In this document: positions 1 to 64,000 of the stretch, in pieces
How positions within the stretch are numbered: the first letter of the stretch is position 1
Layout of the letters: each line of letters begins with the position of its first letter
Source: Bacilli bacterium
GTDB taxonomy: Bacteria > Bacillota_I > Bacilli_A > RFN20 > CAG-826
Length of the DNA stretch: 64,000 bases
Assembly (NCBI GenBank): GCA_022482735.1
Contig: JAKVOO010000001.1
Span: forward strand, 181,699-245,698
Direction: 5' to 3'
Notes under the pieces: model-generated
What the model saw: the letters and a program-made list of their open reading frames with translations, nothing else
Databases searched by the model: none
Told to the model about the DNA's origin: nothing
Program-made: the position numbers and the translations under genes

Positions 1-905
1 ATACCTTCATTAAGGGAGCGGCTCTTAATTACAGGAGCCGGGGTATGCACCTAATTACTTCGCTAGGTGAACATCCATCAGTATTGGATGCTTTTTTTCA
101 GTTACGCGATCAATTCGGTTTTTCTTTAACCATAGTTCCACTGCAAAGCAATGGTGAAATTAATTATGAATACTTAGCAAAGAGTATTAGACCGGATACA
201 ATCTTGGTTTCCATTATGCAGGTTAACAACGAAACTGGCGCGGTTAATGACCTGAAGCGTATTAGTGAAATCGTCAGACAAAATCCTCGAACATTGCTCC
301 ATAGTGATGTTACTCAAAGCATCGGAAAAATTTCGATTCCTTTTGCGTTAGTGGACGCTTTTTGCTTTTCCGCGCATAAAATTCACGGATTGAAGGGTTC
401 GGGAGCGCTTCTTTTGCGCAAGGAAATAAGCCTCGTTCCTCTATTTAGTGGTGGTGGTCAAGAGGAAGGATATCGAAGTGGAACTCAATCATTAGTTCCC
501 GATATTCTATTAGCCAAAACTGTCCGCTTGGCACTTGAACAACGGCCAAGCGATTACATTCAGGTTAAAGCAGTATTTGATTATCTCTACTACGAGTTGT
601 CTTTATTGGACGAACTTAATTTAAACAGCAATGAATCGTTTCCCTATATAATTAATTTTTCTTTAAAAACCGCCAAGGCTTCCGTTGTAGTCGAAGCCTT
701 GTCTAACTATGGTATTATGGTCTCAACGGTTGCTGCCTGTAGTGCAAAAAAACATCAGGCCAGTCAAGTTATCGCCTCGATGTTTGATGATCTTAAACGG
801 GCGGAAAATACGATTCGTATCTCTATATGTTCGGATAACACAGTTGACGAAGCCAAAATATTTATGAGCGTATTAGTTAAGATATTGCGAGGTATAAAAA
901 AATGA
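1..905 (+). CDS. Cysteine desulfurase, NifS/IscS family (5' end outside window)
   Basis: PLP enzyme that removes sulfur from L-cysteine and passes it on as a persulfide. The reading frame is open from base 3 through the first ATG at 45, and the residues before that ATG (KGAALNYRSRG) fit the family. The gene is therefore cut by the window edge and does not start at 45; roughly 80 N-terminal residues are missing. Visible motifs are the PLP-lysine segment SAHKIHGLKG and the catalytic cysteine loop AACSAKKHQ. The stop overlaps the thiI start by 4 bases (ATGA), so the two are translationally coupled. By analogy with the NifZ/ThiI pair of Bacillus subtilis, this is probably the dedicated sulfur donor for tRNA 4-thiouridine (inference), rather than the general Fe-S desulfurase. 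Confidence 0.9.
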   Translation, partial: TFIKGAALNYRSRGMHLITSLGEHPSVLDAFFQLRDQFGFSLTIVPLQSNGEINYEYLAKSIRPDTILVSIMQVNNETGAVNDLKRISEIVRQNPRTLLHSDVTQSIGKISIPFALVDAFCFSAHKIHGLKGSGALLLRKEISLVPLFSGGGQEEGYRSGTQSLVPDILLAKTVRLALEQRPSDYIQVKAVFDYLYYELSLLDELNLNSNESFPYIINFSLKTAKASVVVEALSNYGIMVSTVAACSAKKHQASQVIASMFDDLKRAENTIRISICSDNTVDEAKIFMSVLVKILRGIKK

Positions 906-2095
906 ATTCAAACTTATTTCATCGCTTGATGATTCACTATGGCGAGCTTTCGACTAAGGGACGAAATCGCGACCAGTTTATTCGGCGCTTGGAGCATAAC
1001 ATTCGTCATGCACTCAAAGATTTTTCAATTTCCAAGATAACTTCTTCACATGATCATATTTATATTGATTTTGTCAAGGAAGAGGGCGATAAGATTATTA
1101 AACGTTTGCAAGATGTGAGCGGAATTCACGCGATATCGCCAGTTATAAAAATTGCTTCCGATCTTGATTCAATTAAAAAAATGGCTTTAGAAGTCGCTCT
1201 TGATAGCCAGGCTAGTACTTTTAAAGTGCAGACAAAACGATTAGATAAGGCATATCCTATTCATTCCGATAACATCAATCGTAGTGTTGGTGGTTTTATA
1301 CTTGAAAACTCTTCGCTTACGGTTGATGTGCATAGTCCGGACTTTATTGTCCGCATTCAAATCTTAAATGATGGAGCACTTGTTCTTGGTAAATCATTTG
1401 CTGGTGCTGGCGGCTATCCACTAGGAACGGGAGGAAAAGCACTGTTACTATTAAGCGGAGGGATTGACTCACCAGTAGCCGCTTATTCTCTTATTAGACG
1501 GGGGATTGAAGTTGAATGCCTTCATTTTGCTGCCCCACCCTATACGCAAGTTGGAGTTATTGACAAACTAGAGGATCTTTTGCGAGTTCTCACTCGTTAT
1601 CAAAGCAAAATTAAATTGTATATTGTTCCTTTCACCAATCTTCAATTATCAATCTATAAGTATTCAAGTGAAGGATACCCAATTACGGTTATGCGGCGGA
1701 TGATGCTTAGAATCGCCGAACGTTTTGCCGCCCATAAAAGAATATCCGCCCTTGCGACTGGTGAATCCTTGGGGCAAGTCGCCTCGCAGACCTTAAAGAG
1801 CCTCTATGTTATCAATAACGTTACAACCATGCCAATTATTCGTCCGCTTGCGGTGATGGATAAACTTCAAATTATTGAAGTTGCGAAGAAGATTGGCACT
1901 TACGAAATTTCTATACGACCTTTCGAAGATTGCTGTACAATCTTTGCTCCCAAAAATCCAAAGACAATGCCGCATATGTATGAAGTGCGATCGATTGAGG
2001 AAAAATGGGACTTTAAAGCGGAAATTGATGAAATCATGAAGTCAATAACCGTTAAGGAAATTACTGAAAAAAGCCAATTGGATGCTATTTTTTAA
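902..2095 (+). CDS. thiI: tRNA uracil 4-sulfurtransferase ThiI
   Basis: Makes 4-thiouridine at position 8 of tRNA by adenylating the uridine and transferring persulfide sulfur. Order of parts in 397 residues: ferredoxin-like N-terminal segment, THUMP RNA-binding domain (about 60-165), then a PP-loop ATPase with SGGIDS near residue 185 and the conserved GESLGQVASQT segment. A CC pair near residue 343 lies where the family's catalytic cysteine sits. There is no C-terminal rhodanese domain, as in most Firmicutes, so sulfur probably comes directly from the upstream desulfurase. The start overlaps the upstream stop. A terminator hairpin follows about 30 bases downstream. Confidence 0.95.
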   Translation: MNSNLFHRLMIHYGELSTKGRNRDQFIRRLEHNIRHALKDFSISKITSSHDHIYIDFVKEEGDKIIKRLQDVSGIHAISPVIKIASDLDSIKKMALEVALDSQASTFKVQTKRLDKAYPIHSDNINRSVGGFILENSSLTVDVHSPDFIVRIQILNDGALVLGKSFAGAGGYPLGTGGKALLLLSGGIDSPVAAYSLIRRGIEVECLHFAAPPYTQVGVIDKLEDLLRVLTRYQSKIKLYIVPFTNLQLSIYKYSSEGYPITVMRRMMLRIAERFAAHKRISALATGESLGQVASQTLKSLYVINNVTTMPIIRPLAVMDKLQIIEVAKKIGTYEISIRPFEDCCTIFAPKNPKTMPHMYEVRSIEEKWDFKAEIDEIMKSITVKEITEKSQLDAIF

Positions 2096-2121
2096 TTGGT
2101 TTTGTTTGTTTATGAAAAATA

Positions 2122-2152
2122 AATACCCCCTTGGTCTAAGGGGGTATTTTTT
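2122..2152. terminator. Bidirectional intrinsic terminator between thiI and the nucleoside importer operon
   Basis: A perfect inverted repeat, AATACCCCC and GGGGGTATT separated by a short loop, is followed by a T run on the plus strand. It has an A/T-rich tract on the other side that gives U-rich RNA on the minus strand. It lies between two convergent genes, so it can end both transcripts. Confidence 0.85.
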
Positions 2153-2178
2153 ATATAAAGATTTTATAAATAAATAGA

Positions 2179-3162
2179 TTAGCGCTTTCCCTGATCGTAG
2201 GGAATACCTTCGCTCTTGGGAGCCCGCGAATTCTTCGAAGAAAACATAAGAACAATAAGTGTAGCAATAAAGGGTAACATTTTGAAAAACCAGGCAATAG
2301 AAAGATTACTAATAGCGGGAATTAAGTAATAGGTTGAGGCAAAGGATTTCGTTATTCCAAAAAATAAAGCCGCCCACACAATTTTTTCAGGTTTCCATTG
2401 GCCAAAAATCAAAACGGCGATTGCTAAGAATCCATAACCATTCACGCTGCCATCAAAGGATACAGTGGAAGAAATTATGTAAGCTAATCCGCCTAATCCA
2501 GCTAAGCAACCAGATATAATTGTTCCGGCCCACCGATAGTGGTAAACGTTAATTCCAACGGAATCGGCGGCTTGAGGATGCTCCCCACAAGCGCTGAGTC
2601 TTAAACCAAATCTGGTTTTACGAATTACGATCCAAGAGATAATCCAAATGGCGATGCCGATATAAAGCATAATATTTATTTTACGGAAAAAGATATCACC
2701 TATAACGGGAATATCACCTAAGGATGGTATCTTTTGGATCAAAAAACTGGTTGAGAATTGAATGTTTTTTACATCTTGTGGACTTAATGCCCTAGTTGCA
2801 TAAATCACAACGGCGGGAGCAAGCAAGTTTAAGGCTGTTCCACCAATTGTTTGATCAGCTTTCATGTTAATTGCCGAGAAAGCCAAAAGACTAGAAAACA
2901 AACCACCGGCAATCATCGAAATAATGCCCGCTAAGATAAGCATTAGATTACTGTCAAGGGGTGAACCGGAATTTTCCATAATGCGAATAAAGCCAATTCC
3001 AAAGAATGCCCCAAAAACCATTGCCCCTTCAAGGGCAATGTTAATGACACCTGATTTTTCTGAAAACATTCCTCCAAGGGCGACAATTAAAAGCGGAACA
3101 GAGAAAATGAAGGATTCACGAATAATTGTATATAGAATGTCCATTACTTCACCGAAATTCAT
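2179..3162 (-). CDS. nupQ: BMP-type nucleoside ABC importer, permease subunit 2
   Basis: Second membrane subunit (327 aa) of an ABC importer of the BPD_transp_2 (LivH/RbsC-like) superfamily. It is a polytopic protein with about eight to ten hydrophobic segments. The family's cytoplasmic coupling loop region is visible (RLSACGEHPQAADSVGI). It follows its partner permease with a 4-base overlap (ATGA) and has a good ribosome binding site, AAAGGAGAG. Gene order (lipoprotein, ATPase, large permease, small permease) equals nupN-O-P-Q of Bacillus subtilis, which takes up guanosine. The substrate here is inferred to be a nucleoside and is not shown by the sequence. Confidence 0.88.
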   Translation of the reverse strand: MNFGEVMDILYTIIRESFIFSVPLLIVALGGMFSEKSGVINIALEGAMVFGAFFGIGFIRIMENSGSPLDSNLMLILAGIISMIAGGLFSSLLAFSAINMKADQTIGGTALNLLAPAVVIYATRALSPQDVKNIQFSTSFLIQKIPSLGDIPVIGDIFFRKINIMLYIGIAIWIISWIVIRKTRFGLRLSACGEHPQAADSVGINVYHYRWAGTIISGCLAGLGGLAYIISSTVSFDGSVNGYGFLAIAVLIFGQWKPEKIVWAALFFGITKSFASTYYLIPAISNLSIAWFFKMLPFIATLIVLMFSSKNSRAPKSEGIPYDQGKR

Positions 3163-4427
3163 ATTTTGCTCTCCTTTGAAGTTGTTGCTTCATTATCCTC
3201 AAGGGTTTTTTGTTTTTCTTTCTTTTTCTGTCGATTGTAATGGAAGCGCCGAATTACCTCAGAAGCTAAAAGAGCAAAAGCAGAGAAGTAAACAATTATC
3301 GAAACGATAATGTCGACAATTTCCGTTTTAAAGCCATATGACTGAATAAAGTGGCCTCCCCGCTCAATAAAGGTAATAAATCCCGAAGCGAAGATTATTC
3401 CGATTGGATTTGACATACCAAGTAGTGCAACGGCAATACCATTAAAGCCCATTGCCGATAAACTATCCTCGGGAGTGTAGAAAGTTCCTGTTCTAAATGC
3501 TCCTCCAGCAAGGATAAATATTGCCCCGCCTAAACCACTTAAGGCACCAGCAATCGTCATCGAAAGAATAATATTTTTCTTCTCGTTAATTCCGCCATAA
3601 CGGGCGGCATCACGATTTAAACCGCACGCCTTAAGCTCATAGCCAAATGTCGTCTTATTTAAGATAATGTAAATAATAATTGCCGCTAAGATAGCGAGAA
3701 TAAAGCCAATATCAATTGCCGAATTGGGAAAAATATTACGCAATCCCCAAGTGGGAAGGTAAGCAGTTGAGGCAAATGCCTTGGTCTGTGCCTTGTTGGA
3801 GTCATAGAGAATACCTCCACCAAGACCATAAATAAGAGCATTAACCATATACATTCCTATGTAGTTGAGCATAATGGAGGAAATAACTTCGTTGGTATTA
3901 AAGTAGGCCTTAAATAATCCAGGAAGAAAGCCCCAAATGGCTCCCCCAATAATACCAGCTAAAATTGCTACCAACCATTGAATTTGGCCAAGTGAGGAGC
4001 CTAAAACTCCAACCACAATAGCGCAAAACATACCGACAGTGTATTGACCAGAAGCTCCGATATTGAATAGTCCGGTTTTAAAGGCAAAGCCAACGGATAA
4101 GCCGGTACAAAGTAAAGGTGCTCCGTAATATAGCCAATTGCCAATTTCCTTACTGCCATAGCGAAACACCCAACCACCTATCATTTCAAAAAAGGCGGGT
4201 ACGGAATAATTAGGAGAGGTAATAATCATTACGAGAAGCCCGATTAGTAGCCCGCAGACAATTGCTAATAATGAAGCAAGAAATGATTTAAATCCTTTTT
4301 GGGCGAATAGTTTACGCATAAGTTGTGGAAAATTTTTGAAAAAATAGGGAATTTTTTTGGCAAAGATGGCGATAATAAACACTCCGACCGAACGAAAAAT
4401 ATCTTTAATTTGCTTCAGTACTTTCAT
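3159..4427 (-). CDS. nupP: BMP-type nucleoside ABC importer, permease subunit 1
   Basis: Membrane subunit of the same importer (422 aa from the chosen start). The frame is open further upstream to 4547, but that part lies inside the ATPase gene and reads as non-coding. The start at 4427 (MKVLKQIKDIF) is preceded by GGAAAGG and overlaps the ATPase 3' end by about 23 bases. After an amphipathic N-terminus there are multiple membrane segments, and the family loop (ELKACGLNRDAARYGGI) is present. The C-terminus is a lysine-rich tail of about 30 residues. It is larger than its partner permease, as usual for this family. Confidence 0.88.
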   Translation of the reverse strand: MKVLKQIKDIFRSVGVFIIAIFAKKIPYFFKNFPQLMRKLFAQKGFKSFLASLLAIVCGLLIGLLVMIITSPNYSVPAFFEMIGGWVFRYGSKEIGNWLYYGAPLLCTGLSVGFAFKTGLFNIGASGQYTVGMFCAIVVGVLGSSLGQIQWLVAILAGIIGGAIWGFLPGLFKAYFNTNEVISSIMLNYIGMYMVNALIYGLGGGILYDSNKAQTKAFASTAYLPTWGLRNIFPNSAIDIGFILAILAAIIIYIILNKTTFGYELKACGLNRDAARYGGINEKKNIILSMTIAGALSGLGGAIFILAGGAFRTGTFYTPEDSLSAMGFNGIAVALLGMSNPIGIIFASGFITFIERGGHFIQSYGFKTEIVDIIVSIIVYFSAFALLASEVIRRFHYNRQKKKEKQKTLEDNEATTSKESKI

Positions 4428-5955
4428 GATTATTGTTTTCCTTTCCGCCCGCCATATATATACCAAGTTCGCGAACATTAGTTTTCTTAGGGTCAAGCTC
4501 AGCGACAATTCTTCCTTCATACATAACCAATATGCGATCACTAACATTCATAACTTCGTCTAATTCAAGTGAAATAAGAAGAATTGCTTTTCCTTGATCG
4601 CGCTGTTTAATCAGTTCCTTATGAATGTATTCAATGGCACCAACATCCAGCCCACGTACGAGTTGAACAGCAAGTAGCACATTTCCACCGGTTGTAACTT
4701 CCCGCGCAATGATTGCTTTCTGTTGGTTTCCACCCGACATTGAGCGGGCACTGGTGCGGGAACCTTGAGCAGTTCGTACATCAAATTGTTTAATAAGTTC
4801 ATCGGCATAATTATAAATTGCCGGATAATTTAGAAAACCGTGGCGCGAAAAAGGCTTTCGATGATACTTTTTAAGTGCCATATTATATGCCAAATTATAG
4901 TCAAGAATAAGCCCATACTTATGTCGATCTTCCGGTATATGACTTAATCCGGCTTCGTTACGATGAAAGATACTACGATGGGTAACATCCTCATTGTTTA
5001 GTATAATCTTCCCCGACTCGGCTCTTTGTAAACCAGATATTCCATAGGCAAGTTCACTTTGACCATTGCCCTCAATTCCGGCGATACAGACAATTTCACC
5101 AGCCTTAACTTCAAAAGAAACATTGTTTACAACCGCTTTTTTAGAAAAATGACTTCTAATTGTCAAATGTTCAACCTTTAGAAGTGTGTTTTTTGCTAGA
5201 GAAGGCTTTTTATCAACAGTAAATTCAACATCGCGTCCAACCATCATAAAGGAAAGAGATTCCTTATTGACGTTCTTGGTATCGACCGTACCAACAAACT
5301 TTCCCTTACGGAGAACTGTGACGCGATCAGAAATAGCCATAATTTCATTAAGTTTATGCGAAATAAAGAGAATCGATTTCCCCTCTTTGGCCATTTCGCG
5401 CATTATCAGCATCAACTCATCAATCTCCTGCGGAGTTAAAACGGCAGTTGGCTCATCAAAAATAAGGATGTCATTCTTGCGATAAAGCATCTTTAATATT
5501 TCCACGCGCTGTTGCATACCAACGCTGATATCTTCAACTTTTGCATCCAAATCAATCGCTAATCCATATTTTTTAGATAATTCGATAATATTTGAACGGA
5601 TTTTTTTTCTTTGCAAAAACCCATAGTTATTCGGTTCATTTCCTAAAATAATATTATCGAGAACAGTAAAGCACTCGACTAACTTAAAATGTTGATGAAC
5701 CATACCGATACCAAGGGCATTTGCATCATTCGGATTATTTATTTTTACGACTTCACCATTTTTTAGTATTTCACCCTTTTCTGGTTTATATAAACCAAAA
5801 AGGACGCTCATAAGGGTAGATTTTCCGGCACCATTTTCACCTAACAAAGCATGAATCTCACCTTTTTTAAGGGTTAATGATATGTCATCATTAGCAATAA
5901 TCCCAGGAAATTCTTTCGTAATATGGCGCATTTCAATCACATAAGGTTGATCCAT
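4405..5955 (-). CDS. nupO: BMP-type nucleoside ABC importer, ATP-binding protein (two fused ATPase domains)
   Basis: Energises nucleoside uptake on the cytoplasmic face. The 516 residues hold two ABC ATPase domains in tandem. Domain 1 has Walker A GENGAGKS, signature VGMQQR and Walker B ILIFDEPTA. Domain 2 has the atypical P-loop region GIEGNGQSEL, signature SGGNQQK and a degenerate Walker B (AVQLVRGLD). A weak second site is normal for this family, so domain 1 probably does most hydrolysis. The start has a Shine-Dalgarno, AAGGAG, about 9 bases upstream. It is encoded directly after the binding lipoprotein. Confidence 0.92.
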   Translation of the reverse strand: MDQPYVIEMRHITKEFPGIIANDDISLTLKKGEIHALLGENGAGKSTLMSVLFGLYKPEKGEILKNGEVVKINNPNDANALGIGMVHQHFKLVECFTVLDNIILGNEPNNYGFLQRKKIRSNIIELSKKYGLAIDLDAKVEDISVGMQQRVEILKMLYRKNDILIFDEPTAVLTPQEIDELMLIMREMAKEGKSILFISHKLNEIMAISDRVTVLRKGKFVGTVDTKNVNKESLSFMMVGRDVEFTVDKKPSLAKNTLLKVEHLTIRSHFSKKAVVNNVSFEVKAGEIVCIAGIEGNGQSELAYGISGLQRAESGKIILNNEDVTHRSIFHRNEAGLSHIPEDRHKYGLILDYNLAYNMALKKYHRKPFSRHGFLNYPAIYNYADELIKQFDVRTAQGSRTSARSMSGGNQQKAIIAREVTTGGNVLLAVQLVRGLDVGAIEYIHKELIKQRDQGKAILLISLELDEVMNVSDRILVMYEGRIVAELDPKKTNVRELGIYMAGGKENNNHESTEAN

Positions 5956-6014
5956 ATGCTGTTGCTCCTTTATAAAGAAAAGGAGGGCAAAAATGCTTTG
6001 CCCTCCAGATTAAA

Positions 6015-7121
6015 CTAGGCAATATACGTAACAGCAATATTATCTAAAAGGGCGTCCGTTCCCGTGACAGCATCTTTTGGATCGGTCGGCATATAGTTTT
6101 CGACAATCATTGATAATGGAACTAGCGTACCATCAGCAATTTCACCATAGATGGCTTGATACTCAGCCAAAGTCCAAGTATTGAAGCCCCAGGAAGCTTC
6201 AGCGGTTGGTAAACCGACACCATCTTTGCTCGCATCGAGATTCCAAGTTTCACCACCAACCCAAGTACCATCATAATGAGCGGTTAAGGCTTCAATGACC
6301 GAGGCTCCCAAACCTTTCATCGCGGAGGTGATAACCGTGGTTGGAGAATCGTTATATTGATCAACGTCAACTCCGATGACTTTTCCACTTTCTTCAACTG
6401 CAGCTAGCATGACAGATTGACCAACCGAACCACCACAAGCAAAAATCACTTCGGTTCCGGATTGATACCAAGTTTTGGATAAAGCTTTAACTTCTGGCGT
6501 AGCTTTAAAGTCACCGGTGTAATGATAAGTCAATTCAACGCTCTTTGACATTTCTTCAGCGGCTTCATTTGCGCCAGCGGCAAAGCCGAGTCCGTAACGA
6601 ACAACAGCTGGAACTGCCATACCGCCCATAAAACCTAGTTTAGTGTAACCATCTTTAACGGCGCCATAGCCAGCAAGGAATCCGGCTTGTTCTTCGGCGT
6701 AAAGAATCGGTTGAACATTGGTGCCGGTCTTATACTCAGTATAATCAGCATTATGGGGTTCACCATCAAGAAGAACAAAATGAACATCCGGGTATTGATC
6801 TTGAACAAGGAAGATTGGTTCCTCAAAAAGATATCCAGGAGTAACAACAACTTTTGCACCATTGGAGATAGCCAGTTCAATCGCATCGACATAAGCCGTG
6901 GTTGACTTCTCAGATGGCCTGTAATACTGATGGGAAACGGAATGTTCAGCCGTATAAGCCTTCACACCTTCCCAAGCACCTTGGTTAAAGGATTTGTCAT
7001 CAATATCGCCGATATCAGTAATAAGAGCGATTTCCGCTTTCTGGGTTCCACAACTGGAAAGTCCAGCAGCAAGACCAAGAGTGGCTAATCCGACCAAACT
7101 AAAACTAAGTGATTTTTTCAT
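6015..7121 (-). CDS. bmpA: BMP-family nucleoside-binding lipoprotein
   Basis: Extracytoplasmic substrate-binding protein of the importer (368 aa). The frame is open to 7154, but the start is put at 7121 because AGGAGG lies just upstream and the protein then begins with a proper lipoprotein signal (MKKSLSF, hydrophobic core, LSSC with the lipidated cysteine). The BMP fold is indicated by the conserved start of the mature protein (ALITDIGDIDDKSFNQGAW). Homologues (TmpC/PnrA/BmpA/NupN) bind purine nucleosides. It is the first gene of a four-gene operon with a promoter at 7285-7313 and a leader of about 155 bases that can fold (see separate entry). Confidence 0.92.
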   Translation of the reverse strand: MKKSLSFSLVGLATLGLAAGLSSCGTQKAEIALITDIGDIDDKSFNQGAWEGVKAYTAEHSVSHQYYRPSEKSTTAYVDAIELAISNGAKVVVTPGYLFEEPIFLVQDQYPDVHFVLLDGEPHNADYTEYKTGTNVQPILYAEEQAGFLAGYGAVKDGYTKLGFMGGMAVPAVVRYGLGFAAGANEAAEEMSKSVELTYHYTGDFKATPEVKALSKTWYQSGTEVIFACGGSVGQSVMLAAVEESGKVIGVDVDQYNDSPTTVITSAMKGLGASVIEALTAHYDGTWVGGETWNLDASKDGVGLPTAEASWGFNTWTLAEYQAIYGEIADGTLVPLSMIVENYMPTDPKDAVTGTDALLDNIAVTYIA

Positions 7122-7281
7122 ATTTCCTCCTTTTGAAAAAACGAGTCTTAGCATGCAACTTTACAATTATGAAGTCTCATCAGGAAATCATCTGACAAAT
7201 TTCAAGATGAAAAGACACGAATCCTATTCAATAGTTTCGTGCAATATGAACGACCATCATTATCGTGTTCGGTTGCATACT
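7122..7281 (-). promoter_or_regulatory. Long structured 5' leader of the nucleoside importer operon, riboswitch-like
   Basis: Hand folding of the minus strand gives a closed multi-branch architecture. The first transcribed bases (7281-7272, AGTATGCAAC) pair with 7159-7150 (GTTGCATGCT), ten pairs with one G-U. Inside are a hairpin 7242-7236 with 7221-7215 (GCACGAA/TTCGTGT), which contains a small inner stem, and a weaker hairpin near 7271-7248. The 3' strand of the closing helix lies inside a second possible hairpin, 7178-7172 with 7149-7143 (one mismatch), followed by six T at 7141-7136. That is the usual layout of an antiterminator/terminator switch. It does not show the conserved core of the purine riboswitch or another class I recognise. 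Folding was done by eye. Confidence 0.45.
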
Positions 7282-7284
7282 TAT

Positions 7285-7313
7285 AATATAGCGAGGCCGT
7301 TCTTCTTTGTAAA
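7285..7313 (-). promoter_or_regulatory. Promoter of the nucleoside importer operon
   Basis: TTTACA (7313-7308) and TATATT (7290-7285) are separated by 17 bases on the minus strand, a good vegetative sigma factor promoter. The predicted transcription start is near 7278, at the first strand of the leader's closing helix. Confidence 0.65.
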
Positions 7314-7373
7314 TGATAATCAAATGAAAGCGGTCAACTTTACAACTTGTTAGTTATGATTAACTTCGAACAT

Positions 7374-7402
7374 AAAAAAAAGATTGCAACAGCAATCTTT
7401 TA
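7374..7402. terminator. Intrinsic terminator after rplT
   Basis: The perfect stem AAAGATTGC/GCAATCTTT with a 4-base loop is followed on the minus strand by a run of T at 7380-7374. It ends the infC-rpmI-rplT transcript and isolates it from the importer promoter. Confidence 0.85.
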
Positions 7403-7415
7403 AAATCAAAATTAA

Positions 7416-7775
7416 TTACTTATTTAGTGATTTTTTAGCGACATCAACTAAGGATTTAAAAGCGTCAAAATCATTAATTGCCAATTCGCTAAGCATCTTG
7501 CGGTTAACTTCAACTCCCGCTAGATTTAAGCCATTCATAAAACGGCTGTAGGAAATATCGCACATCCGGCAGGCGGCATTAATCCGTCTAATCCACAATT
7601 TACGATAATCGCGCTTAACATTCCGCCGATCGTTATACGCATAGCGTAAACTATGCATTACTTGTTCTTTAGCGGTCCGATATAACAAATGTTTTGAACC
7701 AAAATATCCACTGGCTCTCTTAAGAATTTTCTTCCGCCGAGCGCGAGTCTGAACACTACCTTTTACTCTTGCCAT
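7416..7775 (-). CDS. rplT: 50S ribosomal protein L20
   Basis: Large-subunit assembly protein, 119 aa, the usual length. Conserved features are the N-terminal [16 protein letters not shown] region and the IRRINAACR and [10 protein letters not shown]-like segments (here [14 protein letters not shown]). The ribosome binding site is AAGGAGG. It is the last gene of infC-rpmI-rplT. In Gram-positives L20 also binds the operon leader and represses it, and a matching leader with an attenuator is present upstream of infC. Confidence 0.98.
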
Positions 7776-7789
7776 ACTTAATTTCCTCC

Positions 7790-7984
7790 TTACTTGACAA
7801 TAAGATACTTAACCCGTTTGATATCGCTCTTACTGACGAGAGCGACCTTACGTAAGTGTCTCTTTTGTTTGTGTGTTTTGTGGGGCGCAAGGTGCGAAGT
7901 ATAAGCATGATGACGAACCACATTACCGTCACCGGTAACCTTGATGCGCTTCATTAAAGCGCGTTTGCTCTTCATTTTTGGCAT
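7790..7984 (-). CDS. rpmI: 50S ribosomal protein L35
   Basis: Small basic large-subunit protein of 64 aa, the family length, starting [15 protein letters not shown]. It lies between infC and rplT, with AGGAGG ahead of its start and a 14-base gap to rplT. The gene order is the universal one. Confidence 0.98.
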
Positions 7985-7996
7985 AAATGTTTCCTC

Positions 7997-8551
7997 CTAT
8001 TTTTTGACTTTTGATGCTAAAATGGCGTTTAAGAATCGACCGTCCATGAAAGGTTGCTTTTCAACGATTCCGTTTTCAGCGACGAGGGCAATAAAATCAT
8101 TCATTACTTGTTCGCCAACCTCGATGTGACTCATTTGTCGACCGCGGAATTTAATGGAAACTTTAACCTTATTTCCGGCGATAAGAAATTTGTTTGCCGC
8201 ACTAGCCTTGGTCTCAAGATCATGAGTATCAATAACTGGTGACATCCGAATTTCTTTTAGTTCAACAACTTTTTGAGCCTTTTTTTGCTCTTTAGCTTTT
8301 TTCTGAAGTTCAAACCGATACTTCCCGTAATTTAAAATCTTACAGACGGGTGGATTGGCTTGGGGAGCGACACAAAATAAATCAAGATTGTACTGATTAT
8401 TGGCTAATCTAATAGCATCATTTCGGGACATGACTCCGAGTTGATCGCCATCAGGGCCGATAACGAGAACTGTGTTCGCCCGAATATTTTCATTGATTGG
8501 ATCAACTTTTTTCTCCGGACGCTTGCGACTTTGATTGTTGTAATAAATAAT
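7997..8551 (-). CDS. infC: Translation initiation factor IF-3 (AUU start)
   Basis: IF-3 keeps 30S and 50S subunits apart and proofreads start codons. The frame is open to an ATG at 8632, but those residues overlap an attenuator hairpin and have no Shine-Dalgarno. A strong AAGGAGG (8563-8557) sits 5 and 8 bases ahead of two consecutive ATT codons (8551-8549, 8548-8546), so initiation is assigned to AUU. This is the hallmark of IF-3 autoregulation, because IF-3 itself discriminates against such codons. From there the product is 184 residues, with the N-domain (INENIRANTVLVIGPDGDQLG) and the C-domain (VKVSIKFRGRQMSHIEVG). Which of the two ATT codons is used is uncertain. Confidence 0.92.
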   Translation of the reverse strand: MIYYNNQSRKRPEKKVDPINENIRANTVLVIGPDGDQLGVMSRNDAIRLANNQYNLDLFCVAPQANPPVCKILNYGKYRFELQKKAKEQKKAQKVVELKEIRMSPVIDTHDLETKASAANKFLIAGNKVKVSIKFRGRQMSHIEVGEQVMNDFIALVAENGIVEKQPFMDGRFLNAILASKVKK

Positions 8552-8698
8552 GGTTTCCTCCTTAATTATTGCCTTGAATAAAGAAAACGGACGCGAAATG
8601 CGCCCGTTAAATTTCAACTCATCGTAGTTCACAACCTACCAGCCAAAGCCAATCAGGTGAGAAGCGGGCGCCTCTTCTTTCTACGTATTCTCTAAGCG
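8552..8698 (-). promoter_or_regulatory. infC leader with attenuator (ribosomal protein L20 leader type)
   Basis: About 145 bases lie between the promoter and infC. Near the end is a hairpin, CGGGCGC/GCGTCCG (8606-8588, one G-U pair, 5-base loop), followed by TTTTCTTT (8587-8582), an intrinsic terminator ahead of the gene. Upstream, a G/C-rich stretch (near 8672-8660) could form the alternative pairing. Position and layout match the L20 leader of Firmicutes, where L20 causes early termination. The alternative structure was not worked out in full. Confidence 0.7.
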
Positions 8699-8703
8699 GT
8701 GTA

Positions 8704-8732
8704 ATGTTATCATTATTATGCTTACTTGTCAA
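8704..8732 (-). promoter_or_regulatory. Promoter of infC-rpmI-rplT
   Basis: A consensus TTGACA (8732-8727) and TAACAT (8709-8704) are separated by exactly 17 bases on the minus strand, just upstream of the leader. Confidence 0.75.
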
Positions 8733-8806
8733 CGCTCAAAGAATATTATTTTAAATAAAAACAAAAGGTAAGACCTAGTCAAAAACATACGTAAAATATT
8801 AGTTAA

Positions 8807-10708
8807 TTATTCCCGAACTGGCAAACTTTTGCTAACAACTTCCGAATGTACTTTTTCCATGAAGTTATCCAGACTTACTTTTACCTGCAACTCACTTCCG
8901 TATGGCCGGAACGTAACAGATTTTTCTTCCATTTCTTTATCGCCAATGACGAGGGTATAAGGAATTTTTTTAATTTGGGCTTGTCTTAACCGATAGCCGA
9001 GTTTCTCATTAGAATCATCGACTTTAGCACGGATGTTAATCGATAGAAGTTTAGCCAAGACTTCCTTAGCATAGTCACCGTGGACTTCATTGTTGACGGG
9101 CAGAATTCGCACTTGCTCTGGCGATAGCCAAAGCGGGAATGCTCCGGCGAAATTCTCAGTTAAGATGCCAATAAAACGTTCTACCGAACCAAATATTGCC
9201 CGGTGAAGCATAATTGGCCGTTGCTTAGTATTATTCTCGTCAATATAGGTGACATCAAAACGTTCAGGTAGGTTCATATCTAACTGAATGGTTCCGCATT
9301 GCCAAACCCGATTTAAGGAGTCACGAAGCTTAAAATCAAGTTTTGGGCCATAAAAGGCACCATCGCCGGGATTAAGTTTATACTCTTTACCAACAGCATG
9401 GCAGGCTTTAGCCAGTGCTGCTTCCGCTAAATCCCAAATCTTTATGTCTCCAATATATTTCTTTTCGGGACGGGTTGACAGCTCAATGTTATAGGAAAGA
9501 CCAAAAACGGCATATATTTTATCAAAAAGATGCAATAACTTTTCAAGTTCATCCTCTAATTGATCAGGCCGACAGAAAACATGGGCATCATCCTGCGTAA
9601 AGGTACGAACACGAAATAGACCATTTAAGGCTCCACTGGCTTCATGGCGATGAACTAGGCCAAGTTCTCCCATTCTTATCGGCAAATCTTTATATGAATG
9701 TAAGTCGTTCTTATAAACAAGAATGCCGCCGGGACAGTTCATTGGTTTAATAGCAAACTCTTGCTCATCAATTTTTGTCGTATACATATTATCTTTGTAG
9801 TTCGACCAATGACCAGAAATCTCCCATAATTGACGATTAAGCATAATTGGGGTCTTCACAAAAACGTATCCTTCTTTGGTGTGAATATCATACCAAAAGT
9901 TCTCCAGCTCATTACGAAGAATCATACCATTCGGTAACCAAAATGGCATACCTGGACCAAACTCGCTAATCATAAATAGTCCTAACTCCCGACCTAATTT
10001 CTTGTGATCACGCTTTTTGGCCTCTTCAAGATTAGCCAAGAAATTTTTCAGATCATCCTCACTAAAAAAAGCGGTTCCGTAAATTCGAACTAATTGTTTA
10101 TTTTTGGAATCACCACGCCAATAAGCACCAGCAACCGACTGCAATTTAAAATGTTTGATGTAACCAGTTGAAGGCAAATGTGGACCTGTGCACAAATCAA
10201 CAAAATCACCCTGTTCATAAACGGATATTTGACCTTCAATTCCAGCAATTAACTCCAGTTTATAGGGATTGTGGGCAAAAATTTTCTTGGCTTCGTCCTT
10301 TGTAACATCGTGACGAATAATCGGCAAATTTTCTTTGCTGATTTTTTTCATTTCTGCTTCTATTTTTGCAAAGTCGCTATCGGTGATAACGGTATCTTTG
10401 AAGTCAATATCATAGTAAAATCCATCTTCGATGGCAGGACCAAAGCCAAATAATGCCTGAGGATAAAGATGACTGATTGCCTGAGCCAACAAATGGGAGG
10501 CACTATGGCGAAGAAGTTCAAGCGATTGAATATCATCTTCAGTCAAAAAAGATAAATCACCCTCGTCGAGGATAGGTGAACGCAAGTCAAAGAGTTGTCC
10601 GTTTAACCTGTAAGCCAATGCCTTCTTAATGCCCAGCAATTTCATTAAATCAAAGCCAGAAAGACCTCTTTCAACCGACATTTCCTTTTCATCAATACTT
10701 AATTTCAT
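8807..10708 (-). CDS. thrS: Threonyl-tRNA synthetase
   Basis: Charges tRNA-Thr. The start is set at 10708 (MKLSIDEKEMS) because GGAGGAG precedes it. The longer open frame to 10804 runs through the T-box antiterminator and is not coding. The 633 residues fit the family: TGS domain (1-60), editing domain with HSASHLLAQA (about 70-240), class II catalytic core with the zinc and active-site segments (KPMNCPGG, YRLR-type motif in GYRLRQAQ) and the anticodon-binding domain (about 535-633). It is a single-gene unit with its own promoter and T-box. Confidence 0.97.
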   Translation of the reverse strand: MKLSIDEKEMSVERGLSGFDLMKLLGIKKALAYRLNGQLFDLRSPILDEGDLSFLTEDDIQSLELLRHSASHLLAQAISHLYPQALFGFGPAIEDGFYYDIDFKDTVITDSDFAKIEAEMKKISKENLPIIRHDVTKDEAKKIFAHNPYKLELIAGIEGQISVYEQGDFVDLCTGPHLPSTGYIKHFKLQSVAGAYWRGDSKNKQLVRIYGTAFFSEDDLKNFLANLEEAKKRDHKKLGRELGLFMISEFGPGMPFWLPNGMILRNELENFWYDIHTKEGYVFVKTPIMLNRQLWEISGHWSNYKDNMYTTKIDEQEFAIKPMNCPGGILVYKNDLHSYKDLPIRMGELGLVHRHEASGALNGLFRVRTFTQDDAHVFCRPDQLEDELEKLLHLFDKIYAVFGLSYNIELSTRPEKKYIGDIKIWDLAEAALAKACHAVGKEYKLNPGDGAFYGPKLDFKLRDSLNRVWQCGTIQLDMNLPERFDVTYIDENNTKQRPIMLHRAIFGSVERFIGILTENFAGAFPLWLSPEQVRILPVNNEVHGDYAKEVLAKLLSINIRAKVDDSNEKLGYRLRQAQIKKIPYTLVIGDKEMEEKSVTFRPYGSELQVKVSLDNFMEKVHSEVVSKSLPVRE

Positions 10709-10720
10709 ACGTTCTCCTCC

Positions 10721-10928
10721 TAAATAAAAAGGCATCCATATAAGGACGCCTGAACGTGTTACCACCTTAATTCGAAGAAGTAAATTCTTCGCACTCAAAT
10801 CCATAACGGGGAATCCGTCTAATTCATCATTAGAAGCTCCAGAGTGGTTTCATTCAACTCCACTATTGGCTTGCACCCAATGCCAATTCTCTAAAAAGTG
10901 AAATTTGAAGACATATCTCTTTCGTAGC
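10721..10928 (-). promoter_or_regulatory. T-box leader of thrS (threonine specifier ACC)
   Basis: tRNA-sensing leader of about 200 bases. Read on the minus strand, stem I has the specifier codon ACC (10848-10846) in the loop context GAATGAAACCACTC. The T-box sequence AAGGTGGTAACACG lies at about 10775-10762, a variant of the usual TGGTACCGCG. The last hairpin, GGCGTCC/GGATGCC (10750-10731), is followed by T's before the ribosome binding site. Uncharged tRNA-Thr should stabilise the antiterminator and allow thrS transcription. Confidence 0.93.
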
Positions 10929-10934
10929 AAGTAA

Positions 10935-10963
10935 ACTATATACTATTTATTTAATTAAATAAA
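10935..10963 (-). promoter_or_regulatory. Promoter of thrS
   Basis: TTTATT (10963-10958) and TATAGT (10940-10935) with 17-base spacing on the minus strand. It lies immediately after the degV stop codon, so thrS is transcribed apart from the glycolytic genes. Confidence 0.5.
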
Positions 10964-11824
10964 CTACTTTACACCAATTTTCTTGGAAAGACCGCAGCCA
11001 ATGGTTCCCGGACCCGTGTGGGCACAAACATTAATTGATAAATCAGAGACATTCAAATCAAATTTAGGCATCAATTCGCCAGCTGCTTTTCTGACCATAT
11101 CTAATAATTCGGGTTTAGTATCAAAAACGACGACATTTAGATTATATTCATCAGGCGATAGTTTCATATTTGCTAATTTAATAATTTCTTCACGAATAGT
11201 CTTTTTAATATTGCGCGTGGTCGCCTCTTTTTCAATCAAACCATTCTTAAATGCTAAAATTGGTTTAATTCCCAAAAGATTACCAACAGCCGCTACGGTG
11301 GGAGAAATTCTTCCGCCGTTTTTAAGATGAGTTAGATTTTCAGGAATAAAGAAAAGCCAACCATCAGTTCGCCGATTTAAACAAATCTTCTCGATTTCGT
11401 CACGTCCAAGACCCAAGTCCGCATAATGCTTAGCGGTTAAAACATTTTCAGCCATATAACGGCATATTGATAATGAATCGATAACTGTAATTTTCCCCGG
11501 CCAGTTTTCACCGCAGGTTTTAGTAAACAAATCATACATGCTGGACAAATGACTCGAAATAGTAAAATGAATGATTTCATCGTAGCCCTGAGCGAAAATG
11601 TTGTTAAAATATAATTCTATTTCATAGGGAGTCGGAGTTGAGGTTTTAATCTTATGGCCGCCTCTCATCATTTTGGCTAATGAAACATTGGTAATGTCAA
11701 TTCCATCATGGTACTCGGTTTCATCGACAATGACGTTTAATGGAAGGACAAAAATACCTAATTCGTGGGCTTTTTCTTGGCTAATAGAGAGCGTGGAATC
11801 ACTGCTGATGGCAATCTTACTCAT
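10964..11824 (-). CDS. DegV family fatty-acid-binding protein
   Basis: Member of the DegV/FakB family (286 aa). Such proteins bind a fatty acid in the groove between two domains; FakB proteins present it to the kinase FakA for phosphorylation. The N-terminus KIAISSDSTLSIS and the DSLSICRYM, GGRISPTVA and HTGPGTIG segments are the conserved binding loops. The start is preceded by GAGGATT. It is the last gene after pfkA-pyk-ROK, about 40 bases behind the ROK gene. No fakA is visible in this window, so the physiological ligand is unassigned. Confidence 0.9.
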   Translation of the reverse strand: MSKIAISSDSTLSISQEKAHELGIFVLPLNVIVDETEYHDGIDITNVSLAKMMRGGHKIKTSTPTPYEIELYFNNIFAQGYDEIIHFTISSHLSSMYDLFTKTCGENWPGKITVIDSLSICRYMAENVLTAKHYADLGLGRDEIEKICLNRRTDGWLFFIPENLTHLKNGGRISPTVAAVGNLLGIKPILAFKNGLIEKEATTRNIKKTIREEIIKLANMKLSPDEYNLNVVVFDTKPELLDMVRKAAGELMPKFDLNVSDLSINVCAHTGPGTIGCGLSKKIGVK

Positions 11825-11863
11825 GAAATTAATCCTCGTTTCATTAACATTATAATCAAAAAT

Positions 11864-12715
11864 CTATTTATTGGCACTACCTTTATTTAGAAAGCCAAAA
11901 GCGGCTCCACCAATTAATCCCGCATCCTGATCGAAGCCGGCTGGTTTAATGATAACTTCGGGATGGCGCCGAATTATCTCATCAAGAAAAACATCGGCAC
12001 TCTTCATGACACCACCCGTTAAAACGATAATTGACGGGGAAAAAGCCGCGACAATATCCGTAAAAAATGAATCCAAAATATCTAGCCAATCATTAAAAAC
12101 CGGAAAAATCGCTGTATCGCGCAGCCGAATCCGTTCAAAAAATTGTGATGTTCGTTCAATTTCAATGCCATTTAAACGGCATAAATTAATAATTCCTGAT
12201 CCAGAAGCGATTTTTTCAAGCTCATAATAGGAATTATGGTAATGAACTAGTGTATGACCAATTTCGTTGGAATATTGACAAATTTTTCGATCTTGAATAT
12301 AGGCTCCGCCCACCCCGGTTGATATTGTGATAAAAAAAGTTGAATAGAGGTTCTTACCTTGACCGATAGCTGCTTCGGCTAATCCGGCCATTTCGGCGTC
12401 GTTACGCACCATCGCGGGAATTTTAAAGTAATACTCAACATACTCCCGAAGCGGAATATTTTCGATATGGATATTCGGCAAGGCATCAATAAAACCATTG
12501 GATCGGACTCTACCAGGTACCCCCATAGAAATTGCAATCGGATTATATTTTTTGTAGTCAAGGTCAGTAATTATTTCAGCAACTTGTTTTAAAAAAAGAT
12601 CAACTGATCCAACTATAGTTGAACGTCTAAGTGAATTGACAATTTGATATTTGTCATTGATAATCGCCGCTCGTAAATTCGTACCGCCAATATCCAAAGA
12701 GATAACATACTGCAT
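11864..12715 (-). CDS. ROK-family sugar kinase, probable glucokinase
   Basis: Phosphorylates a hexose with ATP, feeding glycolysis (283 aa). Conserved parts are phosphate-1 DIGGTNLRAAI at the N-terminus, the MGVPGRV segment, the catalytic region RNDAEMAGLAEA, FITISTGVGGAYI and TGGVMKSADV. The ROK zinc site (CxCGxxGC) that normally follows the substrate histidine is absent. The histidine segment EIGHTLVH is kept, but the following residues (YYELEKIASGSG) have no cysteines. It sits one base after the pyk stop in pfkA-pyk-ROK-degV, which supports a glycolytic role. Glucose specificity is inferred; another sugar or amino sugar is possible. Confidence 0.82.
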   Translation of the reverse strand: MQYVISLDIGGTNLRAAIINDKYQIVNSLRRSTIVGSVDLFLKQVAEIITDLDYKKYNPIAISMGVPGRVRSNGFIDALPNIHIENIPLREYVEYYFKIPAMVRNDAEMAGLAEAAIGQGKNLYSTFFITISTGVGGAYIQDRKICQYSNEIGHTLVHYHNSYYELEKIASGSGIINLCRLNGIEIERTSQFFERIRLRDTAIFPVFNDWLDILDSFFTDIVAAFSPSIIVLTGGVMKSADVFLDEIIRRHPEVIIKPAGFDQDAGLIGGAAFGFLNKGSANK

Positions 12716-12716
12716 T

Positions 12717-14165
12717 TTAAATATCCTTTATTTCATTGACATTAACGATTCGCATAAAGTTTGTCCGCCCACTGCCAGTAGGCGTTCCGCCAGTAATGAT
12801 AATTGGACTACCGGCAGCAAGACCCAAATCATGAGATTTAATAAGAGCTAGTGCTTCCATATCTTCAATCAGTTGCGGAAGTTGCTTTATTACGATGGTA
12901 TTAATTCCCCAATACAAGCCAAGATTCAAAGCCGTCTCACGTCGATGCGAAACAACAATAATTGGACAAGATGGCCGCGCCTTCGAAATGCGACATCCAG
13001 ACATTCCAGTTTCGGAAAAACAAAAAATCAAACGTGCTCCTATCAAATTAGCTGTGTTGGCCACCGAATTTGCAATGGCATCGGAATTGTTCTTTTCTGA
13101 AGTTGAATAGGCTTCCTCCGCTAAAGCGCGATAGTCAAGATGTTGTTCAATGGTGGCACTAATTTTCGCTTGCATGGCCACCGCTTCAATTGGGTAGTCG
13201 CCAGAAGCGCTCTCAGCAGAAAGCATTACGGCATCAGTTGATTCGCGAATAGCGGTAGCGACATCGCTCACTTCCGCCCGTGTTGGAACTGGATGAGTTA
13301 CCATTGAGTCCAGCATTTGAGTGGCGGTAATAACCGGCTTTCCAATTTGTCGGCACTTCCGAATCAACTCCTCTTGGTAAACGGGAACTAATTCGGGCGG
13401 CACCTCTACTCCTAAGTCCCCACGAGCAACCATAATGCCGTCAGCAACTTTTAAAATTTCATCAATACGTTCGACGCCTTCTTTGTTTTCAATTTTAGCG
13501 ATAACTGGGACATTATCTCTTCCAGCGTCCTCACACACTTTTTTGATTTGCAAAATATCATCTGGTCGCCGACAAAAACTGGCGGCAATCATGTCGATGC
13601 CGTTTTGGCAACCAAAGGTAATGTCATCGCGGTCAATATCGCTTACATAGGGCATTGATAAGCGGGCAAAAGGAGCATTTACCCCTTTACGATTTTTTAA
13701 AAAGTGACTATTTAAGGCCTGGCAAACAAGTTCGCGTCGCTCGTCGTCCTTTTCAACAATCAAAAGGTTCAAATTGCCATCATCAATTTTGATATGGTCA
13801 CCAACCTTTACATCATCATATAATCCTGGATATGAAATTGAAAACTTATCGGCCGTTCCCAACACTTCATCCATTGAGATGCGGACAATTTTATCACGAT
13901 CAATTTTCACGCCACCATTCTCAAATAAATGGCAACGAATTTCCGGCCCCTTTGTATCGAGCATTACGGGAATAAAAACCCCACGTTCCTTTTCAATTTG
14001 GCGCGCAATTTTAATACGGTTGAGATGTTCGTCATAACTTCCGTGGGAAAAATTTAAACGCATAACATTCATTCCAGCATCTAAAAGGGCAGATATTTTC
14101 TCATAGGATTCGCTGGCGGGACCGATGGTACAGACAATTTTAGTTTTTTTGCTGATATTAAACAT
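12717..14165 (-). CDS. pyk: Pyruvate kinase
   Basis: Last step of glycolysis, phosphoenolpyruvate plus ADP to pyruvate plus ATP. The 482 residues show TKIVCTIGPAS at the start, LDTKGPEIR, the active-site segment VIAKIENKEGVERI, MVARGDLGVEVP and ITATQMLDSM. It has the usual A, B and C domains but lacks the extra PEP-utiliser-like C-terminal domain found in Bacillus pyruvate kinases. It follows pfkA by 30 bases with GAGG ahead of the start, the standard Firmicutes pair. Confidence 0.97.
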   Translation of the reverse strand: MFNISKKTKIVCTIGPASESYEKISALLDAGMNVMRLNFSHGSYDEHLNRIKIARQIEKERGVFIPVMLDTKGPEIRCHLFENGGVKIDRDKIVRISMDEVLGTADKFSISYPGLYDDVKVGDHIKIDDGNLNLLIVEKDDERRELVCQALNSHFLKNRKGVNAPFARLSMPYVSDIDRDDITFGCQNGIDMIAASFCRRPDDILQIKKVCEDAGRDNVPVIAKIENKEGVERIDEILKVADGIMVARGDLGVEVPPELVPVYQEELIRKCRQIGKPVITATQMLDSMVTHPVPTRAEVSDVATAIRESTDAVMLSAESASGDYPIEAVAMQAKISATIEQHLDYRALAEEAYSTSEKNNSDAIANSVANTANLIGARLIFCFSETGMSGCRISKARPSCPIIVVSHRRETALNLGLYWGINTIVIKQLPQLIEDMEALALIKSHDLGLAAGSPIIITGGTPTGSGRTNFMRIVNVNEIKDI

Positions 14166-14195
14166 TTTCTTACCTCAAAACTTCCTACGATGTGA

Positions 14196-15158
14196 CTACT
14201 TTAAGGTGGCAATAACATCAATTAATTCTTTTGTTGTATCTTTCTTCATAACCAAAGCTTCATTAATGTCAAAATCAACAAGCTTTCCGTCCTTCATCCC
14301 GACGCATCTTCCGCCTTTGCCATCAAGTAATAAGTTGATAGCATGAACACCAAGTCGGGCTGACAAGACACGATCAAAAGCGGATGGAGAACCACCCCGT
14401 TGAATATGACCTAGAACTGTTGTCCGAGTATCAAATCCGGTTTTCTCGGCAATCATCTCGGCGAACTGATTAAGATCAGGGATTAGTTTTTCCGAAACGA
14501 TGACTAAAGCATGCCGAGCGCGATTCATATGAATATGCCGCAACTTGGCAATAACCTCATCATCATCTGGGCGATATTCGGGGGACAATATTAAATCCGC
14601 ACCGCAAGCAGTACCGCCGAAAAGTGCTAGGTCGCCGCAGCGATTGCCCATAACTTCAATTATTGAACACCGTTGATGGGAAGAAGAGGTATCCCGCAAT
14701 TTGTCAACAGCTTGAACGATTGTATTTAAACAGGTATCAAAACCTATGGTATAGTCGGTAGATGAAATATCATTGTCGATGGTGCCAGGAAGACCAATGC
14801 AGTTAATTCCTAACTTGGTTAAGGCCATTGCGCCTTTATAAGTTCCATCGCCACCTATGGTCACAAGGGCATCAATACCATGACGCTTCAAATTCTCCAC
14901 GGCTTTCTTTTGAACTTCGATGGTTGCAAATTCAGGAAGACGAGCGGTACGAATAATCGTTCCACCACGCATCAAAATTTCACTCACGAAACTACGATCA
15001 ACTTCGATGATGTCATCATCAACCAAGCCTTTGTAGCCTTCAAAAACCGCATACATCTTTAGACCGTTTTTAATTCCTGCGCGGACGATTGCTCTAATGG
15101 CAGCATTCATGCCCGGTGCATCACCGCCGGAAGTCAAAACACCGACTTTTTTAATCAT
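14196..15158 (-). CDS. pfkA: ATP-dependent 6-phosphofructokinase
   Basis: Phosphorylates fructose 6-phosphate, the committing step of glycolysis. The frame extends to 15194, but the start at 15158 (MIKKVGVLTSGGDAPGMN) has AGGAGG upstream and gives 320 residues, the family length. Visible are the ATP site GGDGTYKGA, the active site GTIDNDISSTDYTIGFDT and the MGNRCGDLAL and GHIQRGGSPSA segments. First gene of pfkA-pyk-ROK-degV and divergent from dnaB. Confidence 0.97.
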   Translation of the reverse strand: MIKKVGVLTSGGDAPGMNAAIRAIVRAGIKNGLKMYAVFEGYKGLVDDDIIEVDRSFVSEILMRGGTIIRTARLPEFATIEVQKKAVENLKRHGIDALVTIGGDGTYKGAMALTKLGINCIGLPGTIDNDISSTDYTIGFDTCLNTIVQAVDKLRDTSSSHQRCSIIEVMGNRCGDLALFGGTACGADLILSPEYRPDDDEVIAKLRHIHMNRARHALVIVSEKLIPDLNQFAEMIAEKTGFDTRTTVLGHIQRGGSPSAFDRVLSARLGVHAINLLLDGKGGRCVGMKDGKLVDFDINEALVMKKDTTKELIDVIATLK

Positions 15159-15304
15159 AAAAAGATAACCTCCTAGTTTCAGTGAAACTATCAAACTAAT
15201 GTTAACACATTTATGGGGTAAAATTAAAGATAAAGACGATACGAAACCACGTTTTCGTTGGACTAAAAATAAACGATGTTATATTATCAAATAAGAGGTA
15301 AGGT

Positions 15305-16567
15305 ATGACTTCAGTTAAAGAGAAAGATTTTGCCGAAATTCGTTCGGCTTCACTAATTAGTGACAACGATACAACAATTTTGTTGGCCTTATATCAGCCG
15401 CTGGTCGGTCATGTTTCGGTTGCGCTGTTTTTGACTCTTTTCAATGCGTGGAAACTTGAACGAGACCAGGTGTTTTCAATTGGTGATTTTCTTTCTTTGA
15501 CCGATATGAATCTAAATGCTTTTAATATAGCTCGTCAACGGCTTGAGGGAGTGGGGTTACTGCGGACCTATTATGAACAGGAAAAAGACTTTTCCTTTTA
15601 TACATTCGAATTGTATGCTCCAAAATCGCCTTATGATTTTTTTGATGATCAACTTTTTAAAGGTATGCTCATTAAATCAATTGGCTTAAAGGCGACCAAC
15701 CACCTTTTGAAACTATTTAAAGCGGATGAAGTTGTTAGTGATAAGCAGGAAATATCATCATCTTTTGTTGAAGTTTTCCGTCCCGATTTTAATGATCCAG
15801 CTTATAACAACGCACTAAATAATTTTGCTTCCTCCATTCGACATGGAAAGCTTGATGTCGATTTTGATGATGATAAATTTTTTGATGAGCTTTTTAATCA
15901 AGGGATGATTAAAAAAGACGCTTTAGCTAATGATGAATATAAGCACGCAAAACAATTAGGAACCTTATATGGGGTGGATGAACAGGTTTTGGCCAAGTGT
16001 GTTGTTTCAAGTTATGCTCCCGACGAGATTTTTGGTCAAAGAGTGAATTTTTTAATTTTAAAGAATTATTTGGATGAAGAAAAAAAATATACTTTTGCTC
16101 AACCGAAAAGTAAAAGAAAACAACTATTACATAGCGAGGCTGAAGTTAGTAAACTTATTAATGGAATGGAACTAAGTTCCCCGATTGATTTTTTAGCACT
16201 GCTTCAGAATGGGCGACCAATTGTGCCGAGCGACCGCCAACTCTTAGAGGACTTATCAATTAAATACGGACTTACAAATGGAGTCATAAACGCCTTAGTA
16301 TTTACAGTTTTAAGACTTAAAAACAATCAATTATCATACGCTTATACTACTAAGATTGCCGGGGCGCTTGTTCGCGAAAAAATAGATACCGCGCTTGATG
16401 CGACTAACTACTTGCGCGATAACCTGAAGGAACTTGCCAAGCGGAAGAAAGCTATTCCTAGTAGTGAGGATAAGAATAGCGATAATGATAAAGTTAAAAT
16501 TGCTAGTGAAATTAGCGATGATGAATTAAAAGAATTGGAACGGGCACTTAAGGAGCAGGGTAAGTAA
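15305..16567 (+). CDS. dnaB: Replication initiation and membrane attachment protein DnaB (Gram-positive type)
   Basis: Helicase-loading cofactor of the Firmicutes primosome, 420 aa, not the helicase of the same name in E. coli. The N-terminal part resembles the DnaB/DnaD winged-helix region. The C-terminal DnaB_2 domain (about 280-370, with LLEDLSIKYGLTNGVINALV) is recognisable. The tail is charged and probably disordered. It abuts dnaI, and the dnaB-dnaI pair is diagnostic of Bacilli. A possible promoter (TTGGAC, 16-base spacer, TATATT) lies in the 146-base gap to pfkA, and GAGG precedes the start. Confidence 0.88.
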   Translation: MTSVKEKDFAEIRSASLISDNDTTILLALYQPLVGHVSVALFLTLFNAWKLERDQVFSIGDFLSLTDMNLNAFNIARQRLEGVGLLRTYYEQEKDFSFYTFELYAPKSPYDFFDDQLFKGMLIKSIGLKATNHLLKLFKADEVVSDKQEISSSFVEVFRPDFNDPAYNNALNNFASSIRHGKLDVDFDDDKFFDELFNQGMIKKDALANDEYKHAKQLGTLYGVDEQVLAKCVVSSYAPDEIFGQRVNFLILKNYLDEEKKYTFAQPKSKRKQLLHSEAEVSKLINGMELSSPIDFLALLQNGRPIVPSDRQLLEDLSIKYGLTNGVINALVFTVLRLKNNQLSYAYTTKIAGALVREKIDTALDATNYLRDNLKELAKRKKAIPSSEDKNSDNDKVKIASEISDDELKELERALKEQGK

Positions 16568-17470
16568 ATGGAAAAAATTGATGTCAGCAAATTTCAAAAT
16601 AGAGATTATCAAAAAGCAATTGAAGAACTTTTAAGAAAAATTCTAAGTGATCGAAAAGTTTGGACTGCGCTACAAGGTGTGGGTGTCGATGAAGCCATTG
16701 CTCGGGCAAACTTAGGAACAATTCTAGAGTTTTATGATAATTTTTACGCTTGCGAAAAATATAATTCTGATCCTGGCGATGATGATAAACGAGGGCCGCT
16801 TCAACTTAATCTTCGCCTTGAAGACGGGGTATTAATGCGTGAATATGCCCACTGTCAGGCTGATAATGCAAAGATAAAACGCAGTCGCAATGTTATTTAT
16901 AGTGACTTACCATCCGAGTGGAGTAAATATCGTTTAAATGGCGACTATACGGCCGATATTACGACCAAAAGAGGGCCACTTATTCTTGAGTTCCTAAGCA
17001 ATCTGAAAGATCCCAAGCACTGGATATTTATCAGCGGTGATCACAACAAGGGAAAAAGCTTCTTAGCTAGCATCTATTTTAATGAAGTAATTAGCCGAAA
17101 TCTAGGAACAGCCGCTTTTGTGGATACACCCCAAGCAATTAAAGAAGTAAATGACGTTTATTTTAATAATCGGGATGAAGCGGATAAGATGCTTCAAAAA
17201 ATGGCTGATGTCGATTATCTTTTTCTCGATGGCTTTGGTAATGAATACATTAGTGATTTTACCCGCGATAACTTTATTTTGCCTTTAATAAGCGAGCGTT
17301 CTAAAGAGAAGAAAATAACTGTTTTTATAAGTAACTATCATCTTGATGATATTGATGTTGTATATGGCCTTAGAAGCAAAGCGGGACAGTTGAAGGCTAG
17401 ACAAATAAAAAGCATTATTAAAGCCAATATCACCCAGGAGTACTATTTAGATGGAATTGAAACTTATTGA
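16568..17470 (+). CDS. dnaI: Primosomal protein DnaI, helicase loader ATPase
   Basis: AAA+ ATPase that loads the replicative helicase, 300 aa. The N-terminal domain (1-100) is the helicase-binding region. The ATPase has Walker A GDHNKGKS (about residue 157) and an arginine-rich C-terminus. The Walker B segment reads LFLDGFGNE where DnaI normally has LDD(I/L)GAE, so the second acidic residue is a glycine. It starts one base after the dnaB stop. Its TGA stop overlaps the 3' end of the convergent mutM::coaE gene by a few bases. Confidence 0.92.
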   Translation: MEKIDVSKFQNRDYQKAIEELLRKILSDRKVWTALQGVGVDEAIARANLGTILEFYDNFYACEKYNSDPGDDDKRGPLQLNLRLEDGVLMREYAHCQADNAKIKRSRNVIYSDLPSEWSKYRLNGDYTADITTKRGPLILEFLSNLKDPKHWIFISGDHNKGKSFLASIYFNEVISRNLGTAAFVDTPQAIKEVNDVYFNNRDEADKMLQKMADVDYLFLDGFGNEYISDFTRDNFILPLISERSKEKKITVFISNYHLDDIDVVYGLRSKAGQLKARQIKSIIKANITQEYYLDGIETY

Positions 17471-18873
17471 CGCGAACTTTTAATATCAAGAATAATCTTG
17501 TTTACGTTTGCTTTTAGTTCTTCTTGAGAGAAAAGGTTGATTATAAGATAGTCGACCTTTTTTTCATAACGGGAAAATTTATTTGAAGCGTTTAAACTTA
17601 AAGATAAATCAACATCACTTCCGCGATTCGTAAGAAACTCAATTTGCTTGCTGGTTTCGGTAGTAACGCCAACTACATATTGCATTAAATCATCAAAACC
17701 ACTTTCAAAAAGAAGCGGAACTTCAGCCACCAAAAATGGTGCTGAAGAATGAGCAATCATCTCCTCAAGTTTTTTTCGAACTAGCGGATGAATTAACTGT
17801 TCAATCGCCTTCCTTTTTTGGCTATTTTCGGCGATAATTATTCCAATTTTTCGGCGATCAATTTGGCCTTCACTATCGGTGATATTTGTCTTTAAAACTT
17901 CGGCAATTATATTCTTAAAATCAGCATCATCATATAATTCTCTAACAGCATGGTCGCTATTGAAAACGACAAATCCCGCTTCCGAAAATATTTTTGCAAT
18001 TAAGCTTTTTCCACTTGCAACGGGACCAGTTATCCCGACAACAATCGGTTTTGTGGGATTGATTTGGCAGTAAGGGCAATAGGTTGTTCCCCGTCCACCA
18101 ACTCGAATTTTTTTCATAATGTGCCCGCAGCGATAACATTTTTCACCTTCTCTTCCATAAGCTTGAAGGGTATTTTGAAAATGACCATCAATACCTTTTG
18201 ATGGATGATAACTACGAATGGTTGATCCACCAGCGGCAATGGCCTCATGGAGAATATGAATCGAGGAGGCCACAATATCATCAGTTTGCGATCTTGAAAG
18301 TGTACAAGCAGGAGTTTCAGGGTGAATATGCGTTGCAAAAAGAACTTCATCCGCGTAAATATTGCCTAATCCCGTCATTATTTTCTGATCTAATATCGCC
18401 TCTTTTACCGATTTTTTTAATCGGTGTAGTCGCTGATAAAAATAATCTTTATCAATAACGAATGGTTCAGGTCCAACATTGGTTAATTCTTTTTCCATTA
18501 AAAAGTGATCTTCATCGGTCAATTTCATAATTCCAAATTGACGTGAATCATCATAGCAGAGGCGTTTTCCGCTTTTAAAAATAAATAAAACGCGACAAAA
18601 GCGACTAATTGGGTCTTCGGGGCCAATCTCGATATACTTTCCCTCCATTCGAAGGTGCGAGAGTAAAACTAAATTGCCATCCAAATGAAAAATTAAATAC
18701 TTCCCAATGCGCGAAATATTTCTAAAATGACGACCTCGGAGGGTATTAATAAATACATCAGTACTCCCTTGAATAATGCGCTTTTTATAAACAACAATAT
18801 CGGCAATCTCCTCATCTTTAACTACCGGTTCAAGTAATTTACGAACTGTTTCTACTTCAGGTAATTCTGGCAT
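17464..18873 (-). CDS. Fused formamidopyrimidine-DNA glycosylase (MutM) and dephospho-CoA kinase (CoaE)
   Basis: One 469-residue frame carries two enzymes. Residues 1-273 are MutM/Fpg: catalytic MPELPEVETV, the LSHLRMEGKY lysine region, the helix-two-turn-helix region near GLGNIYADE and a complete C4 zinc finger (CYRCG...CPYC). It removes 8-oxoguanine from DNA. After a linker of only about eight residues, the remaining 190 residues are CoaE, with P-loop GITGPVASGKS and the FNSDHAVREL segment; CoaE makes the last step of coenzyme A synthesis. No ATG, GTG or TTG with a ribosome binding site lies at the junction, so CoaE is not made separately. In Bacillus the two genes are adjacent after polA, as here, so fusion by loss of the mutM stop is the likely origin. 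Confidence 0.93.
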   Translation of the reverse strand: MPELPEVETVRKLLEPVVKDEEIADIVVYKKRIIQGSTDVFINTLRGRHFRNISRIGKYLIFHLDGNLVLLSHLRMEGKYIEIGPEDPISRFCRVLFIFKSGKRLCYDDSRQFGIMKLTDEDHFLMEKELTNVGPEPFVIDKDYFYQRLHRLKKSVKEAILDQKIMTGLGNIYADEVLFATHIHPETPACTLSRSQTDDIVASSIHILHEAIAAGGSTIRSYHPSKGIDGHFQNTLQAYGREGEKCYRCGHIMKKIRVGGRGTTYCPYCQINPTKPIVVGITGPVASGKSLIAKIFSEAGFVVFNSDHAVRELYDDADFKNIIAEVLKTNITDSEGQIDRRKIGIIIAENSQKRKAIEQLIHPLVRKKLEEMIAHSSAPFLVAEVPLLFESGFDDLMQYVVGVTTETSKQIEFLTNRGSDVDLSLSLNASNKFSRYEKKVDYLIINLFSQEELKANVNKIILDIKSSRQ

Positions 18874-18887
18874 TTTTCTTTCCTCGT

Positions 18888-21473
18888 TTACTTAGCATCG
18901 TACCAAGTGTGGCCATAGTGGCCATCAACTTTTAATGGAGCGTCAAGCACAATGGCCTGCTCCATAATTTCACGAATTGCTTGGTCGACAATTCCTTTTT
19001 CCTTCTTCGGAACCTTGAAAATTAACTCGTCATGTATCTGCAAGACCATTTTTGTTTCAAAGTGACGAGATTCTAGCATCGCTTGAACTTTTACCATAGC
19101 AATTTTAATCAAATCAGCAGCTGTTCCCTGAATAGGGGCATTCATTGCCGCGCGCTTAGCAAATTCTCTTTTTTGATAGGCGGAATCATTCAATTCAGAT
19201 AGGTATCTTCGACGACCAAATAAGGTTGAAACATACCCATCTTTTTCCGCATTACTAATAATTGACTTTAAAAATTGATCTATTTCTGGGTAAGCAAGGT
19301 AAAAGTCATTAATGATCGTGTTAGCTTCGCGTGGAGAAATTGACAATTGTTCGGCTAATCCCCAATCGCTAATTCCATACACGATGCCAAAATTAACCGC
19401 TTTTGCTTTTCTTCTTTCGTTATCACTCACTGGGGAATGATGAAAAACGTGACTAGCCGTTAAAGTATGAATGTCGATTCCTTCTTTAAATGCATTGATG
19501 AGCTTTTCACAGTGGCTAAGACTTGCGAGAATGCGAAGTTCAATTTGGGAATAGTCAAAGGATAGAATTTGGTATTCCTTATCTGGATAAAAGAAAGCCT
19601 GCCGAATCATTTTTCCTTCTTCATCCCGAATTGAAATATTCTGCATATTTGGATCAGAACTAGAAAGGCGTCCAGTGGTAGTTTCGGTTTGGTTAAAGTT
19701 GGCATGAATTTTTCCATCGGGGAAAATGTAATTTACAAGGCTGTCAATGTAAGTGGATATTAACTTGGCATATTTACGAAACTCAAGAATTTTACTTACA
19801 ATGGGATGCATATCAGTAAGGTGTTTAAGTTGATCTACCGATGTTGACTTCTTTCGATTAGATGGAAGTTTCAATTCGTCAAATAAAACATTTCCCACTT
19901 GCGCTGGAGAAGCAATGTTAAATTCATGGCCAGCTAAAACATATATTTCCTCTTGAAGAGTGTTAAGTTGAGTCTTAAATCTTTCACCAATATTTTTTAG
20001 GGTTGCTTGATCAAGCGGGAATCCCTCCACCTCCATATGGCTTAATACGGAAGCTAACGGGAGTTCAATTTGAAAGAATAACTCATCCAACTGGCTATTC
20101 TTAACTTTTTCTAAAGCCGTATTTGCTAGTTTAAAAGCGCCAATTGTCTGCAGAATAATTTCCGTATCTTCACGTTCACTGACAATTGTGGGTAAGGGAA
20201 AAGCAAAGTAGGCATATATTTGTTTTATCGAGGATGAAAGAGAAGAATCTAGCAGATACATCGCTAACTTCAAATCAAAGTAAATTCCTTTAATTGGCAT
20301 TTGGTTATCAAGCATTATTACTTCCGACACTTTGGCATCAAAAACATATTTTCTTATATTTTCATCAATCAGCACCTTTTCAACAGTAGTGTCTTTTAAG
20401 TCGGAAGAAGATAAATAGAAACAATGTTGGTCCGCAGTATATATATATGCCCCCAAAATAGTCGACTGGTGGTAATTTTTACCTTCATATACCAAGCCAA
20501 TCCCAATATCTTTCTTTATGTGACTGAGACTTTTTTCATTCCATTTTTCAATTTCAATTGTCGTAGTCGATGCTTTTTTAACATTCACATGTTTTTGATT
20601 TTTAGAAATTCGATTTTGTAATTGATTAAGTTCGTATCGTTGAGTAAAAGGTAAAACAACATTCAAATCGTAACCAGAGAATTTCGTCTCCTCAATTGAA
20701 AAGGGCAAGGGAACATCGGTCATAATTGTCGCCATTCGTTTGTAAAACAAGCCATCGTCTTTATAAGCAATCAGCTTTTCACCGACTTTATTGTGCATAT
20801 TGGGTGCCGCTTCAATCGCCTTTTCAAGAGATCCGTACTCTACTAATAATTTTGTAGCCGTCTTTTCGCCGATGCCGGGGACTCCGGGAATATTATCACT
20901 GCTGTCACCAGAAAGACCTTTAAAATCGCGTATTGCATCTGGTGGAAATCCATATACCTCCTGGACCTTTTTCGGAGTCATATCGATGGTTTCGGAAAGA
21001 CCCTTCTTTAATATTCTCACCGTTATATGTTCATCGACCAACTGCAAAAAGTCACGATCAGAAGTATAGATTAAAACCTCATATCCCTCCTGTTCGGCTT
21101 TTTTAGCGGCGGTTCCCGCTATGTCATCGCCCTCAAAACCATCAAGTTCAAAAGTAAAAATATTAAGCGCTTTTAAAAGAGACCTAGCAATAGGAAATTG
21201 AGTAACCAACTCTTCAGGTGCAGGCTTGCGATTAGCTTTGTACGACTCCATTTCCTGCTTTCGAAGTGTATTCTTATTGGTATCAAAGGCAACCAAAATA
21301 TGAGCATCATCCGGCATTTCATCGATTATTTTTCCCATCATATTCGAAAAAGAAAAAATTGCGTTAGTGGGGATTCCGTCCTTTGTATGCATTAACTCAG
21401 GCCCATTATAAGCAGTGGCATAATAGGCCCGAAATAAAAGCGAGTTGCCGTCGATAATAATCATTTGTTTCAT
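18888..21473 (-). CDS. polA: DNA polymerase I
   Basis: Gap-filling and Okazaki-fragment polymerase, 861 aa. N-terminal 5' nuclease (1-290) has IIDGNSLLFRAYY, FEGDDIAGT and TSDRDFLQL. The middle domain has the size of the 3'-5' exonuclease, but its first catalytic DxE motif is absent, so proofreading is probably lost, as in Bacillus Pol I. The polymerase has motif A FDYSQIELR, motif B KAVNFGIVYG and motif C LQIHDE. GGAGGA precedes the start, and only three bases separate it from dnaE upstream. mutM::coaE follows in the same operon. Confidence 0.97.
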   Translation of the reverse strand: MKQMIIIDGNSLLFRAYYATAYNGPELMHTKDGIPTNAIFSFSNMMGKIIDEMPDDAHILVAFDTNKNTLRKQEMESYKANRKPAPEELVTQFPIARSLLKALNIFTFELDGFEGDDIAGTAAKKAEQEGYEVLIYTSDRDFLQLVDEHITVRILKKGLSETIDMTPKKVQEVYGFPPDAIRDFKGLSGDSSDNIPGVPGIGEKTATKLLVEYGSLEKAIEAAPNMHNKVGEKLIAYKDDGLFYKRMATIMTDVPLPFSIEETKFSGYDLNVVLPFTQRYELNQLQNRISKNQKHVNVKKASTTTIEIEKWNEKSLSHIKKDIGIGLVYEGKNYHQSTILGAYIYTADQHCFYLSSSDLKDTTVEKVLIDENIRKYVFDAKVSEVIMLDNQMPIKGIYFDLKLAMYLLDSSLSSSIKQIYAYFAFPLPTIVSEREDTEIILQTIGAFKLANTALEKVKNSQLDELFFQIELPLASVLSHMEVEGFPLDQATLKNIGERFKTQLNTLQEEIYVLAGHEFNIASPAQVGNVLFDELKLPSNRKKSTSVDQLKHLTDMHPIVSKILEFRKYAKLISTYIDSLVNYIFPDGKIHANFNQTETTTGRLSSSDPNMQNISIRDEEGKMIRQAFFYPDKEYQILSFDYSQIELRILASLSHCEKLINAFKEGIDIHTLTASHVFHHSPVSDNERRKAKAVNFGIVYGISDWGLAEQLSISPREANTIINDFYLAYPEIDQFLKSIISNAEKDGYVSTLFGRRRYLSELNDSAYQKREFAKRAAMNAPIQGTAADLIKIAMVKVQAMLESRHFETKMVLQIHDELIFKVPKKEKGIVDQAIREIMEQAIVLDAPLKVDGHYGHTWYDAK

Positions 21474-21476
21474 ATG

Positions 21477-24400
21477 CTAGTCCTCCAATAGTTCGACTTT
21501 ATTAACAATGTAAGTATTTGGGCGCTGATAATCTTGCCGTGCGATGACGATAATAATATTATTCTTTTCTAAAATAGATAAGTATTGTTGGTAGGTTGAA
21601 GGGAAAAAAGTAAAGTCCAATTCGCTATTTTGGTCATATAGTTTAACAAACGCCATTGGCTTTCCTGCTTTTGTTCTTATTACTTTTATACTCTTGATAA
21701 TGCCCACTAATGGGATATCATTTTTGCTATTAAGAATATCCGCTAATGGGTGAGCTCCTTTTTGAGATATTTGTTCTTGTTTATATTTGAGTGGATTCTC
21801 CGAGAGCATTACGCCAAGAGTCTCATATTCGCGGTTGAGATTTTCCAAGGGGTCGTCTTCGACGCGTTCAATAGCTGGAGCGGGCGTTTTTTCAAGAGTT
21901 AAATTTATCTGTTCGGGATTGTTACTGCCGACGAGTGAAGCAAACGAAAACAAAAGTGGGGTATTTTTTCTCAAACTAGCGCGCGAATCATATATTTGGT
22001 CAAAAGCGCCGGCATCAATTAGTTTTTCCACTTGATTAATAGTGATTTTGTATGGTTGAAGGCGAGTGATAAAGTCAGCAAAACTCTTGAATGGACCGCG
22101 TAAGGATCTTTCTTTTAAAATATTGCTTGATGTTTGATTATTTATACCATGAATAGCCACGATAGGAAAAATAAGCGCGCGATTTTTTACTACAAAGGAA
22201 AGATCGGACTCATTAATTGATGGACCAAAAATTTTCAGGTTGCGTCTTCGCATTTCTGAAAGATAGGACTGAAATTTAGTATCGTTAGTAGAATTGGTTG
22301 CGTCGAGAATAGAAGCGTAAAATTCCGCCGGATAATGCACTTTCAAATAAGCCATTTGACAAGCAAGCTTAGCGTAAGCGACAGAATGTGATTTATTAAA
22401 ACCATAATCGGCAAATTGATAAATGGTGTCGAAAATTTTTTCTGCCAAATCATTTTGGTAACCATTGGCTGTTGTTCCGCTGATAAATGTCGCTTTTAAA
22501 TTAGCAAGTTTTTCCGCGTCTTTCTTAGAAATTGCCCGTCTGAATAAGTCGGCTTCAGCTAAACTCATGCCGGCTAAAACCTGGGCAATTTGCATAATCT
22601 GTTCTTGATAAACAATTATTCCGTAGGTGGATTCAAGAATCGGCTTTAGCGCATCGGCAGCATAAACAATCGGTTCACGTCCTTCTTTTCGCCGGGCATA
22701 TAAAGGAATATTTTGCATCGGTCCCGGTCTAAATAAAGCCAAAATGGCTACGATATCTTCAAAGGATGATGGCTTTATTTGCTCAATAGCATTAACCATT
22801 CCCGTGCTTTCAAGCTGAAATATTCCCATCGTCATTTTATTGGAAATAAGTTCAAAAACTTCCTTTTCATCGTAAGGAATATTGTCGATAGTAAAAGTTG
22901 TTTCATAATTGGTATTAATATTAATCAAACATTTTTGAATGGTAGAAAGATTGGTAAGTCCAAGAATGTCCATTTTAAGATATCCCTGACTTTCAAGATA
23001 GTTCATTTCGTACTGAACCAAAAGATTGCCATTACTGTCACTTTGAACTGGTATCGAGTTAAACAAATCATCATTGCTGAGGACAATACCTGCGGCATGC
23101 ATGCCACTTTGACGAGGGAGTCCTTCAATTTTGCTAGCCAAGGTAACAATTCTTAAATAAAAAGGGTCACTATCAATAAGCCGCTTAAATGAAGGAATTT
23201 TACGGTAAGCTTCACGCAAAGAGTAATTATAAATACCCAGTGACTTACTGAGAAGTTCAATGTGGCGAATCGGAAAATCAAAAACACGAGCCACATCGCG
23301 CAAAGACTGTCTTGCACCGATGGTTTGAAAAGTGACTATATTCGCTACGCGACTTTTTCCATATTTGTTCTTTAAGTAATCGACAATTTCTTCGCGACGG
23401 TCATCGGCAAAATCAATATCGATATCGGGCATCGTTTTACGTTCAGGATTTAAAAAACGTTCAAAAAGAAGGTTCTCCGGCAAAGGATCAATCGTTGTAA
23501 TTTCTAAAGCATAACTTACCAATGAGCCGGCGGCAGATCCTCGACCAGGACCGACGGGGATTCCCGTTTGTCGGGCATAATTTACGTAGTCCTGAACGAC
23601 TAAAAAATAATCATCGTATCCCATTGAATGAATAACGCTAAGTTCATAATCAAGTCGCTTTTGATATTCATCATTTTGACTAAGATTAAGTTTCTTAAGT
23701 CCAGCATTAGCAAGTTTAGCCAATAATTCTTGCCCTGGAATTTGGCTTGGAAATTGAATAAGATGGCCCCGTTTACTGGAAATTGCATAATCGGGAATAT
23801 TAGCTAGAATGATGGTATTTTCAATTTCTTTTTCCGTATAAAACTTTTCTATCTTTCCGGACTCAAGAAAATAATACGGTCCCGGTAAAGGTGAACTGTT
23901 ATCATCCAAATGATTATCATGGCTAATAGCTTCCAAAATATCAATTGTGTAGGCATCTTCGGTATTAGCATAAACTATTTTGGGAAAGGCAATTGTTTCA
24001 TAGCCATATTTATCAGCAAATTTACGACTATATTCAGCAGCTGATAAATCGTTATCCGAATTGATTTCAATTCCCAAAAAGAAATTGGAGTAAATACCAG
24101 CATAATCGCGAACGATTTTTACAAGTTGAAAATTTTCTTCCTTTAAGAAACGATCAAGTATGCCTTGACGGGTATTGAGAATTAAAGCAATGCCTTTACT
24201 ATGCTTTTTCAGTAACTCAACAGTAAGTTCCTGACAACTTTTGGCATAGACCAAATAGGCGATATTGCGATAACCATCTTCAGAAAGAGCATAAAACGAA
24301 AAAGTTATATCTTGATATTCAAGATCGACGCCTAATATCGGTTTAATATTATTTAAATGGGCTTTTTCGGCAAATTCCATCCAGCCATAAGCAACATTTA

Positions 24401-24521
24401 TATCGGCGATTCCCATCGCCGAAAACTTCATTTTCTTTCCCACATCCAAAATGCGATCAACAGTTAGTGCTGACCGCAAAAATGAATATCCACTGCGAAC
24501 ATGAAGAGGAACAAAATTCAT
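21477..24521 (-). CDS. dnaE: DNA polymerase III alpha subunit, DnaE type
   Basis: Second replicative polymerase of Gram-positives, working with PolC (not in this window). 1014 residues, about 100 shorter than the Bacillus protein. The PHP domain at 1-250 starts FVPLHVRSGYSFL, where an HxH motif has become HxR, so the metal site is probably dead. The polymerase core has the catalytic PDIDIDFADDRR and VGPGRGSAAGSLVSYAL. A helix-hairpin-helix region and a C-terminal OB fold (about 935-1014) follow. The ribosome binding site is weak. It is the first gene of dnaE-polA-mutM::coaE. Confidence 0.96.
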   Translation of the reverse strand: MNFVPLHVRSGYSFLRSALTVDRILDVGKKMKFSAMGIADINVAYGWMEFAEKAHLNNIKPILGVDLEYQDITFSFYALSEDGYRNIAYLVYAKSCQELTVELLKKHSKGIALILNTRQGILDRFLKEENFQLVKIVRDYAGIYSNFFLGIEINSDNDLSAAEYSRKFADKYGYETIAFPKIVYANTEDAYTIDILEAISHDNHLDDNSSPLPGPYYFLESGKIEKFYTEKEIENTIILANIPDYAISSKRGHLIQFPSQIPGQELLAKLANAGLKKLNLSQNDEYQKRLDYELSVIHSMGYDDYFLVVQDYVNYARQTGIPVGPGRGSAAGSLVSYALEITTIDPLPENLLFERFLNPERKTMPDIDIDFADDRREEIVDYLKNKYGKSRVANIVTFQTIGARQSLRDVARVFDFPIRHIELLSKSLGIYNYSLREAYRKIPSFKRLIDSDPFYLRIVTLASKIEGLPRQSGMHAAGIVLSNDDLFNSIPVQSDSNGNLLVQYEMNYLESQGYLKMDILGLTNLSTIQKCLININTNYETTFTIDNIPYDEKEVFELISNKMTMGIFQLESTGMVNAIEQIKPSSFEDIVAILALFRPGPMQNIPLYARRKEGREPIVYAADALKPILESTYGIIVYQEQIMQIAQVLAGMSLAEADLFRRAISKKDAEKLANLKATFISGTTANGYQNDLAEKIFDTIYQFADYGFNKSHSVAYAKLACQMAYLKVHYPAEFYASILDATNSTNDTKFQSYLSEMRRRNLKIFGPSINESDLSFVVKNRALIFPIVAIHGINNQTSSNILKERSLRGPFKSFADFITRLQPYKITINQVEKLIDAGAFDQIYDSRASLRKNTPLLFSFASLVGSNNPEQINLTLEKTPAPAIERVEDDPLENLNREYETLGVMLSENPLKYKQEQISQKGAHPLADILNSKNDIPLVGIIKSIKVIRTKAGKPMAFVKLYDQNSELDFTFFPSTYQQYLSILEKNNIIIVIARQDYQRPNTYIVNKVELLED

Positions 24522-24574
24522 AATAAAATCACATCAGTATTTTATCACAATGAAGTGACTCTTGGGGCTAATAA

Positions 24575-24600
24575 GAAAAAAAGATTGTCAATGACAATCT
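24575..24600 (-). terminator. Intrinsic terminator after nrnA
   Basis: The stem AGATTGTC/GACAATCT with a 3-base loop (24600-24582), followed on the minus strand by a run of T, overlaps the nrnA stop codon. It separates nrnA from the dnaE operon. Confidence 0.8.
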
Positions 24601-25604
24601 CATTTTGCAAATAGCATATCTAATTCTTCAATCAATTTAGGTAGTTCATCAAGGCTAAAAAGGGTAGCTCCACTTGCCTGTGGATGGCCTCCGCCATGAA
24701 AATGAGCAGCAACGCCATTAATAGATTTTTCTTTACTGCGCAACGATACTCGCCACTTTTTATTTGGCCGATCTTCAGTTATTGATGCCCAAGCATTAAT
24801 GCCATCGGTTTCGGCAAACAAATTAACATTTTCTTTCCCTCGTTCAACGGGAATATTTAGTTTATTTAAGTCCTCATCCGATAAAACATAATAGGCAACG
24901 CCATTCTTTGTCACGGAGAAGTGATTTAAAATATAGCTCATGACATATAGATCATTCAAAGTTCCGCCATACATCTTAAGGTAGACATCGCGCGATAAAT
25001 CGATGCCGGTATCCATCAACATAGCAGCCGTCATAAATGTATGAGGGGTAGTTGATGAGTATTGAAAACGACCTGAATCACCTGCAATGCCGGTATAAAG
25101 GAAAACAGCCGCCTCTTTGGATAGAACATTAGCTTTTCGCGGACAATTGACAATGAAATCAGCAATAAGTTCAGAAGTAGCGCACATTGATGTATTGACC
25201 AAATTTAGGTCACCATATTGTTCAACGGCCGGATGGTGATCGATTTTTATTACAAAGTCAGCATAATGAAACCTTTGGTCGGCCACTCGATCAGCATTAC
25301 CAGTATCAACGACAATAGCTAAGAAAGGCTTTTTTAGCCACTCTTCGGATACTACATCAAGTGAGGGATAAAGACGAGGGGTAAAAACGACATGATTTTG
25401 ACCTAAGGCCATAATTTCTTTTTCAGGAAAATTATCCCTTAGCCAAGTGGTAAGTCCCATCTGGGTACCTAAGGCATCATAGTCGGGGGAAGCGTGGGCA
25501 AAAACAGCAATTCGTTTGTATTTTAAGATTTTCTTATAAATTGCATTATAAGAGGCTTGGTATTGAGTTTTGGTTTGCTTGAAGTAATCAGTTTTAATTT
25601 GCAT
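24600..25604 (-). CDS. nrnA: Bifunctional oligoribonuclease and pAp phosphatase NrnA
   Basis: Degrades short RNA oligonucleotides (nanoRNA) and dephosphorylates 3'-phosphoadenosine 5'-phosphate. DHH/DHHA1 phosphoesterase, 334 aa. Motifs: HASPDYDALGTQMG (metal ligands), VVDTGNADRV, IDHHPAVE, the GDSGRFQY segment and the C-terminal DHHA1 glycine-rich GGGHPQASGAT. A good ribosome binding site (AAAGGAGA) fixes the start. It appears to be transcribed alone, with a terminator at its end. Confidence 0.93.
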   Translation of the reverse strand: MQIKTDYFKQTKTQYQASYNAIYKKILKYKRIAVFAHASPDYDALGTQMGLTTWLRDNFPEKEIMALGQNHVVFTPRLYPSLDVVSEEWLKKPFLAIVVDTGNADRVADQRFHYADFVIKIDHHPAVEQYGDLNLVNTSMCATSELIADFIVNCPRKANVLSKEAAVFLYTGIAGDSGRFQYSSTTPHTFMTAAMLMDTGIDLSRDVYLKMYGGTLNDLYVMSYILNHFSVTKNGVAYYVLSDEDLNKLNIPVERGKENVNLFAETDGINAWASITEDRPNKKWRVSLRSKEKSINGVAAHFHGGGHPQASGATLFSLDELPKLIEELDMLFAK

Positions 25605-25680
25605 AAATTTTATCTCCTTTCAAAAGATAGACTATTGTAAGGGCAAAAGATAAAATTATCAACCTCAAAACACATAAGTT

Positions 25681-26889
25681 TTATTTTTTAAAGATCTTGG
25701 CCATCCCCCCTTGAGCGGTTTCACGATAATTAACATTTAAGTCGCGACCAGTCTCAAGCATAGTAAAAATCATCTGATCTAAACTAACGCGGTGATCATA
25801 ACTAACATACTGCGCTAGAAAAACAGCATCAAGAACTTGTAGGGCATTAATTGCGTTTCTTTCGATGCAAGGAATCTGTACATAACCATCAACTGGATCA
25901 CAAGTAAGACCTAAATGGTGCTCTAATGAAACTTCGGCTGCATATTCAATTTGATCGATCGATAGTTTATGAAGGTAAGCAATGGCGGATGCCGCCATTG
26001 CGGAAGCGACGCCAATTTCGGCCTGACATCCACATTCTGCTCCAGAAATAGAACCATTCTGCTTGATAGTTACTCCAATAATTCCGGCGACTAAAAGCGC
26101 CTCATAAATTGATTTTAATGGATATTTCAAATTATGGTGATAGTAATATAGCAGCGCCGGCAACACACCACTAGAGCCACAAGTGGGAGCCGTAACAATT
26201 ACTCCTCCAGCAGCATTCTCTTCACTAATAGCATAGGCATAAGCCATAATTGTTTGCGCGCGTTTCTCCGCGCGAGTAGGAAAAGTGTCCTCTAAATTCA
26301 GCAGTAGTTGAGCTTTTCTTTTTAAATGTAGCGTTCCCGGCAAAAAGCCTTCGCTCTTAAGCCCTTTTTGAAGGGCTTTTTCCATTGTTCTAAAAACTAG
26401 TTCGATATGATTCATTATTGACGGATCTTCAAATTTTTTGGCAAGTTGGGGCAAAGATAGATTATTATCAAAACAGTATTTCTTTATACTAGAAAAATTA
26501 GCAAAAGGATAAGTTTCTTTAACCTGTTGCGGGTCTTCGCCTTTTTGGATAATATTGCCACCGCCAACCGAGTAAAAAACTTGATCACCCAAAATAAAAT
26601 TATTGCCATCAAAAGCTAAAAAGCGAATGGTGTTTGGATGCTTTAAATTTAATTCTTTAAAATCAAATACAATATTTAATAACTTATTTTCGGACTTAAA
26701 AAGTGATGCCAAAACCTGGTCGGTTAAATGACCACGTCCAGTCAACGCTAATGAACCATACAAGATAACTTCGTAATGATCAGCATGAGGAAAAAATGTT
26801 AAAAATTTTCTTGCGGCCTTTGCTGGTCCCATTGTATGCGAACTACTTGGGCCAAAACCTATCTTATAGAGCTCGCTGATTGATTGCAT
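25681..26889 (-). CDS. sdaA: L-serine dehydratase, single-chain iron-sulfur type
   Basis: Converts L-serine to pyruvate and ammonia using an oxygen-sensitive 4Fe-4S cluster. Beta and alpha domains are joined in one chain of 402 residues: the N-terminal SSSHTMGPAKAA loop, then TAPTCGSSG, GAECGCQAEIG and LTCDPVDGYVQIPC, which supply the cluster cysteines. It is shorter than the E. coli enzyme (about 454). It starts 7 bases after ackA with no clear ribosome binding site, so it probably depends on translation of ackA. An oxygen-sensitive enzyme fits an anaerobic lifestyle. Confidence 0.93.
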   Translation of the reverse strand: MQSISELYKIGFGPSSSHTMGPAKAARKFLTFFPHADHYEVILYGSLALTGRGHLTDQVLASLFKSENKLLNIVFDFKELNLKHPNTIRFLAFDGNNFILGDQVFYSVGGGNIIQKGEDPQQVKETYPFANFSSIKKYCFDNNLSLPQLAKKFEDPSIMNHIELVFRTMEKALQKGLKSEGFLPGTLHLKRKAQLLLNLEDTFPTRAEKRAQTIMAYAYAISEENAAGGVIVTAPTCGSSGVLPALLYYYHHNLKYPLKSIYEALLVAGIIGVTIKQNGSISGAECGCQAEIGVASAMAASAIAYLHKLSIDQIEYAAEVSLEHHLGLTCDPVDGYVQIPCIERNAINALQVLDAVFLAQYVSYDHRVSLDQMIFTMLETGRDLNVNYRETAQGGMAKIFKK

Positions 26890-26895
26890 ATATTT

Positions 26896-28095
26896 TTAGT
26901 TTAATTTAAGTAAACGAACAACATCTCTGGCAATCATGATTTCCTCATCGGTTGGAATAACCGCGACTTTGATTTTGCTATCGGGAGTTGATATTATTTC
27001 GGTTTTGCCACGAAGAGGCAAGTTTAATTCACGATTGATTTTAACTCCCAAAGCTTCGCCTATTTGATCGCAAATTATCTCTCGATAAAATCCCGAGTTT
27101 TCGCCAATTCCGGCTGAAAAAACAATAATGTCAGCTCCGCCAAGACGGACGAAATATTGCCCGATAAAATCCGCTACTCGGCGTGCGAAAAGTTTGTTAG
27201 TAATATCAGCTTGAATATTTCCCTTTTCGGTTGCTTCTTCAATATCGCGGGTATCATTAGAAATTCCTGAAACGCCCAGCAATCCGCTTTTTTTATTAAA
27301 AATATCATACATTTCGTAAACATCTTTCCCTGTACATTTGCAGGCATACATCATGACGGATGGATCAAGATCACCCGTGCGAGTGCCCATCATAATGCCT
27401 CCAAGAGGTGTCAATCCCATTGATGTAGCGACACATTTACCATCGCGGATAGCGGTGATAGATGCGCCGCTTCCTATGTGGCAGGAAATGACGCGCGGGT
27501 GAGAAACTTCGGGTATAAGTTTAGCGGCTTCTTCGCCGAGATATTTGTGACTGGTGCCATGAGCTCCATAGCGACGAATATCGTATTGTTCATAATATTC
27601 ATACGGGATAGGAAAAAGAAAATCCTGTGGCTCCATCGTTTGGTGAAAGGCAGTATCGAATACCGCTACCGCGGGAACATCCGGTAGTACGTCCTTAAAG
27701 GCATGAAAGCCGACTAAATGTGCTTTATTATGGAGTGGTGCAAGAGGAATAAGACTAGTAATTTTAGCTTCGGTATCATCATTAAATATTGCCGAATCAG
27801 AGAAATACTTGCCACCTTGAACCACACGATGTCCGATACCACCAATCTCATTGAGACTATTTAATATCTTATAATCAATTAGTGACTCAAGAAGTAGTTT
27901 TACTCCAACAGCATGATTAGGAAGGGGAAGAATTTTTTTGACTGTTTGACCAGCAAAAGAAATCTTGAAAATCCCATCATCATGGCCAATTCGATCAGCA
28001 ATTCCGGAACAGATAATTGTTTCTTCTGGCATTTGATACAACTTAAATTTTAGACTAGAACTGCCGGCGTTAACGGCCATAATTTTGATGCTCAT
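26896..28095 (-). CDS. ackA: Acetate kinase
   Basis: Makes acetate and ATP from acetyl phosphate in fermentation. 399 aa, full length. Conserved MAVNAGSSSLKFKLY, VFDTAFHQTM (catalytic aspartate), RRYGAHGTSHKYL, CHIGSGASITAI and FSAGIGENS. The ribosome binding site AGGAGA and a strong promoter (28120-28148) precede it, giving a short leader of about 18 bases. sdaA follows in the same operon. No phosphotransacetylase gene is visible in the window. Confidence 0.97.
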   Translation of the reverse strand: MSIKIMAVNAGSSSLKFKLYQMPEETIICSGIADRIGHDDGIFKISFAGQTVKKILPLPNHAVGVKLLLESLIDYKILNSLNEIGGIGHRVVQGGKYFSDSAIFNDDTEAKITSLIPLAPLHNKAHLVGFHAFKDVLPDVPAVAVFDTAFHQTMEPQDFLFPIPYEYYEQYDIRRYGAHGTSHKYLGEEAAKLIPEVSHPRVISCHIGSGASITAIRDGKCVATSMGLTPLGGIMMGTRTGDLDPSVMMYACKCTGKDVYEMYDIFNKKSGLLGVSGISNDTRDIEEATEKGNIQADITNKLFARRVADFIGQYFVRLGGADIIVFSAGIGENSGFYREIICDQIGEALGVKINRELNLPLRGKTEIISTPDSKIKVAVIPTDEEIMIARDVVRLLKLN

Positions 28096-28119
28096 AATTA
28101 TCTCCTAAAACATTTTCAA

Positions 28120-28148
28120 ATTATAGGCGCTCAAAGGCTTTTTCGCAA
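28120..28148 (-). promoter_or_regulatory. Promoter of ackA-sdaA
   Basis: TTGCGA (28148-28143), a 17-base spacer and a perfect TATAAT (28125-28120) on the minus strand, just ahead of ackA. Confidence 0.75.
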
Positions 28149-28393
28149 CCTTTGCTAAAAAAATGTATTAAATATAAGTAAAAATGTCTTTTAGTAGAAA
28201 TTATCTTAAATTGTAAGCATTTTATTAAGGATAAATGGCGATATATTCAATTAAATATCTATAATAATTTTATTTGCAGCAAAATGTAAGCGGTTTACTT
28301 AATATTGCTTAATTTTTTTAAGTAAAGAATAAAATCCCTTTTTTTGTCAGTTTGTTTTATTTATAATGGAATAGTGAAAAACAGGAGGATAAT
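28149..28393. promoter_or_regulatory. Divergent intergenic region ackA/glgB with a cre-like site and glgB -10 box
   Basis: AT-rich spacer without a gene. TGTAAGCGGTTTAC at 28285-28298 matches 12 of 14 positions of the CcpA operator consensus (TGNAANCGNWNNCA; the last two bases differ) and has the GTAA/TTAC symmetry. A TATAAT at 28362-28367 is the likely glgB -10 box; no good -35 is seen, only a T run. GGAGG at about 28383 is the glgB ribosome binding site. The cre-like site lies about 65 bases upstream of the glgB start of transcription. Confidence 0.45.
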
Positions 28394-30301
28394 ATGGCAT
28401 ACGGAATGCTCTATGACTATCTTACTGGTCAGTCAATTGATGGCTTTCGTTATTTTGGCGCTCATTTTATCGAAGATGTAGTCGAAGAAATTGATACCTT
28501 GCCTCCAATAGAAAAAGGAAAAAAGCCAACGAGTGAAAAAAGAAAAATCACTCGTAGAGGAGTTGTTTTTCGTCTTTACGCCCCCCTTGCTACTGATGTA
28601 AGTGTTATCGGTAGTTGGAATAATTGGCAACCGGGAGCCAATACTATGGAAAAGGTTGACCCGGCTGGTGTTTTTGAAACGACAATTTGGGGATTAGAAA
28701 ACTATGATTCATATAAGTTCCATTTCCTTGATGCGAAAGGGAATTATGTGGATAAAGCTGATCCATTTGCCTTCTTCTCAGAGCTTCGACCCAATTCATG
28801 CTCGCGCTTATTTAATATTGATGGTTTTATATGGCACGACAAGCCGTATATGAATAATCGAAGTCGTAACTTTGATAGACCAATGAGCATCTATGAAATT
28901 CACCTTGGATCTTGGCTAGGCAAAATCGAAAATCGGTTTTTAAGTTATGAAGAAATTGCCGATTATCTTATTCCCTACGTTAAGGAGCATGGTTATACCC
29001 ATGTTGAAATCATGCCCATTACCCAATATCCATTTGATGGAAGTTGGGGTTATCAGGCGACAGGCTTTTATAGCGTAGACAGCCGTTATGGAAATCCGAT
29101 GCAACTCATGAGCTTTGTTGATCGTCTTCACCAAGCGGGAATAGGCGTTATTTTAGATTTTGTAGTAGTTCATTTTGCTCCTGACCCGTTCGGCTTGATT
29201 AACTTTGATGGCTCACATGTTTATGAATACGATGACCCCGCCAACACTTTTTCTCAATGGGGATCACCGCAATTTGATTTAGGAAAAGATCCTGTTCGCA
29301 GTTTTCTTATGTCGGCAATAGCTTATTATGTTGAATATTTTCATTTTGATGGTGTTCGTGTTGATGCAGTTAGTAACATTATATTTTGGGATGGCAATCG
29401 CTCCCGTGGAGAAAATTCAGGAGCAATTGAGTTCGTTAAGCGTTTAAACGGAAAATTACATTACCGGTTTCCTGCATTGATGATGATCGCGGAAGATAGC
29501 AGTGATTACTCGGGAGTCACGCACTCTCTGGAATATGGAGGCTTAGGTTTTGATTATAAATGGGACTTGGGTTGGATGAACGATACGTTAAAGTATTATG
29601 CTCTCGATCCAGTGTACAAAAAGTATGATCATAATAAACTAACCTTCTCTATGGCCTATTTTTATAGCGAAAATTTCTTACTGCCTCTTTCCCATGATGA
29701 AGTTGTCCATGGCAAGGGGACATTAATCAATAAAATGTGGGGCGATTATGACCAAAAGTTTGCTCTTTTGCGCAATCTGTACGTTTACATGTTTGCCCAC
29801 CCTGGAAAGAAACTTTCTTTTATGGGAAATGAACTGGCAAGCTTTGATGAATGGAACGAAGAAAAATCGCTGCCTTGGGAGTTAAAAAAATTCCCCAAGC
29901 ATGATAGTGTTTCTCGGCTGGTGCGAGACTTAAATCGAATCTATGTTAATGAGGAAGCTTTAAGCTTTGAAGAGTATAATCCATCACATTTTAATTGGTT
30001 GATGGTCGATAACAGTAATCAATCGGTATTTGCCTTTGAAAGACGTGTTGGTAAGTCACATTTAGTGTTTATATTCAATATGACACCGGTCTATTATGAA
30101 CAATACGACATTGGCGTTACACGGGCTGGTCAATATATTGAACTATTTAATTCCGATAAAGATGTCTATGGCGGTTGGAATCAGTACAATGGGCTTCCCT
30201 TAGATACCATTTCAACTTCAGGGCCGGAAAACCACCCCTTCCGCTTAACGATAAAATTGGCCGCTTTTGGGGCGATTATATTAAAGTATAACGAAAAGTA
30301 A
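28394..30301 (+). CDS. glgB: 1,4-alpha-glucan branching enzyme
   Basis: Introduces alpha-1,6 branches in glycogen-type glucans; GH13, 635 aa. After about 50 N-terminal residues there is a CBM48 domain (about 55-145, VIGSWNNWQPG). The (beta/alpha)8 barrel carries the four GH13 regions: VVVHFAPD (I), FDGVRVDAVS with the nucleophile aspartate (II), MMIAEDSS with the acid glutamate (III) and PLSHDEVVHGK (IV). A C-terminal beta domain ends the protein. glgP follows 27 bases later. No glgC or glgA is in the window, so the pair could serve branching and storage or the use of external alpha-glucan. Confidence 0.95.
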   Translation: MAYGMLYDYLTGQSIDGFRYFGAHFIEDVVEEIDTLPPIEKGKKPTSEKRKITRRGVVFRLYAPLATDVSVIGSWNNWQPGANTMEKVDPAGVFETTIWGLENYDSYKFHFLDAKGNYVDKADPFAFFSELRPNSCSRLFNIDGFIWHDKPYMNNRSRNFDRPMSIYEIHLGSWLGKIENRFLSYEEIADYLIPYVKEHGYTHVEIMPITQYPFDGSWGYQATGFYSVDSRYGNPMQLMSFVDRLHQAGIGVILDFVVVHFAPDPFGLINFDGSHVYEYDDPANTFSQWGSPQFDLGKDPVRSFLMSAIAYYVEYFHFDGVRVDAVSNIIFWDGNRSRGENSGAIEFVKRLNGKLHYRFPALMMIAEDSSDYSGVTHSLEYGGLGFDYKWDLGWMNDTLKYYALDPVYKKYDHNKLTFSMAYFYSENFLLPLSHDEVVHGKGTLINKMWGDYDQKFALLRNLYVYMFAHPGKKLSFMGNELASFDEWNEEKSLPWELKKFPKHDSVSRLVRDLNRIYVNEEALSFEEYNPSHFNWLMVDNSNQSVFAFERRVGKSHLVFIFNMTPVYYEQYDIGVTRAGQYIELFNSDKDVYGGWNQYNGLPLDTISTSGPENHPFRLTIKLAAFGAIILKYNEK

Positions 30302-30327
30302 TTACAAGTAAATTAGAGGAAAGAATT

Positions 30328-32745
30328 ATGGTACACAGCAATATGTTTGATAGTAAAGATGTCTTTAAAAATGAATTTGAAAAACGCTTGATTGAAAAAT
30401 ATGGCCGGGCGGTTAAAGAGAGTCACATTACCGAGCGTTACGATATTTTAGGCACAATGGTTCGCGATTACAGCGCTTTTAATTGGCGGAATACCCGTGA
30501 TGAAATTATGGCTGATAATCGGAAACAATTGATATATTTTTCAATGGAGTTTTTAATTGGACGTCTGCTAGTCAATAATATGATGAATTTAGGAATTTAT
30601 TCGGTAGCACGCGATGGATTAAAGGAAATGGGAATTGATATTCATGATTTAGAAAATCAGGAAGCGGATGCTGGACTCGGCAATGGGGGACTTGGACGCT
30701 TAGCTGCTTGTTTTATGGATTCAATTGCTTCGCTTGGTTATCCAGGTCATGGTAATTGTATTCGATACGAATACGGCTTTTTTAAACAAAAAATCGTCAA
30801 TGGTAGTCAAGTGGAAGTACCTGATCAATGGTTGGTAAATGGCAATGTCTGGGAAGTGAGAAAGCCCAAGCACTCAGTTGAAGTAAAGTTTTATGGTCAC
30901 GCTGAGACTTATACCAAAGCAGATGGGAGTTATGGAATTCGAACAGTAGATCCCGTCTGTGTTAAGGCGGTTCCTTACGATATGTCGATTATTGGCTATC
31001 GAAATGGAGTTGCTAATACGCTTCGCCTTTGGAGTGCTGAACCTAGTGAAGAAAATCTTCCGAAGGATCAGGCCTTTGAGGATTATCTTGAAACGCTCAA
31101 GGAACTTTGCCACGGCTTATATCCTGATGACAGTACTGAGCATGGAAAACTTTTGCGTTTGCGGCAACAATATTTTCTCGTTAGTGCTGGACTTCAATCG
31201 GCGGTTCGTGGACATCTTAGAAAATATGGATCGTTGAAAAATTTTAAGGATAAATTTGTTTTTCAGCTTAATGACACACATCCAATTTTGGCGATACCGG
31301 AATTGATGCGTATTTTAATGGATGAATATAGTTTTGGTTGGGATGAGGCTTGGGATCAGGTTACCCATGTCATGGCTTATACCAATCACACGGTGATGGT
31401 GGAGGCACTAGAAAAATGGCCGATACAGTATGTTCAAACGCTCACCCCTCGTTGCTATATGATCATCGAAGAAATTCATCGCCGCTCACAAATATTTTTT
31501 AACGAGCACAAATTGTCCGATGATGCTAAACGCAATATGGCAATTCTTCGTGATGGCATGGTGCATATGACTAATCTTGCTCTTTATACTGTCTATAGCA
31601 TTAATGGAGTCGCTGCCTTACATACCAAAATTCTTGAAACACAAACTTTTCCTGATTTTTATAAATTAATGCCCCAAAAATTTAATAATAAGACTAATGG
31701 AATTACCCATCGCCGGTGGTTCTTATACGCTAATCCCGAATTAGCAAAGGAAGTAACTAATCGTATTGGCGAAGGATGGATTACTGCGCCTTCGGATTTA
31801 GAAAAATTGAAGTCGTTTGTTGATGAAAAGGTTCTTCAAGATGAATTCTTGACAATTAAACTTGAGAACAAACGAAAATTAGCCGCATATGTCAAGGCTC
31901 ATAATAATATCGACATTGATGTCAACTCCATTTTTGATGTGCAAATCAAACGCCTTCATGCATATAAACGGCAACTGATGAATGTCTTTCGGATTATGTA
32001 CCTATATAACAAGATTAAGAACAACCCTGATTATAAACCGATGGCCAAGACTTATATATTTGGTGCGAAAGCAGCCCCGAGTTACTTTTTTGCCAAAAAG
32101 GTAATTGAATTGATCAATGCGGTGGCTGATATGGTTAATCACGATGAGTATGTATCACGATTTATGAAGGTTGTTTTTATTGAAAATTACTCAGTAAGTA
32201 GCGCCGAAATAATTATCCCAGCGGCGGATATAAGTGAGCAAATATCGACGGCTGGAAAAGAAGCCAGCGGAACTTCCAATATGAAGTTTATGATGAATGG
32301 TGCGTTAACGTTAGGAACTCTAGACGGAGCCAATGTCGAAATTAGCGAGCGGGTCGGAGCGGATAATTGCTATATTTTTGGGCTTAGAGAAGAAGAAGTA
32401 ATGGCCAAGCGTAATAGTGGCTACAACCCTTGGGATGTCTATAATTCCGATGCTGATGTCAAGGTGATTATCGATAGTTTAATTAATGGCTTTTGGAGTA
32501 ATGGGGATAATGACAAATTCCGGGCTATTTTTGATGAGATAATGTATCGAGGCGATGAGTATTTAATTTTAGAAGACTTCCGCGCCTACCTTGAGACTTC
32601 AAAAAAAATCGATCAGTTCTACTATTCTAATCGCAGCGGATGGGCGAGGGCATGTCTTTATAACATTGCCATGAGTGGTTTCTTCTCCACCGATCGAACC
32701 ATCAACGAATATAACCGTGATATCTGGCATTTGGAGGTCTTATGA
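30328..32745 (+). CDS. glgP: Glycogen/maltodextrin phosphorylase
   Basis: Phosphorolytic release of glucose 1-phosphate from alpha-1,4-glucan; GT35, 805 aa, full length. Conserved are ADAGLGNGGLGRLAACFMDS, FQLNDTHP, NGITHRRW, the nucleotide/phosphate region DVQIKRLHAYKRQ and the PLP-lysine segment EASGTSNMKFMMNGA followed by TLDGANVEI. Its last codons overlap the dUTPase start (ATGA). The ribosome binding site is AGAGGAAA. Confidence 0.97.
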   Translation: MVHSNMFDSKDVFKNEFEKRLIEKYGRAVKESHITERYDILGTMVRDYSAFNWRNTRDEIMADNRKQLIYFSMEFLIGRLLVNNMMNLGIYSVARDGLKEMGIDIHDLENQEADAGLGNGGLGRLAACFMDSIASLGYPGHGNCIRYEYGFFKQKIVNGSQVEVPDQWLVNGNVWEVRKPKHSVEVKFYGHAETYTKADGSYGIRTVDPVCVKAVPYDMSIIGYRNGVANTLRLWSAEPSEENLPKDQAFEDYLETLKELCHGLYPDDSTEHGKLLRLRQQYFLVSAGLQSAVRGHLRKYGSLKNFKDKFVFQLNDTHPILAIPELMRILMDEYSFGWDEAWDQVTHVMAYTNHTVMVEALEKWPIQYVQTLTPRCYMIIEEIHRRSQIFFNEHKLSDDAKRNMAILRDGMVHMTNLALYTVYSINGVAALHTKILETQTFPDFYKLMPQKFNNKTNGITHRRWFLYANPELAKEVTNRIGEGWITAPSDLEKLKSFVDEKVLQDEFLTIKLENKRKLAAYVKAHNNIDIDVNSIFDVQIKRLHAYKRQLMNVFRIMYLYNKIKNNPDYKPMAKTYIFGAKAAPSYFFAKKVIELINAVADMVNHDEYVSRFMKVVFIENYSVSSAEIIIPAADISEQISTAGKEASGTSNMKFMMNGALTLGTLDGANVEISERVGADNCYIFGLREEEVMAKRNSGYNPWDVYNSDADVKVIIDSLINGFWSNGDNDKFRAIFDEIMYRGDEYLILEDFRAYLETSKKIDQFYYSNRSGWARACLYNIAMSGFFSTDRTINEYNRDIWHLEVL

Positions 32746-33242
32746 GCGAAGTCTTTTCTCTCGATTTACTATTTGCTAAACAAAGTGAACTAGACAAGCG
32801 AATTCACGCGGATAAAAACGTCGATTATTCATCGACGCTAGTTGAAAGAAAACTTGCGCTCTTAGTGGAACTAGGAGAATTTGCTAACGCTACTCGCAGT
32901 TTCAAGTTTTGGTCTATTAAAGCAAGCGAATCGAAGGAACGATTGCTCGATGAGTATGCGGATGTTTTACATTTTCTTCTTTCACTAGGATTGGCTAAGA
33001 ATTTTAGGGTTGAAAAAATTGAAGTTTCAGTGCCAAAAATAAAAGCTCTCTCAACGCTTATTTTTGGTGTCTATCAAAAATTCGAAGCGTTTTTGATTAG
33101 TGAATCGCTACCTGACTATAAATCAGCTTTTGCTTCTTTTTTAGCTATATCTAAAGTAACTAACTTTTCTGAAAGCGATATCATAAGCGCCTATTTGCAA
33201 AAAAATGCCGAAAATTTTAAACGCCAAGATAATAATTATTGA
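32742..33242 (+). CDS. dUTP diphosphatase, all-alpha (dimeric) type
   Basis: Hydrolyses dUTP to dUMP, keeping uracil out of DNA and supplying dUMP for dTMP. 166 residues. The MazG/dUTPase_2 metal motifs are visible as ELGEFAN (about residue 45) and EYADVLHF (about 70), with the family's KFW segment between them. Translationally coupled to glgP by a 4-base overlap, with GGAGG ahead. This is an operon of convenience rather than a shared pathway. Confidence 0.88.
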   Translation: MSEVFSLDLLFAKQSELDKRIHADKNVDYSSTLVERKLALLVELGEFANATRSFKFWSIKASESKERLLDEYADVLHFLLSLGLAKNFRVEKIEVSVPKIKALSTLIFGVYQKFEAFLISESLPDYKSAFASFLAISKVTNFSESDIISAYLQKNAENFKRQDNNY

Positions 33243-33257
33243 AGTGAGGATTTTATT

Positions 33258-34343
33258 ATGAATAAAGAAGAAAGATTACTTTTGCTTAAAGAAGTTTCGG
33301 AAGTTCGGGGAATTTCAGGAAATGAAAGAGAAGTAAGCTGTTTAATTCAAAGATATTTAAAGGATGATGTTGATCATTTTGAATTTGATAATCTCGGCTC
33401 GACTTTAGCGTATTTACCGGGAGAACAAGGTGAACCAACTGTTCTTTTTACGGCCCATATGGATGAGATTGGTTTTATGGTCTTAAGAGTTGAGGAAAGT
33501 GGGCTTATTCGCCTCGGGAATGTAGGAGGATGGTGGGGACACGTTATCCCGGCTCATGAATTTGTGGTTAAAACACGTGATGGCCATGAGTATATTGGCG
33601 TTACTGGAGCGCAACCACCGCATGGTATGCCCGCTGATCAAAAGAATAAAGTGATGGAACTCAAAGATATGTACCTTGATTTGGGCGTTGATAGCCGAAA
33701 GCAAATTGAAGATATGGGAATTAGAATTGGCGACACCGTCACCCCCCTACAAAGTTTTCGAGTTATGAATAATGGAACTGCGCTTCTTGGCAAGGCCTGG
33801 GATGATCGGGCGAGCGTCGCTGTTGGTATTGAAGTAATTAAAAATTTAAAAGCCCGGGGCCATAAGTGCAATGTCGTTTTTGCGGGTACTGTCCAAGAGG
33901 AAGTAGGCTTGCGAGGTGCAGGAACAGCGGCCTATCATGTTAAACCTGATGTTGCCTTTGCTACGGACGTTGCGATGTCTTACGATCTTCCGGGAGCTCC
34001 TAACTCTCCTTCACGTCTAGGAGCGGGAGTGGCCCTTTCAATTATGGATAGTTCAGTTATCGCTCATCGTGGTTTGTTTGATTGGGTGGAAGCAATTGCT
34101 AAGGAAAGAAAAATTAAGTATTGTTATGATTTACTGACCGCCGGCGGTACTGATAGTGGCGCTATACATAAACAATTTGACGGTATAGTAAATATGACAG
34201 TAAGTTTACCCTGCCGTTACTTCCATAGTCATGTAAGTATCATTGATTATAATGATTATGTGGCAATGGTTGAGTTAATGACTGAAGCCATTGCTCGTAT
34301 TGATAATGAAGTTGTGGATGCATTAAAGGAATCTAAACACTAA
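33258..34343 (+). CDS. M42 family aminopeptidase
   Basis: Cytoplasmic binuclear metallo-aminopeptidase of the glutamyl aminopeptidase/PepA-FrvX type, 361 aa, which trims peptides from the N-terminus. Metal and catalytic residues appear in TAHMDEIGFM, WDDRASVAVG, GTVQEEVGLRGA, ATDVAMS and the C-terminal histidine segment RYFHSHVS. Usually a dodecameric shell. It follows the dUTPase by 15 bases and ends before a terminator hairpin. Some relatives act as endoglucanase-annotated proteins by error; the motifs here are those of the peptidase. Confidence 0.92.
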   Translation: MNKEERLLLLKEVSEVRGISGNEREVSCLIQRYLKDDVDHFEFDNLGSTLAYLPGEQGEPTVLFTAHMDEIGFMVLRVEESGLIRLGNVGGWWGHVIPAHEFVVKTRDGHEYIGVTGAQPPHGMPADQKNKVMELKDMYLDLGVDSRKQIEDMGIRIGDTVTPLQSFRVMNNGTALLGKAWDDRASVAVGIEVIKNLKARGHKCNVVFAGTVQEEVGLRGAGTAAYHVKPDVAFATDVAMSYDLPGAPNSPSRLGAGVALSIMDSSVIAHRGLFDWVEAIAKERKIKYCYDLLTAGGTDSGAIHKQFDGIVNMTVSLPCRYFHSHVSIIDYNDYVAMVELMTEAIARIDNEVVDALKESKH

Positions 34344-34378
34344 TTTTTCTATCATTATAAAAAAAATATATTTATAAA

Positions 34379-34405
34379 AAACCTCGAAAGTAATTTCGGG
34401 GTTTT
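34379..34405. terminator. Intrinsic terminator between the M42 peptidase and the ECF S component
   Basis: An 11-pair stem, AAACCTCGAAA with TTTCGGGGTTT (one G-U pair, 4-base loop GTAA), is followed by T's. It is placed between convergent genes; T/A tracts on both sides suggest use in both directions. Confidence 0.8.
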
Positions 34406-34445
34406 CTAATGACTACAATTTATTATGGTAAACAAAAAGAGATTA

Positions 34446-34952
34446 TCAATTATCACTTTCGCGCATAAGGCGAACTTTTTTGGCGGTAAAAATCAATATC
34501 AAACTCATAATGATAGCGGCAACTGCCTGCACAATATCAAAAGGTGAATAAGCGACAACTGCTCCCCATCCTCCATATAAAAGATAATAGGCAAATGCGT
34601 AACCAATAACCATAAACAAACTTGAAATAACAATACCTATATAGCGAAAAAATCCTTTTCCGTAGCGGTAAAAAAAGCCGGCTACAAGGCCCATTACAAA
34701 CTTAATTACGATGGTAAAGGGTAAAAATTGAATATATCCAAATGTGAAGTCAGCTAGTCCAGCACCGATAATGCCAACAATTCCTCCTGCTATCGGATCA
34801 ATAAAGCAGGCGGCAAATAAAATTATTGCATCCCCAAAATTTAAATATCCCTGATTACCCGCATAGGGAACTCGTAAAAATGCCGTCGCAAGATAGGTTA
34901 CAGCGGCTAAAAGGGCAATTAAAGTCATTTTTCTGACAGTTGAATTTTGCAT
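34446..34952 (-). CDS. ECF transporter S component (substrate unknown)
   Basis: Substrate-capture membrane protein of an energy-coupling factor vitamin transporter, 168 aa, with about five to six hydrophobic segments. The family pattern NFGDAIILFAACFIDPIAGG and GLADFTFGY is visible. Shared EcfA1/A2/T modules are not in the window. It overlaps the preceding DUF523 gene by 28 bases, and its ribosome binding site (GAGGATT) lies inside that gene. There is no riboswitch in front, so the vitamin or micronutrient cannot be named. Confidence 0.8.
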   Translation of the reverse strand: MQNSTVRKMTLIALLAAVTYLATAFLRVPYAGNQGYLNFGDAIILFAACFIDPIAGGIVGIIGAGLADFTFGYIQFLPFTIVIKFVMGLVAGFFYRYGKGFFRYIGIVISSLFMVIGYAFAYYLLYGGWGAVVAYSPFDIVQAVAAIIMSLILIFTAKKVRLMRESDN

Positions 34953-35380
34953 AACAAATCCTCAATTTGATCTTCTGAAAAAACTTCTATTCCATGGGCA
35001 AGTAATAGGTCGGTGGTTACTCCATTACCGGAAACCAGCGTTCTGCTAAAAGTACCATCATATATCAGTTTTGACCCACACGATGGTGACTTACTTTTCA
35101 ATATGGCGAAACGAATGTTGTTGTCTTGAGCAAGCTGTAGGGCCCTCCTAGCTCCCTTCGAAAAGAATAAAGTGTTGTCTTCTTTTAATGAATTAATAAC
35201 CTTTGTTCCCTTTCTTTCGCTAGGAGCACGAGGTGTTGGCAAACCCCCGTCAACTTCCGGACAAATCAATATAAAATCAAAATACTTTCTTAAGGCCTCA
35301 ACATCGTTATTGACTTTACTTTTGCCATCGTAACGACAATTTATTCCCACTAAACAGGCGGATATTAGAATCTTTTCCAT
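34925..35380 (-). CDS. DUF523 family protein
   Basis: Small cytoplasmic protein of unknown function (151 aa from the ATG at 35380; an adjacent in-frame ATG at 35383 is equally possible, and GAGAGG lies 4-7 bases upstream). The family cysteine motifs are present: SACLVGINCRYDG at the N-terminus, CPEVDGGLPTPR and SPSCGS. Conserved cysteines suggest metal or cluster binding, which is inference. It is coupled to the ECF S component downstream. Confidence 0.85.
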   Translation of the reverse strand: MEKILISACLVGINCRYDGKSKVNNDVEALRKYFDFILICPEVDGGLPTPRAPSERKGTKVINSLKEDNTLFFSKGARRALQLAQDNNIRFAILKSKSPSCGSKLIYDGTFSRTLVSGNGVTTDLLLAHGIEVFSEDQIEDLLCKIQLSEK

Positions 35381-35458
35381 CATTTTTCCTCTCAATTATT
35401 CTATATTATTCGTTTCACTTTTACTAGTTTTCGCACCAATAATCGCTATACTATTGAT

Positions 35459-36070
35459 ATGAGAATGAAAGAAACGACAATTAGCATTAATAACCGATCC
35501 TACAAGGTCCATATTACCCATAAGTTTATTAAAAATATATATCTTCGGTTTCGCAATGATGTCTTTTATGTTAGTGCTCCTCACTTAACAACGGATGGCT
35601 TTATATTTAGGTTTATCACTCAATCCGCGGAACAGTTGATTACTAGAACTGAGAAGAAAGCGACTTTAAATCGCGCGGCAAATTATCTTTTTGGCAAGAA
35701 AATTGAGCGCGATTTGCGAGACGATGAAAAGAAAGATCGGTTAATGGACTATTTGGCAATTAAAGTTCCTTTTTTTGAAAGAAAAATGAACATTACACCT
35801 TTATATCACATTCGAGTCCGTAATATGCGAACGCTCGCGGGCTCAAATTCACGGAAAACACACACTTTATCTTTTGCTAGTTTTCTTGTTCATTACGATT
35901 ATGCAGTTATCGATTCGGTTATAGTTCATGAGTTAGCTCATCATTATGAATTTAATCATGGTCCCCATTTTTATCAGATTATCTATGAATACGCTTCAAA
36001 CTATCGCCGATTAAATCAACAGATGAAGAAAGGAATATTCCATGACCCAAGAAACGAAAATTATATCTAG
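35459..36070 (+). CDS. YgjP-like (SprT/M48-type) metal-dependent protease
   Basis: Putative zinc-metallopeptidase of the YgjP/DUF45 family, about 200 aa. The zinc motif HELAHHYEFNH (HExxH plus a downstream histidine) lies near residue 160, after a beta-rich N-terminus (NRSYKVHITHKFIKNIYLRF). There are two possible starts, ATG 35459 and ATG 35465, neither with a Shine-Dalgarno. A TATACT box ends only 6 bases before 35459, so the mRNA may be leaderless. Its 3' end overlaps the following methyltransferase gene. Confidence 0.85.
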   Translation: MRMKETTISINNRSYKVHITHKFIKNIYLRFRNDVFYVSAPHLTTDGFIFRFITQSAEQLITRTEKKATLNRAANYLFGKKIERDLRDDEKKDRLMDYLAIKVPFFERKMNITPLYHIRVRNMRTLAGSNSRKTHTLSFASFLVHYDYAVIDSVIVHELAHHYEFNHGPHFYQIIYEYASNYRRLNQQMKKGIFHDPRNENYI

Positions 36071-36789
36071 TCGAAGCAATGACTTAGTAAAGCAAGTTAT
36101 AGCTTTGAAAGAGAAAAAAGCATCGCGATGCGACTAGTAGTTTTATTATTGAAGGTGATCACTTGTTTTCGATGGCTAAATCAAGAAATGTCATTCTAAA
36201 GGTTTTTTGCTTGGAAGCGGGCTTTGATCGTGATGAAATAATAGTTAGTTATGATGTGATGAAAAAAATGAGTTCTTTAAAATCAATTCCTAAGGTTTTG
36301 GCTATTGTAAAGAAGCCAGATGAAAGCATTACAAATAAGAAAAGACTTATTTTCCTCGACGGGATTCAAGACCCAGGCAATATGGGTACCATTATTCGAA
36401 CGGCGACTGCCTTTGGCTTTGATGGAATTATTGCTAGTTATGAAAGTGCCGATTTTTACAATCAAAAAACAATTATGGCTTCGCAAGGAACAATTTTTTC
36501 GCTTCCACTTGTCCGCATGAGTTCAACGGATTTTATCGCCTACGCTAAGGAAAATAAATACCAAATTATTGCTTCATCGTTAGAAAAGGACAGCGGCGAT
36601 ATTAAAAACTTGAAAGTTGAAGAAAAATATATCTTAGTAATCGGGAGTGAAGGTCAAGGAATAAGTGAAATAGTACTGAAAGGGGCAACTAACAAGGTAA
36701 TAATTCCGATTAATAATGTCGATTCATTGAATGCCGGCGTGGCCGCGGGAATTTTAATGTATCAAGTAAAACAAAATACCCACTTATAA
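36042..36789 (+). pseudogene. TrmH/SpoU-family rRNA 2'-O-methyltransferase, frameshifted near the N-terminus
   Basis: SAM-dependent SPOUT methyltransferase of the 23S rRNA/TrmH group. The catalytic domain is intact: FLDGIQDPGNMGTIIRTA (motif 1), ILVIGSEGQGIS (motif 2), VIIPINNVDSLNAGVAAGILMYQ (motif 3). The N-terminal substrate-binding part starts at ATG 36042 in another frame and stops at TAG 36132-36137. The two frames join if one A is removed from the A6 run at 36114-36119, giving ...LKEKK then HRDATSSFIIEG, which fits the family. So there is one extra base in a homopolymer, from mutation, slippage or sequencing error. A shortened product from a TTG at 36163 is possible but would lack the N-domain. 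Confidence 0.85.
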
Positions 36790-36812
36790 GTTTTTTAACT
36801 GCGTGTTATAAT
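36784..36812 (+). promoter_or_regulatory. Promoter of pheST
   Basis: An extended -10 box (TGT then TATAAT, 36807-36812) with TTATAA 17 bases upstream at 36784-36789. The -35 overlaps the end of the methyltransferase gene. Confidence 0.55.
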
Positions 36813-36819
36813 CAAGTCG

Positions 36820-37030
36820 GCACTGATTCGGAGTAGTAAGTTTGTCTTCTATTGTCAGCGAGGGAGTGTTGGTGTGAGATCCCCAATAGAGTTAACTGAA
36901 TTCACCGATGAGCTGGGTCAAGATAACCCCGTGTAGCATGCGTTAAATGCAATTAAGAGCGTAAAAAATAATACTTACGAATCAGGATGGTACCGCGAAT
37001 GTTCGTTCCTGAACGTAAGTTTTTTTATTT
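36820..37030 (+). promoter_or_regulatory. T-box leader of pheST (phenylalanine specifier TTC)
   Basis: Specifier codon TTC at 36901-36903 in the stem I loop (context AACTGAATTCACC). The canonical T-box GGATGGTACCGCG is at about 36986-36997. The terminator hairpin built on GTTC/GAAC and the CGTAAG region ends in a T run at 37020-37027. Uncharged tRNA-Phe should turn transcription on. Confidence 0.96.
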
Positions 37031-37043
37031 TTTAGGAGGATAT

Positions 37044-38078
37044 ATGAAAGGTAATCTCGAAAGTTTATTAAATGAAATTAAGGCTAAAATTGCGGAAGCC
37101 AACTCACTTGAAAATTTAACCGACGTTTTTAACATCTACTATGCCAAAAAAGGAAAAATCAGCGAATTGATGCAGTTGATGCGCAATATTCCTAATGAAG
37201 AAAAGGCGGAATACGGAAAGGAAGTAAACGCGCTTAAAGAAGAAGCGAATTTGCTCTTGGCGAGTAAAAAACAAGTGCTTGAACAGGCTGCTCTTTCTCA
37301 GCAGTTGGAACAAGAAAAAATCGATTTAACGCTGCCAGGTAAAAATTATTATACGGGGGGCATTAATCCTTTATTTCTAATCAAAGACGAAATTGAAAAC
37401 ATTTTTATTGGAATGGGATATGAGATTGCTGAAGGACCAGAGATCGAAGCGGATCATTTTAATTTTGAGTTACTCAATATTCCCGCTGACCACCCGGCAC
37501 GGGATATGCAGGATAGTTTTTATATTGATGAAAAGACACTTTTGCGTACCCATACTTCACCCGTTCAAGCACGCGTAATGCAAGAGAAAAAGGGACAGCC
37601 GATAAAAATCATCTGTCCGGGGAAAGTTTTTCGCCGCGATGACGATGATGCTACTCACTCTCACCAATTTGCCCAAGTTGAAGGATTAGTTATCGATAAG
37701 AACATCAATATGGCTAACTTAAAAGCCACATTAGAGTTATTTATAAGAAAAATGTTTGGGGAAAAAAGGGAGATTCGTCTCCGCTCAAGTTATTTTCCAT
37801 TCACGGAACCAAGTGTTGAAGTTGATGTTAGCTGCTTTGAATGCGGAGGAAAAGGTTGTTCCGTATGTAAAGGGACAGGCTGGATTGAAATTTTAGGAGC
37901 AGGAATGGTTCATCCTAATGTATTGCAGATGAATGGATATAATCCGGAAGAATATCAAGGCTTTGCTTTTGGCATTGGCATTGAGCGGGTGGCTATGCTT
38001 CGCTATGGTATTGACGATATTAGAAAATTTTACACTAACGATATTCGCTTTTTGCAGCAATACGTTCGTATTAAATGA
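37044..38078 (+). CDS. pheS: Phenylalanyl-tRNA synthetase alpha subunit
   Basis: Catalytic subunit of the (alpha-beta)2 enzyme, 344 aa. The frame runs back to 36987 through the T-box; the start at 37044 has AGGAGG. N-terminal coiled-coil arm that binds tRNA (1-100), then the class II core with [23 protein letters not shown], the cysteine-bearing segment [17 protein letters not shown] and motif 3 [17 protein letters not shown]. Followed by pheT after 9 bases. Confidence 0.97.
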
Positions 38079-38087
38079 GGAGTAATT

Positions 38088-40496
38088 ATGAAATTTTCAT
38101 TGAATTGGTTAAATAAGTATGTTGATTTATCAGGATTAAGTCCCAAGCAAATAAGCGATCGTTTAACTTTTGCTGGAATTGAGGTTGAAGGATCTCAACC
38201 CTTGGCCTATGGTGATCGCTTGGTTGTTGGTCAAATTTTAGAGGTAAGAAATCATCCCGATTCCGACCATCTTCATGTTTTAAGTGTGGATTTAGGAACA
38301 AAATACGGTCTTAGACAGATTGTTTGTGGCGCCCCAAATGTGAAAAAAGGGCTTAAGGTTATTGTGGCTTTAGAGAATTGTCATTTGGCTAATGATGTTG
38401 TAATTACTCCCTCAACCATTCGTGGAGTGGAAAGTAATGGAATGTGCTGTTCGTTATCCGAACTTGGAGTCGAGCATAAATTTTTAACCGAAAAGCAGAT
38501 TGCCGGCATTGAAGAGTTGCCAGATGATGCAAAAGTGGGTAACGAAAATGTTCTTTCTTATCTCGGATTGGACGATGTTATCTTAGATTTAAAGCTTTTA
38601 GCCAATCGTCCTGATTGCTCGGCGGCGATGAATTTAGCGCGCGAGTTAGGAGGTCTATTTGAAAGAAAAATCTCACTTCCTAGCGCCAGTTTGAAAGCGG
38701 ACTTTGATAGTAGTTTAAAGGTTGAATCGCAAACTGATAAATGCCCATTGTTTACCTTGATGGAAGTGAAGGATATAAAAGTTAAATCTTCACCTAAATG
38801 GTTAAAAGCAGTCTTGATGGCTTCGGGAATTCGTTCGATTAATAATGTTGTCGATATCGGTAATTACATTATGCTTCTAACGGGTCAGCCCCTCCATATG
38901 TATGACCTTGATAAAGTTAAAGGCGAAAGTTTTGTTGTTCGCGATGATATTGAAGATGAAAACTGGGTGGCGCTAGATGATAATGCCTATCATGTGGTAG
39001 CCGGTGATATCGCAATCACGGTTAACAATAAAACAATGTGCTTAGGCGGTGTGATGGGCTCTAAAATGGCTGAAGTTGATGCTAGCAGTAAGCATATTGC
39101 CGTTGAAGCGGCCTTATTTGATGGTGCCACTATCCGTCACACTTCAACCCGGCTGAATCTAGTGAGTGACTCTTCATCCCGATTTGCAAAAGGAATTAAT
39201 CCCCATCAAAGTGAGATAGTTTTGGCTTTGACGGCGCGGTTGCTTCGCGAATTGGCAGGGGCGAAGGAAATCTCAAATGTTATAACTTATGACCAAATCA
39301 ATCATGAAAAGCAAGTGATTGGTTTCTCTATTCAGGATATTAATCATCGTTTGGGAACCAGTTTTTCTTTAGAAAATATAAAAAAGGCCCTGACAAATCT
39401 TTCTTTTAAAATTAGAGAGCAGAAGTTAAACTCATATTTGGTTGTCGAAGTGCCGGATTTTAGAATTGATATTTCGGGGGTGGCTGATTTAAGCGAAGAG
39501 ATTATCCGTTACTACGGTTATGATAATGTCGTTAGTACTTTACCGGTTTTTGCCACCACGGTAGGAGGATATAATTCCACCCAAGAGGCCATTCAAAAAT
39601 TGCGCCATTTTTTGCTTAGTAATGGGTTGAATGAAGCATTGACCTATTCACTTATCAGTGAACAAGAAACCAAGGAATTTTCTTATTTAAACAAGGATAC
39701 CCCTTTTAAATTGTTACACCCGATGACTCCTGAACACGCTTTATTTCGAACCAACACGCTTTCTTCTTTACTCAAGGTGGCGGAATATAATGTGGCTCAT
39801 CAAATGGAAGATTTTGCTCTTTTTGAAGTGTCTAACGCCTATGGCCAAAAGAGCGCAATGACCCAACTGTCGGTTGTGCTAGTTGGGCAGGATAAGATTT
39901 GGGGAAGTATTCAAAAAGAAAACTATAATTACTATCATAGTAAGGGTTTGATTGAAGGGATTTTTCTCGCTTTCGGTATTGAGCCTAGCCGTTACCGACT
40001 ACAAAAACTATCTACTCCAGCCAATGAATTTCATCCCGGTCGCTCGGCGGAAATTTTTCTTGCCAAAGATTCAATTGCGGTTTTAGGTGAACTTCATCCT
40101 GAATGGAAGAAAAATCATGGGTTTAATAAATTAGCTGTTGTGGCTTTAACTTTAAACCTAGATGCCTTGTTATCGCTAAAAACTAGTCCTATTAAAAGTA
40201 AGGCGATTGCTAAGTATCCATTTGTTCGCCGGGACTTGGCTTTTGTTATTGACCAAAGTATCGCCGTAAGCGAGGTGGAAAAGTGTATTAAAAAAGCAGG
40301 AAGGGCCTTGGTGAAGAATGTCGAGGTCTTTGATATCTATCAAGGCGAGCATGTTCAAGCAGGGATGAAATCAATCGCACTAAGCGTTTTTTATGGGGAT
40401 GATAAGAGGACATTGACCGATGGCGATGTTCGGGTAATAGAAGATGAAATTAAATCGGCCTTATTCCATCAGTTTAAGGCTGAACTGCGAGGATAA
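38088..40496 (+). CDS. pheT: Phenylalanyl-tRNA synthetase beta subunit
   Basis: tRNA-binding and editing subunit, 802 aa, full length. Domain order: EMAP-like tRNA-binding domain (about 40-150), B3/B4 editing domain (about 210-380), B5 (about 400-470), catalytic-like core and the C-terminal ferredoxin-fold anticodon-binding domain (FDX-ACB, about 705-800, starting AKYPFVRRDLAFVID). Ribosome binding site AGGAG. A DUF177 gene follows by 3 bases. Confidence 0.97.
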   Translation: MKFSLNWLNKYVDLSGLSPKQISDRLTFAGIEVEGSQPLAYGDRLVVGQILEVRNHPDSDHLHVLSVDLGTKYGLRQIVCGAPNVKKGLKVIVALENCHLANDVVITPSTIRGVESNGMCCSLSELGVEHKFLTEKQIAGIEELPDDAKVGNENVLSYLGLDDVILDLKLLANRPDCSAAMNLARELGGLFERKISLPSASLKADFDSSLKVESQTDKCPLFTLMEVKDIKVKSSPKWLKAVLMASGIRSINNVVDIGNYIMLLTGQPLHMYDLDKVKGESFVVRDDIEDENWVALDDNAYHVVAGDIAITVNNKTMCLGGVMGSKMAEVDASSKHIAVEAALFDGATIRHTSTRLNLVSDSSSRFAKGINPHQSEIVLALTARLLRELAGAKEISNVITYDQINHEKQVIGFSIQDINHRLGTSFSLENIKKALTNLSFKIREQKLNSYLVVEVPDFRIDISGVADLSEEIIRYYGYDNVVSTLPVFATTVGGYNSTQEAIQKLRHFLLSNGLNEALTYSLISEQETKEFSYLNKDTPFKLLHPMTPEHALFRTNTLSSLLKVAEYNVAHQMEDFALFEVSNAYGQKSAMTQLSVVLVGQDKIWGSIQKENYNYYHSKGLIEGIFLAFGIEPSRYRLQKLSTPANEFHPGRSAEIFLAKDSIAVLGELHPEWKKNHGFNKLAVVALTLNLDALLSLKTSPIKSKAIAKYPFVRRDLAFVIDQSIAVSEVEKCIKKAGRALVKNVEVFDIYQGEHVQAGMKSIALSVFYGDDKRTLTDGDVRVIEDEIKSALFHQFKAELRG

Positions 40497-40499
40497 AGC

Positions 40500-40988
40500 A
40501 TGAGAATTTTTCTTAATGAGTGTTCCAGTAAACCGCTTATTTTAAAGGCGCCTGTCGACTTATCAACTTTTTCAATACGGGATAATCCCACATTGAGAAA
40601 AGTTATTTCGACTAATGTGGAAGCCAGTGTTATCGAAAGTAGTGATATTATCGAAATCGATGTTCGTATGGAATCGGAAGTAGAACTTGAATGCGCTTAT
40701 ACCCTTGAGCCTTTTAGGAAAAAACTTCGTCTCCACGATCAACTAATTTTTACTTTTGATAAGGAAAACGAGGATCCAAACATTTTTCCCATCAATGGTA
40801 ATTACATTGATTTAGATCCTTATCTATTTGGTTTATTGCTTACCGAGATTCCGCTTAAGGCCATTAAGCCGGGTGCGAAACTTCCAAATGTGGGAGATGG
40901 TGTAAGAATATTGAGCGAAGATGAATACGAAGCAGGTCGAGGAAAGAATAACCCTTTTGAGGGGATTAAAGTCGAAGAAGACGAATAA
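40500..40988 (+). CDS. DUF177 (YceD-like) protein
   Basis: Small acidic protein, 162 aa, of the YceD family, tied to 23S rRNA/L32 accumulation in other bacteria. Recognisable by the SDIIEIDVRMESEVELECAYTLEPFRKKL region and the LDPYLFGLLLTEIPLKAIKPG stretch. In most genomes rpmF (L32) follows at once; here a terminator follows and no L32 is encoded before mraZ, so the pair has been separated. The usual C-terminal DPRLAPLKKL-like tail is replaced by an acidic end. Confidence 0.82.
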   Translation: MRIFLNECSSKPLILKAPVDLSTFSIRDNPTLRKVISTNVEASVIESSDIIEIDVRMESEVELECAYTLEPFRKKLRLHDQLIFTFDKENEDPNIFPINGNYIDLDPYLFGLLLTEIPLKAIKPGAKLPNVGDGVRILSEDEYEAGRGKNNPFEGIKVEEDE

Positions 40989-41010
40989 CAATATTCAATA
41001 ATTTAGATTG

Positions 41011-41035
41011 GCGCCATTAAGTTGGCGCTTTTTTT
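41011..41035 (+). terminator. Intrinsic terminator after DUF177
   Basis: GCGCCA/TGGCGC stem with a 6-base loop, followed by seven T. It ends the pheST-DUF177 unit before the mraZ promoter. Confidence 0.8.
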
Positions 41036-41046
41036 GTGTTTATTGC

Positions 41047-41075
41047 TTTACAAAAAAAACATACTTAAATATAAT
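41047..41075 (+). promoter_or_regulatory. Promoter of the mraZ division cluster
   Basis: TTTACA (41047-41052), 17-base spacer, perfect TATAAT (41070-41075). The predicted transcription start near 41082 lies just before the MraZ boxes. Confidence 0.8.
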
Positions 41076-41085
41076 GTGATTGTAG

Positions 41086-41103
41086 AAAGTGGGAGAAAGT
41101 GGG
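41086..41103 (+). promoter_or_regulatory. MraZ operator: two direct GTGGG boxes
   Basis: AAAGTGGGAG and AAAGTGGGAC are repeated with a 10-base period (GTGGG at 41089-41093 and 41099-41103) directly ahead of the mraZ ATG. MraZ binds such repeats in its own promoter in E. coli and mycoplasmas. The second box is also the only candidate ribosome binding site (GGGA), so bound protein or RNA changes there would affect both transcription and translation. Confidence 0.8.
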
Positions 41104-41107
41104 ACAA

Positions 41108-41545
41108 ATGTTTTTTGGAACTTATTACCATTCGCTTGATAGTAAAGGTCGCTTGGTTATTCCAAGTCGCTTTCGTGAGCAAGTAAAAGACCACCTTTAT
41201 GTTATGAATGGATATAATGGAACGCTAGAAATCTATCTTCCAACTGACTTTGATGCCCTAGTTAAAAAAACTTCATCTCTTTCCTACAATCATAAAGATG
41301 AACGTGATTTTATACGTCTTCGGCTTGCAAGTGTAATCGAAACTGAACTTGATGATCACGGCCGTATCGCTCTTCCTGTTAAAATTCTTGCTCGACTTGA
41401 TATAAAAAAATCGGTAGCTGTCATTGGTGTTAACGATCACTTTGAAGTTTGGAATCAAGAAAAATGGGATGAGTATTCACAGGATATTTCGCAGCGTATG
41501 GACACAATAGCCGAAGGTTTGCCTGAGGATAATCGTCATGAATAA
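41108..41545 (+). CDS. mraZ: Transcriptional regulator MraZ
   Basis: Ring-forming DNA-binding repressor of its own division cluster, 145 aa. A GTG frame start at 41099 exists, but ATG 41108 gives the canonical MFFGTYYHSLDSKGRLVIPSRFR. Two SpoVT-AbrB-like half repeats are seen, the second at about 75-115 (LDDHGRIALPVKIL). Two operator boxes precede it. Overlaps rsmH by 8 bases. Confidence 0.97.
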   Translation: MFFGTYYHSLDSKGRLVIPSRFREQVKDHLYVMNGYNGTLEIYLPTDFDALVKKTSSLSYNHKDERDFIRLRLASVIETELDDHGRIALPVKILARLDIKKSVAVIGVNDHFEVWNQEKWDEYSQDISQRMDTIAEGLPEDNRHE

Positions 41546-42467
41546 TGAAAATGAACACATTCCAGTTCTTCTATCGGAAGTAATTACCGGTCTAAATATT
41601 CGCGATGGAAAAATATATGTTGACTTAACGCTTGGACGTGGTGGACATAGTAAAGAAATACTAAAGCGAATTCCGCATGGTCATCTCTATGGATTTGATC
41701 AAGATCCGGAAGCACTTATAAAAAGCAAAGAAGTTTTAAAAACAGTCGGCGACAATTGGACGACCATTCATGCTAACTTTGCCGAAGCAGCGGAGAAACT
41801 AGAGAGTCTAGGAATAAATAAAGTAGATGGAATATTGATGGATCTTGGCGTAAGCTCACCCCAATTTGATGAGGCTGACCGTGGCTTCTCCTATCGTTAT
41901 GATGCTCTACTTGATATGCGTATGGATCCGTCTTCAATGCGTCCGACAGCTTACGATATTGTCAACACCTTTTCCTTAGAGGCTTTAACAAAAATATTTC
42001 GCGATTATGGTGAAGAAAAATTTGCTTATAGTATCGCGCAAAATATTATTCGCGGACGGGCAAAAAAGCCAATTGTGACTACCAATGATTTAGTCGAAAT
42101 TATCAAGCACAGTAAACCGGACAGCGAACTGAGAAAAAAAGGCCATCCGGCTAAACAGACCTTTCAGGCATTGCGCATTGCTGTTAATGATGAATTGAAT
42201 GTTCTGCGAGTTGCCCTTGAAAAATGTATTCCGTTATTGAACAGTGAAGGAAGAATTGCGGTTATAACCTTTCAAAGTTTAGAAGACCGAATAGTAAAGG
42301 AAGTATTTAAGGATAGTGCAGTTTTAATCGGCGATAAACGTAATCCGTTTCAAGTCGAAAAGGAGTATCGTCTTGTCAACCGAAAGGTGATTGTTCCTAG
42401 TCAAGAAGAAGTTCTACAAAATCGTCGTTCAACCTCAGCTAAATTAAGAATATTAGAAAGAAAGTAG
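41538..42467 (+). CDS. rsmH: 16S rRNA (cytosine-1402 N4)-methyltransferase RsmH
   Basis: Methylates C1402 in the 16S P-site, 309 aa. Motifs: HIPVLLSEVI at the start, YVDLTLGRGGHS (SAM loop), GFDQDPEAL, ILMDLGVSSPQ, FQALRIAVNDEL and ITFQSLEDRIVK. Ribosome binding site GAGGAT inside mraZ. Next to mraZ as in nearly all bacteria. Confidence 0.97.
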   Translation: MNNENEHIPVLLSEVITGLNIRDGKIYVDLTLGRGGHSKEILKRIPHGHLYGFDQDPEALIKSKEVLKTVGDNWTTIHANFAEAAEKLESLGINKVDGILMDLGVSSPQFDEADRGFSYRYDALLDMRMDPSSMRPTAYDIVNTFSLEALTKIFRDYGEEKFAYSIAQNIIRGRAKKPIVTTNDLVEIIKHSKPDSELRKKGHPAKQTFQALRIAVNDELNVLRVALEKCIPLLNSEGRIAVITFQSLEDRIVKEVFKDSAVLIGDKRNPFQVEKEYRLVNRKVIVPSQEEVLQNRRSTSAKLRILERK

Positions 42468-42476
42468 GTGAAAGAT

Positions 42477-42692
42477 ATGCGCGACAAGTTAGAAAAAAAT
42501 GGACGAAAAGCAAGTTACTATCGGACTCGTAAAGTGTTAGCTGGTCTCATCTTTTTCGTAGCCCTTGGCGCTGGGGTGGGTGTTCCTATTCAAATTGCAA
42601 AAAATGGTTCACCAGCGGAAGCCCAAACAACCTCAAGCGCGGATAGTAGCTCTTCAAATGTTTCTTCAGACGTTACTATTGAGCAGTTATAA
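42477..42692 (+). CDS. Small single-pass membrane protein in the ftsL position
   Basis: 71 residues starting at ATG 42477 (AGGTG upstream; a GTG at 42468 is also possible). A basic N-terminus with KASYYRTRK, one hydrophobic segment (about 24-44), then a short serine-rich outer tail (SSADSSSSNVSS). The position between rsmH and ftsA is where FtsL or an FtsL-like division protein is usual, but there is no periplasmic coiled coil, so homology to FtsL is not supported. Cut off from ftsA by a terminator and an antisense gene. Function unknown. Confidence 0.7.
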   Translation: MRDKLEKNGRKASYYRTRKVLAGLIFFVALGAGVGVPIQIAKNGSPAEAQTTSSADSSSSNVSSDVTIEQL

Positions 42693-42720
42693 TAACTTGC
42701 CGAATTAATCTTTCTTTTTA

Positions 42721-42744
42721 AAATGGCCAAATGCCATTTTTTTT
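42721..42744 (+). terminator. Intrinsic terminator of the mraZ-rsmH unit
   Basis: AAATGGC/GCCATTT stem with a 5-base loop running into eight T. It means ftsA-ftsZ is not transcribed by simple readthrough from mraZ. Confidence 0.8.
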
Positions 42745-42751
42745 GTAAAAA

Positions 42752-42774
42752 AAAGACCGGAATAACCGGTCTTT
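42752..42774 (-). terminator. Intrinsic terminator of the antisense lipoprotein gene
   Basis: Perfect AAAGACCGG/CCGGTCTTT stem, 5-base loop, with a long T run on the minus strand (A run at 42746-42754). Confidence 0.85.
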
Positions 42775-42794
42775 CCTGTTTCATATGCTAATTA

Positions 42795-43835
42795 TTAGTT
42801 GTCTTGAATCATCGTATAAGTATCTAAATCGGTTGGAAGCGTAATTGTTGGGGTCGCGTTCATATCAAGTTTTATTGAAAACTCGATATTGGCTTTAATT
42901 TTAACACCTTCAAAAACACTGGCCACATCTTCAGCAGTATAGACTTTACCCGACGAATCGGGAATGGCTAAATCAAGATCGGCATTAAAGGAAATCTCAG
43001 AAAGAGTATCTCCAGTTAAAACGACATATAGTGTTAAATCGAATGATCCATAGGCATCGACCATTGCGGCTGCTTCTTCACGTAAAGCATCAATATCAAA
43101 TGATACATAAGAGGGAATACTCGACATGTCGATATCCTTCGTATACATAGACACAATGTAATCGGTAATGGTATCGTTGTTTACCTTTAATGATATTTTG
43201 GTGCCACCACTAACGGTAGTTGCTGAGAAACCACTAAATCCACCAAAAAATTCCTCGGCTGATGATGACATTTCTTCCGCGGTTGGAAGTTCCATCTCAC
43301 CCATGGTCTCCATTAAATCGCGAACAGTAACCTCACCTTCAACGCCCATAAAGTCCTTCAATAATCCTGCTTGAACTTTAAATTTAGGATTAGCTTCCAG
43401 AGCAGGTTCAAGTTGTTGAATCGATATTGCTTTAGAAACATCTCCGTAGATAACGCCTTCTGAATAGTAGGCATTAATCTCTTCATCAACACTTGTTTCA
43501 CTCGTATCGACTGTCGCCGAACCTTTACCAGTTATGGATAAACTAGCTTGTGGTGCGTCTCCGAGTAAATCTACGCCTTTAAAAGAAAAACTTTCTTCAC
43601 CATCAATATAAATGGAATTTGTCGCTGTCTCAGAGCCATCCTCGAAATTTTTGATATCAATTGTGCCCTTTAACGTTTGATCAAGGGTAATTCCATCAAC
43701 AACAGTATCAAGCATCTGAGTATATGCTTTCGACAAAGCAACGGAAGCATCTTTGGCACTAACAGGAGAATTACAGCCGGCAATTAACAATGAAACAGGT
43801 AGAAGCAGTAAAAACCGTCTATTTTTTATTTTCAT
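42795..43835 (-). CDS. Lipoprotein of unknown function
   Basis: 346 residues with a clear lipoprotein signal (KIKNRRFLLLLPVSLLIAGC). The rest is rich in beta-prone alternation and in Ser, Thr, Asp and Glu, with no cysteines or catalytic motif that I recognise. The repeated pattern of short strands (for example SLSITGKGSATVD) recalls LolA/LppX-like or DUF6612-like lipoproteins, a loose resemblance only. AGGAGG precedes the start. It is oriented against the division genes and sits between rsmH and ftsA, an unusual insertion in this otherwise conserved cluster. Confidence 0.8.
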   Translation of the reverse strand: MKIKNRRFLLLLPVSLLIAGCNSPVSAKDASVALSKAYTQMLDTVVDGITLDQTLKGTIDIKNFEDGSETATNSIYIDGEESFSFKGVDLLGDAPQASLSITGKGSATVDTSETSVDEEINAYYSEGVIYGDVSKAISIQQLEPALEANPKFKVQAGLLKDFMGVEGEVTVRDLMETMGEMELPTAEEMSSSAEEFFGGFSGFSATTVSGGTKISLKVNNDTITDYIVSMYTKDIDMSSIPSYVSFDIDALREEAAAMVDAYGSFDLTLYVVLTGDTLSEISFNADLDLAIPDSSGKVYTAEDVASVFEGVKIKANIEFSIKLDMNATPTITLPTDLDTYTMIQDN

Positions 43836-43975
43836 ATAGACCTCCTCATAAATATATTAACAACTTTTTTTACCGATTTAAAGAAAAAAAGTAATTAGGG
43901 CTAAGAGGGTAATTGCCGTTTTTTTAATACATGCAGCAAAAAAACAAGTCCGAAGGGAAATTTTAAGGTTTTTAA

Positions 43976-44004
43976 TTGCATGCTAGTCAACAATTACATA
44001 TAAT
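43976..44004 (+). promoter_or_regulatory. Promoter of ftsA-ftsZ
   Basis: TTGCAT (43976-43981), 17-base spacer, TATAAT (43999-44004). It gives ftsAZ its own promoter downstream of the inserted lipoprotein gene. Confidence 0.7.
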
Positions 44005-44034
44005 TTAACTAAAGAAATAAGAATAGGAATGAGT

Positions 44035-45282
44035 ATGAACAAACCAATTGTCGCCATTGAAATATCCCATCGCGCAGTTAAACTTGTGGTCGGTTACGTT
44101 CTCGATAATCAGCCGGTTGTTTTGCATACTGGCTTTCAACTGATTCCAAACGCCCTTAGAAGTGGTGAAATTGTGGACGCGCCTTTGGTCAGCGAAGCCA
44201 TTAAGTCACTTGTGGCTGCGATTCCATCAAACATTTTATTAAAACCCGAGGATGCAATTCTCGCTCTTCCTTCAATTGGGCTTCAGGTTTTTCAAGCCGA
44301 ACGCTCATCAACAGTCGTCAGCCCAGTTGGAAAGGTTGAACAAATTGATGTCAAAAATGTAATAAATATCATTCGCAAGGATGCTAATGTCGATAATGCA
44401 ACTGTTGTCTCAATTGTTCCCGAACTTTACGTTTTAGAAAAAGGACAAGAGTTTGCACGCGCACCGATAGGAATGGATTCTGCAAGTCTTTCCATAACGG
44501 CTAAAATTCACATTCTTCCAACTCATATTTGCGATTGCTATAGTGATGTGGTAAATGGTTCGGGAATTAAGGTTCGGAAGGCTTTTGCCGAGACCTATGC
44601 ACTTTCAAAATTATATGCCAATTATCACAATTTGCCGGATCAGTACTTATTAATTGATATGGGGGAAGAAAAAACAACCGCTAGCCTGATTGCTGGAGGA
44701 AAACTTTTTGCTTCGACCTACGTTATGAAGGGGGGTAAAAACCTCGCTTCTTTAGTAGCCGAAAGACTGGGATTATCGCTAAAGGATGCTCAACGAATTA
44801 TTGAAAATTATGGTCGCGATAAGACAGTATGTTCATTAAAAGCGAAAATCGCATCTACTTCAGCGTTTGATCAAGTCGCGCGCGCGATATATTTAAATGA
44901 TTTATCCGATGTAATTGATCAATGGTTGGTTGCATATTATGGCGACATAAATCGAACCATAAGGCAATTGGTTAATGAACAAAACAACAGTCGTATAAAT
45001 GAATACCCTTTGGTTTTTACTGGAGGAATGATTCATATAAACGGGCTTCAATCGGCATTTAATCAACAATATTCTGATCGGCAAATTATTTTTAAGCAAC
45101 CGGAAACTTTTGGCGCGCGTAATGGCGGAATGTCAGTGGTATTGGGCTTACTGAGTGCTTACGACCATTATACTAGTGAGATTGGTGATGAAAAAACACG
45201 TGTCGCCTCGGTAACACGTGATGTTTCTAATAAGAAAAAGGCAAAACGTTCTGCCAATAGTATTGGGAAAGAAGAACTATAG
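44035..45282 (+). CDS. ftsA: Cell division protein FtsA
   Basis: Actin-like ATPase that links FtsZ to the membrane, 415 aa. The ATG at 44029 overlaps the ribosome binding site (TAGGA), so the second ATG at 44035 is preferred. N-terminal IVAIEISHRAVKLVVG, an SHS2 domain (about 80-165), the phosphate loop LLIDMGEEKTTAS and VFTGGMIHINGL. The C-terminus after about residue 385 is charged (DEKTRVASV...KKKAKRSA) and does not look like the usual amphipathic membrane helix. Followed 8 bases later by ftsZ. Confidence 0.88.
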   Translation: MNKPIVAIEISHRAVKLVVGYVLDNQPVVLHTGFQLIPNALRSGEIVDAPLVSEAIKSLVAAIPSNILLKPEDAILALPSIGLQVFQAERSSTVVSPVGKVEQIDVKNVINIIRKDANVDNATVVSIVPELYVLEKGQEFARAPIGMDSASLSITAKIHILPTHICDCYSDVVNGSGIKVRKAFAETYALSKLYANYHNLPDQYLLIDMGEEKTTASLIAGGKLFASTYVMKGGKNLASLVAERLGLSLKDAQRIIENYGRDKTVCSLKAKIASTSAFDQVARAIYLNDLSDVIDQWLVAYYGDINRTIRQLVNEQNNSRINEYPLVFTGGMIHINGLQSAFNQQYSDRQIIFKQPETFGARNGGMSVVLGLLSAYDHYTSEIGDEKTRVASVTRDVSNKKKAKRSANSIGKEEL

Positions 45283-45290
45283 GAGGCCCT

Positions 45291-46445
45291 ATGGAAGAAA
45301 ATTTAGAACAGAATTATGATGAAATTGCTCCCGGAGGATCTGATTTAGATAATTTTGAACCTATCGCTAATATAAAAGTTATCGGTGTTGGGGGCGCGGG
45401 AAATAATGCGGTTAACCGTATGATTGATGATGACATTAAGAATGTTGATTTTTGGGTTGCCAATACGGACAAACAAGCGCTTGCTACTTCAAGAGCGCGT
45501 AATCGTCTTGTCCTTGGACTTGAAACCACCCATGGATTAGGGGCTGGAGGTGAACCAAGTGTTGGCCGTGATGCCGCCTTATCCTCTTCAGAAGATATTG
45601 AAAAGGTCGTCAAAGGCGCAGATTTGGTTTTTATCGCCGCCGGTATGGGGGGCGGAACTGGAACTGGAGCCGCACCAGTCATCGCTGAGATTGCAAGAAA
45701 GAGTGGCGCCTTAACGATTGCGATTGTTACGCGTCCCTTTACATTTGAAGGAAAAAAACGAATTGCCAATTCTGTTGAGGGATTAAACAAACTTAAAGAT
45801 GTTGTTGATAGCATTATCGTTGTTAGTAACGACAAATTGCTTATGGTAAGTGGAACCGCCCCGATCGGTGAAGCCTTTGCAGCAAGCGATAAGGTTTTAG
45901 CTCAATCGGTTAAAACCGTTGTAGATTTAATTTTATTGCCGGCGGTTATTAATCTTGATTTTGCCGATGTGCGTAATACTTTAAAAAACACTGGTATAGC
46001 GCTTATTGGTTTCGGTAGCGGCAGTGGCCCAAATAAGGCGGAAGAAGCGGCGCAAAATGCGATTAACTCGCCTTTGCTCGAAGCCTCACTCAGTGGAGCT
46101 CGCAAAGCTATCATCGCCGTAACATGTGGTAAAAATGTTTCCTTATACGAGGCGCAAGATACCGTTTATAAAATTATTGAAACTAGTGGCAATTCCTTAG
46201 ATATTAAGTTCGGCGTTTCCATTAATTCATTCCTTGATGATCAGATTTTAGTTAGTGTTATCGCGACTGATTTTGAAGAGCAACAGGATTTCACTACCGT
46301 ACCGACCTATGACACACTCAATCGTTCAGTCGATGGAGCCAAGCCAATTGAAACTCGCCCTGTGTCGGTGGTAAAAGAGAAGAAGGAAAAAGACGAAGAT
46401 ATTAGTGAAAACATTCTTCCCGACTTTCTTAAAGATGAAGAGTAA
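45291..46445 (+). CDS. ftsZ: Cell division protein FtsZ
   Basis: Tubulin-like GTPase of the division ring, 384 aa. IKVIGVGGAGNNAVNRM, the tubulin signature GMGGGTGTGAAP, T7 loop NLDFADV and a C-terminal conserved peptide ILPDFLKDEE that binds FtsA/SepF-type partners. Ribosome binding site AGGAGG. It ends at a terminator before the ileS leader. Confidence 0.98.
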   Translation: MEENLEQNYDEIAPGGSDLDNFEPIANIKVIGVGGAGNNAVNRMIDDDIKNVDFWVANTDKQALATSRARNRLVLGLETTHGLGAGGEPSVGRDAALSSSEDIEKVVKGADLVFIAAGMGGGTGTGAAPVIAEIARKSGALTIAIVTRPFTFEGKKRIANSVEGLNKLKDVVDSIIVVSNDKLLMVSGTAPIGEAFAASDKVLAQSVKTVVDLILLPAVINLDFADVRNTLKNTGIALIGFGSGSGPNKAEEAAQNAINSPLLEASLSGARKAIIAVTCGKNVSLYEAQDTVYKIIETSGNSLDIKFGVSINSFLDDQILVSVIATDFEEQQDFTTVPTYDTLNRSVDGAKPIETRPVSVVKEKKEKDEDISENILPDFLKDEE

Positions 46446-46448
46446 ATA

Positions 46449-46472
46449 AAGTGGCTTGGGCCACTTTTTTTC
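46449..46472 (+). terminator. Intrinsic terminator after ftsZ
   Basis: AAGTGGC/GCCACTT stem with a 4-base loop followed by a T run. Confidence 0.8.
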
Positions 46473-46480
46473 TTATTCAG

Positions 46481-46508
46481 TTGCTAAGTAAATGATTGAT
46501 GATATAAT
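46481..46508 (+). promoter_or_regulatory. Promoter of ileS
   Basis: TTGCTA (46481-46486) and TATAAT (46503-46508), 16-base spacer, immediately ahead of the T-box leader. Confidence 0.65.
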
Positions 46509-46514
46509 TACTCG

Positions 46515-46735
46515 TGTAAAACGTTGATGAAGACGCGTCACCATTTTTTAGATAAAAGCGACTAGTGTAAGGTGAGAGACTAGAATTGACAAAATGGTGG
46601 TATCACTTCGGAGTGGAAAATTGATTTTTTTAGATTTTCCCGGTGCGGCCGTTATTCGCTCGAGCGCCAAGTTTAACTTGGAAATAAGGTGGTACCGCGC
46701 GACTGCGTCCTTAGTGGATGCTTTTTTTTATTTAA
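46515..46735 (+). promoter_or_regulatory. T-box leader of ileS (isoleucine specifier ATC)
   Basis: Specifier ATC at 46602-46604 in the stem I loop. Canonical T-box AAGGTGGTACCGCG at 46686-46699. Terminator stem GCGTCC/GGATGC (46705-46721) followed by eight T. The reading frame seen through this leader is not a gene. The leader accounts for the ~300-base gap between ftsZ and ileS. Confidence 0.96.
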
Positions 46736-46747
46736 AGGAGAAAAATC

Positions 46748-49477
46748 ATGGACTTGAAAAAAACATTATTGATGCCAAAAACCAGTTTTGAAATGCGTGG
46801 GAACTTAGCCCAAAAGGAACCGATTTTTGTTGCCGATTGGCGAGAGGGAAACCTATATGCCAAGATGCTAGAAAATCGCCTTGGTTGTGAAGAATATCAA
46901 CTTCATGATGGTCCACCCTATGCTAACAACAGTATCCATTGCGGACACACGCTCAATCATATTTTAAAGGATTTTGTTGTTCGCTATAAAAATATGTCCG
47001 GGTATTACACACCTTTTGTTTTTGGCTGGGATACACATGGATTACCAATTGAAAATCAAGTTACAAAAAGTGGTATTAATCGCAAAACAACTCCTATAAA
47101 TGAGTTTCGCAATAAATGTCATGACTATGCTTTAAAGCAGGTCAATATCCAACGTGAGCAAGTTCGACGGTTAGGAGTTATTGGCGATTATGATCACCCT
47201 TATTTGACCTTGGACAAAGAGTACGAAGCCAACCAACTTAACGTGTTTAAAACAATGGCATTAGAGGGATTAATTTTTAAAGGCTTAAAACCAGTTTATT
47301 GGTCGCCTAGTAGCGAATCCGCTCTAGCTGAAGCGGAAATTGAATATAAAAATGTTGACTCTCACGCCATTTACGTTCGTTTTAGGGTAAAAGATGGGGG
47401 AAAGATTTTACCCAATGATGCCTATTTTGTTATTTGGACAACAACACCTTGGACTTTACCTGCAAATTTGGCTATCAGCGTTCATCCCGACTTTGAATAT
47501 GGATTATATGAAACAGAAAAAGGCAAACTTATCGTTCTTACTTCACTTTTGTCGTCGTTTGTGAAAGAAACGGGCATTAAGAACGCCCAGTTGATTAAAG
47601 TCATTAAAGGAAAGGATATGGATGGGCTAGTGGCTGATCATCCTCTATATCATCGCGACTCATTAATTATTAATGGTGAACATGTGACTGATGATGCGGG
47701 CACGGGCCAAGTTCATACGGCTCCAGGACATGGCGAAGACGACTTTATTGTTGGTCAGAAGTATCATTTACCAATCCTATGTCCAGTTGACAGCCGAGGA
47801 TTTATGACGGAAGAAGCAGGAGAGAGATTAAAGGGCGTTTTTTATGAGAATGCGAATGATCTAGTTCTCGCTTGGCTACGCGAAGAAGATGCACTTTTAG
47901 CCGATACAATCATTAATCATAGTTATCCGCATGACTGGCGGACGGGCAAACCGCTTATTTTTCGAGCCACTCCGCAATGGTTTTGCTCAATTGATAAAAT
48001 TCGCGATCAGCTTTTAAAGGCGGTGGATGAAGTAAAATGGAATCCTGAATGGGGAAAAACCCGGATGCATAATATGATAAAAGACCGGGGTGATTGGTGT
48101 ATTTCGCGGCAAAGAGCCTGGGGAGTACCGATTCCAATTATTTATGCCGAAGATGGAACTCCGCTTATTGATAAAGACATTTTTGACAATGTCATCAAAC
48201 TTGTCCGCCAATATGGAAGCAATGTGTGGTTTGAACGCAGTGCGGAAGAATTGCTTCCTGAAGGCTACACAAATTCTCATAGTCCAAACGGAGTATATAG
48301 CAAAGAAAAGGACATTATGGATGTGTGGTTTGACTCAGGGTCCTCGTTTAGTGGAGTGCTTTTGCAGCGCGGAATGAAGTTTCCAGCCGATCTTTACATC
48401 GAGGGCAGTGACCAGTATCGAGGATGGTTTAATTCTTCACTAATTATTTCCGTAGCAACTACGGGAGTGGCACCATATAAAATGGTGGCAAGCCATGGTT
48501 TCGTTATGGATGAAAATTGGGAAAAGATGTCTAAATCTAAGGGTAATGGTATTGATCCGAACAAGATTGCCAATATATATGGAGCGGATTTACTTCGTCT
48601 TTGGGCGGCAAATGTCGATTATCACGCCGATTCAAGGCTGAGTGAGAGTATTATTCAGCAGATGAGTGAAAGCTATCGTAAGATTAGAAATACTTTCCGC
48701 TTTTTGTTAGGAAATTTGCCGGCGGTTGATGATGAAAAATATATTGATGCTATTCAGAAATTTACGCCAATTGAAATCGTTGATAAGTTCTTATTATCGC
48801 GCCTTGACGCTTTAACCAATAACGTGCTTGAAGCCTATGATAATTTGGATTTTGCTTCAGTAACAAGCGCCTTAGCCACTTTTATCAGCGCCGATTTAAG
48901 CAGTTTTTATCTCGACTTTGCGAAGGACATTCTTTACTGTGAAAACAAGTATTCCCTGCGACGGTTGGGAGTTGAACATGTCTTATATGCCGTTAGTGAT
49001 CGTCTGATGCGATTATATGAGCCAATACTGACTTTTACCATGGAAGAGGTTTATCGGGCTTTCCCGAAAACTAATAAAAAATTCGCCCTTCAATTAGAGG
49101 ACATGCCCAAGTCACAAACTTTAGATCAAGAAACTCTTAAACAATATGAATTGTTTTTAAGTTTCCGTGAATCGGTGCTTAAGGCATTGGAAGAGGCGCG
49201 AAAAACCGGTCTCATTGGCAGCGCTCAAGAGGCCCTGCTTGAAGTCGGGGAAAAACTTGTTCCACCAGCATTGTTAGGAATCGATAAGGATGAGCTCGCT
49301 CGTTTATTTATTGTTAGCGAGGTCAAATTTAAAGGCACGGGAATTAATGTTGTTCGGCATTTAGGAACCAAGTGTGATCGCTGCTGGAATTATCATGATG
49401 AAACTGTAACGTTAGAAGATGGCACTCATTTATGCCATCGCTGTGTAGAAGCAATAGGAGAAGAACATGTCGATTAA
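46748..49477 (+). CDS. ileS: Isoleucyl-tRNA synthetase
   Basis: Class I synthetase of 909 aa, the bacterial type. HIGH region GPPYANNSIHCGHTLNH, editing domain CP1 with TTTPWTLPANLAI, WCISRQRAWGVPIP, KMSKS loop EKMSKSKGNGI, anticodon-binding helical domain and a C-terminal zinc finger (CDRCWNYH...CHRC). Ribosome binding site AAAGGAG. Its end overlaps lspA by 11 bases. Confidence 0.97.
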   Translation: MDLKKTLLMPKTSFEMRGNLAQKEPIFVADWREGNLYAKMLENRLGCEEYQLHDGPPYANNSIHCGHTLNHILKDFVVRYKNMSGYYTPFVFGWDTHGLPIENQVTKSGINRKTTPINEFRNKCHDYALKQVNIQREQVRRLGVIGDYDHPYLTLDKEYEANQLNVFKTMALEGLIFKGLKPVYWSPSSESALAEAEIEYKNVDSHAIYVRFRVKDGGKILPNDAYFVIWTTTPWTLPANLAISVHPDFEYGLYETEKGKLIVLTSLLSSFVKETGIKNAQLIKVIKGKDMDGLVADHPLYHRDSLIINGEHVTDDAGTGQVHTAPGHGEDDFIVGQKYHLPILCPVDSRGFMTEEAGERLKGVFYENANDLVLAWLREEDALLADTIINHSYPHDWRTGKPLIFRATPQWFCSIDKIRDQLLKAVDEVKWNPEWGKTRMHNMIKDRGDWCISRQRAWGVPIPIIYAEDGTPLIDKDIFDNVIKLVRQYGSNVWFERSAEELLPEGYTNSHSPNGVYSKEKDIMDVWFDSGSSFSGVLLQRGMKFPADLYIEGSDQYRGWFNSSLIISVATTGVAPYKMVASHGFVMDENWEKMSKSKGNGIDPNKIANIYGADLLRLWAANVDYHADSRLSESIIQQMSESYRKIRNTFRFLLGNLPAVDDEKYIDAIQKFTPIEIVDKFLLSRLDALTNNVLEAYDNLDFASVTSALATFISADLSSFYLDFAKDILYCENKYSLRRLGVEHVLYAVSDRLMRLYEPILTFTMEEVYRAFPKTNKKFALQLEDMPKSQTLDQETLKQYELFLSFRESVLKALEEARKTGLIGSAQEALLEVGEKLVPPALLGIDKDELARLFIVSEVKFKGTGINVVRHLGTKCDRCWNYHDETVTLEDGTHLCHRCVEAIGEEHVD

Positions 49478-49985
49478 ACAAAGATTTGCTTCCCTTTTTA
49501 AGGGATACTACTGGGTGATGTTGGTTATCATTGCTCTTGATCAAGCTACCAAATGGATTGTGGTTTCGCTTAAGCCCAATATGCAACCAATTATCAATGG
49601 GTTTTTCTATTTTGATTATCAGAGAAATACTGGTGCGGCTTGGTCGATATTAAGTGGCAATACAATCATATTGGCATTTTTCAGCCTAATTATCGGCGTG
49701 GCTTTTATTTTTTATCGGATAAAAAAAGACAAGGTTTTATCTAATTTAATGAAACTAGATATAGCGTTTATCGTCGGAGGAACGCTCGGTAATTTTATTG
49801 ATCGCGCTTTTTACGAAGAGGGAGTAATTGATTTTCTTTCTCTAGTCTTTGGAAACTATTATTTTCCAGTTTTTAATATTGCCGATATGACCTTAGTCAT
49901 CGGCTTCATTGGTCTTGCCCTTCTAGTTGCTCTTAATAAAGAAAAGATACCATCCTCAATAGACGAGGGAAATAAGCATGAGTGA
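49467..49985 (+). CDS. lspA: Lipoprotein signal peptidase LspA
   Basis: Aspartic membrane peptidase that cleaves prolipoprotein signal peptides, 172 aa with four membrane segments. Catalytic asparate regions: GNFIDRAF and FNIADMTLVIG; also NTGAAWSIL. It matches the several lipobox proteins in this window (bmpA, the dcw lipoprotein, the M6 protease, the endonuclease). Order ileS-lspA-rluD is the usual Firmicutes one. TGA is its stop. Confidence 0.96.
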   Translation: MSIKQRFASLFKGYYWVMLVIIALDQATKWIVVSLKPNMQPIINGFFYFDYQRNTGAAWSILSGNTIILAFFSLIIGVAFIFYRIKKDKVLSNLMKLDIAFIVGGTLGNFIDRAFYEEGVIDFLSLVFGNYYFPVFNIADMTLVIGFIGLALLVALNKEKIPSSIDEGNKHE

Positions 49986-50904
49986 AGATCGGATTTTCAC
50001 AATTGATGAGACGCTTGTCGGAGAACGGCTTGATAAGGCGTTAGGTGCACTAATAGAAGAGCATTCTCGTACATTTGCTATGCATTTAATCAAAGAGGGC
50101 TACGTTACGGTTAATGGAGAATTAAACTTTAAGCCCGCTTATCGCGTCGAACTTGAAGATGAGATCATCGTCAATGAGCGGCCACTTTCACCTATGGCGA
50201 TTGAAGCGGAAAACATTCCCTTGGATATTGTTTACGAAGATGATGATTTGCTGGTAGTCAATAAGCCCGCAGGTATGGTTGTTCATCCTGCGAATGGCCA
50301 TTACTCGGGAACTCTTGTTAATGCGTTGCTCTATTCGGTTAAAAACTTGAGTGGAATTAATGGCGTTAAGCGACCTGGAATCGTGCATCGTATTGATAAG
50401 GATACATCTGGGCTTTTACTTGTTTGCAAAAATGATTTCGCCCATGAAGGGATATCAAAACAACTGGCCGACCACTCGATGCATCGGGAATATTTTGCTC
50501 TAGTTGACGGAGTTATCAGTGAAGATGATGGCAAGATAATTGCGCCGATTGGTCGCGATAAAAAAGACCGTTTTAAAATGGCGGTCGATTTGATGGATGG
50601 CAAAGAGGCAACGACGCTTTTTCATGTCGAGGAGCGCTTTAATCAATATACCTTAATCAGTTGTCGACTCTTAACTGGACGTACCCATCAAATTCGCGTC
50701 CATATGGACTATATTGGCCACCCCATTGAAGGCGATCCCATTTATGGTCGTAACAATCACTTACTCTACCAAAATGGTCAGCTTCTTCATGCTTTTCGTT
50801 TGACCTTTGTTCATCCTAGGACACATAAAGAAATTTCCGTTGAAGCTCCGCTCCCTCAGCATTTTTGCGATGTATTGAGTATACTTCGAAACCAAGAAAA
50901 TTAA
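49978..50904 (+). CDS. rluD: RluD-type 23S rRNA/tRNA pseudouridine synthase
   Basis: S4 RNA-binding domain at 15-75 followed by the RluA-family catalytic domain (308 aa), with the catalytic aspartate in HRIDKDTSGLLL and the RTHQIRVH segment. Overlaps lspA by 8 bases. Its TAA stop is shared with the opposite-strand rnhC stop (TTAA at 50901-50904). Exact uridine targets (1911/1915/1917 in E. coli RluD) are inferred from family, and paralogues with other sites exist. Confidence 0.9.
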   Translation: MSEDRIFTIDETLVGERLDKALGALIEEHSRTFAMHLIKEGYVTVNGELNFKPAYRVELEDEIIVNERPLSPMAIEAENIPLDIVYEDDDLLVVNKPAGMVVHPANGHYSGTLVNALLYSVKNLSGINGVKRPGIVHRIDKDTSGLLLVCKNDFAHEGISKQLADHSMHREYFALVDGVISEDDGKIIAPIGRDKKDRFKMAVDLMDGKEATTLFHVEERFNQYTLISCRLLTGRTHQIRVHMDYIGHPIEGDPIYGRNNHLLYQNGQLLHAFRLTFVHPRTHKEISVEAPLPQHFCDVLSILRNQEN

Positions 50905-51812
50905 TTATTTTTCGTTAAATCTTTCCAATTGCGAAATTTTGTCTTGCAGACATGGCTCATTGTTTGCAAACCATGCTTTTGGATGAAATCTTTTGCAAAG
51001 TCATCAACTTTCGTCGATGCGCCTAAAGGAAAAGTTGTATGGTAAATCGTGCCCAACTTGGCCATTTCTTTGAGAAATGTGTATCGGGCGATAACGCTGG
51101 CTAAGGCTACCGAAGGAAATAAACTTTCCGCTTTGGTGCGAAGGACAACTTTATCAATAATCGGTTCTTCAATGTATTCAAGATAAGATTTTAGGGAACA
51201 AAATTGATCAATATAAGCCGTTTTATAGTCGCTATGTCTAGTGGCTAAAATTCTCAAGGCCCGATTATGTAGCATGGCTTTAATTTTATTCAGATTATAT
51301 CCCTTCGCAAACAACTCATTCAATTTGTCGTTATTAATTACAAACGAGACATGATCATATTTGTGCTCAATTAATGGGCCAATTTCCATAATATACTTAT
51401 CGTTCATTTTCTTAGAGTCATCAATTTTAAAAGTTGAAATACTATTCATATCCGATTTTGAAACATAAGCACTCGTAACGACAATCGGACCAAAGAAATC
51501 GCCAAATCCAACTTCGTCACTACCAATTTGAGAATCAAAGGTTAAAAACCCAGAAGCTGGTTCCTTAACAACCGTCTTGGTTATATGCTGATAATTGACA
51601 TCAAATTTTTTAGCGAATTTTAAGGCGCTAGGTCCACTGAAAGTAACTTTTTGATAATCGTGATGGGTATTTATGTAAACGCGAACAATAGTATTTTCAT
51701 CGACGGCTTTGAAAGAAACATATTCGCCATCGACAGGTACTTTATAGTTGTCAAAAAATGCAATAAGTTGATTTATTTGTTCTTTATTAAGTTTAATGGA
51801 TGTTGTATTCAT
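50901..51812 (-). CDS. rnhC: Ribonuclease HIII
   Basis: Cleaves RNA in RNA-DNA hybrids. 303 residues from ATG 51812: TBP-like N-terminal domain (about 1-85), then the catalytic domain with IGSDEVGFGDFFGPIVV (first carboxylates) and LASVIARY. A longer frame reaches 51842. Neither start has a Shine-Dalgarno. An extended -10 (TGC then TAAAAT, 51825-51820) ends 7 bases ahead of ATG 51812, so the mRNA may be leaderless. Convergent with rluD, divergent from mutS2. Confidence 0.92.
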   Translation of the reverse strand: MNTTSIKLNKEQINQLIAFFDNYKVPVDGEYVSFKAVDENTIVRVYINTHHDYQKVTFSGPSALKFAKKFDVNYQHITKTVVKEPASGFLTFDSQIGSDEVGFGDFFGPIVVTSAYVSKSDMNSISTFKIDDSKKMNDKYIMEIGPLIEHKYDHVSFVINNDKLNELFAKGYNLNKIKAMLHNRALRILATRHSDYKTAYIDQFCSLKSYLEYIEEPIIDKVVLRTKAESLFPSVALASVIARYTFLKEMAKLGTIYHTTFPLGASTKVDDFAKDFIQKHGLQTMSHVCKTKFRNWKDLTKNN

Positions 51813-51829
51813 GCTAATTATTTTAGCAT
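51811..51829. promoter_or_regulatory. Inverted repeat between rnhC and mutS2
   Basis: Perfect ATGCTAA/TTAGCAT with a 5-base centre (TTATT). It covers the rnhC start codon and its -10 box, and the predicted -35 (TTAGCA, 51823-51828) of the mutS2 promoter, whose -10 is TATAAT at 51847-51852. It could be an operator for the divergent pair or a chance palindrome. Confidence 0.4.
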
Positions 51830-51873
51830 AATTAAGCCTCATGCCCTATAATATGTTTGAAAAAGAGGAATTT

Positions 51874-54180
51874 ATGAAAACGACGAGTGAAGCCCTAGAA
51901 TTCGGCCGTATACAAGCGGCTATCAAACAATATACCCACTCTGAAGTGGCTAAGGATTACATCGAACACTTAGCAATGTTTTCCCATCGCGAGGAACTTC
52001 AAGATGCTTTAGCTACCCTCAAAGAAATGATTGAAACCATGGTGCGATTTTCTTCATGGCCACTCAATTCATCATTTGATCTTTTCCCAATTATTACTAA
52101 CGGCAAAAAAGGGGGCATTCTTACTCCCCTTGATATTGACCACGTAGCCACAGATATTGGACAGTGTAATGATATAAAACGGTTTTTTGGCAAATTAGAT
52201 CGCGACTATCCATTTTTAAAAGAAATAGTGGCTGACTTCTTTGATTTAACTCCCTTGCAGAAGGAAATACATCGGGTTATTGCTCCCAATTTAACAATAT
52301 ATGATGAAGCCTCAGCTGCCTTGAAATCAATTCGTCAGCGTATGCGCCGGCAAGAGCAGAAGATCAATGAAAAAGTCAACCGCCTGGCGGGCCTTTACTC
52401 AAGTTTTCTTTCTGATAACCTTTTGACGATTCGCGATGGTCATTATGTTCTACCAGTTAAAACGAGCGAAAAAAATAAAGTCAATGGTATAATTCATGAC
52501 ATATCTGACAGCGGACAAACAACTTTTATCGAACCTAATGAAATTGTCGTTTTAAATAATGAAATGGTGGCTTTAAAAAACAATGAACTTGAGGAAATAA
52601 GAAGAATTCTTCGGGCTTTGACTATGCTTATTATTAGCGAAGAAGATCATTTATTGGCAAATAACAAGTTGATTGGACTTATCGATTTTTATTCCGCCAA
52701 AGCCAAGTACGCTTTAGAAATCAATGCGACAATTGCTGATGTTAATACTCAATCAACAATTAAAATTAAATCTGCTCGTCATCCCTTGCTTGATCAAAAT
52801 AAAGTTGTTGCAAATGATTTTTCCTTTACGATGGAGGAACGGATTGTAATAATTAGTGGACCAAACGCTGGAGGTAAAACCGTTGCTTTAAAAACCGTCG
52901 GCTTACTGATATTAATGCATCATGCTGGCTTAGCCATTCCGGCTGACGAAGGAGCGAATATTTGCTTTATCAAAAATATCTATGTTGATATTGGTGATTC
53001 GCAATCAATTTCCGATAACTTATCAACCTTCTCGGGGCATATTGCTAATTTAGTCAGCATAACCAGCGAAGCTAAAAGCAATGATTTAATTTTAATCGAT
53101 GAGTTAGGAACGGGAACTGACCCAGACGAAGGGGCGGCTCTTGCAGAAGCAGTGGTAAAGTTTTTACTTGAAAAAAATGTTTTTGCGATGATTAGTTCTC
53201 ATTATAGTGGCTTAAAAATTATGGCAATTAATACTGAAGGCTTGATAAATGCTTCGATGATTTTCGACGAGCATAAATTGGAGCCGACGTATCGCATGTC
53301 TTTAGGTGTGCCGGGTTCTTCCTATGGGGTTATGGTAGCGAAACGTTTGGGCCTTAACACGCGAATTATCGACACGGCAAAATTTATTCTTAATAACCAG
53401 GGTACTTCGGATATCGCACTTACAATTCAAAATCTTGAACAGAGCAGCCGCGATGTTTTACAAAAGCAAACCATTTTAGACAAGAAACTTAAAGATATTG
53501 GTCTAATTGAACAACAAATCGAATCCGAAAAAGAAGAATTGAACCGACGTAAAAAGAATTTTCTCGAAGATGTTAATGATGAAAAAGCAATGTTAATTGA
53601 TGAAGCATTGAAGAAAGCCAATGCAATTTTAGCAACCTTGGAAGGAGCTAAAAAACCTCATGAGGTTATTGCCGCCAAAAAAGAGTTAACCGATTTGTTA
53701 GATGCCGAGCCCGATTTTAAGAGCAAAGATATAATTCATGAAAATGACTTTGTTTTGGTTACCGGGTTAGGAATTCTTGGACGTGTTACGCGGATACAAG
53801 GCAATCATGCTCGAATCCGCGCGATTAACGGACTATCGATATCCGCCGCTGTCGATAAATTGGTCCATGCTGAAGTTCCAAAGAAGAAGAAAAATAACCC
53901 GGTGACAAACCATGACTCGGTAATTGTCCAAGGTAAGGTGGGATTAGAATGTAATGTGATTGGGTTTCATGTAGACGAAGCGCTTGCTGAAGTTTCTCGC
54001 TTTCTTGATGGCTGCCGAGTCAAGCATTATAAAGAGGTTAGAATAATTCATGGCGATGGTAGTGGCGCTTTAAGACGGGCGGTTCACGAGTATCTTAAAA
54101 ACCAATCCTGGATCAAAGAATTTCGATTGGGTGGTCCTGGCGAAGGTGGCCTGGGGGCAACAATGGTAACTTTAAAATGA
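51874..54180 (+). CDS. mutS2: MutS2 family ATPase
   Basis: Ribosome-rescue and anti-recombination ATPase of the MutS2 group, 768 aa from the start with GAGG (an ATG at 51841 lies upstream of the -10 box and is not used). MutS-like lever/core domains, ATPase with SGPNAGGKT (Walker A, about residue 330), IDELGTGTDPDEGAAL (Walker B), a coiled coil and KOW-like region, and a C-terminal Smr domain with HGDGSGALR. The Smr nuclease LDLxG motif reads LECNVIG, so endonuclease activity is doubtful. Stop TGA overlaps uvrC. Confidence 0.95.
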   Translation: MKTTSEALEFGRIQAAIKQYTHSEVAKDYIEHLAMFSHREELQDALATLKEMIETMVRFSSWPLNSSFDLFPIITNGKKGGILTPLDIDHVATDIGQCNDIKRFFGKLDRDYPFLKEIVADFFDLTPLQKEIHRVIAPNLTIYDEASAALKSIRQRMRRQEQKINEKVNRLAGLYSSFLSDNLLTIRDGHYVLPVKTSEKNKVNGIIHDISDSGQTTFIEPNEIVVLNNEMVALKNNELEEIRRILRALTMLIISEEDHLLANNKLIGLIDFYSAKAKYALEINATIADVNTQSTIKIKSARHPLLDQNKVVANDFSFTMEERIVIISGPNAGGKTVALKTVGLLILMHHAGLAIPADEGANICFIKNIYVDIGDSQSISDNLSTFSGHIANLVSITSEAKSNDLILIDELGTGTDPDEGAALAEAVVKFLLEKNVFAMISSHYSGLKIMAINTEGLINASMIFDEHKLEPTYRMSLGVPGSSYGVMVAKRLGLNTRIIDTAKFILNNQGTSDIALTIQNLEQSSRDVLQKQTILDKKLKDIGLIEQQIESEKEELNRRKKNFLEDVNDEKAMLIDEALKKANAILATLEGAKKPHEVIAAKKELTDLLDAEPDFKSKDIIHENDFVLVTGLGILGRVTRIQGNHARIRAINGLSISAAVDKLVHAEVPKKKKNNPVTNHDSVIVQGKVGLECNVIGFHVDEALAEVSRFLDGCRVKHYKEVRIIHGDGSGALRRAVHEYLKNQSWIKEFRLGGPGEGGLGATMVTLK

Positions 54181-55937
54181 ATTTACGTTTAAAAAAGGAA
54201 ATTAGTCTTTTACCCGATAGCCCCGGTGTCTATCTGATGAAGGATATAGACGAGAAAATAATATATGTGGGGAAAGCCAAAAATTTAAAAAAACGCGTTT
54301 CCCAATATTTTCTACGGCCGCAAAATGGTAAAGTTGCCGCGATGGTTTTTCACGTTGATCACTTTGACACGATTATGACACCTAGTGAAAAGGAAGCTTT
54401 AATCCTTGAGATGAATCTAATTAAAAAGCATTATCCGCGCTACAACATCTTGCTAAAGGATAATTCCCACTATCCCTACATTGCTCTACGCAAAAATACG
54501 GATCCGATTTTAAAAATTGCCCGTAACACAAAGGATAAGAATTTTATTTACTTCGGTCCTTACCCTAATGCTAGTAGTGCCTATCAAGTCATCGATTTGC
54601 TCAATAAAATTTTCCCGCTAAGAAAATGCAAAGTGATGCCTTCAGTTCCCTGCTTATACTATCACTTAGGACAATGTCTTGCCCCCTGCATTAATAAAAT
54701 CAGCGATGAAGATTACCTAAAATTAGTAAATAAAATTGAGCGATTTTTAAAGGGATATGACGATGATATAAAAAAAGAGATAACTAAAAAGATGCTGGAT
54801 GCAAGTGCTAATTTAAATTACGAAATGGCAAAAGACTATAAAGAGATGCTGGATGCTATTGAACACGTTACCGCCAAGCAGATTGTCGAAAGCAAAGACA
54901 AGGTGGCCCGCGATGCGTTTGCTTTTGCTAGTCGCGATGGTTACTTAGGTATGGCGGTTATGGTTTTTCGGCGCGGACTACTCTTAGGAAAAGAGTTTTA
55001 TGCGCTAGAGCAGTTTGATGATCCTTTAGAGCAAATGGTGGATCTTATAGCCCAATACTATGATCACCATGACTTGCCAAAAGAGATAGTGCTTCGTGAT
55101 CGTGAGGTTGCTAACTCTCTTCGTGATTTAATGGAAGTAAATATTCTCGTACCCCAAAGGGGAGAGAAAATGCAGATAATTGAAATGGTTCAATTAAATG
55201 CTAGCCATGGTTTGGATGAGCATTTTTTAACCGCACGTTTAAATGATGACAATCGTTTTCTACTTGAACAACTAGGCCAATTGCTGTCTATTAAAACACC
55301 TTACCGAATTGAACTTTTTGATAATGCCCATTTGCAAGGCAGTTCTCCAGTCGGCGCAATGGTTTGTTACATAAATGGTGAGCCAGTGAAGAAGATGTAC
55401 CGTAAATTTCATTTGGAAGAACAGCATGGAGGCGATGATGCAGCTAGTATGGAAGAAGTGGTTTTTAGGCGTTATCGGCGCCTAGTTGATGAAAAACTTC
55501 CGCTTCCAGATTTAATTATTGTTGACGGAGGAATTATTCAAATTAACGCCGCCAAAAAAGCTTTGATGCGCATTGAGGCAAATATAAACATCGCTGGTTT
55601 ATATAAGAATGAGCATCATCAGACCAGAGGTTTAATGGATCAAAATGGCGAAGTTCATCCAATTGATATTCGCTCCCCGCTCTTTTTCTTATTGATGAGA
55701 ATGCAAGATGAAGTTCATCGTTACGCAATCACTTTTCATCGCTCTACACGAAGCAAATCGCTATTTGTCTCCATTTTTGATGGAATTGATGGTCTAGGAA
55801 AGCATCGCCAAGAGACCCTAAGGAAAAACTATCCAAGTTTGGATGATTTACGGAATGCTTCAATTACGGAGTTAACTCAGCTTTTACCAGAGAAAGTGGC
55901 AAGCGCGCTTTTTAAAAAAATTCATGATAAGAACTGA
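54177..55937 (+). CDS. uvrC: Excinuclease ABC subunit C
   Basis: Dual-incision nuclease of nucleotide excision repair, 586 aa. GIY-YIG domain at 10-90 (SPGVYLMKD, IIYVGKAKNLKKRV), the cysteine cluster region (CLYYHLGQCLAPC), UvrB-binding helices near 200, RNase H-like nuclease (about 375-530, ELFDNAHLQGSSPVG and IIVDGG) and a C-terminal helix-hairpin-helix (GIDGLGKHRQETL). Overlaps mutS2 by 4 bases (ATGA). Confidence 0.97.
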   Translation: MNLRLKKEISLLPDSPGVYLMKDIDEKIIYVGKAKNLKKRVSQYFLRPQNGKVAAMVFHVDHFDTIMTPSEKEALILEMNLIKKHYPRYNILLKDNSHYPYIALRKNTDPILKIARNTKDKNFIYFGPYPNASSAYQVIDLLNKIFPLRKCKVMPSVPCLYYHLGQCLAPCINKISDEDYLKLVNKIERFLKGYDDDIKKEITKKMLDASANLNYEMAKDYKEMLDAIEHVTAKQIVESKDKVARDAFAFASRDGYLGMAVMVFRRGLLLGKEFYALEQFDDPLEQMVDLIAQYYDHHDLPKEIVLRDREVANSLRDLMEVNILVPQRGEKMQIIEMVQLNASHGLDEHFLTARLNDDNRFLLEQLGQLLSIKTPYRIELFDNAHLQGSSPVGAMVCYINGEPVKKMYRKFHLEEQHGGDDAASMEEVVFRRYRRLVDEKLPLPDLIIVDGGIIQINAAKKALMRIEANINIAGLYKNEHHQTRGLMDQNGEVHPIDIRSPLFFLLMRMQDEVHRYAITFHRSTRSKSLFVSIFDGIDGLGKHRQETLRKNYPSLDDLRNASITELTQLLPEKVASALFKKIHDKN

Positions 55938-55945
55938 ATTATAGG

Positions 55946-55974
55946 TTGTAAAAAGTCTAATTTAACATTATTAT
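55946..55974 (+). promoter_or_regulatory. Promoter of tRNA-Arg
   Basis: TTGTAA (55946-55951), 17-base spacer, TATTAT (55969-55974), 12 bases before the tRNA. Confidence 0.65.
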
Positions 55975-55985
55975 TATATGGCGTT

Positions 55986-56062
55986 GTCCCCGTAGCTCAG
56001 CTGGATAGAGCAACAGCCTTCTAAGCTGTGGGTCAGGCGTTCGAGTCGCCTCGGGGACACCA
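55986..56062 (+). tRNA. tRNA-Arg (anticodon TCT)
   Basis: Complete cloverleaf of 77 bases with encoded CCA. Acceptor stem GTCCCCG/CGGGGAC, discriminator A, D loop AGCTCAGCTGG, anticodon arm ACAGC-CTTCTAA-GCTGT with anticodon TCT at 56020-56022 (reads AGA), T arm with GTTCGAGTC. Core genes lie upstream and accessory DNA begins right after its 3' end. Confidence 0.97.
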
Positions 56063-56074
56063 TTTGTAAAATGA

Positions 56075-56569
56075 GCTAGGCTTCCATTAATTTTCGTTCC
56101 TGTTCTAAAGAATTTTCATGTATATCATCGTGTCTTTGCAGATAACATTGTTTTGTATGATGGTTCAACTGGAAATGGAATGAGCAGAAACTCTTCCAAA
56201 ACAATCGAAAGTATTAATGATGAATCAATAAAATATACATCCTCAAATAGCTTCACCGTTAAGTTTGGCAATACTTCCCAAACAATTGCGATATCAAATG
56301 AATATATTACAAATATTCCTGTCAATAATTTAAAGACTATTTCCATTATAAATTCTATGACAAGCACCAGCAATGACGAGGTAATGCCTATAACAACTTT
56401 ATCTGACAAAGTGACTAAATTTGTCTTGTCAAATGGTGGGATATTAAATAAATATGCCGTCATTCTACAATCTTCTGGAAAGCTTAAATATTATAACATC
56501 TACTTAGGTATTGAATTGACATATAGCGAAATAAGCGAGGTCTCTAAACTGGAGGGGGATAGTTTATGA
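56075..56569 (+). pseudogene. 5'-truncated hypothetical protein next to tRNA-Arg
   Basis: The frame is open from 56075, 13 bases after the tRNA, without any start codon at its head. The residues there (KNFHVYHRVFADNIVLYDG) read like the interior of a protein. A possible internal start is ATG 56180, giving 129 residues. The rest is Ser/Thr/Asn/Ile-rich and beta-prone with no motif I recognise. Its stop overlaps the next gene (ATGA), so the pair was once translated together. Loss of the 5' end exactly at a tRNA fits an integration or excision scar. Function unknown. Confidence 0.5.
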
Positions 56570-57015
56570 AAAGAACGCGTTTAGTTGGAATCATTTTTAT
56601 AGTAACTTCGATTGGTTTAGGCGTGCTTTCACTATTGTTTTTAATCGATGTCATTGATATAAAAAGCTCGGATAATATCGGTACAAATGGAATAGTGGGA
56701 TTACTCATTTTATTGCCACTAATTCCATTTAATATGATTGTAGGCACAGCATATTGTCGGAACAGGAAATATCGAATAAACACTTGGGGAATAATTGGTC
56801 TTTGTGTATGTGTATTGCAATTCATAGGGTTTTCGTTTGGAATTTTATCTCTTGGAACAGACTTATTTACTATATCAACTAGTTTTCTCCCTGGAATAAT
56901 GGCGGGTATAGTCATTTTTGGAAACATTTATGGTCTCATATTTGCCATACTTTTAGTGGCTAAACCAACAGTAAGAATCGAACCGATTAAAACGTCAAAC
57001 CAGTCACAAGATTAG
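56566..57015 (+). CDS. Four-helix membrane protein of unknown function
   Basis: 149 residues with about four hydrophobic segments (about 7-27, 43-63, 75-97 and 108-132) and short hydrophilic ends. The start is fixed by the ATGA overlap with the truncated gene and a GGAGG upstream (in ctggaggggg). No family recognised. Might be an accessory or immunity-type membrane protein of the neighbouring cassette, but nothing in the sequence proves it. Confidence 0.65.
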   Translation: MKRTRLVGIIFIVTSIGLGVLSLLFLIDVIDIKSSDNIGTNGIVGLLILLPLIPFNMIVGTAYCRNRKYRINTWGIIGLCVCVLQFIGFSFGILSLGTDLFTISTSFLPGIMAGIVIFGNIYGLIFAILLVAKPTVRIEPIKTSNQSQD

Positions 57016-57501
57016 TATTAGTATTACCTATCGTTTTCGTCCCATATAGGTTATTCCTTTTAGACAGCACATTTTTTGCGAACTTCTAGGGGGTTAGTAT
57101 ACACTGCTGTCTCACTATGTATGGTGACATTATTAATTATGGTGGATATCAAAATGAGATTTATAATCTATGGTTCGCTGATATAATCGAAATCTATTGT
57201 GGGACAAATTATACCTATGACGAAAACCCGAATTATAAGTATTATACAAAGGCACCAATTCCAGTGTTTTGATTGTCTTATTATACGAAAAAAAAGTATA
57301 CATTTTTAATTCTAAAACGATAAAATTATAATAAACTTATAAAAAAAGTTTAAACTAACTATAAATCTTTTGGCTGTTTAAAATTTCTCTACAGATTCGA
57401 GTACAATACAAAAAGTTATGGCTTAAAAAATATGTGTTCGGCGTCTTAGGATTATTGACATTTTATGTGCGAATAGTTAGCATATAAAAAAAGGGGGCTA
57501 T
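57016..57501. other. AT-rich intergenic region with a small orphan coding remnant and a promoter
   Basis: The only gene-like stretch is a frame open from 57090 with ATG 57117 and TGA 57270-57272 (51 residues, rich in Tyr, Asn and Ile, for example GGYQNEIYNLWF and PNYKYYTKAPIP). It has no ribosome binding site and is best read as the tail of a lost gene. Near the end are TTGACA (57455-57460), 17 bases and TAGCAT (57478-57483), a strong promoter for the secreted protein gene that follows. The rest shows nothing I can name. Confidence 0.5.
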
Positions 57502-58300
57502 ATGAAAAAATTTTTTTGTTTTTATTCTTGCTACACTCGTTGTTACGAATTCTAGTTATACATTTCAGCAAGAAATGGTGAAAGATCAAGTTTCTGTTTC
57601 ACCAAATTATTCTAATGAATTTGAAAATGGAGGGAATCTCGGTGGTTCACTTTTTGCTGCTGAATGCGAGGCATATGGTTTTTCAATTTCATCAGACTGG
57701 CAGCCATACCGATCGCAATCGTTTGTTAAATCTTCTGAACTAAAACTTGATGGCGGTAAAAGCCAGTATCAAACTGATAGGCAACAAGTTTTATTGAAAA
57801 ATATTAATTATTTTGGAGTATACGCCATTGCATATAGAGTCGTTATGTCACCAATTAGTCATTCACGAAATTGGGGGTTTTTGGGTATAGGCAGCCATAG
57901 TGATGATTGGTATGTTAGAGGTGTTAATACCAATGTTCAAGTTTCAAATGGATATTCAATCGGCACATGGGCACCAAAGAATACAGCATCATCGACTTCA
58001 GGTACTATCGGTGTTGGTTATGGGACTCAAGGCTTTACAATTTCGGCTTCTGTCGATTTTACGATAAGTCAGCTTGAACTGACAAGCAAAACAAATTTGG
58101 CTCTGGGATACTATGAAACCGATTATTCCGTTTCAGGTAAAAACAATTATTCTCGTTACTCATCTGATTACTATGGATTTTTTACATTTATTGGACCTGC
58201 TTCTTTACCAATGCCGAGCATTTCTATTAATCACGAAGTCAAATATTTTGGCAATGAGTATTTCGGTTTGAAAACTCACTCCTATGAAATAGAACTATAG
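57502..58300 (+). pseudogene. Secreted protein of unknown function, frameshifted in the signal peptide
   Basis: The natural start is ATG 57502 with AAGGGGG ahead. After MKKFF the frame breaks in the A6T7 run (57505-57517). Removing one T joins it to a typical signal peptide (FVFILATLVVTNSSYTF) and the 241-residue body, whose first in-frame ATG is 57575. As written, only a signal-less body could be made. The mature part is rich in Ser, Tyr, Asn and Gly with beta alternation (SIGTWAPKNTASSTSGTIG) and has one cysteine. No enzymatic motif. Followed by a lipoprotein and an ABC transporter, as in bacteriocin or secreted-effector cassettes (inference). Confidence 0.6.
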
Positions 58301-58368
58301 TTTTTGATTACGTGGCGATAGTATTAGTTTTACATTTTTGGCTTAAACTTTTTTAGGAGATTAAATCT

Positions 58369-58929
58369 ATGCGAAAAATTAAAATATGTGTCCTTTCTAT
58401 CATACTATCTTTGTTTGTCACCTCTTGTAGTCCCTCTCGACTCTCTGAATCAATAAGTTTTATTAATGGCACGAATTCCTTTTTTTACACTTTTAAAGAT
58501 AAAAGTAAGGAATTATCAAAACTAAAGAACTATGATGCATTTAATTCGGCGGATGACATCAATAATGATTATGCGTGTGTCGGTGTATATTTTGATGTAA
58601 AAGCGCAAAAGGAATACATTACTGTCGATTTATTAAATGATGTATATGATAAAGTGTTAAAAACCAATGTTTTTGGCTACATATTCTTTTCCTATTTTGA
58701 TACTGATTTATCGGTTATTGCTGGGAGTCAATTTGAAAATATACTGCCCAATTATAAATCAATTAATTCCAATACGGTCGCTTTCTATAATAATGGCAAT
58801 AATCACATGGCAGCTGAACAAAGATACTCTTATTCGAATGTAACTGGATCGGATGAGTCAATTTCAATTTTAGCTGAAAACTTTATAACCTACAGCACAT
58901 TAGTAAAAACATATTTAGGCGCACAATAA
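58369..58929 (+). CDS. Small lipoprotein of unknown function
   Basis: 186 residues with a lipoprotein signal (KICVLSIILSLFVTSC) and a hydrophilic, Asn/Asp/Ser-rich body without recognised motifs. Good ribosome binding site (AGGAGAT). Its TAA stop overlaps the ATPase ATG (TAATG), so it is coupled to the ABC transporter. It may be a substrate-binding, immunity or accessory lipoprotein of that transporter. Confidence 0.7.
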   Translation: MRKIKICVLSIILSLFVTSCSPSRLSESISFINGTNSFFYTFKDKSKELSKLKNYDAFNSADDINNDYACVGVYFDVKAQKEYITVDLLNDVYDKVLKTNVFGYIFFSYFDTDLSVIAGSQFENILPNYKSINSNTVAFYNNGNNHMAAEQRYSYSNVTGSDESISILAENFITYSTLVKTYLGAQ

Positions 58930-59753
58930 TGATTGAAATTTCTCATTTGACCAAATCATTTCAAAATGGCAATCTTGTTTTTAATGCTCTTTCGAATGTA
59001 TCGATAACGATTCCCGACAATAAACTTATCTTTTTATCTGGAGAAAGCGGCAGTGGTAAGACTACTTTGCTGAGTATTATCGGGTTGCTTCAAAAACCCA
59101 CTTCCGGGCAAGTGATAATCTCTAATGAGATAATTAATTACGATAGTGATAGTTATACCCGAAGACGACTTAAGGATACTATATCGCTCGTTTTTCAAGA
59201 ATTTAATTTGCTTGATGATTTTAGTGTTATTGATAATTTGAAGATAGTATGTGATGACGATGCTTTAGTAATGAAAATTATAAAGAAAATACGACTAGAA
59301 AATAAAATAAATACGCCAACAAAGTTTTTGTCAGGAGGCGAAAAACAGCGATTAGCCATTGGTAGAGCTTTAGCAAAAGGCGGAGATATAATTCTTCTTG
59401 ATGAGCCTACAGGTAGTTTGGACGCAGAAAACTCAACTATTATTTTTACCCTCTTAAAGGAAATTTCAATTTCAAAAACCGTTATCGTTGCTAGCCATGA
59501 TTTAGCAAGCGCTTATTTTTATGGCGATCAAATAATTTTTCTTAAGTCAGGTAAAATAGATCACGAAGTTGATCTCTCTGTTAAAGACTATGAGATTGAT
59601 TTTCCTCAAAAGGGATTTTCTGCTTTTGATTTGATTTTAGACATTATTCGTTATAAACAGCAAAATGATAACTTTGTAATTACCTGTACATGTGATAGCC
59701 AGAAAAAAAAGTTTTATAGCTTCAAAAGAAAATTACTTGAGCGTCTTGTATGA
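58929..59753 (+). CDS. ABC transporter ATP-binding domain, MacB/LolD-like
   Basis: Complete ABC ATPase in the first 215 residues: Walker A GESGSGKTT, Q-loop VFQEFNLLDDFSV, signature LSGGEKQRLAIGRAL, Walker B IILLDEPTGSLD, H-loop VASHD. This subfamily works with FtsX-fold permeases and does not import nutrients; it extrudes or releases lipoproteins, peptides or antibiotics. The last ~60 residues go beyond the ATPase and run to a TGA at 59751. Within this tail an A8 run at 59703-59710 allows the frame to join the permease ORF, so an ATPase-permease fusion may be the real product. Confidence 0.85.
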   Translation: MIEISHLTKSFQNGNLVFNALSNVSITIPDNKLIFLSGESGSGKTTLLSIIGLLQKPTSGQVIISNEIINYDSDSYTRRRLKDTISLVFQEFNLLDDFSVIDNLKIVCDDDALVMKIIKKIRLENKINTPTKFLSGGEKQRLAIGRALAKGGDIILLDEPTGSLDAENSTIIFTLLKEISISKTVIVASHDLASAYFYGDQIIFLKSGKIDHEVDLSVKDYEIDFPQKGFSAFDLILDIIRYKQQNDNFVITCTCDSQKKKFYSFKRKLLERLV

Positions 59754-61432
59754 TATATATCAAGTATATCGGAATTCAAAGATAAAAATTCAAATTTTAA
59801 CCAGTAAAAATGAGGAAACTTTTACTTTAGACAAAGGGAAAAAGGTAACTATGTTTAAGAACAAACATGTTTTTATGTACTCATTATTTTTGCTAAAAAA
59901 TAAAATCGGTCGTAACATTATTTCCATCATATTACTAATAATTAATATTATCTTAGTTTTTACAACAAGCAGTGTTATCGCATTTGATCAATCGCAAGCA
60001 ATATTTAATGCACTAAATAACAATGATGTAAATTTTTCCCGCGTTTATCGATTAGAAAATAATGCGCCGACCAACGAGATTAAAACTTCGTTCACAGGCG
60101 AAAAAATATATAACAGTCTACTTAATGCCGATATCGAACCAATAAGTTATATATTCTCCAACTCCGACATTCATAATTTAAATTTAATTGTGGCTATCAT
60201 TGACCAACCGGTCGCATTTTATGGAAAAGAAGTAGCTGTTCCTTCCGAAAACTGCATATCAGTCACTTCATTTGTTCACTACTTTATGGACAGTGAAATT
60301 ATAAATATATCCTTTAATAGCGATGGCTTTTATGGCGACGCCGCTTTAACACTGGGCAGTATTATTGATATTGATTACCAAGTGGCCGATGTTGAGGCTC
60401 TTCAAAATAACTCAAACTTTGAAAATGAAAATGAAGATTTATTTTATACAAAATATGGTGTCGCCTTTATTTCGCGGCTCACACTCAATAATTTAAAGGA
60501 TACGGCAACAAATAATCTTCCTGCTAGCAATTTTTTTATCAGTGGATTTAATACAAAAGCCTACGCTGAAGCGGCAGTAAAATATGCCAATTACAATAAC
60601 AACAACTTAATAAAAGGTCATAAACCAACTGCAATTAACGAGGTCGTTGTCTCTAGTAATTTTCTCCTTGATAATCAAAATTATATCGACGATTTAGACA
60701 ATGTTGTTGGCCAGACTGTGCAATTTAAAGATTTAAATGCCAGTCCTAATTTTGTACTTTATCAATCAGTTATAAATTTATACGATATTCAGTCAGAGTT
60801 AGTAATAACAGGGAATAACTGATGATAACAATAGCGGAATCTATGTTGATTCAAGCTTTTATAGTCAATTAAATGTAAAACGCGACAAGTATTTATCTGG
60901 GTATGTTATCAGCACTAATATAACTAAAACACAGATTCAAAGGATGCTTAAAGAAAAAATGTTTTTTGCTCTTAAAATTGTGGAACCAGTTTTATCAATT
61001 AACATAATGGTCAATAGTGATTTCTTTATGGTACTAATTGCGGTTGAAGTAGCCCTATTATTGATTACTATTTTATACCTTATTATATCTTGTGGAACCA
61101 ATGTAAAAGAAAAGTATAGGGAAATGTCTATATTAAAATCTTTAGGAATATCCAATAGGCGAATCTATAGCATTTTTATTCTGTTAAATACTTATGTAGC
61201 CTTGATAGCTAGTCTTCTCGGGCTAATTTTGGCACGAATCGGATTGCACTTCTTTAATTTGGTAATGATGAGCCCAAGTGTATTTAACATTAACTATGCT
61301 TTGTTTTCGGCTAATATTGCCATATATTTCTTTATTATATTGCTTATAGTGGGTATATCTTTACTTACAACCTTAACGGCGTTTTTTAAGATTAAGAAAA
61401 TTGATATTGCCGTTGCCCTGCGCATGTTTTAA
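59692..61432 (+). pseudogene. FtsX-fold ABC permease, interrupted by a frameshift
   Basis: Permease partner of the preceding ATPase. Part 1 (to TGA 60820-60822) has a transmembrane helix (IISIILLIINIILVFTTSSVI) followed by a large outer domain of about 270 residues. Part 2 (coding from about 60825 in the next frame, ORF ending 61432) has the three C-terminal helices of the FtsX fold and the typical cytoplasmic REMSILKSLGISNRRI loop. One extra base near 60810-60825 separates them; without it the sequence reads GNNDDNNSGIYVDSSF. Its 5' end overlaps the ATPase. A separate start at 59851 (MFKNKHVFMYS, weak AAGG site) is an alternative. Probably inactive as written. Confidence 0.75.
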
Positions 61433-61510
61433 TCGTTTATTTAAGAAATCGCCAGAAATTTGGCCAGTATTTTTTTATTTTAAAAATAAAAACACTTTCT
61501 ACAAGCGCAT

Positions 61511-61524
61511 TGTAAACGCTAACA
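61511..61524 (+). promoter_or_regulatory. Catabolite-responsive element (cre) ahead of the M6 protease
   Basis: TGTAAACGCTAACA matches all defined positions of the CcpA operator consensus TGNAANCGNWNNCA. It lies 58 bases before the start codon in the promoter region, so repression by carbon source is plausible. CcpA itself is not in the window. Confidence 0.65.
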
Positions 61525-61581
61525 TAAAAAAAGGCTTTTTAAATGTGGTATATATATTAAAAATAAAAACGGGAGAATTAT

Positions 61582-63038
61582 ATGAAAAGTAAAAAGTACT
61601 TACTAGTGCTAGTAGCATTAATGGCTAGTGGCTGTTCCGGAACCGGAAATTCAAATAGCGCATCGGTTACGAGCGATCCATCGGTTTCTAATACGGAACC
61701 AGTATCTACAACCTCAAGTGAAATTACTAGTACGACAAGCGAAGAACCAAGTTCAGAGCCGCTGCCAGTAGGCATTCTTAATACGCTTTCGGATACGAAA
61801 ACGATTAATGAATATCAAGTTGAGGCGTTTGGAAAATCGGGTTTGCCATCCATTGGTGATGTCAATATGCTCGTGGTTCCAGTCGAAGTTAATGGCACGC
61901 CATTTGAAACTGGTTATGACGAAAAATTGGATTTAGTCTTTAATGGAAGCAGTGAAGAAACAGGATGGGAATCCGTGTCAAGTTTCTACAATAAATCAAG
62001 TTATGGCAAACTGAATCTTCATTTTGATATTGCCCCAAAGTACACTACAGTTGGCAATTATAGTTATTACGATAGTATTCTCAATGGCTATGAGGACATG
62101 ATTGCCGAGGCTTTGGATAGTCTTGATGAGACGATTGATTTTAGCCAATATGATAACAATGACGACGGTTACATTGATAGTATAGCCTTTATCTATTCGG
62201 TTCAGTATGCTCATCGCGAGGATAACAATATTTGGTGGGCATTTGTTTATCATTCTAACTTCTTTACCCCGGCATATCCAACCATTGATGGAGTGGAATT
62301 TGGTCACTATATGTGGGCCAGTTATGCGTTTATGAAAGATTCACTCGGCATTCCTACTACTGTAAATGCCGAGACCTACATTCATGAATTTGGCCATCTA
62401 TTAGGAATGCCCGATTTATATTCTAGCTCCTACAATGTCGGACCGGTCGGCGGGTGGGACATGATGGACTATAACTGCGCTGATCATGGTCCTTTTAATA
62501 AGCTGATGTGGGGATGGAATCGTCCATTAGTGGCGCAAAAAGGTTACCAATATGATGTAACTCTTGATAGTTATTCGCTTGATACAGATGGCGAAAATAG
62601 TGTCTTACTTATTCCTCGAGGTTCGGCTAATCTTGATGACGGTGATGCGTTTGATGAATACTTGCTGGTTATGTATTATACTCCTGATGGTTTATACCAA
62701 GGACACCGCGTATCCAACCCCAATATATCGCAGCCAGCCAGGAGTGGTTGTCTATAAGATTAATGCCGCCTTATCGTCTAAGCCAAATGTCTGGCAATTC
62801 TTTATGTACAACAATCAGGGAACAAGCAACTTTATCGTCGAAATTCTTGAAAATGATTTTAATGATAGTATTCCCTGGCAATTCATCTTATATTAGCTAC
62901 TCGGACTTTCTTACCGAAGGGACATTTGATTTATCGGCTTATCGGTGGAATCCAAGCACGAAATCACCGATTAATGTCAAAATTACTTTAGAGAGCAAAG
63001 ATTCTGCGAGTGCCGATTTACATGTTGAGTATTTATAA
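61582..63038 (+). pseudogene. M6-family (immune inhibitor A-like) metalloprotease lipoprotein with two frameshifts
   Basis: Extracellular lipid-anchored zinc protease. Signal LLVLVALMASGC with a lipobox, a Ser/Thr/Glu-rich linker (about 20-60), then the M6-like catalytic domain with HEFGHLLGMPDLY (HExxHxxGxxD, near residue 270) and GGWDMMDYN. The frame breaks at 62755-62757. The following sequence continues in the next frame (VVVYKINAALSSKPNV) and, after TAG at 62893-62895, in the third (SYISYSDFLTEGTFDLS) to a TAA at 63036-63038. Both breaks are explained by one extra base (about 62685-62700 and near CCCTGG at about 62874). Ribosome binding site GGGAG; cre site upstream. The catalytic domain before the first break is intact. 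Confidence 0.82.
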
Positions 63039-63514
63039 AAATTAATTGCCAATCTTTCGCTCTTATGCGTTAATTCAATCCATAATAATCCGTTTAAGTT
63101 GATTGCTTGTTCTTTACTTGACTTCAGTATTGAATAGCAATCAACTTTTAATTATTTTATAAAAGTATTAATTTTTTTCGACAACTAATCTAAATTGTGG
63201 TAGCATATACCGGACTAAAGAAGTGCTATTAAAAGACAAATTTAGCATTTCGCCTTAACTTAAATTAATAAACAAAATGGAGATATTGAAGGATTTATGA
63301 ACATTTCAGCTACCGGCCGCCGAACGATGGGAAAAAGCTATACGGCTCAAGTATTAGTTTATATATAGGCAAAGAATAATTTGTTAGCTGTATTGGTCAT
63401 AATTTATTAAACAATTAATAATTTTGACGCTTGAAATCGGACTATCGTAAAAATTCTCGATGCACAAAAGAACACTGTTTATTAATGCAATTACTTAAAA
63501 ACGAAAGGATATTT
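63039..63514. other. AT-rich intergenic region with a long hairpin and a 23-codon ORF
   Basis: Contains the hairpin described separately (63096-63147). A very short frame, ATG 63297 to TAG 63366-63368, has a decent ribosome binding site (GAAGGA, 3 bases from ATG) and would give a basic peptide (ISATGRRTMGKSYTAQ). It may be a leader peptide or gene remnant, confidence low. A plain AAAGGA ribosome binding site at 63504-63509 belongs to the next gene. Nothing else identified. Confidence 0.45.
63096..63155 (+). terminator. Long hairpin after the M6 protease, probable terminator
   Basis: An 11-base perfect inverted repeat, AAGTTGATTGC (63096-63106) and GCAATCAACTT (63137-63147), with a 30-base loop, followed by TTTAATTATTTTAT. 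The large loop is unusual for a simple terminator; a small RNA is another reading. Confidence 0.5.
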
Positions 63515-64000
63515 ATGAAACTTAAAAAAATGGCCTTGCCATTAATTATTATGCTTTTAGTCGGCTGTGCAAACGACCGTACCAGTTCAAATTCAACTAC
63601 TTCTTTACCAAGTAGTGATTCCACTACGACCAGTATTGAAGAACCCACTTCCGAGAGTAGCTCTTCAAGCAGTGAAGAGCAATCAACCAGTGATGACTCA
63701 TCCGATTCTAGTATGCCAGAACCTACTGGCTATTACGCTTCAATTAGCAATTCGTTAGAAGGCAATAATTTACTTGCCGCTTTGCGGAGTTTAAACTCTA
63801 GCAAACGGAAAAGAACCATCGGCTATAAGAACTTTGGTCAATATTACCCGATAACTGATGGCGATCCAACTAATTCCAACAATATTATTTCCTTCTATTC
63901 GGGTACTTCGGTTAAATTTTCCGGTTCTTTTTCAGGATCAGTTAACCGGGAACACGTATGGCCTAATAGCCGCGGAGGTAATTACGTTGAAGCTGATATT
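63515..64000 (+). CDS. Endonuclease I-family lipoprotein (3' end outside window)
   Basis: Surface-anchored nuclease of the EndA/NucM endonuclease I family, probably degrading extracellular DNA or RNA. The 162 codons in the window show a lipoprotein signal (MALPLIIMLLVGC), a Ser/Thr/Glu-rich linker of about 55 residues resembling that of the M6 protease, and the start of the nuclease domain with VNREHVWPNSRGG, which carries the catalytic histidine of the family. AAAGGA lies 5 bases before ATG 63515. The gene runs off the window end, so completeness is unknown. Confidence 0.85.
   Translation, partial: MKLKKMALPLIIMLLVGCANDRTSSNSTTSLPSSDSTTTSIEEPTSESSSSSSEEQSTSDDSSDSSMPEPTGYYASISNSLEGNNLLAALRSLNSSKRKRTIGYKNFGQYYPITDGDPTNSNNIISFYSGTSVKFSGSFSGSVNREHVWPNSRGGNYVEADI

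Follow-up and report, generated by a model that had tools for sequence, protein, structure and literature searches.

The bmpA leader is a real, gene-specific and structured leader, and its closing helix, in which the start of the leader pairs with a strand near its end, is conserved. Attenuation-type control of bmpA is the most likely explanation, and the fold-back leader probably acts as a genuine on/off control region. We tentatively propose, as our leading reading, that it is a cis-acting attenuation leader in which the closing helix serves as the default 'on' structure. The main rival is a static 5' structure that protects the mRNA. The window referred to below is the whole stretch of 64,000 nucleotides that was analysed. 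The first-pass annotation had placed the leader in front of a nucleoside importer, and this is right at the family level, as the genes encode a Bmp/PnrA-like protein, an ABC ATPase and two permeases. The locus contains the following features.

6015..7121, minus strand: bmpA, PnrA-like nucleoside-binding lipoprotein (Pfam PF02608, 155 bits)
4405..5955, minus strand: ABC transporter ATPase with two ABC_tran domains, nupO-like
3159..4430, minus strand: permease, BPD_transp_2
2179..3162, minus strand: permease, BPD_transp_2
7126..7131, minus strand: Shine-Dalgarno sequence AGGAGG of bmpA
7285..7313, minus strand: predicted sigma-70-like promoter TTTACA-17-TATATT, with the start of transcription at about 7278
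7378..7401, minus strand: terminator of the upstream rplT gene

On the minus strand, the leader is bounded by the rplT terminator (7401..7378) and the bmpA start codon at 7121, and this terminator sets the promoter region of bmpA apart. The predicted promoter sets +1 near 7278. The closing helix would thus start with base one of the transcript, and the three outermost pairs of the helix may be untranscribed. Given this predicted start, about seven of its ten pairs should surely lie within the RNA. The folded leader is made up of the following elements.

7272..7281, minus strand: 5' strand of the closing helix, AGUAUGCAAC, beginning at the predicted +1 or 3 nt before it
7150..7159, minus strand: 3' strand of the closing helix, GUUGCAUGCU
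7163..7266, minus strand: three-way junction and the second, interrupted helix that closes it (7266..7252 paired with 7176..7163)
7215..7242, minus strand: inner hairpin GCACGAA..UUCGUGU
7177..7210, minus strand: inner hairpin UCAUC..GAUGA

The ten-position pairing claimed in the first-pass annotation was recovered (7281..7272 with 7159..7150, including one G-U pair). It also formed in minimum-energy folding, where it was the outermost helix of the fold. At least one solid enclosed hairpin had been described, and two were found, at 7242..7215 and 7210..7177, both in the three-way junction. The minimum-energy fold of nt 7281..7148 reached -40.6 kcal/mol, with a z-score of -4.5 against shuffles, and the z-score was -3.7 for the entire leader; values below -3 were also obtained for several other leaders of the same genome. 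By length alone, the closing helix had a p value of 0.055, with 5.5% of shuffles attaining 10 pairs. The p value was 0.008 against T5 sites of the genome and 0.003-0.01 once the helix was anchored to the predicted start. Long-range duplex energy computed without start anchoring gave a weak signal that was not significant for most orthologues. Occlusion of the Shine-Dalgarno sequence was considered as a mechanism and rejected, given that its accessibility in the bmpA leader was ordinary (0.46 versus a control median of 0.45). Besides, the minus strand carries an exact 11-nt direct repeat, TTGTAAAGTTG, at window positions 7335-7345 and 7156-7166, one copy being located upstream of the promoter and the other overlapping the 3' closing strand. 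Such a repeat is about what chance would be expected to produce in AT-rich DNA.

Conservation was assessed with a start-anchored pairing test. An automatic call supplied the best promoter of each leader. Pairing was then sought between nucleotides 1 to 22 of the resulting transcript and a 51-nt segment whose end lies 14 nt upstream of the start codon, and the reference was a set of 500 dinucleotide-shuffled versions of that 3' segment. The outcome agreed with that of two previous versions run under different settings, all three settings having been picked during the analysis. With starts that are predicted and leaders that are not independent within one genus, 11 of the 25 bmpA leaders of the order were significant at p<=0.01, or 10 of 24 after L137 was left out as an artefact of a wrong start call. 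Nine of these ten are leaders other than that of the window. Among controls, the same level was reached by 4 of 108 leaders of other genes, taken from the window's genome and related ones, and by 0 of 22 clostridial bmpA leaders (Fisher p about 4e-6 for the bmpA leaders of the order versus controls). Counting by genus and leaving the window out, five of the six genera with unassigned leaders had the helix, as against 4/108 (Fisher p 5e-6). These five genera are represented by L024, L025, L026, L027 and L030, and the sequence of the helix is different in each. For example, it is UGCA..GAUUUCACG / CGUGAAGUC..UGCA in L024, AGUCGCAA / UUGCGAUU in L025, CAAAGAGCAU / AUGUUCUUUG in L027 and AGCUUAGA / UCUAAGCU in L030. 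Pairing of the 5' end with the segment before the U-tract has therefore been kept in orthologues while the letters of the helix changed, which supports selection on the closing helix. Furthermore, a T5+ tract near the Shine-Dalgarno sequence was present in 8 of 10 unassigned bmpA leaders and in 15 of 91 other leaders. The distance from the start to the U-tract ranged from 52 to about 153 nt, and the interior varied freely between genera.

The purine riboswitch core had been reported as absent from the leader, and our searches agree. UAUA, UNUCUAC and GACUA are all lacking, and Rfam returned no match for the leader at the gathering threshold or up to E=10, including RF00167 and its clan with the 2'-dG types. 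RF00167 had no match in the whole genome either. The T-box model (RF00230) likewise gave no covariance-model match at the bmpA leader, though three T-boxes were found elsewhere in the window. Within the window, Rfam identified three T-box leaders and one L20 leader, at 10739-10934 (-), 36814-37013 (+), 46515-46715 (+) and 8573-8685 (-). The bmpA leader resembles T-box leaders in being long and structured and in its putative antiterminator logic; it differs from them in having neither the T-box sequence nor an Rfam match, and its operon is not an amino-acid gene.

Homologues of the leader were sought at several levels. A DNA search of 58 relatives yielded matches confined to the Shine-Dalgarno region. 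The single-sequence covariance model R1, built from the window leader, recovered only itself in 58 genomes, 39 loci and 78 further loci, a scope that took in orthologous loci, Clostridia and 400 kb from the genome of the window itself, together 117 loci of bmpA or of that genome. A pairwise search of the nearest orthologous leaders gave no match to the window leader, a search for a core by shared words and local alignment found none with L023, and RNAalifold returned no consensus structure for the g52 leaders, whose alignment was too gapped. The family yielded ten BmpA orthologues with 54-71% identity, and viral contigs contained three bmpA relatives, none of them close. No conserved aptamer core was detected among the orthologous leaders, a comparison of low power with homologues that are few and distant.

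Purine-type leaders occupy the same gene and operon place elsewhere in the order. A purine riboswitch (guanine, adenine or 2'-dG type; RF00167 and its clan) precedes bmpA in L048, L139 and L141 with scores above the gathering score, and the bmpA leader of L038 matches RF00167 at 30 bits. Junction words of the purine riboswitch were recognised by eye in L031, L033, L034, L040 and L041; for L040, RF00167 was not listed by Rfam even at E<=10. In the minimum-energy fold of L040, the 5' GAAGAAAUGGG pairs with CCCAUUUUUUC, that is, with the terminator 3' arm and the U-tract. The 5' ends of L034 and L041 fold back in the same manner, and in all three leaders the strand of the fold-back also makes P1 of the purine-like aptamer. 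Because its partner is the terminator 3' arm together with the U-tract, the fold-back acts as an antiterminator in these leaders. The window leader shares with them the fold-back of the transcript 5' end onto the region before the U-tract. It differs from purine riboswitch leaders in that its closing helix stops 8 nt before the U-tract and does not pair with it, in its much weaker terminator, and in lacking the core and the Rfam match.

Several leaders of relatives have features of their own. L034, L040 (about 1160-1350) and L041 carry UAUAG, a GUAUCUAA-type J2/3 and GACUAUCC and are not recognised by Rfam; a guanine-riboswitch variant with a changed J2/3 and G or A at position 53 is possible. 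The bmpA leaders of L031 and L033 contain the purine-riboswitch-like GUAUAAGUGA..UUUCACGUUUCUACCCGAUUUUAGGACUAC with an apparently very short P3, and have no Rfam match. In one genus of the same family (L136, L137 and L140), the leader before the nucleoside importer reads GGGUAUAUCGAU..GAUCACUCCCAGCCUGAAGCC..GGGGCUACCC. It resembles a purine-type aptamer that has diverged, its J2/3 being unusual, and had no Rfam match at E<=0.05. The bmpA leaders of one genus (L028, L133, L134 and L135) are short and form one long hairpin, with a GGCUA/GGCUG word in the hairpin loop in 4/4 and stems that differ.

How the closing helix of the window leader might act depends on two alternative structures.

7136..7181, minus strand: weak terminator-like hairpin GAUGAGACUU / AAGACUCG (arms 7181..7172 and 7149..7142), followed by T6
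7240..7277, minus strand: alternative hairpin that forms early, is closed by UGCAA/UUGCA and takes the 5' strand of the closing helix (seen in stepwise folding)

A competing hairpin ending in six T had been proposed, with the 3' closing strand inside it. The hairpin is present, with one mismatch and a 22-nt loop, but it is weak, at -6.4 to -6.8 kcal/mol. Of 500 T6 runs sampled from the genome, 19% have a hairpin equal to or better than that of the bmpA leader. Real terminators scored identically reached -10.1 (rplT) and -15.8 kcal/mol (L040). The 3' closing strand does lie within the hairpin, but it sits in the loop and so is not in base-for-base competition. The true competitor strand is GAUGAGACUU, which in the closed fold is part of the second helix and of the last inner hairpin. 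Relative to the closed state, the terminator state is less stable by 13.7 kcal/mol, a gap that narrows to 8.1 kcal/mol if transcription starts at 7278. When the 5' strand was blocked in the window leader, terminator and non-terminator folds came within 1 kcal/mol of each other. In stepwise folding, the early UGCAA/UUGCA hairpin held the 5' strand until about nt 66, and the closing helix emerged only after its 3' strand had been made. A test for an early internal partner of the 5' strand gave p 0.22; this test has little power, since it also misses riboswitch-like P1 helices.

Under the attenuation reading, the transcript would fold its first bases back onto the segment that immediately precedes the U-tract and the Shine-Dalgarno sequence. 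The closing helix and the second helix would form the default 'on' state, in which the 5' arm of the terminator-like hairpin is kept occupied. By analogy with the antiterminator of L034, L040 and L041, the closing helix of the window may thus be the 'on' structure. Early capture of the 5' strand by the UGCAA..UUGCA hairpin, or an interior stabilised by a ligand or factor, would block the closing helix, whereupon the hairpin before the U-tract would become competitive and expression would be lowered. This would be the direction expected for an importer. We infer that the leader switches, that its off state is termination and that its interior senses something. Several points count against the attenuation reading, among them the lack of a sensor core common to the genera, the non-significant early hairpin and a transcription start that is predicted. 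The closed state is better than the terminator state by 8-14 kcal/mol, which is large for a switch, and the terminator hairpin, poor in the window leader, was looked for in L026, L027 and L030 and is missing there.

The main rival holds that the closing helix is a static 5'-terminal structure that shields the 5' end of bmpA mRNA from 5'-end-dependent decay, with nothing being sensed, and that it holds the U-rich ribosome-binding region open; each of these two roles is conceivable but somewhat unlikely. In Bacillus subtilis, long stretches of downstream mRNA are stabilised by a hairpin located at the 5' end or close to it (review PMC3997798). A helix at the predicted +1 occurs throughout the set L023, L024, L025, L026 and L030, and the free variation of leader length and interior is expected if only the closed end matters. 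The 5'-terminal stabilising stem-loops of the B. subtilis aprE and E. coli ompA type likewise have the 5' end paired from the predicted first base and an open ribosome-binding site downstream of the helix. However, those stabilisers are short single hairpins, whereas the window leader spans 137 nt from start to U-tract, is branched and is specific to a single gene. Stabilisation requires no more than 20-30 nt; branched interiors and leader lengths of 90-150 nt would be left unexplained by this reading, as would the U-tract near the Shine-Dalgarno sequence. Moreover, the feature is rare in other genes of the same genomes (the 4/108 above), and in the purine-like relatives the fold-back coincides with the terminator.

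It is doubtful that the nucleoside importer of the order keeps one expression platform, formed by folding of the 5' end onto the stretch ahead of the U-tract, while the sensor is exchanged from genus to genus. The exchanged sensors would be purine-type aptamers in some genera and, just as doubtfully, unrelated aptamers in others, including that of the window. A new riboswitch class, with an aptamer in the interior (7266..7163) that binds a purine, a nucleoside or a related compound, is quite doubtful, as is the corollary that plentiful ligand would repress the importer. In its favour, orthologous importers of the order have purine riboswitches or their diverged look-alikes at the same place, the own genome lacks an RF00167 match, and the structure of the leader exceeds chance. 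Aptamer cores are usually kept over much larger distances than those considered here. Yet no core is common to the nearest orthologous leaders despite 54-71% BmpA identity, and the covariance model of the leader matches nothing else in the 58 genomes and 39 + 78 loci. The leader had originally been described as riboswitch-like. None of the three results named there as refuting this was clearly obtained: Rfam gives no hit, the closing helix forms in the minimum-energy fold, and orthologous leaders, though not alignable with that of the window, keep a helix at the predicted start. What stands of this description is a closing helix kept in orthologues; a common core was not found and the terminator is poor. 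Neither an aptamer nor a new riboswitch class is established, because the interior is unalignable between genera.

An accidental inverted repeat in an AT-rich intergenic stretch is improbable. The 5.5% of shuffles that attain 10 pairs by helix length alone and the other leaders of the genome with z below -3 are compatible with chance, but the start-anchored pairing is significant and recurs in five other genera. Least probable of all is translation-coupled attenuation, in which ribosomes on a leaderless mini-ORF at the predicted +1 (7278..7228, AUG and 16 codons, MQPNTIMMVVHIARNY, spanning both 5' strands) would break the closing helix, as this mini-ORF has neither a Shine-Dalgarno sequence nor a telling codon run, the counterpart in L024 is just AUG CAU UAA, and L025 and L026 begin without AUG.

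If the leader switches, it would be a regulatory leader that is invisible to family models, because its sole conserved property is a pairing relation and not a sequence, and the start-anchored test would detect further leaders of such a pairing-only kind. A switching leader would also illustrate how one gene can exchange its riboswitch yet retain the gene-control half, a step in riboswitch evolution that is rarely seen. If the closing helix is a stabiliser only, a gene-specific 5' structure would have been kept despite heavy sequence drift.
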